Below, in pieces: positions 1 through 32,093 of a stretch of DNA of 32,093 bases. A program made the translations under genes and the position numbers. The DNA comes from Veillonellales bacterium (GTDB lineage Bacteria > Bacillota > Negativicutes > JAAYSF01), in contig JBDKTO010000004.1 in the NCBI GenBank assembly GCA_039680175.1, forward strand, positions 1 to 32,093, given 5' to 3'. Position 1 is the first letter of the stretch. Every line of letters begins with the position of its first letter. A model generated the notes under the pieces. It worked only from the letters and a program-made list of their open reading frames with translations, was not told the DNA's origin and ran no database searches.

Positions 1-186
1 ATTATATGGTTTACGTCCGGTTGTTTTTGTTGTTGCATATTTAAATCCTAATTCATTTAGATTCAAACTACCAACAAACGCATCAAATACGCGTACTGAA
101 TTATCCTCACTTATCATTTCATCTAGCCACATAGGGATAAGATTGAGTTGATTCCTGTTTGTATTGTTAGAAATATATCGTGACAT
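1..186 (-). CDS. IS1182-like transposase, N-terminal part (runs off window)
   Basis: An open frame of 62 codons runs from an ATG at 184-186 to the window edge, with a GAGGTG ribosome site just upstream. It begins MSRYISNNTNRNQL and contains LIPMWLDEMISEDNSVRVFD, which resembles the start of IS1182/DUF772-type transposases, where a short N-terminal helical segment precedes the DDE domain. The catalytic part lies outside the window, so it cannot be judged intact. The terminal inverted repeat of the element was not recognised in the next 100 bases. Family assignment is from memory of the N-terminal pattern. Confidence 0.65.
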   Translation of the reverse strand, partial: MSRYISNNTNRNQLNLIPMWLDEMISEDNSVRVFDAFVGSLNLNELGFKYATTKTTGRKPYN

Positions 187-270
187 AATTCACCTCAAAC
201 ATGATATCTTACAATTTTATTATACCATTGTTGCCATTAGTATTGCTCTATTGTTTTCGCACAGTCTGAC

Positions 271-298
271 GTCCCGTGCGCTTCTTGGCGCACAGGAC
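271..298. repeat. GC-rich hairpin followed by GGACGGTTCC
   Basis: GTCCCGTGCGC and GCGCACAGGAC form an 11-position stem with one mismatch, in an AT-rich stretch between the transposase start and the first small gene. The right arm runs into GGACGGTTCC, a string also found inside the hairpin at 27346-27372. No T-run follows, so it looks more like a dispersed palindromic repeat than a terminator. The rest of 187-523 shows no gene I can support, apart from the repeat at 421-466. Confidence 0.45.
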
Positions 299-420
299 GG
301 TTCCTTCTTGTCATTGAATACCCTTGAAATGATGAGGCGATGAATGGCCGTAAGATTCATTATTTCTCATTAGCGTCTCAAGCTGCTATTCGTAAACCGA
401 TTAAGATTTCCAATGCGGAA

Positions 421-466
421 TTTTACGTTGAAACCAATCGGGTGCGCTAACTCGATTCAAAACGGT
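421..466 (+). repeat. Imperfect ~46-bp repeat, copy 1 (second copy at 3949-3993)
   Basis: This segment and 3949-3993 align over about 45 bases with one gap, starting TTTTAC.TTGA.ACCAAT and ending TTCGA..C..A.ACGGT. If one base is removed, copy 1 reads FYVETNGCANSIQNG. Copy 2 reads FYIETNCNANSIRDG and stays open for some 30 more codons. The shared frame suggests relics of a protein-coding segment rather than a structural repeat. I do not recognise the protein. Confidence 0.45.
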
Positions 467-523
467 AAGGTTTACCTGCGGGCGATTATAGCGAGCTACA
501 TAATTAATATTGGAGGCCAACAT

Positions 524-700
524 ATGAAGAACATTGAAATGACCGTTAATGGTGATATTTTGACAATCAAGGTAGACCTTTCAAGGACTTTCGGCAAGTC
601 CAGCAGTGGCAAGTCAACCATTATTGCTTCTACGGAAGGTAACCAGCCTTTACCCGGCAGGGATGAAGTCAAGATCGGGCTAAATGTTTACACTAAGTAA
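524..700 (+). CDS. Small conserved-looking protein of unknown function (58 aa)
   Basis: The ATG at 524 follows a TGGAGG ribosome site about 7 nt upstream; an upstream in-frame start at 413 has no such site and would add relic sequence. The product begins MKNIEMTVNGDILTIKVDLS and ends VKIGLNVYTK. It alternates short beta-like hydrophobic stretches with a Ser/Gly/Lys-rich turn (KSSSGKST), and has no signal peptide or membrane segment. A truncated paralogue of its C-terminal half lies at 2743-2832, which supports it being a real gene family. Function is unknown. The SSSGKST string resembles part of a P-loop, but the protein is far too small for an NTPase, so I give this no weight. Confidence 0.7.
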   Translation: MKNIEMTVNGDILTIKVDLSRTFGKSSSGKSTIIASTEGNQPLPGRDEVKIGLNVYTK

Positions 701-761
701 AATCCAATGGCGGGGTACTATGGTAATATGATAAATGAATTTATAATGAAGCTAAACATAA

Positions 762-1025
762 AAATTAAAAGGAGAAGGTTTTTACCTTCTCCCCCGTTAA
801 AGCGACCATCCTTACAGTAATTCTTCTACTACCGATAACTTGGAAAGCCTCCAGAATGATAGTTTTATTTTTCTCAGGACAATCACGAACTAGACAAACT
901 AAAAACTTGGGTAAACTAAAAACACGATCCTTTAAGACTGGTTACAACTTGAACATGATTTGAAGGAACTAAACTTCCAAACATCTCAAAACTGTTAAAC
1001 CTTTTACCCTGTAAGGATGGTGCTT
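762..1025 (-). ncRNA. Stand-alone structured RNA with own promoter and terminator (6S-like candidate)
   Basis: On the minus strand a near-consensus sigma-A promoter (1032-1060) predicts a start near 1025. A 13-bp perfect long-range helix follows: ACCATCCTTACAG (1021-1009) with CTGTAAGGATGGT (817-805). It encloses about 190 nt that can form internal hairpins, for example GGA..TCGTG with CGTGA..TCC. The RNA ends in the GGAGAAGG/CCTTCTCC hairpin with a T-rich tail. No reading frame of note lies inside and no minus-strand gene follows, so this is not a leader. A long closing helix around a large unpaired interior, with this size and a strong promoter, is the layout of 6S RNA. I cannot confirm the 6S bubble motifs by eye, so the family name is an inference. 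Confidence 0.65.
771..792 (-). terminator. Intrinsic terminator of the minus-strand RNA
   Basis: An 8-bp perfect stem GGAGAAGG/CCTTCTCC with a six-base loop is followed, reading minus, by TTTTAATTTTTAT. The T-rich side shows that it serves minus-strand transcription. Confidence 0.75.
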
Positions 1026-1031
1026 GAGTAA

Positions 1032-1060
1032 ATTATAGCATTAGAATTGGTGAATTTCAA
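1032..1060 (-). promoter_or_regulatory. Sigma-A promoter of the structured RNA
   Basis: Reading minus, TTGAAA (1060-1055), a 17-nt spacer and TATAAT (1037-1032) form a near-consensus vegetative promoter. The predicted start is an A at about 1025, immediately before the 13-bp closing helix. Confidence 0.75.
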
Positions 1061-1116
1061 TAGGAATTGTGCGAATTTTATGTAAAGCTTGATAAAATCT
1101 TATAAGCCTGTATATA

Positions 1117-1236
1117 TCAAGACTTAACCGGCACTTTCAACGTTTGACCGGGATAAACTTTCGTGTTATTATCTAATTTGTTTATCTGCCTAATTTCATA
1201 AATTAATTTCCTAATATCGTTTAGTTTCGTGAATAT
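1117..1236 (-). pseudogene. LysM-domain remnant (C-terminal end)
   Basis: Minus-strand translation gives IRQINKLDNNTKVYPGQTLK followed by VPVKS and a stop at 1117-1119. This is the second half of a LysM peptidoglycan-binding repeat (N..D...I.PGQ.L.VP). Upstream the frame hits a stop at 1237-1239, and a piece resembling the first half of the repeat (VPHKYS) sits in another frame. Only a scar of a cell-wall-binding protein remains, with no start codon or ribosome site. Confidence 0.6.
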
Positions 1237-1302
1237 TTATGTGGAACATCCATGGTTTAAATTTATCTTGTATTACGACAAAGTAGGGAGAGGGGATTCA
1301 TC

Positions 1303-1512
1303 ATGACAGAAGACATAGTAGGAGGAGCGGAACAAGCTAATTCAACGAAGGTGAGCTGGGAAGCCTTTGTAAAACAGGATGTACTTAACTTTATGATCGC
1401 TCACAACCTGCACGCTATTACCGTTGATGATGGTGCCGGTAAGAAGGGCGTCATTAAACGGACAAGTAAAGGCGATTTTTCCGTACAAATCACTTCTAAC
1501 GAGATATTGTAA
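1303..1512 (+). CDS. Small hypothetical protein (69 aa)
   Basis: The ATG follows a GGGAGAGGGG ribosome site. The product is soluble, mixed charge and without signal peptide. It starts with a flexible acidic MTEDIVGGAEQANS and then has a compact segment (WEAFVKQDVLNFMIAHNLHA) followed by beta-like stretches ending FSVQITSNEIL. A strong hairpin closes the gene at 1521. I do not recognise the family. The good ribosome site, even composition and following hairpin argue that it is real. Confidence 0.65.
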   Translation: MTEDIVGGAEQANSTKVSWEAFVKQDVLNFMIAHNLHAITVDDGAGKKGVIKRTSKGDFSVQITSNEIL

Positions 1513-1520
1513 ACAGTGAG

Positions 1521-1550
1521 ACCCCATAGGCGGCGAGCTACCTATGGGGT
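1521..1550 (+). terminator. Hairpin after the 69-aa gene
   Basis: ACCCCATAGG and CCTATGGGGT form a perfect 10-bp stem around a 10-nt loop, 8 nt past the stop codon. There is no run of T, so it may be an mRNA 3' end or a weak terminator. Confidence 0.5.
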
Positions 1551-1598
1551 ACAGTGTATTATCCGCTATTAGATTTTCCAGGAGGGAGTGCCATATTG

Positions 1599-1865
1599 AT
1601 GCCAATAAAAAAAGTGGCCATTTTTCTTATTATCCTTGGCATGGAAAAGGGCCAAAGTATAATATCATTAATGGATATCAGTGAAATCAATGCTGTTGTT
1701 TCTGAAATTCGGAGGCTGACAGCACTTTCTCCGGAAACACAAAAAAGTGTCTGGGATGAGTTTAAAGAGTTAGGATATGAAGATACAATGAGCCCTTCTG
1801 AGACGTTAACGATTATACGTTTTTTATTTAATGGCACTAAGATTAGTGATAAGGCCAGGAGGTGA
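1599..1865 (+). CDS. Hypothetical protein (88 aa), coupled to DUF1294 gene
   Basis: An AGGAGGG ribosome site at 1580-1586 favours the ATG at 1599, although a TTG at 1596 is better spaced. The first 15 residues (MPIKKVAIFLIILGM) are hydrophobic; the rest is helical and acidic (SEINAVVSEIRRLTAL, SPETQKSVWDEFKELGYEDT). It ends in TGATG overlapping the next gene, so the two are probably translated together. An internal start at Met16 would remove the hydrophobic stretch but lacks a ribosome site. I do not recognise the family. Confidence 0.6.
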   Translation: MPIKKVAIFLIILGMEKGQSIISLMDISEINAVVSEIRRLTALSPETQKSVWDEFKELGYEDTMSPSETLTIIRFLFNGTKISDKARR

Positions 1866-2137
1866 TGGGTTATAATTACTTTTCACCATGGCTGGCGCTA
1901 TATATTCTTTGGAATTTTGCCGGATTTATTATGGTTATGTTGGACAAGCGACGGGCTAAGCTGCATGAGTGGCGTATAAGGGAACGTACTTTTTTTCTAT
2001 GGGCCTTGGCATTTGGTGCTGCCGGTATTCTGCTTGGTACGTATGTATTCCGCCATAAAACACGTCATTGGTCCTTCGTTATTGGCATGCCGATAATCTG
2101 TATACTCAATTTTGTTTGCTGGTATTTGTTATGGTAG
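1865..2137 (+). CDS. DUF1294 family small membrane protein (90 aa)
   Basis: The pattern NFAGFIMVMLDKRRAK, RIRERTFFLWALAFGAAG and YVFRHKTRHWSFVIGMP is the signature of DUF1294: an Asp-Lys-Arg after the first membrane helix, an Arg-Ile..Glu stretch, a glycine-rich helix, and RHKT.H before the last helix. About three membrane segments are visible, at residues 8-25, 42-58 and 70-88. Start: ATG 1865 overlaps the previous stop (TGATG), with AGGAGG very close upstream; GTG 1862 is the alternative. The role of the family is unknown. Confidence 0.85.
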   Translation: MGYNYFSPWLALYILWNFAGFIMVMLDKRRAKLHEWRIRERTFFLWALAFGAAGILLGTYVFRHKTRHWSFVIGMPIICILNFVCWYLLW

Positions 2138-2262
2138 CTAGGACAGGTTTTTTTATGAGGCTAGTTCAGCAGCGTTTATAAACAAAAGGCGACTTGATGG
2201 CAGGAACCGTGGTTAATGAAAAGTTGTTGCCTGTGAGCAATATAAAATAATAGGAGGTTTCG

Positions 2263-2742
2263 GTGAATATGGTAACAATTCCAAATGGAAAAACGCTCAA
2301 GAAAGCTTTGGCCATGATGAGCACGTCTTTCCTTTTATGGTGCTTGGCAGCCGGAATGGTGTCGGCCGATGGCATGGCCAGCGCGGAAACCCCAATAGCA
2401 ATGAATATTAAAGTAGATGCAAAGGATGCGGCTAATGAAGTATTAAGTTTTGATATCAAAGCGGGAGAGGTCTTCAAGGTTGAATTATATGCGGCTGGCG
2501 GTACTGGTTATGAATGGGTGTTGCTCAATAAAGATTTGCAGTTGATTGAGGTTGTGAGTAGTTCCACCGGTCCGGCAATGGAAACGCCGAATCTGGTAGG
2601 CGGTAAAATGCGTTCTGTATATATTCTTCAAGCCAAATCAGATACTGCTGGTCAGGAAACAGTTGTTTTTTCGCTGCGTAGATCTTGGGAACCGGCTAAC
2701 ATGGCAGCTAAAACAATTAACTGTGAGGTTAATGTACGGTAG
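2263..2742 (+). CDS. Chagasin-family (MEROPS I42) cysteine-protease inhibitor, secreted
   Basis: The 159-aa product has a signal peptide (KK near the N-terminus, then SFLLWCLAAGMVSA, cleavage near residues 35-42) and one inhibitor domain. The three inhibitory loops of chagasin-type proteins are visible: GGTGYEWV (family N.TTGY.W), GGKMRSVYILQAK (G...R.....A) and RRSWEP (R.WE). Such proteins block papain-like peptidases in the envelope or outside the cell. The start is GTG 2263, five bases after AGGAGG; the in-frame ATG at 2269 is possible. It appears to be a single gene, followed at once by a relic of an unrelated small gene. Confidence 0.82.
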   Translation: MNMVTIPNGKTLKKALAMMSTSFLLWCLAAGMVSADGMASAETPIAMNIKVDAKDAANEVLSFDIKAGEVFKVELYAAGGTGYEWVLLNKDLQLIEVVSSSTGPAMETPNLVGGKMRSVYILQAKSDTAGQETVVFSLRRSWEPANMAAKTINCEVNVR

Positions 2743-2832
2743 TTAACATATGCAAGTAGTGAAGGTAATCAAGCTTTGCCAGGAGCGGAAGTAATAAAAA
2801 TAGGGTTGAACGTTTATACGAAACCGGAATAA
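2743..2832 (+). pseudogene. Truncated paralogue of the 58-aa protein at 524-700
   Basis: In-frame translation gives SSEGNQALPGAEVIKIGLNV then YTKPE and a stop. This matches the last ~25 residues of the intact protein at 524-700 (STEGNQPLPG, VKIGLNVYTK) with about three-quarters identity by eye. The N-terminal half and start codon are gone; the relic begins directly after the stop of the chagasin gene. A deletion of the 5' half is the simplest reading. Confidence 0.75.
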
Positions 2833-2939
2833 TGGTGAAGGCCAATGTACAAGTGGTTCCTTTAGTGAACTGCATAACAAGAAACAGAACTATGACCTGT
2901 ATGGTAGCGGAATAAATGACTATGGCGGGTGGTGAAATG

Positions 2940-3497
2940 ATGAGAGCTTTTATCGGTCTTGATTTTGATGAAAATGTCAAAGAAAGAATTTATGCTTTCC
3001 AGCAAAAGCTTAAGGGTGATGCGTTAAAGGGTAGATGGAAGTCAATAGATAATTTTCATCTGACATTGAAGTTTTTGACTGAGATCGGTATGGCGCAAAA
3101 AGCAGAGATTGATAATGCTATGCAAAAAATCGGAGTGCTACGAACACCGTTTTATCTATCGGTGAAGGGATTGGGCATGTTTGCCGGAAAAGATTCGATT
3201 CGTGTTTTATGGCTGGGACTTATGGGTGATATGGAAAAGCTTCGGTCATTACAACGGGAAATTGATCAACAATTGGCTCCCGTAGGTTTTTTGCCGGAAA
3301 AGAGAACATTTCAACCACATATTACCATTGGACAGGATGTCATTTTTGACGGTGGTTTTGACCAAATTCAAAATAGAATTGGTACAGTTGATTTTGGTAT
3401 GATGAAAATAAAGCGTTTCTATTTATTTAAAAGTGAGCAGATTCAAAATAAGCGTGTGTATTCCAAAGTGTCAGAATATGATTTTGTCATCAAGTGA
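2940..3497 (+). CDS. thpR: RNA 2',3'-cyclic phosphodiesterase (2H family, ThpR/LigT)
   Basis: Two H-x-T/I-x motifs of the 2H phosphoesterase superfamily are present: FHLTLKFL near residue 40 and FQPHITIGQ near residue 125. They form the active site that opens 2',3'-cyclic phosphates on RNA ends. At about 185 aa it has the usual length, and the N-terminal RAFIGLDFDENVK is typical. ATG at 2937, 2940 or 2916 could be the start; the GGTGG stretch at 2928-2932 fits 2940 best. The yjbQ gene follows 30 nt downstream in the same direction, so the two may be co-transcribed. Confidence 0.88.
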   Translation: MRAFIGLDFDENVKERIYAFQQKLKGDALKGRWKSIDNFHLTLKFLTEIGMAQKAEIDNAMQKIGVLRTPFYLSVKGLGMFAGKDSIRVLWLGLMGDMEKLRSLQREIDQQLAPVGFLPEKRTFQPHITIGQDVIFDGGFDQIQNRIGTVDFGMMKIKRFYLFKSEQIQNKRVYSKVSEYDFVIK

Positions 3498-3527
3498 AAC
3501 TTTAGATAATTTTAAGAGGTGAAAGAT

Positions 3528-3920
3528 ATGGAACAGTTCTTGTTGGATACGCCGCGGGAAGGATTTATTGATATAACTGCCAAGGTACGGGAATTTGTCC
3601 GGCGTAGTCATATTAGACAGGGAATTTGCCAGGTATTTGTTCCCCATACAACAGCCGGGGTAACCATCAATGAAAATGCCGATCCGGATGTGGTTACTGA
3701 CATGTTGGCTGCGCTTGAACAGATGATCCCTAAACTTCCGTACCGGCATGTGGAAGGCAATTCGCCCGCTCATGTTAAGAGTTCTCTTATGGGATGTTCC
3801 TTAACTATACTTGTTGAGGAAAATGATTTAGTTTTGGGTACATGGCAAGGCGTCTATTTTTGTGAATTTGATGGGCCGCGCAAACGAAAAGTCTTTGTTC
3901 AGGTTGTTGGTGAAGTGTAA
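3528..3920 (+). CDS. yjbQ: YjbQ family (UPF0047) protein
   Basis: The 130-aa product has the family hallmarks VFVPHTTAGVTINENADPDV in the first half and GNSPAHVKSSLMG with LGTWQGVYFCEFDGPRKRK in the second. It contains conserved His and Asp/Glu residues that bind metal in known structures. Members can supply weak thiamine-phosphate synthase activity, but the physiological role is uncertain. ATG 3528 sits 8 nt after AAGAGG; the GTG at 3519 overlaps that ribosome site and is less likely. It lies just downstream of thpR on the same strand. Confidence 0.9.
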   Translation: MEQFLLDTPREGFIDITAKVREFVRRSHIRQGICQVFVPHTTAGVTINENADPDVVTDMLAALEQMIPKLPYRHVEGNSPAHVKSSLMGCSLTILVEENDLVLGTWQGVYFCEFDGPRKRKVFVQVVGEV

Positions 3921-3948
3921 TTTTTATTATTATTGTAGACAGCTAAAT

Positions 3949-3993
3949 TTTACATTGAGACCAATTGTAATGCTAATTCGATTCGAGACGGTG
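3949..3993 (+). repeat. Imperfect repeat, copy 2 of the element at 421-466
   Basis: It begins TTTTACATTGAGACCAAT and ends GACGGT. Open frame FYIETNCNANSIRDG continues with EETPIAITRSLEKW, as if part of a once longer protein, but there is no start codon. The surrounding gap, 3921-4263, otherwise holds a small CGGTGTT/AACACCG stem at 3989-4010 and the hairpin at 4051-4087. Confidence 0.4.
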
Positions 3994-4050
3994 TTAAGGA
4001 AGAAACACCGATCGCCATAACGAGATCACTAGAAAAATGGTCTTTGTACA

Positions 4051-4087
4051 AAAGTGCAGCCGTCGTCAAGAAGACGTGCTGCACTTT
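4051..4087. terminator. Long stem-loop between yjbQ and carbonic anhydrase
   Basis: AAAGTGCAGC pairs perfectly with GCTGCACTTT, and an inner CGTC/GACG extends the stem to 14 bp with one bulged T. Only a weak T-rich tail (CTTTCCTTT) follows on the plus strand. It probably ends the upstream transcript. Confidence 0.55.
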
Positions 4088-4263
4088 CCTTTGCGGTTTA
4101 GCCAGTCGCTTCATAGAACGATTGTTGTTCCGGATTCAGATTATTTTACTATTCGGGTTATACAACAGGTACGCCAGTGTCACCTGCTTGTAAACAATTT
4201 CATAGTATATAGTAGTCAACGTAAAATCAAGAAAAGGTGAGTTCCACCAAATGAAATGGAGGA

Positions 4264-4908
4264 GTGACGTATGCCCAGGATGTCTTGGACGGTAAGGCAA
4301 CCGGCGTTGCACAGCCTCTATGGGGGCGACTGATGCAAGCTGAGCGTGCCCTAAGAAGGCTCATCGAGGGGAACAAACGATATGTGACAGAACATTACGC
4401 GGAAATTGATGTGGGATTAGAGCGAAGAGAGAAACTGGCAGAGTACGGGCAACGCCCCTTTGCCGTGATTGTCAGTTGTTCTGACTCACGTGTTCCGCCA
4501 GAAATCGTGTTTGATCAAGGGAGCGGAGATTTATTTGTTGTTCGCACAGCAGGAGAAGTGGTAGACGATATTGCACTCGGAAGCGTGGAATACGCCGTTG
4601 AACATCTTGCGGTAAATTTGATTGTAGTGTTAGGACACGAGGATTGCGGAGCGGTTAAAGCGGCAGTGGAAGACTCCGATGAACCTAGTTATATCGCACT
4701 TGTTGTCGAGGCAATAAAACCTGCCGTGGAAAAAGCCAAAATGCAACATGGGGATTTATTGGATAATGCCATTAGAGAAAATGTCTATTTGAACATGTGC
4801 AGGATAGAAGCATCCGATCTTATTCGGGAATCCATGTTCACTGGTTATTTAAAGATTGTCGGGGCCGTTTATTGCATGCATAATGGACGCGTGAAATTTT
4901 TATTCTAA
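4264..4908 (+). CDS. Beta-class carbonic anhydrase
   Basis: It interconverts CO2 and bicarbonate using zinc held by the Cys of CSDSR (the Asp-Arg pair gates the site) and by His and Cys of GHEDC; both motifs are present. ALRRLIEGNKRYV and ELIV-type strands match the family, and at 214 aa the length is normal. The start is unclear. GTG 4264 touches its own GGAGG, so the spacing is poor. ATG 4333 has GGGGG six bases before it. A 20-codon frame from ATG 4271, with a well-spaced GGAGG, ends in TGATG overlapping 4333, as a coupled leader peptide would. Nothing upstream looks like an export signal. It stands alone. Confidence 0.85.
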   Translation: MTYAQDVLDGKATGVAQPLWGRLMQAERALRRLIEGNKRYVTEHYAEIDVGLERREKLAEYGQRPFAVIVSCSDSRVPPEIVFDQGSGDLFVVRTAGEVVDDIALGSVEYAVEHLAVNLIVVLGHEDCGAVKAAVEDSDEPSYIALVVEAIKPAVEKAKMQHGDLLDNAIRENVYLNMCRIEASDLIRESMFTGYLKIVGAVYCMHNGRVKFLF

Positions 4909-5091
4909 AACCTAACTGAAACCGACCCTCTCAAAATGGTGTTGCACCTTTACACAGAAACTCCAATTTTGCGTATTAGTATCGTCTGTCTATCAAAACA
5001 CATGTTGAGTCGGTAGCCGTGATAGAGAACAGGTAGCTTTTTCGGCAAGGCCTCGCGGGTTTTTACAAATTTAACAGGTGTGTAGATAGGT

Positions 5092-5130
5092 TCGCTTAGA
5101 CTTGTAGTTTAGGCGAGTTTTCATTTTATT
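5092..5130 (+). terminator. Intrinsic terminator downstream of carbonic anhydrase
   Basis: CGCTTAGACT and AGTTTAGGCG can pair in all ten positions (two G-U pairs) around a TGT loop, followed by TTTTCATTTTATT. It is about 185 nt after the stop codon. The gap 4909-5225 shows nothing else I can support. Confidence 0.65.
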
Positions 5131-5225
5131 GGGGTGGCGGATTTTAACTTTTACGCGAAAGTAAGGGGGCGTGTGCGAAAGGTGTGGATTGGAAGCCGGA
5201 AAATGCATCAAACTATTAAATTTAG

Positions 5226-5384
5226 GAATTAGTTCGACCTAATGACAATACAGTAGATAAAGAATTAAGTTTAAAAACAGAATTTCATTCAATTGATTTT
5301 GATAAATGGAGAGAAAGCAATATTTTTATTTTACCAAGTCACATCCTGAGAAATGGATGTAGTAAATACAATAATTGGGCATAA
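5226..5384 (+). pseudogene. Possible C-terminal gene remnant, unknown family
   Basis: After a stop at 5223-5225 a 52-codon open frame has protein-like composition (KTEFHSIDFDKWRESNIFIL, then PSHILRNGCSKYNNWA and stop). It has no start codon or ribosome site. It could be the tail of a lost gene; I do not recognise it. It lies beside another truncated gene at 5568, so this stretch seems to have been rearranged. Confidence 0.25.
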
Positions 5385-5568
5385 TCATCGTAATAGGACG
5401 GCGGTTGGTCACCGCCTCTTACTCGATTTCTATATAATAGTATTTTTACCGATGCTTAAAGGGGATAGCAACATTAAGTTTTTATCTCAAAACAGACAAC
5501 TCTACGGAGAGTTTATTGAAAAGCAGATGAAGTCTTTATACAATTTAATATATGGAGTCACAAAATAA
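5353..5568 (+). CDS. Doubtful small ORF (71 aa)
   Basis: An ATG-started frame with a weak GAGA upstream overlaps the possible remnant above in another frame. It includes an ACGGCGGTTGGTCACCGCC-type hairpin at about 5398-5417, and its sequence looks partly random. Its second half (LSQNRQLYGEFIEKQMKSLY) is more protein-like. Its stop overlaps the ATG of the XRE fragment (TAATG). It could be the relic of a gene once coupled to that regulator. Confidence 0.2.
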   Translation: MDVVNTIIGHNHRNRTAVGHRLLLDFYIIVFLPMLKGDSNIKFLSQNRQLYGEFIEKQMKSLYNLIYGVTK

Positions 5569-5687
5569 TGCAAAATACTAAAGTCGGGAACATAATCCGT
5601 ACCCTGCGTCAGGAATGCAATATGACGCAAAAACAGCTTGCGGACAAAATGAATATCAGTGATAAAATCGTTTCATTCTATCAGTAA
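5568..5687 (+). pseudogene. Truncated XRE-type regulator (39 aa, helix-turn-helix only)
   Basis: MQNTKVGNIIRTLRQECNMT followed by QKQLADKMNISDK is the start of a Cro/CI-type DNA-binding domain (helices 1-3). The expected T.S.WE.G part is replaced by IVSFYQ and a stop, so the domain is broken after the second helix. The next gene starts 25 nt later and encodes a flavodoxin-like reductase; its lost regulator may be this fragment. Confidence 0.65.
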
Positions 5688-5712
5688 ATTTAAAGAAGGA
5701 GAATCAAATTAA

Positions 5713-6384
5713 ATGAAATTTATAGTATTTAACGGAAGCCCTGCCGGGGCAAACAGTAACACAAATGTGATTGCAGAAGCGTTTTTGAGTGGTGCCAAAA
5801 GAGCCGATTCCGACACAGAAAATGTGTTTCTAATTGATAAGAACATTGGATACTGCAAAGGATGCTTTGCCTGCTGGTTTAAAACGCCAGGGAAATGCGT
5901 GATGCAGGATGATATGACAGAGCTTTTGGACAAATATAATGCCGCTGATGTAGTATGCTTTGCTTCGCCTGTTTACACATGGAATATGACAGCAGTTCTC
6001 AAGAATTTTGTCGACAGGCTCGTGCCGCTGAAAAGTCCTCTGATTGTAAATTCAGGCGAAAATTTTGACCTTGCGGATTCCAAACCTAAAACGCAGCAAT
6101 TTGTGGTGATTTCAAACTGTGGCTTTCCTGGCAACAACAATTTTGAAACCATGAAGGTCGTGTTTGCTTCCTGCAATCCTGTCCTTGAGATTTATCGCAA
6201 CTGTGGCAAACTGTTAAAGAGCAAGGATGAGAAAATCAAAGCAACCGTAAATGAGTATTTGCAAGTTATCGAGCAGGCCGGATATGAAATGGCAACGCAA
6301 AATTATCTATCAGAAGAAACAAAATCAAAACTTGAAATGCAGCTCATGTCGATACCTGATTATGTGAAATACATCGGGATGTAG
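5713..6384 (+). CDS. Flavodoxin-like FMN reductase / iron-sulfur flavoprotein family
   Basis: The N-terminal IVFNGSPAGANSNTNVIAEA is the FMN phosphate-binding loop of NADPH-dependent FMN reductases. YCKGCFACWFKTPGKCVMQD is the Cys-rich segment seen in archaeal and clostridial iron-sulfur flavoproteins and WrbA-like proteins, and FASPVYTWNMTAVLKNFVDR is the second FMN-contacting loop. At 223 aa it has the normal size. Likely role: electron transfer or quinone/nitro/metal reduction in the cytoplasm, exact partner unknown. The ribosome site AAGGAG is 11 nt before the ATG. The next gene is on the opposite strand. Confidence 0.82.
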   Translation: MKFIVFNGSPAGANSNTNVIAEAFLSGAKRADSDTENVFLIDKNIGYCKGCFACWFKTPGKCVMQDDMTELLDKYNAADVVCFASPVYTWNMTAVLKNFVDRLVPLKSPLIVNSGENFDLADSKPKTQQFVVISNCGFPGNNNFETMKVVFASCNPVLEIYRNCGKLLKSKDEKIKATVNEYLQVIEQAGYEMATQNYLSEETKSKLEMQLMSIPDYVKYIGM

Positions 6385-6606
6385 CTTAGAATTCTTTCTT
6401 GAGTGGCTTGCCTGGACTTGGTTAATCAGGTAAAAAGTATAACCTCGATTGCTTTTGTGCCTTTTCTACCCGGATGTTTGGGTTTTCCCAAAAAAAATGG
6501 GGAATAGAAAGTGTGTATTGCCGCGAATACTGATGTCCAGCAAATACACCACGGTGACATCACCGATCTGCCTCAGCCCTTCTAACACTGAAGTTCTGCA
6601 AAACTG

Positions 6607-7584
6607 TTACCGAGATTTTTCCCCTAATCTCTCACGCTCCTTAGTAATAAACCCGATAAAGTCGGACATTAAACGTGCCGCCAGATAACAGGTAGTACTG
6701 CTGGCATTATCATAAGGAGGTGCTACTTCCACAAGGTCAAAGCCCACGATGTGCCCCAATTTGGCTACCCCTTCCAAAAGATCGGTCATTTCGTCATAAT
6801 AGAGACCACCATGCATAGGTGACCCTGTGCCGGCGGCTATGGAATAATCCATAGCATCAATATCTATGGTAACAAAATAACGTTCTCCCTGGGGTAGAAA
6901 CTTCAGCGTTTCTTCGATGCCCAGTCGGCGGATTTGCCGTGGTGATAAAATTAAATCACCATAGGCTTTAGCATCCTCAAAGTCCGATTTTTGACTGCTG
7001 CCAATTCCATGAATGCCAAAATGCGCCATCTTGAACACATAAGGCAAGAGAGACATTTGCCGGCAGGGACTGCCATTGCTATACCGCTGTCCTCCGAGGC
7101 TATCCGTCCAGTCAAGATGGGAGTCAAAGTGAATGACATGAAAAGGGCCCTCAGCCTCAAGTCCCCGGACTACAGGGATGGTAATTGAATGATCGCCGCC
7201 CATAACGACAGGCATGGCTCCTTGCACGACAATTTTGCGTACCGCAGCTTCGATATTGGCGAAGCTGGCTTCCAGATCGCCTGGCACAAGATCTGCGTCT
7301 CCACAGTCTACGATCTTCCACCTATCGGTACTAATGTAAAAATCATCCCGTTCCGGGTCATAAGAACCCCGCGGACTATAGCTGAAGCGGGTAGACTGCA
7401 TTCGTATGCCCCTTGGCCCCAACCGTGCGCCAGATCTTCCCTGTATGGAAATATCGCAGGGAGCGCCGAGGAGCGCAATATCGGCATCCAGTTGGTTAAG
7501 ATCGGTACAAAACGGTGTTTTGGCAAAAGTAGCAATCCCTGTGGGAGCTAAGTTCACCGCTTGACTAAGACTAAAATTTGACAT
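6607..7584 (-). CDS. Ureohydrolase (agmatinase / formimidoylglutamase family)
   Basis: Binuclear-manganese ureohydrolase motifs are all present: GGDHS, FDSHLDW (family DAH.D, here with Ser for Ala) and IDIDAMD. Family enzymes split guanidino or formimino groups from agmatine, arginine, formiminoglutamate, guanidinobutyrate or guanidine itself. At 325 aa the length is normal. The start is ATG 7584, with GGAGG six bases upstream; the frame is open further but without a start signal. It is the last gene of the minus-strand operon, 31 nt after hutD. That neighbourhood makes formiminoglutamate or a related compound the likeliest substrate, by inference. In the 222-nt gap after its stop I see only small palindromes, no clear terminator. 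Confidence 0.85.
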   Translation of the reverse strand: MSNFSLSQAVNLAPTGIATFAKTPFCTDLNQLDADIALLGAPCDISIQGRSGARLGPRGIRMQSTRFSYSPRGSYDPERDDFYISTDRWKIVDCGDADLVPGDLEASFANIEAAVRKIVVQGAMPVVMGGDHSITIPVVRGLEAEGPFHVIHFDSHLDWTDSLGGQRYSNGSPCRQMSLLPYVFKMAHFGIHGIGSSQKSDFEDAKAYGDLILSPRQIRRLGIEETLKFLPQGERYFVTIDIDAMDYSIAAGTGSPMHGGLYYDEMTDLLEGVAKLGHIVGFDLVEVAPPYDNASSTTCYLAARLMSDFIGFITKERERLGEKSR

Positions 7585-7615
7585 AAAAGCCTCCTTGCAA
7601 GAAAAATAAAGACAA

Positions 7616-8242
7616 TTAAACTGCAGTTTTGTGATACATGTCGGCTTGGACAATATGAACAGGATTATATTCAGAATTTCGAATGGTGAAATCGAGTTTC
7701 TCCTGCGCAATATAGTGATGAATCAGTAGAACATCCCCAGCCGAAAGAAGATAGGCTGCTTTACCAACCGTCATTTCACAGCTGCCGTCGACACAATAAA
7801 AAGCGGTAGTCCCTTCCGCATAATTTGCTATTCCGTTATCAGCAAAAGCAATCTGTTGCTGAGCATCAAGGAACAGTGCCGTTAGCTTGCCATCACAGCC
7901 TGCTCGCAGCATTAAATTTAAATCGCTCGCTTTGCCGAAACACCGCGTAGTCCAGTCACCGGAGAACTGATCCTGTTCATAAGGTTTTACTTTCGCAGTA
8001 TGATGATTTTGATGTTCCAGCCGAATTTCTCCTGCCAGCACCATAATAATCCGTGAAATCCCCGGCAAAACCGTAAAGGTTGATTTTTCCAAATCAACCC
8101 TGGCACTACTCAGCCGCCAGAGAAAATTACGTTTATTGTACTCAGCCTGTTTGGGGTAAATGGCAATTTGCGTTGTCATTCCTCCTGACCAGGCAGCGGT
8201 ATGTTGCTGTTCCTTTTTCACCAAATCTATTGTATATGTCAA
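7616..8242 (-). CDS. hutD: HutD/Ves family protein
   Basis: WSGGMTTQIAIYP, FLWRLSSARVDLEKSTFTVL, RIIMVLAGEIRLEH and DQFSGDWTTRCFGKASDLNL are the hallmarks of the HutD (DUF886) double cupin. HutD is conserved beside histidine-utilisation genes and is thought to sense or modulate formiminoglutamate or urocanate levels; its exact function is unsettled. The start is TTG 8242, preceded at the right distance by GGAGG (8254-8250); an upstream TTG at 8263 lacks such a site. Its presence is the main hint that the operon handles a histidine-derived or formimino compound. Confidence 0.85.
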   Translation of the reverse strand: MTYTIDLVKKEQQHTAAWSGGMTTQIAIYPKQAEYNKRNFLWRLSSARVDLEKSTFTVLPGISRIIMVLAGEIRLEHQNHHTAKVKPYEQDQFSGDWTTRCFGKASDLNLMLRAGCDGKLTALFLDAQQQIAFADNGIANYAEGTTAFYCVDGSCEMTVGKAAYLLSAGDVLLIHHYIAQEKLDFTIRNSEYNPVHIVQADMYHKTAV

Positions 8243-8327
8243 GATTCCGCCTCCATAGAGCAAACCCCGTGTTCTTTTTGTCCACTGGGTTGCTTCATTC
8301 TGTAATAGACCAACCGGTAGAAATTCT

Positions 8328-9662
8328 TTATGATAAGAAATTGAATTTTTGGATTAACACTTGTAGAGTTTGATAGATTTTATCTTCCGGCATACTGACA
8401 ATATGGCCGTTATGCACCTGTTCAATGCCCTGCACCACAACCTTAGCGATGGCATTAGGCTGCATAGCGTATACGATATTGGGCATCATTTGCTCATTCA
8501 CATCATAGATAGGCTGCATCGACAAATCCTTAGTATCAATGCCGACAAAATCGGCATGATACCCCGGAGCAATTTTACCCACCGGTATCCCGAGAAGTTG
8601 TTCGGCATTGGCCGTTCCCATGTCGAACACCTGTTTAGAGGAAATAGCTGTAGCATTTAACAAGGACACTTTTTGCAACAGCGCCGTCATCCGCATTTCT
8701 TCAAATACACTGATGCGGTTATTGCTGCAGGCACCGTCCGAGCCTAAGCCAACCGTTACCCCTGCTTTCATCAGCTCGACAACTTTTGTGACTCCGTCTG
8801 CTAAAAACATATTGCTCGACGGACAATAAACCAGTCCGGCTTTATGCTCACCCATCAGTTTGATTTCATTATCCTTAAGCCATACGGCATGGATAGCCAC
8901 CATATTTTCATCCAGCACACCAATTTTGTCCAAAAGTTCAACAGGGGCCAAGCCGTAAGCCTTAGTAGTTTCTTCAACCTCAAACGGTTCTTCCGCCACA
9001 TGAATATGAAATTTGGTTCCAAGTTCAAGAGCCAGATCATGACCCGCTTTGACCATTTCGAGCGAAGCGGCATGCAGGCTGTGCGGTGCCGGAAGAATTT
9101 TGACCATGGGATTGCCGGCATATTTTAACGCCAGCTTTTTAGTATGAGTAACCGCTTGTTCAACACTTTCCTGATATCCTTTCGGTGCGCCGTTCCAATC
9201 ATACATCGTCCTCGCGAGCACCAGCCGAATACCCACGTCTTTAGCTGCCTGAATAATAGCTTCATCGCTCTCAGATCCGTCATTGTGCAAATAAAAAAAA
9301 TCACAAACTGTAGTTGCTCCGTAACGCAGCATTTCTCCAAATGCAAACAGTGCGCCGGTATATAAATCCTGGGTAGTGAAACGCGGTGAGTAATGGTACA
9401 GAGCTTTATCACGCCATTCCAAGAAAGGCCTGTCGGTAACCAAACCGCGCAGCAGACTTTGAAAAGAATGGTTATGTGCATTTACCGTGCCAGGCACCAG
9501 TGCCAAATTGGTCCAATCGGCAATCATAGCGTCTGGATGCTGTGCAACAAGCTTTTCGGCTTCTTCCACAGCCCTAATGCTGCCGTCTTCTACCAGTACT
9601 CCCTTGCCTTGTTTAAAGCAATCGTCTTGAAATAGGTAAGATGGTTTATAGATATGTTTCAT
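8328..9662 (-). CDS. HutF-like amidohydrolase (formiminoglutamate deiminase / cytosine-guanine deaminase superfamily)
   Basis: The 444-aa TIM-barrel metal enzyme has NAHNHSFQSLLRGLV (metal-binding H.H, written HNH..FQ as in HutF), APHSLHAAS, HIHVAEEPFEVEE, IHAVWLKDNEI, CPSSNMFLADGV and GLGSDGACSNN with the catalytic Asp. These are subtype III amidohydrolase deaminase marks. HutF converts N-formimino-L-glutamate to N-formylglutamate and ammonia; S-adenosylhomocysteine or 8-oxoguanine deaminases are alternatives. ATG 9662 is one base after the M20 stop with GGAG ten bases upstream, so translation is coupled. HutD beside it favours a formimino substrate; this is inference. Confidence 0.78.
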   Translation of the reverse strand: MKHIYKPSYLFQDDCFKQGKGVLVEDGSIRAVEEAEKLVAQHPDAMIADWTNLALVPGTVNAHNHSFQSLLRGLVTDRPFLEWRDKALYHYSPRFTTQDLYTGALFAFGEMLRYGATTVCDFFYLHNDGSESDEAIIQAAKDVGIRLVLARTMYDWNGAPKGYQESVEQAVTHTKKLALKYAGNPMVKILPAPHSLHAASLEMVKAGHDLALELGTKFHIHVAEEPFEVEETTKAYGLAPVELLDKIGVLDENMVAIHAVWLKDNEIKLMGEHKAGLVYCPSSNMFLADGVTKVVELMKAGVTVGLGSDGACSNNRISVFEEMRMTALLQKVSLLNATAISSKQVFDMGTANAEQLLGIPVGKIAPGYHADFVGIDTKDLSMQPIYDVNEQMMPNIVYAMQPNAIAKVVVQGIEQVHNGHIVSMPEDKIYQTLQVLIQKFNFLS

Positions 9663-9663
9663 A

Positions 9664-10962
9664 TCATTCAAGCTCCTTATCCAGCAATAATATTGTCTGT
9701 AATAATACATTGCCGGCTTTTTCGATATCTTCAAGCATACTATTTTCTTTCGGACAATGACTTTTTCCGTCTATGCTACGCACAAAAAGCATGCCTGAAC
9801 GGGTAACACTGGCTAAATGCGTCGCATCGTGTCCTGCCATACTGGCAAGAGTCAAGTATGGCTCAGACATTTCCATCATTGCCTGTGCCATTTTATCTAT
9901 AACGATTTTATCTAAAGCTACACCTGCCTGATCAAGCAGCACTCTGCGGATAAAATGTACGCCCCGTTTTTTTTCGATAACAGCTATCGGTGCTGCTAAA
10001 CATTCTACAACGGCTTTCGTTACATCGCCCTCAAGAGTCCGGACCTCCATAGTCAGCACGGTTTCCCCCGGAATGATATTGACGGCATTCGGAAAAATTT
10101 CCAAATGGCCAATAGTTCCAACCACATCATCCCGTTTGGTGTCTTTCAGAATTTTTTCAAAGACCAGACAGAATTCCGAAGCCGCTAATAAAGCGTCATG
10201 TCTGTCTTGCATAAGGGTTGTACCGGCATGATTAGCCTCTCCGCAAATTTGGATGGTTTCACGATAAATTCCCGTAATCCCGGAAACAACAGCCAGTGAA
10301 AGCCCCTTGTTTTCCAAACGTTTCCCTTGTTCAATATGACATTCCATAAAAGCACTTAGGAGGTTGGGCAAAAGTTTTGCCTCCCCCAGTTTCTCAAAAG
10401 AACCGCCCGCTTTTGCCAAGGCAGTGGCCAAGGGAATGTGATGAATAGTATCTTCCACCTCCCGCAGCTTTGCGGGATCGAGTTTGCCTGCAGCCATTCG
10501 GCTGCCTAACGTTGAAAGATTAAAGGGATTTGGTTCTTCGGCGGTAAAGGACACCAGTGCCAGCGGATGTCGGAGACCAATCTGCTGTTCTTGTATCACA
10601 GACAGGATTTCCATTGCTAAAATAATGCCTAACGCACCGTCATACCTGCCGCCGTTCTGTACCGTATCATGATGAGAGCCTATTGCGATAGTCGGCAGTT
10701 CAGAATCTGTATTGATTTTAGCCCATATGTTAGCAGCAGGATCTACGTCAATAGCAGCACCAATTTCTGTTTTCAGCAGGGAAATAAGATGTTCTCTGGC
10801 AGCTAAATCGGCTGTACTGCCAAAACTGCGGTCAATGCCGCCGTTGCTATTCCGTCCGAATTGCGAAAGCGCCTCGAGACGATCCTGAATGCGTTTCGTA
10901 TTAACAACTAAGTTTGCAGTTGAATGGTTCATGTTATTCCTCTTCTCGCCTGATATTCTCAT
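9664..10962 (-). CDS. M20 family Zn-dependent amidohydrolase (allantoate / N-carbamoyl-amino-acid hydrolase type)
   Basis: The motifs [57 protein letters not shown] and [10 protein letters not shown] mark the hydantoinase/carbamoylase branch of M20, which hydrolyses N-carbamoyl or ureido bonds with two metals. The EEE/EEG motif usual in the family reads EEPNPF here, with a shifted third acid, which may mean a different substrate. ATG 10962 overlaps the ABC ATPase stop (ATGA) after GGAG; ATG 10932, with AGAGG upstream, is an alternative giving 422 aa. In this operon it could act on an N-formyl or N-carbamoyl product of the neighbouring enzymes. That step is a guess. Confidence 0.82.
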
Positions 10963-11720
10963 GAATTCTCCAGCACTTTGCTTAAAAACTCCTTGGTACG
11001 CGGATGGCTGGGACAGGCAAAAATTTTATCCGGTTTATCATGTTCAATTATGACTCCTTTGTCAAGAACAAGTACTTCATCAGCCACATCTTTGGCAAAA
11101 CGCATTTCATGGGTCACAACCGCCATGGTCATGCCTTCTTTGGCCAGTTGCTTCATAACTTGCAGCACTTCTCCCACCATTTCAGGGTCAAGTGCCGAAG
11201 TAGGCTCATCAAATAGCATGACTTTAGGCTGCATGGCAAGAGCCCGGGCAATAGCGACCCGCTGTTTCTGCCCGCCGGACAGATTATAGGGAAGCACCTG
11301 TGCCTTGTCTTCCAAACCTACCTTTTTTAAAAGATTCATTGCCAAATCTTCTGCATCACTGCGACTCATCTGCTTTAAGGACATAGGGGCCATCGTGATG
11401 TTCTGCAGTACCGTTTTATGTGGAAATAGATTAAAAGCCTGAAATACCATGCCGACTTTCTGTCTGGTCTGATTTAATTCTTTATCAGGAATTTGTACGG
11501 ATTTGCCATTTATCATTTTTCTGCCCATCGGTTTTCCGTCAATGGTGATTTCGCCTTCACTATAGGTTTCCAGATAGTTGATACACCGTAAAAGTGTACT
11601 TTTCCCTGAACCGGACGGACCAATAATAACCACGACCTTGCCTTGCCCAATTGTTAAATTGATATTTTCCAGTACATGATGGTCACCAAAATATTTGTTC
11701 AAACAAGATATATTGATCAT
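10959..11720 (-). CDS. Polar amino-acid ABC transporter ATP-binding protein (GlnQ/HisP type)
   Basis: Walker [11 protein letters not shown]-loop, signature LSGGQKQR, Walker [15 protein letters not shown] and the switch His in [12 protein letters not shown] are all present in 253 aa. The helical insertion and the .EF region place it in the polar amino-acid importer class. It pairs with the permease immediately upstream (ATGA overlap of 4 bp) and the lipoprotein before that, giving a complete importer. The likely cargo is the compound broken down by the enzymes that follow in the same operon. Confidence 0.95.
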
Positions 11721-12391
11721 TGCAGCTCGCCTCCTGTACGGAAGTGCTTCTCCAGCTTCATGCCTAGATACCCGATCAAATTGTTAAATAAATAGTAAAG
11801 TACGGCGATCGCCAGCAAAAATTCGATGGTGCGATAGGTGTTGGCAATCAAAATATTGGCTTGCCTGAACAATTCAGCAACCGTAATGGTTGACAGTAAG
11901 GAAGAATTTTTCGTCAAAGAAATAAATTCATTGGTCAGCGGGGCCAACATGCGAAAAAAGGCTTGAGGAATAATAATCTTGATCATGGTTTGTGTATAAG
12001 AAAAACCTAAAGACCGCCCCGCTTCCATCTGCCCTCTGTCAATCGACTGAATGGCGCCGCGAATAATTTGTGAAGCATAAGAACCGCTATACATTCCCAA
12101 AGCAATCACGCCGGAGATCCAGGCAACCGTATCAATATGGAACAATATAGGCAGCCCATAGTATAGCAAAAACAGCTGCACCAAAAGCGGAGTCGCCCTA
12201 AACCAGGATAAATAGGCCAGAGAAAAATACCGATATGGTTTTATACTGGAAAGCTGCCCAAAAGCAATAATCGTGCCTACCATGAGACTCAGCATAAAGC
12301 CTGCCACCGAAAAAAAAGCGGTAGACATAAGACCATAGAGCAAAAAGTGTACATTTTTTCCTAAAAACACAACCGAAAAATCAAATGACAT
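11717..12391 (-). CDS. Polar amino-acid ABC transporter permease (HisM/GlnP type)
   Basis: The 224-aa inner-membrane protein has about five hydrophobic helices and the cytoplasmic EAA loop [20 protein letters not shown] that docks on the ATPase. [20 protein letters not shown] is the typical conserved periplasmic-side segment of the family. The ribosome site GGAGG precedes the ATG. The operon carries one permease only, so it probably forms a homodimer. A hairpin separates it from the binding-protein gene. Confidence 0.94.
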
Positions 12392-12409
12392 TATAATTCC
12401 TCCGTATAA

Positions 12410-12437
12410 CTAAGGGCAGAAAGCCTGCCCCCTTTAG
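12410..12437 (-). terminator. Intercistronic hairpin after the binding-protein gene
   Basis: CTAAGGGCAG and CTGCCCCCTTTAG pair directly after the binding-protein stop codon, without a T-run. Such stems often protect the upstream part of the message, giving more binding protein than permease. Confidence 0.5.
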
Positions 12438-13214
12438 TTACTCAAACCATTTTTTCTCGATTTTAGCGTACGTTCCATTATCTTTCACTTTTTTCAGTGC
12501 GGCATTAATTGCTTTTGTTAATTCTTCATCATCTTTACGCAACCCATAACCGTAGAATTCTTCGGTCAGCGTATCACTCAGGACCTTTACCGTACCTTTT
12601 TCTTTTGCATAGGTTTTAGCCGCCGGCAAGCCTGTCACAACAGCATCGACCTTGCCTGTTTCCAGTTCCAAGAACATTTCATTATTAGTCTCCACTTTTA
12701 CCAAAGTGACATCCGGATATTTTTCTTCTAAATACTTAGCCGACTTGGTGCCAACCTGTACGGAAACTTTTTTGCCTTTTAGGTCGTTAACGCCTTTGAT
12801 GTTGTTGTCATCTTTTTTAACCATGATGGATAAACCACCCGGAAAATAAGAATCCGAAAAATTGATGGTTTGTTTACGTTCATCAGTAATATACATAGCG
12901 GAAACAATGACATCATATTTTTTCGCCAATAGGCCGGGAATAAGTCCTTTAAATTCCGTATCCACATATTCCACTTTGTCTGCACCCAGTTCTTTGGCCA
13001 CTGCCTGAATCAGCTCAATATCAAAGCCTTCATAATTTCCGTTATTTTTATATTCGAAAGGTTTGAAAGTAGCGTCTGTACCGACCGTAAGCACTTTTGT
13101 ATTTTTGATTTTCTCCACAACGCTGTCCCTTTTCGCTGTAGGTGTACTGTTCGAACATCCTGCCATGAGAACAGTAAAAACAACGATTAGCAATAAACTT
13201 ACTAATTTTTTCAT
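12438..13214 (-). CDS. Substrate-binding lipoprotein of the polar amino-acid importer (SBP_bac_3)
   Basis: The N-terminus MKKLVSLLLIVVFTVLMAGC is a lipoprotein signal peptide with a LMAGC lipobox, so Cys20 is the lipidated first mature residue. TVGTDATFKPFEYKNNGNYE, GFDIELIQAVAKELG, SAMYITDERKQTINFSDSYF and GLRKDDEELTKAINAALKKV are standard family-3 solute-binding features. The ligand, probably an amino acid or a ureido/formimino derivative, cannot be read from sequence. An AAAGGATG ribosome site precedes the ATG. The gene is first of the transport-catabolism block and sits behind the palindrome and terminator at 13257-13360. Confidence 0.93.
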   Translation of the reverse strand: MKKLVSLLLIVVFTVLMAGCSNSTPTAKRDSVVEKIKNTKVLTVGTDATFKPFEYKNNGNYEGFDIELIQAVAKELGADKVEYVDTEFKGLIPGLLAKKYDVIVSAMYITDERKQTINFSDSYFPGGLSIMVKKDDNNIKGVNDLKGKKVSVQVGTKSAKYLEEKYPDVTLVKVETNNEMFLELETGKVDAVVTGLPAAKTYAKEKGTVKVLSDTLTEEFYGYGLRKDDEELTKAINAALKKVKDNGTYAKIEKKWFE

Positions 13215-13256
13215 AAATAATCATCCTTTCATTTATCATTCTTGGTTTTTTATTTG

Positions 13257-13281
13257 AACGAAAACTATTGAAATTTTCGTT
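13257..13281. promoter_or_regulatory. Candidate operator palindrome upstream of the importer operon
   Basis: AACGAAAA and TTTTCGTT form a perfect 8-bp dyad around 9 nt, 43 nt before the binding-protein start. Its place between a terminator and the first gene suits a regulator site. The RpiR protein encoded next door is the natural candidate, by inference. I found no clean promoter boxes here. Confidence 0.5.
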
Positions 13282-13303
13282 ATTGTCTTTTGGCCGGCAA
13301 AAT

Positions 13304-13360
13304 AAAAAAGGCGCTGCAGTACAAACACCTTACGGTGCCTGCCATCTGCTAAACGCCTTT
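13304..13360 (-). terminator. Terminator or attenuator between rpiR and the importer operon
   Basis: Reading minus, AAAGGCG pairs with CGCCTTT, enclosing GCAG/CTGC and CACC-GTAA-GGTG inner stems, followed by TTTTTT-ATTTT. It ends the rpiR transcript or attenuates read-through into the importer operon. Its 5' part overlaps a sequence repeated in the rpiR leader (see the element at 14345-14387). Confidence 0.7.
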
Positions 13361-13382
13361 GTTTACAATGCCAGTTTGAGAG

Positions 13383-14261
13383 CTATTCAATTAATTTTTT
13401 GTAATAAATATGATTCTTGTTTTCCATTGCTTCCAGCCTATTCAGCCGCTGCTCCAAGTTATCGATTTTTTTCGCCACATCCCGCAACAGAAAATTTAGA
13501 AAGAAAATCGGTGTACTGTAGATATCAAAAATGGAGGATACGGTGATCGGCACATGTAAAACGGGATCGGCCAGGTAGGAAACTGGTGAAACAATACTGT
13601 CTGTGATACCGGTAATGGTAAACCCCTCTTGTTTCAATTCCTGCAACTTATTGACGAGGATGGTAGGATATCGGGGAAACGCAATGGTAAAAATCAATGT
13701 CGTATCAGGATTCCGTAAATGCAAGGTATCCCACAGTGGATTTCCCGGTTGGATCTGAATCACGTTATTTCTGATTTTATTGAGAATGTAGGCAGTATAC
13801 GGCAACAAAGTGGCCGATACTCTTGCGGATAATAATACAATCTCCTGTGCTGTCACAAATTTGTCCACCAGTTGTGTGTAGCTCGGCTGACATAGAATTG
13901 CTTCCAATTCGTCAAGGTTTTTATGTTCCATGTCGAGGATATTGCGAATTTTGTTATTGCTTTTATTCTGCGAGACATACTGCAGTCTCTGCGGTGCCGT
14001 TATTTCTTCGCTGACAAACTTTTGCAGGCTGCGCAAGAAATCATTAAAACCATGATACCCTAAAGCGCTGCAAAACCGCGATACACTTCCCTGACTAATA
14101 TTGGCTTCATTAGCAAGTTCTCCGGCTGTCATAAAAATGATGCGCAAATAATTCTTCTCAATGTACTGAGCCAGCTTTTCGTAGGTGGGTGAATCATTGG
14201 CAATATCCGTCATCTTCTGCAATAAATTTTTCAGGTCTGTACTGTTAAAATTTTGCTCCAT
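13383..14261 (-). CDS. RpiR-family transcriptional regulator
   Basis: The 292-aa product has an N-terminal HTH_6 domain (residues about 1-80, with AGELANEANISQGSVSRFCS ALGYHGF in the recognition region) and a C-terminal SIS sugar-isomerase-type sensor domain (about 125-260, EIVLLSARVSATLL onward). It ends in a coiled stretch (VAKKIDNLEQRLNRLEAM). RpiR members sense phosphosugars or other small metabolites. ATG 14261 follows GGGGG with good spacing. It lies first in the minus-strand set, with its own promoter, and probably controls the importer and catabolic genes behind it. Confidence 0.88.
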   Translation of the reverse strand: MEQNFNSTDLKNLLQKMTDIANDSPTYEKLAQYIEKNYLRIIFMTAGELANEANISQGSVSRFCSALGYHGFNDFLRSLQKFVSEEITAPQRLQYVSQNKSNNKIRNILDMEHKNLDELEAILCQPSYTQLVDKFVTAQEIVLLSARVSATLLPYTAYILNKIRNNVIQIQPGNPLWDTLHLRNPDTTLIFTIAFPRYPTILVNKLQELKQEGFTITGITDSIVSPVSYLADPVLHVPITVSSIFDIYSTPIFFLNFLLRDVAKKIDNLEQRLNRLEAMENKNHIYYKKLIE

Positions 14262-14344
14262 AAAGCACCCCCTTTTTGTATCTTTGAATAATAATTTCAT
14301 CTATAAATAAAAAAATAATAATGGAATCATCAATTTTAAAACAA

Positions 14345-14387
14345 AAAAAGCTTAGGACTATTAAGTCTCTAAACGGCTTTGTTTAGC
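14345..14387 (-). promoter_or_regulatory. Attenuator-like leader of rpiR (two mutually exclusive hairpins)
   Basis: In the minus-strand transcript, hairpin 1 is CTAAAC-AAAGCC-GTTTAG (14387-14370). Hairpin 2, TTAG.ACT-TAAT-AGT.CTAA (14372-14353), is followed by TTTTTTT and so resembles a terminator. Both need the TTTAG around 14369-14373, so they cannot coexist, as in an antiterminator/terminator switch. A near-identical copy of hairpin 1 occurs before the next terminator, at 13352-13369. Confidence 0.5.
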
Positions 14388-14412
14388 TCAATCAATGATG
14401 TTTATTAAATAA

Positions 14413-14441
14413 AAAATACCATACTAATTGTGCTTTGTCAA
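14413..14441 (-). promoter_or_regulatory. Sigma-A promoter of rpiR
   Basis: Reading minus, TTGACA (14441-14436), a 17-nt spacer and TATTTT (14418-14413) predict a start near 14406. That gives rpiR a leader of about 145 nt which contains the attenuator-like hairpins. Confidence 0.65.
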
Positions 14442-14527
14442 CGATTTATTTCTGCTGCAAATCATGTCGCCCAATTTTATCTTCATATTCTTTCATTTAT
14501 TATTGCCATGCTCATACCCTCGCTTCC

Positions 14528-14555
14528 GTCCCCTTACGGGGTCATTTTTGTTTTA
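14528..14555 (+). terminator. Small hairpin with T-rich tail
   Basis: GTCCCC-TTAC-GGGGTC is followed by ATTTTTGTTTT. No plus-strand gene ends just before it, so its role is unclear. Otherwise the gap 14442-14760 shows nothing I can support. Confidence 0.35.
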
Positions 14556-14774
14556 CATAGTAAAGAGTTGATTGTGCCCGGATGATCAAACAATAGTTGG
14601 ACATCGGGATTTAATGAATACGGATTGTCCGGGTGCGAATTTATATTGCATGTTGCGGGATATCGCGGGTAAAGCAATCTGGTATCAACAGAATAGTATG
14701 GATGAATAGCTGAGAATCGATGGATGTAACGCTATTTAGTTTACAGAATATAATGACAGTAGGAGGTGATAATA

Positions 14775-14927
14775 TTGGATGAAGAAACAAAAAAGAAATT
14801 AGATGAGCTAGGTGTTAAGATAGACGATGAAGTTGAGGAGACATCTGAAAAATACAGTATTCCAAAATGGGTAGTATGGATTGGTGGAATCTTAGGTATT
14901 AGTGTAATTTTTAAAATTTTATTCTAG
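14775..14927 (+). CDS. Tail-anchored small membrane protein (50 aa)
   Basis: TTG start, with AGGAGGTG seven bases upstream. The N-terminal 30 residues are highly charged (DEETKKKLDELGVKIDDEVE), and the C-terminal WVVWIGGILGISVIFKILF is a single membrane helix reaching the end. A clean terminator follows. I do not recognise a family; the shape resembles small membrane proteins that act on larger partners, but there is no direct evidence of function. Confidence 0.65.
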   Translation: MDEETKKKLDELGVKIDDEVEETSEKYSIPKWVVWIGGILGISVIFKILF

Positions 14928-14943
14928 CAGTGATTCTTGTTGA

Positions 14944-14978
14944 GGTGTAGGCAAAATACCTGCACCATTTTATTTTGG
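14944..14978 (+). terminator. Terminator of the tail-anchored protein gene
   Basis: GGTGTAGG and CCTGCACC form an 8-bp stem (one G-U) followed by ATTTTATTTT, 17 nt after the stop. Confidence 0.75.
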
Positions 14979-15129
14979 ATGAATGAAAAGTGTCCTGTCC
15001 ATTCGCTTGATAGTACAAAAGCATTATAGCTGCCCCATCAGATAGGGTCCCCATTTACAAATATAAACATTAGTTCTAAAATAGATACAAGCCGTATAAG
15101 TAAAGATCTTATGTAAGGAGATCCTATCA

Positions 15130-15345
15130 ATGCAACATGTAAGTGCCACAGAATTAGCGAAACTTGCAAAATGTGAGCGACAATTATATTTGAATACTCA
15201 ATACGGTGAAAGTACTGAGTTAACAGGGAAATATATAGAAAGAGGCAACTACGAACATGAGCAATTCAGGCGTATGATTACCGGCAAGAAAGAAAATTGG
15301 CTTATAAGATTTTTACGTTGGTTGCTACGCCTATTTATCAGGTGA
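15130..15345 (+). CDS. Cas4-like nuclease, N-terminal part ending in an in-frame TGA
   Basis: HVSATELAKLAKCERQLYLN is the N-terminal signature of Cas4/AddB-type PD-(D/E)XK nucleases, with the first iron-sulfur Cys at position 15. The next part (GKYIERGNYEHEQFRR) matches the helix holding early active-site residues. It ends with an amphipathic NWLIRFLRWLLRLFIR at a TGA. The following gene continues in the same reading frame with the rest of the nuclease. AAGGAGATCC precedes the ATG. Either a nonsense mutation split one gene, or two subunits are made. Confidence 0.7.
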   Translation: MQHVSATELAKLAKCERQLYLNTQYGESTELTGKYIERGNYEHEQFRRMITGKKENWLIRFLRWLLRLFIR

Positions 15346-15351
15346 TATGTG

Positions 15352-15810
15352 ATGCTACTAATAATTGGATTTGCCCTAATAGTTGGAACTTATTTTTGGC
15401 GGAGGAGTCGCCGAACAGCCAAGTTATCAATTTATTTAGCTGACCATTATATGAAAATCGATGAACCTATCCCTATCTGTGGAACTCCTGATGTTGTTTG
15501 GATTGACAAAGATGGGGTTTTAATAGTTGGTGATTACAAGAGCAGAGAGAGTTGCCAAGTTCAGGATTCTGATATTATTCAACTTTCTGTGTACAGAGTA
15601 TTATTGGAACGTACGCAGCGCCGGCCTGTGTCGAATAAGGGCTATGTGCATTTTAAAGACGGACGTCGGGTACGTGTAACGCTGCTTGATGAAAAAGGAA
15701 TTATCGCACTTTACAATAAATATCAGAAGATTATAACTGGCAAGGGCAGGGCCTGGTGTACGAATAAGAGTGGATACTGTCAGCACTGCAGTTATATGGA
15801 TATATGTTAG
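15352..15810 (+). CDS. Cas4-like PD-(D/E)XK nuclease, C-terminal part with membrane helix
   Basis: Starts with a membrane helix (LLIIGFALIVGTYFW), then carries IPICGTPDVVWIDKDGVLIV with GDYKSRE, the D...(D/E)xK active site, and QLSVYRVLLE, the typical Q-containing helix. It ends in CTNKSGYCQHCSYMDIC, three Cys that would complete a 4Fe-4S cluster with the Cys of the preceding protein. AGGTGAT lies five bases before ATG 15352 (GTG 15349 is possible), so it can be translated separately. The reading frame is the same as upstream, interrupted by one TGA at 15343. Membrane attachment is unusual for Cas4-like nucleases. No cas genes or CRISPR repeats were seen. Confidence 0.7.
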   Translation: MLLIIGFALIVGTYFWRRSRRTAKLSIYLADHYMKIDEPIPICGTPDVVWIDKDGVLIVGDYKSRESCQVQDSDIIQLSVYRVLLERTQRRPVSNKGYVHFKDGRRVRVTLLDEKGIIALYNKYQKIITGKGRAWCTNKSGYCQHCSYMDIC

Positions 15811-15972
15811 AAGCAAAAGAATATCAGTTTTTGTTATTAGCGGATGCTGAATCGCTTAACGAATTTGATGAAAATTTGTATTTTGCTTTGTTGGAGAAGG
15901 TCGCGGTTTTATGATGGTAGAATAGTGGTTAGTTTGCTGGATGGTACAAATATTGAGTGTGAAGAGGAGTGA
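15804..15972 (+). pseudogene. Serine recombinase C-terminal remnant (frameshifted)
   Basis: Frame 1 reads ADAESLNEFDENLYFALLEK then VAV and a stop; shifting by one base continues FYDGRIVVSLLDGTNIECEE E and stop at 15970-15972. Together they match the end of large serine recombinases (EFDE.L...L.EKV.VYDGRIVV.L.DGT.I). One base indel and loss of everything upstream leave a scar that overlaps the nuclease stop codon. It suggests that a mobile element was once here and was deleted up to the nuclease gene. Confidence 0.65.
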
Positions 15973-15980
15973 ATGATAAG

Positions 15981-16027
15981 CCGGCTAGAGTGGTTTTGAC
16001 GACCATGGTAGCCGATTTTTTTATTTT
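15981..16027 (+). terminator. Terminator after the recombinase remnant
   Basis: CGGCTA/TAGCCG outer stem with inner TGGT/ACCA is followed by ATTTTTTTATTTTT. It isolates the SOS operon from upstream transcription. Confidence 0.75.
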
Positions 16028-16063
16028 TAATCAAATTTCCAAATAATAACATTGCACTCGATA

Positions 16064-16092
16064 TTTACACAGAACATATGTTCTGATATTAT
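16064..16092 (+). promoter_or_regulatory. Promoter of the translesion polymerase operon
   Basis: TTTACA (16064-16069), a 17-nt spacer and TATTAT (16087-16092). The LexA site fills the spacer, so LexA binding would directly exclude RNA polymerase. Confidence 0.75.
16071..16084. promoter_or_regulatory. LexA (SOS) box
   Basis: AGAACATATGTTCT is a perfect 14-bp palindrome containing GAACATATGTTC, the Gram-positive LexA consensus (GAAC-N4-GTTC). It sits between the -35 and -10 boxes of the operon that encodes a UmuC-like polymerase, the expected kind of SOS target. Confidence 0.85.
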
Positions 16093-16112
16093 ATTTATAG
16101 AGGTGGATAGTG

Positions 16113-16274
16113 ATGAGCGAACACACTATAGATTTATTGAGTATTCCTATTTACCAGCAGATGGCTCGGGTTGTTTATGTCGACCGGTGTATGGTCAAAT
16201 GGGCGGGGATGCTTCTATCCGAGCACAACGAGCAGATGAAAGACCAAGAAGGCCATAGCGATGGGACTCGTTGA
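16113..16274 (+). CDS. Small SOS-operon protein upstream of polymerase (53 aa)
   Basis: ATG 16113 follows GAGGTGG. The product (MSEHTIDLLSIPIYQQMARV onward) is soluble, with a charged tail (EQMKDQEGHSDGTR). Its end overlaps the polymerase start by 14 nt in another frame, implying coupled translation. In Bacillota, UmuC-like genes often have a small YolD/YqjX-type partner. This one is shorter and I cannot match it to YolD. First gene after the LexA box. Confidence 0.6.
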   Translation: MSEHTIDLLSIPIYQQMARVVYVDRCMVKWAGMLLSEHNEQMKDQEGHSDGTR

Positions 16275-17538
16275 TTTTTCTCGCTTTCCCCGCAGAAGTA
16301 TATTGTGCATCGACGTAAAATCATTTTTTGCCTCCGTCGAAGCAGTTCGGCGTGGGCTTGACCCACTAGAAGCCTATATTGCTGTCGTATCGGATTTAAG
16401 GAGAACCGGAGCGGTCGTATTGGCCAGTAGCCCGAGGGTTAAATTGGAATATAATATCAAGACCGGAAATCGGCTCTTTGAAATTTCCAAGCGTTCGCCG
16501 ATTATGGTAGTAGAGCCAAATATGGCGCTATATATCAAAATGAACCAGGCGATACAAAATATATTTCGCCGATTCGTAACCGATGAAGATCTACACGTTT
16601 ATAGCATTGATGAGTCCATATTGGATGTTACCGCATCGCTAAATTTATTTGGACCCGCAGAAACGATTGCGGAGGCCATTTTGAAGACGGTAAAGGATGA
16701 GTTAGGTCTTATTGTGACTGCAGGCATTGGAGATAATCCGCTTTTGGCAAAACTGGCGCTGGATAATGAAGCCAAAAAGCGGCCGCCATGGATTGCAAAA
16801 TGGACGTATGAAATGGTGCCGCAAACGGTATGGAAGATACAGCCGTTAACTGCGTTTTGGGGTATATCCAGAGGATACGATAAGAAACTCAAGCAAATGG
16901 GTATTTATACGATTGAGGCGCTGGCTCACACCAATCCTACATGGTTGCAGAAAACGTTAGGCGTAATGGGGCTGCAGCTATATTACCATGCATGGGGTTT
17001 GGATGCTAGCATCATTAACCAGAAGGAACGGCCGAAAAGTAAATCCTATAGTAAGAACCAAATATTGATGCGGGATTACGTTGTAAAAGCAGAAATTCTA
17101 ATGGTCATCAAGGAAATGGTGGGAGATGTATGCGCCAGGCTGCGTAAGCACCAGGAAAAATGCCAAGAGGTATATTTGGGGATAAGGTACTCGGATAGAA
17201 ATTTACATGTGGGTTTTACTGCACGGATTAAGTTGGTTCGCCCGGAACACTCGACGGATATCATTAATGAAGTGGCACGCCAGGAGTTTATTAAGCGGTG
17301 GCAGGGTGAACCGGTGCGATCGGTAAATATTACTGCCGGGAAAATCGTGGCACAAGGATATGAGCAGGTGGAACTATTTTTTGAAGGAGAAGAAAAGAAA
17401 CATGCCATGGATAGAGTAGTAGATGATCTTCGGGAGCGATTTGGCAAAAAAGCGATCTTTTATGCCGGGTCGATGGCGGGTGGAACCTTCCTTGAACGGG
17501 CAGATTATGTCGGCGGGCATAAAGGGAAAAGTGAATGA
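16261..17538 (+). CDS. Y-family translesion DNA polymerase (UmuC/UvrX type)
   Basis: The 425-aa product has the Y-family catalytic marks: ILCIDVKSFFASVEAVRRGL (first Asp and steric gate region), YSIDESILDVT (SIDE with catalytic acids) and the AGIGDNPLLAKLALDNEAKK helix. The little-finger domain fills the second half, ending without a clear clamp-binding box I can name. It copies past damaged bases at low fidelity. The length fits UvrX/YqjW of Bacillus and UmuC. The LexA box upstream makes damage induction very likely. The chosen ATG 16261 overlaps the small gene before it; its own ribosome site is weak, in keeping with coupling. Confidence 0.92.
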   Translation: MGLVDFSRFPRRSILCIDVKSFFASVEAVRRGLDPLEAYIAVVSDLRRTGAVVLASSPRVKLEYNIKTGNRLFEISKRSPIMVVEPNMALYIKMNQAIQNIFRRFVTDEDLHVYSIDESILDVTASLNLFGPAETIAEAILKTVKDELGLIVTAGIGDNPLLAKLALDNEAKKRPPWIAKWTYEMVPQTVWKIQPLTAFWGISRGYDKKLKQMGIYTIEALAHTNPTWLQKTLGVMGLQLYYHAWGLDASIINQKERPKSKSYSKNQILMRDYVVKAEILMVIKEMVGDVCARLRKHQEKCQEVYLGIRYSDRNLHVGFTARIKLVRPEHSTDIINEVARQEFIKRWQGEPVRSVNITAGKIVAQGYEQVELFFEGEEKKHAMDRVVDDLRERFGKKAIFYAGSMAGGTFLERADYVGGHKGKSE

Positions 17539-17661
17539 TGTAAAGTTTTCTAGATGGTGCTCTAGACGACTATTTTTTAATAGATCTATGTAAAACTATG
17601 GAAGATTATCGCTTAGAAATATATAATGAATATGACAATGCTAACCAAGGAGATGAAAAAA

Positions 17662-17838
17662 GTGGGCAAGTACTCAGATGATGACATAAGAAACTGCAAG
17701 AAAATCACCACCATCGACGAAAGTAGGTTAAACAGTGCTTCCATCGCGATTATTGGGGCGATTCTGATTTATCAAGTATTATTTTCACATGCCCTACACC
17801 GTGGAGGAAAATTAAAAAAACAAGGCCAAATGGCTTGA
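17662..17838 (+). CDS. Small membrane protein downstream of the polymerase (58 aa)
   Basis: GTG 17662 has AAGGAG nine bases upstream; longer in-frame starts at 17626 or 17653 lack such a site. The product begins [20 protein letters not shown] and has one hydrophobic helix ([20 protein letters not shown]) and a basic tail. A TCTAGA/TCTAGA hairpin with ATTTTTTAA (17549-17581) lies between it and the polymerase, so it may be a separate unit or the tail of the SOS operon. Family not recognised. Confidence 0.55.
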
Positions 17839-17893
17839 TCTATATAAATTTCGGGTTTCCGAGAGCCTACTAATGATATGGGAGGAGTTTAAA

Positions 17894-20029
17894 TTGAATT
17901 TTTTTAAGAACAGTAAATTAAGTTTGAAAATAGGTGCTGAGGCGGATACCAGCATGAAAAGGAAGATGAAAAGCTTATGGAGTATACGGAATCGACTGAT
18001 TGTTACATTTGTGGCAATTAGTTTTATTCCTTTGATAGTAGTGGGCTTTTTTATAGATCGCAACATACGTATTGGTGCTGAAGCAGATTTCAATACAGCG
18101 ACTACGCGTGAAGTAAATCAAGTTGATAATGCTATTTCTGTTTTCTTTGACGGAATGAAGAAAAACGCTAAAATGGTGGCTGATAGTCCTGGTATTCGGC
18201 GGAAAGATGGAAAGATTACCACATATATGGACAAGACCGGCGGAGCAGATAGCATGGTGCCAATGAAGCCTTTAGAAGCAGGTGGGTATGAAGCTGATCT
18301 TTATAACGCTTTCGAGCAGGTTGTGAAGTCGCATCCGGAAGTATCAACAATTTCTTTGGGAACTTCGGACGGAGGATATCTTCAATATCCAGCCATACCC
18401 CGAAAAGCTGGCTACGATTCTCGAACCAGAGATTGGTATAGGGATACAATCAAGCAACCAGACAAATTATTGTTAACTGATCCTTTTTTAACCTCTAAAG
18501 GAGTTCCTACCATCGGGATTTTTACAACTGTTCGCGATCAAGACGATATTATTAAAGGCGTTTTGGGCTTTAATATTGATTTGCCTGTAATTACAGAAAT
18601 GATAAAAAATATCAAGATAGGGGAAACAGGATATGTAATTCTACTTGATTCCCATGATATAGTAATTGCCGATCCGAAGAACCCAGCTATGAATTTCAAA
18701 AATATTAAGGAAATGCAGATTGAGGCTTTTAGTAATATCAATAGCTTTGTTGGCTCATCGGTTGAAGTGACAATGAATGGAGTGAAGTATCTTGGTAATG
18801 TAGTGGTATCGCCAACTACGGGGTGGAAATATCTTTGCTTGGTCGAAGAGAATGAGGCGTTTTCAGGGTCGAATAAACTACGACAAGTGATGCTGCTTGC
18901 TATGCTCATTACTATCCTCATTGTGTTAGTTATTGCGTTCTTAGAGTCAAATCGAATTGCAAAACCTTTGGTTACAATGGTATCAGTTTGTGAAGAGTTA
19001 TCCGCTGGGGATTTTCGTGATAAACCTCGCAAGTTGTTTAGAAAAGATGAAATTGGCCAATTAGCCGATGCATTAGCAAACATGCGGGGTAGCCTTCGTA
19101 CAGTTTTGAAACAGGTTAATGAATCGGCTGAACAGGTAGCAGCTTCTTCGGAAGAATTGACCGCTAGCGCAGAACAGTCAGCGCAGGCTGTAACTCAAGT
19201 AGCGGGAGCAATTAATGATGTGGCACAAGGCGCAGAAAAGCAATTGAATGCAGCAGACGAAACATCTACTGTGGTAGAGCAGATGTCAGATGGCATTCAA
19301 CAAGTGGGCGCTAGTACCAACCAAGTAGCCGATAATTCACTTCAAGCGGCTAGAACAGCAAGAGAAGGCGATGAGTCTGTAGAGAAGGCTGTCAACCAAA
19401 TGGCTCATATTGAACAGACTGTCAACAATTCCGCACAAGTCGTTGCTAAATTGGGCGAGAGATCTAAAGAAATCGGGCAGATTGTCGATGCTATATCTGG
19501 AATTGCTGGCCAGACAAACCTACTAGCACTCAATGCTGCCATTGAGGCCGCAAGAGCAGGCGAACAAGGAAGAGGGTTCGCAGTCGTAGCGGAAGAAGTT
19601 CGTAAGCTGGCCGAACAATCACAGGATGCAGCAAAACAAATCGCCACCCTGATTGGTGAGATTCAGGATGACACAGATAAAGCCGTTGTTGCTATGGACG
19701 AAGGTACTCGTGAAGTTAAGGTTGGGACAGAGGTTGTTACTACTGCAGGTCGTGCATTTAAGGAAATTGCGACAATGATAACGCAAGTATCTGAACAAGT
19801 GAAGGAGATTTCTGCAGCTATTCAGCAAATGTCCAGTGGCAGTCAGCAGATTGTAATGTCGGTTAAGGAAATTGACAGGCACAGTAAGACGGCGGCTGGT
19901 CATGCGCAGACTGTTTCAGCAGCTACAGAAGAACAATCGGCATCTATGGAGGAAATCGCATCTTCGAGCCAAATTCTTGCCAAACTGGCCCAGGATCTTC
20001 AGACAGCTGTCAGTAAGTTTCAAGTCTAA
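17894..20029 (+). CDS. Methyl-accepting chemotaxis protein with dCache sensor
   Basis: 711-aa transmembrane receptor. TM1 is about residues 36-55 and an extracellular dCache_1 sensor about 60-310; [20 protein letters not shown] is the conserved ligand-side stretch. TM2 is about 325-345, then HAMP to about 400, and the signalling domain ends the protein. Its hairpin tip, [38 protein letters not shown], is canonical and binds CheA/CheW. No C-terminal CheR pentapeptide is present. TTG 17894 is preferred because GGGAGGAG lies six bases before it; ATG 17954 is an alternative. IGAEAD occurs twice (near residues 13 and 60), flanking TM1. No ligand can be inferred. Confidence 0.93.
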
Positions 20030-20214
20030 TTCAGAAGGATAGACAGTATATCAAAGTATCATATCCATGTTTTCAGTGCTAAGTTTTTGTACAGCTTCAG
20101 CATTTTTCTGCTGAGGGCTATTGATGTGAGTACAGTAGGACTCAATGAATTCAAAAGTATATTCAAGAGCAGGAACAACATGATATAGCACTGGATAAAT
20201 TGAGTGTCAAGGAG

Positions 20215-20390
20215 TATGAGGACCCCTTCAAGGGGTAGCAGGTAATACAAATACCTTTTAATGGTGGCAACGAGTCAAAAAATTTAGGGCTTGAACGAAG
20301 TGAGAGCCAGCGCCGCCTTTAGACACTGGCCGGTAGCTGCCCCTTATAGGGGTGAGCAAGCCACCCGTTAGACGGGTGGTCTTGACTTAC
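20215..20390 (+). mobile_element. Hairpin-rich relic, possible IS200/IS605 (TnpB/omega-RNA type) end
   Basis: Successive stems lie here: ACCCCTT-CA-AGGGGT (20220-20237), GGCT/AGCC and CAGC/GCTG around GCCGCC (20288-20342), CCCC-TTATA-GGGG (20341-20353) and CCACCCG-TTAGA-CGGGTGG (20361-20379). Subterminal hairpins and a structured RNA beyond tnpB are typical of IS200/IS605 right ends, and this layout fits. No tnpA or tnpB frame survives; upstream, 20030-20214 is open sequence with only a TCAGCA/TGCTGA stem (20095-20116). The call rests on the hairpin pattern. Confidence 0.4.
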
Positions 20391-20599
20391 TCGATATTGC
20401 TCTGTAATAAGGAGAGCAATTCCTGACGGTTGCGTACCGCTAATTTACCATAAATATTTCTAATATGAGTTTTAACCGTGTTGGTGGAAATGTTCAGCGC
20501 TTCGCTGATGTACGGACCGCTGCGGCCCTTGGCAAGCAGTGAGAACATCTCCTGCTTGCGGAAGCTTAGGCCAAAGCTGTGTAGGCCAGATAAGAACAA
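20387..20599 (-). pseudogene. LuxR-type regulator, C-terminal DNA-binding domain only
   Basis: The frame encodes FRKQEMFSLLAKGRSGPYIS, EALNISTNTVKTHIRNIYGK and LAVRNRQELLSLL. This is a complete LuxR/GerE helix-turn-helix (with the T.KTH...IY.KL..R.R recognition part) ending normally in a stop. The sensor or receiver domain and the start codon are missing: sequence similarity stops near 20600, where a plus-strand gene tail starts. It is therefore a truncated gene. The frame is still intact and could encode a free DNA-binding domain only if started at a TTG. Confidence 0.75.
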
Positions 20600-20602
20600 T
20601 GA

Positions 20603-20863
20603 GTTGCGGGAAGTGGTAGTCTGACTGGCGGCATATTATCAACAACGGTAATGGGCGGTGGATCCGCAGGCACTGGAGTGACCGGTGGTTCTCCGGCAAC
20701 CGGTGGAACGGGAAGTAATGTCGTTCCCGGTGTTACGCTGGCGGGAGAAACAGGATCAGCAACGCCGCAGCAATCGACACAGACCCAGGAAACGCAATCA
20801 TCAGGACAGACACAGGGACAGGGCGGTGTTTCCGGCAATTCAACCCAGGAACAAAAGAAATAG
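20603..20863 (+). pseudogene. Tail of a low-complexity (Gly/Thr/Gln-rich) exported-type protein
   Basis: After a stop at 20600-20602 the frame reads AGSGSLTGGILSTTVMGGGS, then GTGVTGGSPATGGTG and a Gln/Ser/Thr-rich end (STQTQETQSSGQTQGQ, STQEQKK) to a stop at 20861. Such linker-like tails are common at the end of cell-surface proteins. There is no start site at the 5' end (ATG 20651 has no ribosome site). It is joined head-on to the LuxR fragment, whose 5' half is also missing, so one deletion can explain both. Confidence 0.5.
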
Positions 20864-20975
20864 TCATAAAATGTTCAGAACGTAAAAAATATCTCTATAG
20901 AATAGACCGTGGAATCAAATAAGGGGCTGCCTTAAAGACCAAAATTAGAGCAATTGTCATTTAGGTATAACTAAT

Positions 20976-21010
20976 AGCCTCGCATATTTTGGCGGGGCTG
21001 CCTTTTTTAT
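20976..21010 (+). terminator. Intrinsic terminator
   Basis: AGCCTCGC and GCGGGGCT pair over 8 positions (one G-U) and are followed by GCCTTTTTTAT. It could end the transcript of the low-complexity gene tail. Confidence 0.75.
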
Positions 21011-21058
21011 ATATAAAGGGCTATTTTGGATAAAAATAGATAATCTGGTAAATAATTA

Positions 21059-21252
21059 TTGACTTGTCCAATAAAGGAGCATAAACTAAATACAAATAGA
21101 GACAACCTTATTCAACGTAACAATTTTATTGAAACCAAATTAACTCATGGGAGCAATGATTTTTGGAGCGTATTGGGCACTTTGTTTCAAAATGAGCTTG
21201 AGTGCAACCGACTGTGAGGCTATGTAGGTAGCTTTGCGGCCTTTTTTTTACA
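21059..21252 (+). promoter_or_regulatory. Promoter and structured leader (or small RNA) before the DUF2971 gene
   Basis: TTGACT (21059-21064), a 17-nt spacer and TAAACT (21082-21087) suggest a start near 21094. The transcript contains TTGAAAC (21129-21135) pairing with GTTTCAA (21184-21190), then a hairpin with AGGC/GCCT arms and TTTTTTTT (21217-21249). The terminator-like end lies 28 nt before the DUF2971 start. It is either a leader with attenuation or a separate ~155-nt RNA. No known riboswitch was recognised. Confidence 0.45.
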
Positions 21253-21277
21253 AGAAAGATCCAGAGGTGAAAATAAA

Positions 21278-22108
21278 ATGAAACGGCTATACAGATATAG
21301 AAAATTTAATGAATTCACAAAAGATGAGTTGAATAAAAGTTATATCTATTTAAGTTCTCCATTGAGATTAAACGATCCGTTCGACTGTCGTCTGGATGCA
21401 GAAGTAGATCTTCCTTTTAATAAAGCAACTGAAGAAATTAGTTCACTATTTGATGAAATGCTTGACGATGAAGATGATTTTATACGCGAATTAGGGGGTA
21501 AAATCATTTCGGACATTCAGGGAAGCACAGAGGAAATAATTGCGTTAAAGAAAAATTATTATTTCATTATGACACTCCGTAAGACATTTGATCAAGATGG
21601 AATAGTATGCTTTACAGACAGTGCGGATAATAGTTTAATGTGGTTTCATTATGCAGATGGAGGAAAGGGAATCTGTATAGAATATGCATTTCCAGAAGAT
21701 AGTGGCATTTTGAATTCCTTAGCAGCTGTAGTATATACAGATATATATCCGAATTTGAGGATGCCCTGTTTTTCAGATAATTTAGATAAAGCATTGAATT
21801 TTGATAAGGGTGAAAGTATCATTTCAAAAGAATGGAGCGATTTTGTTAATCAAATGGTGCTAACAAAGTCTAAAGAATGGGCATACGAAAACGAGTGGAG
21901 ACTTATATTGCCGGGTTATGCCAACAAGAAATTGTTTCTTGAAGAAAATTATCAGGCTTCAATTTATGTAGGAAGTGAAATGAATTATAAAAATATGTCG
22001 TCTCTTTTAAATATTCTCAGGAAGAAAAAAATACCACCCAAAGTTTTTCGTGTTGATCGAAAAGAAAAAGAATTTGGATTCTATTTTTCTAAAATAGAGT
22101 ATTTATGA
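21278..22108 (+). CDS. DUF2971 family protein
   Basis: LYRYRKFN, IYLSSPLRLNDPFDCRLD, the C-F-T..DNSLMWFHYADGGKGI stretch and KSKEWAYENEWRLIL are the markers of DUF2971, whose members occur widely in bacteria, often in accessory and defence-rich islands. The activity is not established. At 276 aa it has the usual length and there is no signal peptide. AGAGGTGAAA precedes the ATG. Low GC and its position between relics suggest that it was acquired. The YkvA-type gene 42 nt downstream may be in the same transcript. Confidence 0.82.
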   Translation: MKRLYRYRKFNEFTKDELNKSYIYLSSPLRLNDPFDCRLDAEVDLPFNKATEEISSLFDEMLDDEDDFIRELGGKIISDIQGSTEEIIALKKNYYFIMTLRKTFDQDGIVCFTDSADNSLMWFHYADGGKGICIEYAFPEDSGILNSLAAVVYTDIYPNLRMPCFSDNLDKALNFDKGESIISKEWSDFVNQMVLTKSKEWAYENEWRLILPGYANKKLFLEENYQASIYVGSEMNYKNMSSLLNILRKKKIPPKVFRVDRKEKEFGFYFSKIEYL

Positions 22109-22150
22109 GGTATAGTAGAAAATAAATTTTATGGTAATTTGGGAGGGGTA

Positions 22151-22489
22151 ATGAGTAAAGATTATTCAGATAAATTTTCTGAAAATGGATTTTGGGATTT
22201 AGCTAGAAAGCAAAAGGATAAAATTCCATTTATAAGAGATGCCATTGCAATGTATTTTTGTTGGGCTGATGAAGAAACACCTATATGGGTTAAATCGGCT
22301 ATAATTGCGGCCTTAGGTTATTTCGTTTTTCCTTTTGATGCAGTTACAGATTTTATTCCAATACTTGGGTGGCTTGATGATGCAGGTGTAATAACTACGG
22401 CGTTAAGTGTAGTCCGACTACATGTTAAAAAGTGCCATTGGGAAGAAGCAGATAAATTTTTAGGAGTCAAAGATGATGATTTTAGCTAA
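22151..22489 (+). CDS. YkvA/DUF1232 family membrane-associated protein
   Basis: Residues 47-84 (ETPIWVKSAIIAALGYFVFP, FDAVTDFIPILGWLDDAGVI) are the DUF1232 signature: P.W.K..I..AL.YF..P.DA..D.IP..G..DD. A helical pair is likely inserted in or lies against the membrane. Function is unknown. The ATG at 22151 follows GGGAGGGG; an upstream TTG at 22139 has no ribosome site. Confidence 0.87.
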   Translation: MSKDYSDKFSENGFWDLARKQKDKIPFIRDAIAMYFCWADEETPIWVKSAIIAALGYFVFPFDAVTDFIPILGWLDDAGVITTALSVVRLHVKKCHWEEADKFLGVKDDDFS

Positions 22490-22578
22490 GCGTGAGAGAA
22501 AATAGTAATTAATCTTCAAATGGAGATATTTTATCTATTTATTCTTCCTTTTTAAAGTTTAATGATTGGTATAAACGA

Positions 22579-22621
22579 ATCTCGCCTGGTAGCATAATGC
22601 TGCTAGGCGAGATTTTATTTG
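22579..22621 (+). terminator. Strong terminator after the YkvA-type gene
   Basis: TCTCGCCT and AGGCGAGA with inner GTAGCA/TGCTGC stems form a long hairpin followed by TTTTATTT. It closes the DUF2971-YkvA unit. Confidence 0.85.
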
Positions 22622-22737
22622 GATGATTTTTTCATATTATTGTCATATTTTGTATTATTGTAACTACTGGAGTATTCTATTTCTTATATCAGATTTCAAA
22701 TTCACTAAAGGTATTGCCGATCACTTAGACAGCAAAT

Positions 22738-22778
22738 GAGAGTAGCCGCTTGGTCCTTCGGGATGGGAGGCTATTTGT
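22738..22778 (+). terminator. Second hairpin with TTTGTTTT tail
   Basis: TAGCC/GGCTA with inner TCC-TTCG-GGA ends in TTTGTTTTG. The 22622-22737 and 22779-22882 stretches around it hold no gene that I can support. Confidence 0.5.
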
Positions 22779-22882
22779 TTTGTGTAGAAAAATGCCACGC
22801 TTGGGGCTGGGCAACACTAAGCTTGCCGGATATGCGGGAATGTTGAAGGAAAGGTTCGCAGAATAAAGAATAATTAATAATT

Positions 22883-23071
22883 ATGATCAAAAATAACGAA
22901 AAAGTAAAATGTATTAAATGCCAATACCATTACATTACCTGGGACAGAGATTTTCCCCACGGATGTAAGGTACTGGGATTTAAAAGCCGCAAAATTCCTT
23001 CCCTTGTTGTCAGAGAGTCGTCCGGTCAGGAGTGCTTGGCATTTACGAATAAACAAAAAGATGGGCATTAA
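22883..23071 (+). CDS. Small four-Cys protein, probably metal-binding (62 aa)
   Basis: VKCIKCQYHYITWDRDFPHG followed by C, KSRKIPSLVV and SSGQECLAF has a C-x2-C pair and two later Cys, together with a conserved-looking YITWD..FP.GC..LGFKSR core. Short proteins of this pattern are found across anaerobic Bacillota and are sometimes mislabelled uracil-DNA glycosylase. Zinc or an iron-sulfur cluster is likely. No good ribosome site precedes the ATG. Confidence 0.65.
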   Translation: MIKNNEKVKCIKCQYHYITWDRDFPHGCKVLGFKSRKIPSLVVRESSGQECLAFTNKQKDGH

Positions 23072-23402
23072 GTGCAATATTAATTAGCTAATAAAAAAAG
23101 GATTATTAAGTTAATATAGGGGTAAGAAAATATTTTCTGATAAACATTTCACATTGAGACAGTCACACTCCTGCAGAAGGGGAAAAGCCACAATATAGAG
23201 CATGAAACTAGTAGTTGCGCCACTGTATATTGTTATGTGCATAAAAATATAATATGTTTGCGTATACTTCAATAGTAGAGTATAGAGTTATTCTGCTGGC
23301 ATCAATTACCAATTGATATTCAGTTGACATAATTATGATAATCTGATAGAGTAATTCTTCGAACGACATTGGTGTTGACCATGTTGTAAGGCTAAAGCGT
23401 TA

Positions 23403-23546
23403 CCTGAGATGTATGTTATCTTAGATATGTCCAACCTACTTTATTATATAGGGAATCCAATGGTATGTAGCTGTCAAGTCATCTTTGAATGGAGGGCAAA
23501 AGCATATCTCAGGATGCCCACCTGCTGGGCGCAGGTTTGGACATAT
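23403..23546 (+). ncRNA. Candidate structured RNA with crossing helices
   Basis: Helix A pairs CCTGAGAT (23403-23410) with ATCTCAGG (23506-23513). Helix B pairs ATATGTCCA-ACCT (23425-23437) with AGGT-T-TGGACATAT (23533-23546), 13 bp with one bulge. The order A-B-A'-B' makes a pseudoknot if both form. Between A' and B' lies GCCCA-CCTGC-TGGGC, or alternatively ACCTGC/GCAGGT. The segment stands just before the tRNA/RNase P cluster. No family recognised. The flanks (23072-23402) hold only ACAATATA/TATATTGT and a TTGACA box at 23322. Confidence 0.4.
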
Positions 23547-23570
23547 AAAGAAACGGCATTTTGGGTATAA

Positions 23571-23690
23571 TACTACTCAGCTCAGTTGCTAGAGCGGCTG
23601 TTAACCGATCGTTCGTAGGATCGAGTCTGTTGGTAGCTCGACGGGCTCATAACCTGAAGGTCGTAAGTTCAAGTCCTGCTCCTGCAACCA
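23571..23690 (+). pseudogene. Chimeric tRNA relic: tRNA-Asn 5' part joined to tRNA-Met 3' part
   Basis: 23577-23628 follows tRNA-Asn: D-arm AGCTCAGTTGCTAGAGC, anticodon loop CTGTTAA (GTT), then GTAGGATCGAGTC. About three bases are missing from the anticodon stem, and the T-loop TTCGA is changed to ATCGA. At 23629 it continues as a tRNA-Met/fMet from within the D-loop (GTTGGTAGCTCG), with anticodon loop CTCATAA, T-loop TTCAAGT and CCTGCAACCA end, but no 5' acceptor strand. Neither half can make a normal tRNA. The joined bases share GTTGGTAG with the tRNA-Asn D-loop, pointing to recombination between tRNA genes. Confidence 0.75.
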
Positions 23691-23698
23691 AAATAGCA

Positions 23699-23728
23699 AA
23701 ATGCCGACGAGGCAACTCGCTGGCATTT
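23699..23728 (+). terminator. Hairpin between the tRNA relic and RNase P RNA
   Basis: AAATGCC/GGCATTT with inner CGAG/CTCG, without a T-run; probably marks the end of the old tRNA transcript. Confidence 0.5.
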
Positions 23729-23745
23729 ATAGTCTAAAATATCAA

Positions 23746-24090
23746 GCTATCTTTAGAAACGGGAAATTGCGGTACTGCTTAAGCAGTATTGAGGAAAGTC
23801 CAGACTGCCACGACCTGAGATGGTCGTAATGGTCGTGCCCATCGCAAGATGGGGCAGAGCTATGCTCTGACGACGATGAAATCGACTCTTGCAGTCGAGA
23901 GTAGTTATAAAGTGCACAGAGAGTGAGTAGGTTGGCGACGACCTAGTGAAAAGTAGTAAACTCCACGAGGCAGAAACCCAAATATCGGTAGGGGAACTTC
24001 CTGAAGGGAAAGTGAACTAACAGGAAGAACGCTAAGCGTTAGATAGATAATTTCCTAAAACAAAAACTGGCTTACGGTTTAAAAGAAAGC
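23746..24090 (+). ncRNA. rnpB: RNase P RNA, B-type (Bacillus-like) features
   Basis: The RNA that trims tRNA 5' ends. GAGGAAAGTCC (universal), GCTTAAGC hairpin before it, GCCCATC..GATGGGGCAG, AGTAAACTCCAC, AGAAACCCAAAT followed by GGTAGGGGAAC, AGATAGATAATT and ACAAAAACTGGCTTACGG follow in the order of the Bacillus subtilis RNA. The ends pair as P1: GCT, TCTT, AAAC (23746-23760) with GTTT, AAGA, AGC (24077-24090), followed by TTTTTT. Compared from memory with B. subtilis, the hairpin between AGATAGATGATT and ACAAAAC is missing. B-type RNAs are known mainly from Bacilli, so its presence here is odd if the host is clostridial or Negativicutes. Ends are set from P1 pairing. Confidence 0.85.
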
Positions 24091-24099
24091 TGTTTTTTA

Positions 24100-24175
<76 letters not shown>

Positions 24176-24181
24176 AAAAAT

Positions 24182-24254
24182 GGCCCGGTAGCTTAGTTGG
24201 TTAGAATGCCGCCCTGTCACGGCGGAGGTCACCGGAGTCCAGTACAGGTCGCCA
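24182..24254 (+). tRNA. tRNA-Asp (GTC), damaged
   Basis: The 5' two-thirds match tRNA-Asp: GGCCCGG acceptor strand, D-arm AGCTTAGTTGGTTAGAAT, anticodon arm CCGCC-CTGTCAC-GGCGG. The 3' part is broken. The T-loop TTCG is missing (ACCGG runs straight into AGTCC), and the acceptor 3' strand ACAGGTC pairs in only five of seven positions. GCCA is still encoded. It is probably a non-functional relic. Confidence 0.75.
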
Positions 24255-24265
24255 AGAGTGCAGTG

Positions 24266-24454
24266 CTATATTTGATCATAATTAAAATCTTTTTGTAAAT
24301 CATCAGCGGAGACAGTATCGCTTCCAACTTCATATTCAATTAAATTATTGTCAGTTTTGTCGGTTTCCTTAATCAAAATTGGATCGCCAATATAAGATTT
24401 ACCATCAACGTTTTTCCCGCTCCAAAAACTATATACCTTTGTATTTTTTTTCAT
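24266..24454 (-). CDS. Small hypothetical protein (62 aa)
   Basis: A strong AGGGAGG ribosome site stands 10 nt before the ATG. The product is acidic and soluble (MKKNTKVYSFWSGKNVDGKS, EYEVGSDTVSADDLQKDFNY), with no signal peptide or membrane helix. No family recognised. It lies convergent to the tRNA cluster. Confidence 0.55.
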   Translation of the reverse strand: MKKNTKVYSFWSGKNVDGKSYIGDPILIKETDKTDNNLIEYEVGSDTVSADDLQKDFNYDQI

Positions 24455-24658
24455 AATAACCGTACCTCCCTTTTAGCTGAAAATTTTAAAGTAGTTCTTA
24501 TTTTATTATGGTCAACGAAGTTTTTTATTATTATGGCAAATAAAGGCGTAAATGAATGGCTATTGAAAGGCATGATACGGCAGCTTGGCGCGGCCATATA
24601 GAAAAATTGCAGCCTGCGTCAAAAGTCCCTATTCCCAGCAAAGCGTAATGGAAGCAGC

Positions 24659-25931
<1,273 letters not shown>

Positions 25932-26205
25932 ATAAAGCCCTCCCCTAAATCTAAAACTCTACATAATATGTTATGCGTTTGGTATTAATAGTGATACATT
26001 CGGTTCAGGGGCAGTGTAATATGTTCTCATAGACATCCAAAATAAGGTAAGCTACAATATTATTATCAGGTTCCTTCTTTATAAGAGCATATTCGTTCTT
26101 GACGTGTATTTGCTTTTGGAGGAGAATAGACAAAGATAATATTTTATATGGAATTTTGTAGGTGCAAGTGTAGAGAGTGGCAGTGTAACTTGGGAGGAGA
26201 AAAAT

Positions 26206-26814
26206 ATTCATAATTATGGAGATTGCAAAAAAATAGATAAAAAAATATCATTTTTTCAATTATTTAGCCACTGGTTTTACATCGGGGCAATATCTTTTGG
26301 AGGTGGTGCAGTCGTTCAATTTATGATTCAGGAGCGATTTATATATAGGCTGCGTTTATTAACAGAAGATGAATATACTGAAATTGTTGGAGTTGGGCAA
26401 ATTACGCCTGGAATTAATATTTTGGCGTATACAATTCTCATTGGGCAGCGTTTAGCAGGATGGCGTGGTAGTCTCATTTCGGTTTTAGGTCTTGTATTAC
26501 CGAGTGCGGCAATTACAATAGCACTATCGTCAATTTATCTTTTATTTAGCGATGTTCCAGCTGTTCAACATGCCTTACGTACCGCTTTTGCGGCTATTTT
26601 TGGCATATCGCTTATTACAAATTGGCGGAATATGAAGCCCATATTAAAAAAAGGGAAGCAAGTAGGTGGAATGTCTTTTATACTTTTATTGCTGGTTATT
26701 ATTGTTACGGCATTTTTGTACCGTTTTGCAGGCGTTAGTGTAGTGTATCTATATGGAATAGGTGCGGCCATTGGTGCGATTGCTTATATACGCATGGGAA
26801 AGAGAAAGGCGTGA
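26206..26814 (+). CDS. chrA: Chromate transporter (ChrA family), first half-size subunit
   Basis: Membrane protein of the CHR family: GAISFGGGAVVQFMIQERFI, EIVGVGQITPGINILAYTIL and the following helices match one ChrA half-module. Homology starts well before the first in-frame ATG (26323). The only start near the ribosome site (GGGAGGAG, 26192-26199) in this frame is ATT 26206. An ATG at 26216 is out of frame, but adding one A to the A7 run at 26225 would join it to the protein (MEIAKK-IDKKISFFQLF). So it is a rare ATT start, a frameshift, or slippage. Encodes ion efflux together with the next gene. Confidence 0.8.
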   Translation: MHNYGDCKKIDKKISFFQLFSHWFYIGAISFGGGAVVQFMIQERFIYRLRLLTEDEYTEIVGVGQITPGINILAYTILIGQRLAGWRGSLISVLGLVLPSAAITIALSSIYLLFSDVPAVQHALRTAFAAIFGISLITNWRNMKPILKKGKQVGGMSFILLLLVIIVTAFLYRFAGVSVVYLYGIGAAIGAIAYIRMGKRKA

Positions 26815-26824
26815 TACCCATATT

Positions 26825-27337
26825 ATGAAACGGTTATTATTCTTCATTATCATATTCAAGGCGGTTGTTTTGTCAACCGGTGGTTTTGGACCGCTGCCTA
26901 TGTTACATGAGGACTTTATTGGACAGGGATGGGCTACGGAAAAAAATTTTACAGAGGCTCTAGCCATTGGTCAGATTGCGCCCGGACCGAATGGCCTTTG
27001 GGTTGTAAGCCTTGGGAAGTTTACCGGTGGGTCTTGTGGAGCTATATTGGCGGCTTTGGCACTTATAATACCACCTTTTTTGGTGCTTATAACGCGGCAC
27101 TTTTATCAAAAATGGCGGCGGTATCCGGCAACAAATGGAATACTAGCAGGTATAGTTCTAGTTGTATCAAGTTTTAGTATAATTGTATTGGGAGATATTT
27201 TTTTTAAGAGTTCTCCCGATATATTCTTACTACTCGTTTGTCTACTGAGTGCTATTTTAGCAGCTTCACGCAAATTGTCGGCTAATGTCATACTTGTAGC
27301 TTCAAGTTTTGCCGGTATACTATTTTATGGTTTCTGA
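26825..27337 (+). CDS. chrA: Chromate transporter (ChrA family), second half-size subunit
   Basis: AVVLSTGGFGPLPMLHEDFI and ALAIGQIAPGPNGLWVVSLG match the G-F-G and Q-x-x-PGP motifs of the CHR domain; several membrane helices follow. At 170 aa it is a short-chain member, as in two-gene chromate transporters where the subunits have opposite topology. ATG 26825 is 11 nt after the upstream stop; its ribosome site is weak. Known members export chromate or act on other anions; the substrate here is unproven. Confidence 0.86.
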   Translation: MKRLLFFIIIFKAVVLSTGGFGPLPMLHEDFIGQGWATEKNFTEALAIGQIAPGPNGLWVVSLGKFTGGSCGAILAALALIIPPFLVLITRHFYQKWRRYPATNGILAGIVLVVSSFSIIVLGDIFFKSSPDIFLLLVCLLSAILAASRKLSANVILVASSFAGILFYGF

Positions 27338-27345
27338 GTTTTTAG

Positions 27346-27372
27346 GACTCGTGGGGACGGTTCCAACGAGTC
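27346..27372. repeat. Palindromic repeat-like hairpin containing GGACGGTTCC
   Basis: GACTCGT and ACGAGTC pair around GGGGACGGTTCCA, just after the second chrA gene, with no T-run. The loop shares GGACGGTTCC with the hairpin at 271-298, hinting at a dispersed element. The remaining 27373-27531 shows nothing else. Confidence 0.45.
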
Positions 27373-27531
27373 ACAGTTTCGTAATAGAGATTAATGAGAG
27401 ATTAAAAATGAAGACATAGAGGCAAGGCGGTGTCTATAACATAATAAATCAAGAGTCAAAGGCTTCGGACGGCGGTGTCAATAGATGGAACGCGGTCCAG
27501 ATAGTACCGGAATATGCAGTGAAACTGTTGT

Positions 27532-28404
27532 CTACTTCTCCATATTGCTTGCTCGGAACTTCGTCGGTGAAATATGATAATACTTTCGAAATAGGCGACT
27601 GTAATAATTTACGCCTTCAAATCCGCACTGTAATGCTACTTCGGTAATATTAAGCTCATCTTTTTGCAAATATGCCAGCGATTTTTCGAGGCGCAGTTCA
27701 TTAACATAATCCGTCAGTGTTTTCCCAGTAAGCTGTTTAAAAATCCGGCAGAAATAGAACACGGTAATGTTGGCTTTCGCGGCGAGATCTTTTGCGGTTA
27801 TTTTTTCTGTGTAATGCGCGGCAATAAAATTAAGTGTTGCGTCAAACCGCTTAAGGCTGTTTACTTTAGAAGAAACTTCCTCACTCGACATAATCTTATG
27901 AATATGTCCTCTAAGCAGTAGGACAATTAATTGGTAAATGGAGGATTTTACTGCCAGTTCAAAACCTATTTTTTTGGTAAAATACTCGTCGATGGTTTTT
28001 TCTACGCATTTTAATACGTCCGTGTCATTTCGAATCAAATTAAGCAGTGTTATCCGATTTTGTGATAAGGGTGCGACATATTTCGTTTGGCATAAGTCTA
28101 CTTGGTTACTAAATAGAAAAGGGAGATCAACGCGGATGACATAAACCTCTAAGTCGTCGGTGAGACTTTCCATATAATGCAGTTCATTGCTGTTGATTAC
28201 AACAACATCCTTAGCGTATACGATAAAACGTTTCATGTTGCATTCCAGCATGGCGCTGCCGCAAATAAAGTAATACAGCTGCATATGCTCGTGCCAATGC
28301 GTTTTTATCTTGTGCCCGCGAGTTAAATCAGTTTTTAGAAAAATATCTACACCAAAATGAATATCCGGCATTTCTTTATAAAAGTAATCTTTATAATTTT
28401 TCAT
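27532..28404 (-). CDS. AraC-family regulator with cupin sensor domain
   Basis: 290 aa. The N-terminal cupin (HKIKTHWHEHMQLYYFICGS, AKDVVVINSNELHYM) senses a ligand. Two helix-turn-helix units end the protein: ITAKDLAAKANITVFYFCRI with FKQLTGKTLTDYV, then ITEVALQCGFEGVNYYSRLF with RKYYHISPTKFR. ATG 28404 has GGAG seven bases upstream; the longer in-frame start at 28446 has none. It faces away from the MFS operon, so its target could be either neighbour. Confidence 0.9.
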   Translation of the reverse strand: MKNYKDYFYKEMPDIHFGVDIFLKTDLTRGHKIKTHWHEHMQLYYFICGSAMLECNMKRFIVYAKDVVVINSNELHYMESLTDDLEVYVIRVDLPFLFSNQVDLCQTKYVAPLSQNRITLLNLIRNDTDVLKCVEKTIDEYFTKKIGFELAVKSSIYQLIVLLLRGHIHKIMSSEEVSSKVNSLKRFDATLNFIAAHYTEKITAKDLAAKANITVFYFCRIFKQLTGKTLTDYVNELRLEKSLAYLQKDELNITEVALQCGFEGVNYYSRLFRKYYHISPTKFRASNMEK

Positions 28405-28676
28405 TCGCCAACTCCATGTCAATATTATGCTAAATATCAGCAACACAATTATAGCAACTAAGTAATTTTAAGACTATTATAGAACAAGAAACAGATCGTG
28501 TAAATTGCAAGACCGGGCTATCCTGAGATAGTTGCTTTTGCTGAATTTCTCTATGCCGGTTGTTACAATGATTTAATACAATGCCGCAGAAAAACAGAAT
28601 AATCGGGAATTAGGCCCATTAATGTATAACGAGTGGGGCTAATTGACGTGGACATACCAAATGCGGTTGGAGTAAT

Positions 28677-28716
28677 GGCAAGGCTGTAGAAATGATAAGT
28701 CTTGCCGCTTTTTTTA
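28677..28716 (+). terminator. Terminator upstream of the MFS operon
   Basis: GGCAAG/CTTGCC stem with a long loop, followed by GCTTTTTTTAT. Nothing coding was seen on the plus strand between 28447 and 28676. Confidence 0.55.
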
Positions 28717-28718
28717 TA

Positions 28719-28747
28719 TTGACGAAATCAATAATTCATGCTAGCAT
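28719..28747 (+). promoter_or_regulatory. Promoter of the MFS-PadR-MerR-amidohydrolase operon
   Basis: TTGACG (28719-28724), a 17-nt spacer and TAGCAT (28742-28747). The -10 lies inside the left arm of the large palindrome, so anything bound there would block transcription. Confidence 0.5.
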
Positions 28748-28804
28748 ACAGTCATAAGCATATACATGTTAATAACATATATATGCTTATGACTGTATGC
28801 TAGC
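28740..28804. promoter_or_regulatory. 65-bp near-perfect palindrome before the MFS operon
   Basis: Arms of 25 bp are exact reverse complements (28740-28764 and 28780-28804, starting GCTAGCATACAGTCATAAGC). The 15-nt centre contains another palindrome, ATGTTAATAACAT. Only one position pair (28765/28779) fails to match. It overlaps the -10 and would lie at the 5' end of the mRNA, 76 nt before the MFS start. It may be an operator for the PadR or MerR regulators in the operon, or an RNA stem. Confidence 0.8.
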
Positions 28805-28879
28805 CGTACAATGAATCCAGCTTATTGTATACAAAGCGGAGTTTAAGCAAATTGTTATTTTAAAAGGAGCGATTTTTTT

Positions 28880-30049
28880 ATGAATGATGCATTGCCCGAT
28901 AAGAGAAAGATCTTTACGCTATCTATTGCCCATTTACTCAATGACTGGTATATGAACTATATTCAGACTTTGCTGCCGTTTTTGGTAATGGCGGGGCTCA
29001 GTGTCAGCAAAGGCGCTTTTTTGGTATCGGCATTTACGATTACATCCTCTATCTTACAACCGATTTTCGGTTATCTGGTAGATCGGAGAAATCAGCGCTG
29101 GATGGTCTATGTGGGCACAATCTGGATGGCAGGGCTAGTTAGTCTTATTGGCCTGCTCAACAGCTATACGCTGCTGATTTTGGCTGCTGCGCTGTCCGGC
29201 CTGGGAACAGCCGGATTTCACCCGCAGGCATCAGCAATGGTTTCGGCAGTTAGCGGCAGCAAGAGAGGTTTCTTTCAGGCTTTTTTTACGGCAGCCGGAA
29301 ATATTGGCTGGGCGCTGACGCCGGTCATGGTTGTGCCGTTTGTGGAGGCTTATGGGCTAAAATTTACGCCCCTGTTCATTATACCGGGAGTTGTCGTGGC
29401 CATATTGCTGTGGCATGCAGCGCCCAAGGCTTCAGCCAAGCCTAAAAGCGTACCTATGCCGCTCATGTCTGTTCTTCATGATTCTTGGACTGAACTTATA
29501 AAAGTTATAATCGTAGTAGCACTTCGTTCTTTAGCCTACTTCGGGTTAATTGCCTTTTTGCCGCTATATTTACAAACAACCAATGTTTCACTGAAAGTTG
29601 GCAGCTGGTTATTATTTATCATGTTGTTTTCCGGAGCTATGGGCGGCCTTGCCGGCGGATATCTGTCTGATTTATTTGGCAGAAAGCAGGTAATTGTAGG
29701 TTCACTGGTGTTGGCAAGTCCGCTGCTTTATTTATTTCTCAATACAGGCGGTTTTTTAAGCTATGTGTTCTTAGCCTTGGCTGGTGCGGCACTGCTGGCG
29801 TCATTTTCCGTGACGGTAGTGGCGGCGCAGGAGATTCTTAGTAAAAGTGCGGCTATGGCGTCAGGGCTAATGTTAGGTTTTGGAGTTGGCATTGGCGGCC
29901 TTGGCGTAGGAATTGTCGGTGTACTTGCGGAATATACAGGCCTTGCTTATGCTATTAACGTACTAATTTGGCTGCCAATCGCCGCAGGTGTGTTCGGGTT
30001 AACTATGAAGGGCAATATAAAACATTTGACGAATGCTGTTAATAGTTAG
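28880..30049 (+). CDS. MFS transporter, fosmidomycin-resistance (Fsr) type
   Basis: 389 aa with about twelve membrane helices. IAHLLNDWYMNYIQTLLPFL at the start and SGLGTAGFHPQASAMVSAVS are the Fsr/FsmA hallmarks; YLVDRRNQRW and YLSDLFGRKQVIVG are the cytoplasmic loops of the two halves. Probably a drug/proton antiporter in the cytoplasmic membrane. AAAAGGAG precedes the ATG. First gene of an operon that also carries PadR and MerR regulators, which suggests ligand-induced efflux. Confidence 0.88.
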   Translation: MNDALPDKRKIFTLSIAHLLNDWYMNYIQTLLPFLVMAGLSVSKGAFLVSAFTITSSILQPIFGYLVDRRNQRWMVYVGTIWMAGLVSLIGLLNSYTLLILAAALSGLGTAGFHPQASAMVSAVSGSKRGFFQAFFTAAGNIGWALTPVMVVPFVEAYGLKFTPLFIIPGVVVAILLWHAAPKASAKPKSVPMPLMSVLHDSWTELIKVIIVVALRSLAYFGLIAFLPLYLQTTNVSLKVGSWLLFIMLFSGAMGGLAGGYLSDLFGRKQVIVGSLVLASPLLYLFLNTGGFLSYVFLALAGAALLASFSVTVVAAQEILSKSAAMASGLMLGFGVGIGGLGVGIVGVLAEYTGLAYAINVLIWLPIAAGVFGLTMKGNIKHLTNAVNS

Positions 30050-30085
30050 ATTTAGAGAAATGTGAATTTAGGGAGAGTGTGTTAC

Positions 30086-30472
30086 ATGGCGGGAAAATCA
30101 AGAAGCGGGCAGGCTTATCGTCATACGCCCGCCTTCATTTTACTTTTTTTGGCACGTGAAGATCTGTATGGATCTGCGCTGTTAAAGGGTATGGAAAAAG
30201 AAATGCCCTGCTATCATACTGATAGTGCAATAATCTATCGTTCCTTGCGGGAACTGGAAAAAGAGGGAGCGGTGGAGTCGTATTGGGAAACAGATACTCA
30301 GGGACCGGCGCGGAAATGGTACAAAATAACGGCGAAGGGTTTGGAAAAACTCGCTGAGTTTAAAAATGACATTGAAATGCGTAAGGCAAATTTTGACTAT
30401 TTTTTAGCTTCCTATAAAATTATAAAGGAAAAAAGCCAAAATAGCGAAGCTGCGGAGAAGATTAAAATATAA
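30086..30472 (+). CDS. PadR-family transcriptional regulator
   Basis: FILLFLAREDLYGSALLKGM, AIIYRSLRELEKEGAVESYW and GPARKWYKITAKGLEKLAEF form the PadR winged helix with its D-S-x-x-x-Y-R-x-L pattern. The last ~35 residues form the dimer helix. ATG 30086 follows AGGGAGAG; an in-frame GTG at 30062 is less likely. 36 nt after the MFS gene. PadR proteins are usually local repressors that bind ATGT..ACAT dyads, and such a dyad is in the centre of the palindrome upstream. Confidence 0.9.
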   Translation: MAGKSRSGQAYRHTPAFILLFLAREDLYGSALLKGMEKEMPCYHTDSAIIYRSLRELEKEGAVESYWETDTQGPARKWYKITAKGLEKLAEFKNDIEMRKANFDYFLASYKIIKEKSQNSEAAEKIKI

Positions 30473-30595
30473 TTTGCTGCTAATCTTAATTTGGATTCAA
30501 TGAATTCTTCTATACACCCGTCCCCCTTTGCTCAGAAAATTCTTGACCTTAACATGGATGTCATACCTTACAATAAGCGAGAGGAGGGAAGAAGG

Positions 30596-30964
30596 ATGAA
30601 GATAAAGGAACTGTCTATGCGGACAGGCGTCAGCCTGCGCTCGCTCAGGTATTATGAAAGCAAAAATTTGCTTGTGGTCAGGCGGCTCGAGAATAGCTAC
30701 CGGGAATATGATGACAGCGCCGTCGAACGGGTCAAAAACATCCAGTTGTATTTAAGCCTAGGCCTGACCACGGATGAGATTGCCGAAATTATTGAATGCC
30801 CAGTGGGAATAGGCAGGGGGCGTCCGCTATGCCGTGCTGCTTATGCGCTTTATCAGGCTAAGCTGGCGGCAATAACCAGGCAAATTACTCTCCTCCAACA
30901 AGTACAGCAGGAATTGCGCACTCGTATTCAGGATTTTGTCGAAGCTGAGGGGGAGATAAGATGA
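30596..30964 (+). CDS. MerR-family transcriptional regulator
   Basis: 122 aa. MKIKELSMRTGVSLRSLRYY with ESKNLLVVRR and SYREYDDSAVERVKNIQLYL is the MerR winged helix; a long coiled coil follows (YALYQAKLAAITRQITLLQQ VQQELRTRI). It has one Cys in EIIECPVGIG and another in PLCRAA. A metal or thiol sensor is possible, but the exact CueR/ZntR-type pattern is not present. GAGGAGGGAAGAAGG precedes ATG 30596. The stop overlaps the next start by 4 bp. Confidence 0.88.
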   Translation: MKIKELSMRTGVSLRSLRYYESKNLLVVRRLENSYREYDDSAVERVKNIQLYLSLGLTTDEIAEIIECPVGIGRGRPLCRAAYALYQAKLAAITRQITLLQQVQQELRTRIQDFVEAEGEIR

Positions 30965-31746
30965 TTATCGACAGCCATGCACATGTTATGCAACCGCTGG
31001 CAAAGGAATTAGCATGGATGGACGAGGCTGGGATGGATAAAACCGTACTGTTTACTACCACGATCCACCCTGAGACAGCGACTAATCTGGACGAATTGTC
31101 AGGCGAGATTGAAAAGTTGTATGCTATGCTTGACGGTACACGTAATCCGGTGGAGGAAAGGATAAAATCCATTGAGAAGCTTACCAAAATAGTAAAGGAC
31201 CATCCTGATAGATTTGTCGGCTTTGGTTCTATTCCTCAAGGATTATCCTATGAGGAAAATGGCAAGTGGCTTGATAACTATATCATAAAAAATGGTTTGC
31301 GTGGTGTGGGCGAACTTACGCCAGGCTCGGGTGAGGTCGGGAAACTGGAGTCGCTGTTTCAGGCGGCTGAGGACGCAGGGAGACTTCCGCTGTGGGTGCA
31401 TGCTTTTTTACCCCTTACCTGGCGGGATATCAAGGAACTGTTAGAGCTTGCGCGGCACTATGCCTCCGTGCCGCTGATTCTGGGACATCTGGGCGGTCTG
31501 CACTGGCTTGAGACGCTAAAAGCAGTGCGGGATTTGCCAAGTGTATATTTGGATTTGTCGGCCGTCTACACGACTATGGCTCCGTCCTTTGCGGTTAAAG
31601 AATATCCCGAGCGCACGCTGTTTGCGTCAGACGCGCCTTTTACCTCGCCGCTGGCGGCGCGAAATCTACTTGAATCGTGCATCGAAGATGCCTATATGCG
31701 GGAGGGTGTGCTGGGCGGCAACATCGCCAAGCTGTTAAATCTATAG
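30961..31746 (+). CDS. Amidohydrolase-2 family TIM-barrel hydrolase/decarboxylase
   Basis: 261 aa. MIIDSHAHV (H-x-H metal ligands), PLWVHAFLPL, PLILGHLGGLHWLE (third His) and TLFASDAPFTSP (catalytic Asp) define the amidohydrolase_2 (ACMSD/gamma-resorcylate decarboxylase-like) family. The substrate is unknown. It is translationally coupled to merR (ATGA), so it belongs to the efflux operon; a role in inactivating the compound exported by the MFS pump is plausible but unproven. Confidence 0.88.
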   Translation: MIIDSHAHVMQPLAKELAWMDEAGMDKTVLFTTTIHPETATNLDELSGEIEKLYAMLDGTRNPVEERIKSIEKLTKIVKDHPDRFVGFGSIPQGLSYEENGKWLDNYIIKNGLRGVGELTPGSGEVGKLESLFQAAEDAGRLPLWVHAFLPLTWRDIKELLELARHYASVPLILGHLGGLHWLETLKAVRDLPSVYLDLSAVYTTMAPSFAVKEYPERTLFASDAPFTSPLAARNLLESCIEDAYMREGVLGGNIAKLLNL

Positions 31747-31794
31747 TAAAAAAGCTGGTATCTGAACTGAGCCAGGAAAAACAGACATTGCAAG

Positions 31795-31842
31795 AAAAGC
31801 CTCCAGTCGTAGGATGAAACTACGACTGGGGGCTTTTCTTTT
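31795..31842 (+). terminator. Terminator of the MFS operon
   Basis: AAAAGCC.CCAGTCGTAG and CTACGACTGG.GGCTTTT form a nearly perfect stem of about 17 bp followed by CTTTTC. Confidence 0.88.
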
Positions 31843-31906
31843 CAGGAAAAAAGGGGGGGATGTTAAGCAATGTCATTAAGTTAAAGCATATAGGATAAAT
31901 TTCCAA

Positions 31907-31948
31907 AAGAACCGAGTACGAAAAAAGCGTACCCGGTTCTTTTTTTTG
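31907..31948 (+). terminator. Second strong terminator
   Basis: AAGAACCG.GTACG and CGTAC.CGGTTCTT pair around AAAAAAG and are followed by eight T. The palindrome may work on both strands (A-run before it). Confidence 0.8.
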
Positions 31949-32023
31949 TACAAAAAAGTTGACAACCAGACGAAAATATGCGGCGAAGCCCCTTGAATGA
32001 ATACATTTTGGGAGGTTTCGCTC

Positions 32024-32093
32024 ATGAATTTCTCTGAAAGCGTGAAACAGGTATTGTTGGGGAAAATACAGGAGATGGCAGCCTGTCCCGGAC
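32024..32093 (+). CDS. Transposase N-terminus, probably IS4 family (runs off window)
   Basis: GGGAGG is followed eleven bases later by ATG, and the frame reads MNFSESVKQVLLGKIQEMAA CPG to the edge. This resembles the start of IS4-family (ISPlu/ISBth-like) transposases, which continue with a FxRNP.KDFTR.RKL stretch not visible here. Only 23 residues can be read, so the family is tentative. Confidence 0.5.
   Translation, partial: MNFSESVKQVLLGKIQEMAACPG

Follow-up and report, generated by a model that had tools for sequence, protein, structure and literature searches.

The promoter of an MFS transporter-padR gene pair in the window (the whole 32,093-nt stretch of DNA analysed here) carries a 65-bp, almost perfect palindrome. 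Judging from comparison with homologous promoters, the centre of this palindrome most likely serves as operator for the PadR-like regulator encoded two genes downstream. We propose that the palindrome is an autoregulatory PadR operator of the MFS-padR unit and that its outer right 18 bp were probably copied by quasipalindrome template switching.

The palindrome and its genetic context

A repeat search identifies an inverted repeat whose two 32-nt arms (28740-28771 and 28773-28804) are 97% complementary: 25 perfect outer pairs are followed by one mismatched pair and six inner pairs around a single central base, 28772. The geometry given in the initial annotation, 65 bp with 25-bp perfect arms and a one-mismatch centre, is thus confirmed. 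The palindrome outscores every other inverted repeat in a 416-kb sample of the same genome, and its folding z-scores are -11.7 as RNA and -11.1 as DNA, with none of 200 shuffled sequences as stable. The other 28 inverted repeats that score at least 14 in this sample have loops of 2-12 nt in nearly all cases, and many are followed by T-rich, terminator-like tails. An intrinsic terminator was considered for the palindrome and rejected: its GC content is low (32%), it lacks a T-tract, and no terminator is called there. Further copies in the genome had been named as the sign of a mobile repeat or transposon trace; the 4.08-Mb genome contains a single copy of the 65-mer and a plasmid search found no DNA similar to the palindrome, so a mobile repeat is excluded. 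Rfam searches with the palindrome returned mainly microRNA models that fit any long stem, all under the cut-off. Elsewhere in the genome, a 31-bp perfect palindrome, ACCAAAGTGTTTACTTAGTAAACACTTTGGT, lies at positions 11654-11684 of locus L082 (contig C43); it has a one-base centre and no T-tract. Among the inverted repeats listed for the 416-kb sample, only this one and the 65-bp palindrome have so short a centre.

The left arm contains the -10 element of a predicted, sigma-70-like promoter, TTGACG-17-TAGCAT, whose predicted +1 falls at about 28754; that the palindrome lies over a -10, as had been suggested, is borne out (Table 1). The four-gene operon proposed at the same time is doubtful. 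The MFS and padR genes, separated by 36 bp, may well be transcribed together, but merR is preceded by a promoter of its own, with a 20-bp spacer; a long distance between the -35 and -10 elements is typical of MerR-activated promoters. The merR and amidohydrolase genes therefore probably form a separate unit, and two units are likelier than one. In the stretches examined from the best-matching relatives, Sporomusa ovata (L010), Desulfocucumis (L013) and L028, padR and an MFS gene are found together, with neither merR nor the amidohydrolase gene; padR is the second gene of the unit in the window and the first in L010 and L013. The PadR-like regulator passes the PF03551 cut-off (56.7 bits vs 27). 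Downstream of the amidohydrolase gene, a strong terminator-like inverted repeat occupies positions 31792-31840.

Table 1. Coordinates of the palindrome, its predicted operator elements and the surrounding genes in the window.
Feature	Position	Strand	Basis and remarks
65-bp near-perfect palindrome	28740..28804	none	Repeat search; one copy; ranks first among inverted repeats of the 416-kb sample
Predicted sigma-70 promoter, TTGACG-17-TAGCAT with TG extension	28719..28747	+	Promoter call; aligns with the Sporomusa ovata padR promoter
O1, degenerate left dyad, AGT-CATAA-GCA	28750..28760		Centre 28755, 17 bp from O2
O2, central perfect dyad, TGT-TAATA-ACA	28767..28777		Centre 28772, the palindrome centre
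O3, degenerate right dyad, TGC-TTATG-ACT	28784..28794		Centre 28789, mirror of O1
Predicted minimal operator, GCATATACATGTTAATAACATATATATGC	28758..28786		Homologue-conserved half-sites; space for two PadR dimers
Outer right arm, TTATGACTGTATGCTAGC	28787..28804		Left promoter arm (-10 region) in reverse complement; nothing equivalent in the closest homologue
MFS transporter, first gene of the unit	28880..30049	+	PF07690; NorA chains matched weakly by sequence
PadR-like regulator (small PadR type), presumed palindrome ligand	30086..30472	+	PF03551; PDB PadR relatives
MerR-type promoter, TTGACC-N20-TACAAT	30543..30574	+	Directly upstream of merR; 20-bp spacer
MerR-like regulator	30596-30964		Followed by the amidohydrolase gene
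Amidohydrolase	30961-31746
araC	27532-28413		Divergent; own promoter-like site at 28504-28476

A dyad lattice at padR promoters

No such palindrome is found directly upstream of the MFS orthologs; the site proved instead to follow padR, which is the first gene in L010 and L013, and the region upstream of padR in both loci contains CATATACATGT, as in the window. PadR homologues were gathered from the host's class, from its phylum and from another class, yielding a set of 45 promoters (the window's own and 44 from other genomes), and further searching of the G746, G585 and G416 classes added few new loci.

The promoters of the PadR homologues share TGT-N5-ACA dyads repeated with a 17-bp period at or beside the -10. 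In the first 29 promoters, the 17-bp spacing separates 24 dyad pairs, whereas 300 shuffled sets averaged 0.24 such pairs and never exceeded 4; 33 dyads are perfect, vs 2.2 in shuffles. Half-sites located 4 and 13 bp on either side of the dyad centre are kept in homologues, and those at 21 bp are kept weakly. The predicted PadR site is thus a lattice, TGT-N5-ACA-N6-TGT. Published PadR sites have an ATGT-N8 to N10-ACAT spacing (PMC3506622, PMC5428041); the homologue promoters depart from this canonical operator, showing TGT-N5-ACA and ACA-N6-TGT elements with the 17-bp period, and no description of such alternating 5/6-bp half-site spacing was found in the open papers searched.

The window site is the best match to the dyad motif genome-wide and the sole strong one, with a perfect dyad, O2, at the very centre of the palindrome and two flanking dyads, O1 and O3, that have two mismatches each. 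Since the dyad motif accompanies PadR homologues across genomes, the PadR encoded downstream is the likely ligand. The initial annotation had favoured PadR and had envisaged several regulator dimers on the palindrome: the former is supported, as the palindrome centre matches an operator that precedes PadR homologue genes across many genomes of the phylum, and the latter fits the presence of multiple half-sites.

Two observations concern individual padR loci. In L051, a promoter-operator block of ~50 bp is cleanly absent upstream of padR as compared to the congeneric L050, the upstream DNA being otherwise identical. In L052, a 44-bp perfect palindrome, AACAACTCCCATATAGTGTAATCTTACACTATATGGGAGTTGTT, occupies positions -113 to -70 relative to the padR start; it lies upstream of the operator and is centred on TGT-N6-ACA, not TGT-N5-ACA.

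Origin of the outer arms

The outer arms of the window palindrome extend past the operator. The left side (28719-28777) is identical to the S. ovata padR promoter (L010) at 42 of 59 positions, above all 500 shuffles, and has only a marginal match to the more distant L013 (40/500 shuffles); the outer right arm yields no alignment to the L010 promoter that is better than shuffles. Long palindromes are absent from the closest homologues, L010, L013, L027 and L041. The operator lattice itself occurs in homologues that lack long palindromes, i.e., as a pre-existing imperfect inverted repeat.

Long palindromes centred on a dyad are present at other padR promoters: in L077 (60 bp), L030 (46 bp), L069 (41 bp), L066 (41 bp) and L055 (37 bp), with arms that are mostly unrelated. 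Dyad-centred palindromes that score at least 15 (37 to 65 bp) are found at 6 of the 45 promoters vs 0.09% of swapped-arm pairs, and lowering the threshold to at least 12 gives nine palindromes, all of them at PadR-MFS loci (Fisher p 0.0003, with shared ancestry ignored). L066 and L067 are congeneric and hence do not represent independent cases; L044, L048, L053, L033 and L027, in which the palindrome resembles a terminator for the preceding gene or is centred off the dyad, were left out of the count. Averaged over the family, the excess of symmetry is not significant beyond ~16 bp from the centre, and the long arms are thus confined to a subset of promoters. Most mismatches in the long palindromes are only a few bases away from the centre, and the outer arms of these palindromes are perfect.

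Template switching is the likeliest source of the outer arms, as suggested by the symmetry itself and by the more distant relatives. In E. coli, template switching perfects quasipalindromes and is promoted by agents that crosslink protein to DNA (PMC7202029). In the window, two or more PadR dimers would bind side by side to 28758-28786, covering the +1 and the beginning of the transcribed region and blocking RNA polymerase, and release of PadR by a ligand would induce the transporter. Such an operator array would present a ready-made quasipalindrome at which replication may stall, and we speculate that the bound repressor itself favours the stall. The nascent strand would then pair back on itself at the operator core and extend outward with the other arm as template: the outer right 18 bp would be a copy of the left (promoter) arm, and the imperfect array would have become a near-perfect 65-bp palindrome in one step. 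The outer arms would be tolerated by-products, not contact sites. Central mismatches flanked by perfect outer arms are as expected if the core primed copying; central mismatches are also expected if the centre is simply not contacted.

Alternatively, the full 65-bp symmetry may be selected, either through contacts of the outer arms with additional PadR dimers or with an assembly of higher order, or through a supercoil-sensing cruciform at the -10. The recurrence of long dyad-centred palindromes, with all nine that score at least 12 located at PadR-MFS loci, is consistent with selection, as are the still nearly perfect arms and the stability of the DNA hairpin, yet the closest homologues do without long palindromes, the outer arms vary by lineage and fall off the half-site pattern, and the family average has no excess symmetry beyond ~16 bp from the centre; we consider selection of the full symmetry unlikely. 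Slightly less likely is a scenario in which long, near-perfect palindromes arise time and again, independently, at PadR-MFS promoters because the symmetry itself works, as a platform for higher-order PadR assembly or a supercoil-sensing -10 cruciform, with repressor-stalled replication driving the switching that creates them.

Other explanations

The palindrome could also act at the RNA level, as a 5'-terminal stem that protects the mRNA; a 5' mRNA stem had been raised in the initial annotation. The leader is predicted to fold, from a +1 at ~28754, into a structure that starts with a ~16-pair stem. However, with the +1 inside the left arm, only ~18 inner pairs would be usable; the outer 14 pairs are upstream of the start on one side and so lie outside the RNA, and RNA pairing cannot account for the full palindrome. 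The predicted +1 is at or beyond the palindrome centre in L055, L049 and L076, and an RNA stem therefore cannot be the common reason for these palindromes. We regard this role as improbable.

The genes for MerR and for the divergently encoded AraC are both close by, and the palindrome might be the operator of either regulator. Yet each gene has a promoter or promoter-like site of its own, merR is unlinked to PadR-MFS in the closest relatives, and the dyad motif tracks PadR across genomes. The promoter at the palindrome has a 17-bp spacer, where 19-20 bp would be expected for a MerR-regulated promoter, and the palindrome begins at the -10. Binding of MerR, proposed earlier alongside that of PadR, finds no support, and an operator for MerR or AraC appears about as improbable as the mRNA stem.

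It is hardly credible that the palindrome arose as an artefact of assembly or fold-back, acts as a terminator or is left over from a mobile repeat: the assembly is a draft of 121 contigs in which a long palindrome could be misassembled, but this one is present in a single copy, is not called as a terminator, lies in the contig interior with a good -35 on one side and the MFS gene on the other, has one internal mismatch and is matched by the same phenomenon at equivalent sites in other genomes.

Comparison with known systems

Small PadR repressors encoded beside a transporter, with an operator built as an inverted repeat, are already familiar; what is unusual here is the repeated occurrence of overgrown palindromes. 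The LmrR/lmrCD system of Lactococcus lactis likewise combines a small PadR repressor, an adjacent transporter and inverted ATGT/ACAT-like half-sites in the promoter, and two LmrR dimers occupy one operator, just as space for two is predicted in the window (PMC5428041). The two systems differ in the half-sites, which are 8-10 bp apart in L. lactis and alternate at 5 and 6 bp with a 17-bp period here, in the transporter, ABC there and MFS here, and in the growth of the window operator into a 65-bp palindrome. The best NCBIfam model for the window's regulator is PhaQ (TIGR02719), but its score of 47.5 against a cut-off of 139.35 places the regulator outside the family by that model, and no PHB genes are adjacent among the genes examined. 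As in the E. coli quasipalindromes (PMC7202029), an imperfect inverted repeat would have been lengthened and perfected by copying of one arm; there the target was a reporter gene, whereas here it is an operator, the copied segment is ~18 bp, and the event is reconstructed from natural sequence.

Implications for PadR regulation

About half of the small PadR repressors in our sample adjoin MFS transporters, and the dyad lattice offers a testable operator code, TGT-N5-ACA with a 17-bp period, for these widespread regulators. In the overgrown palindromes, template switching appears to have rewritten operators in nature; by this mutational route a binding site could become symmetrical in a single step. 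The arms vary from lineage to lineage, so symmetry that arose by mutation can be separated by experiment from symmetry required for binding.
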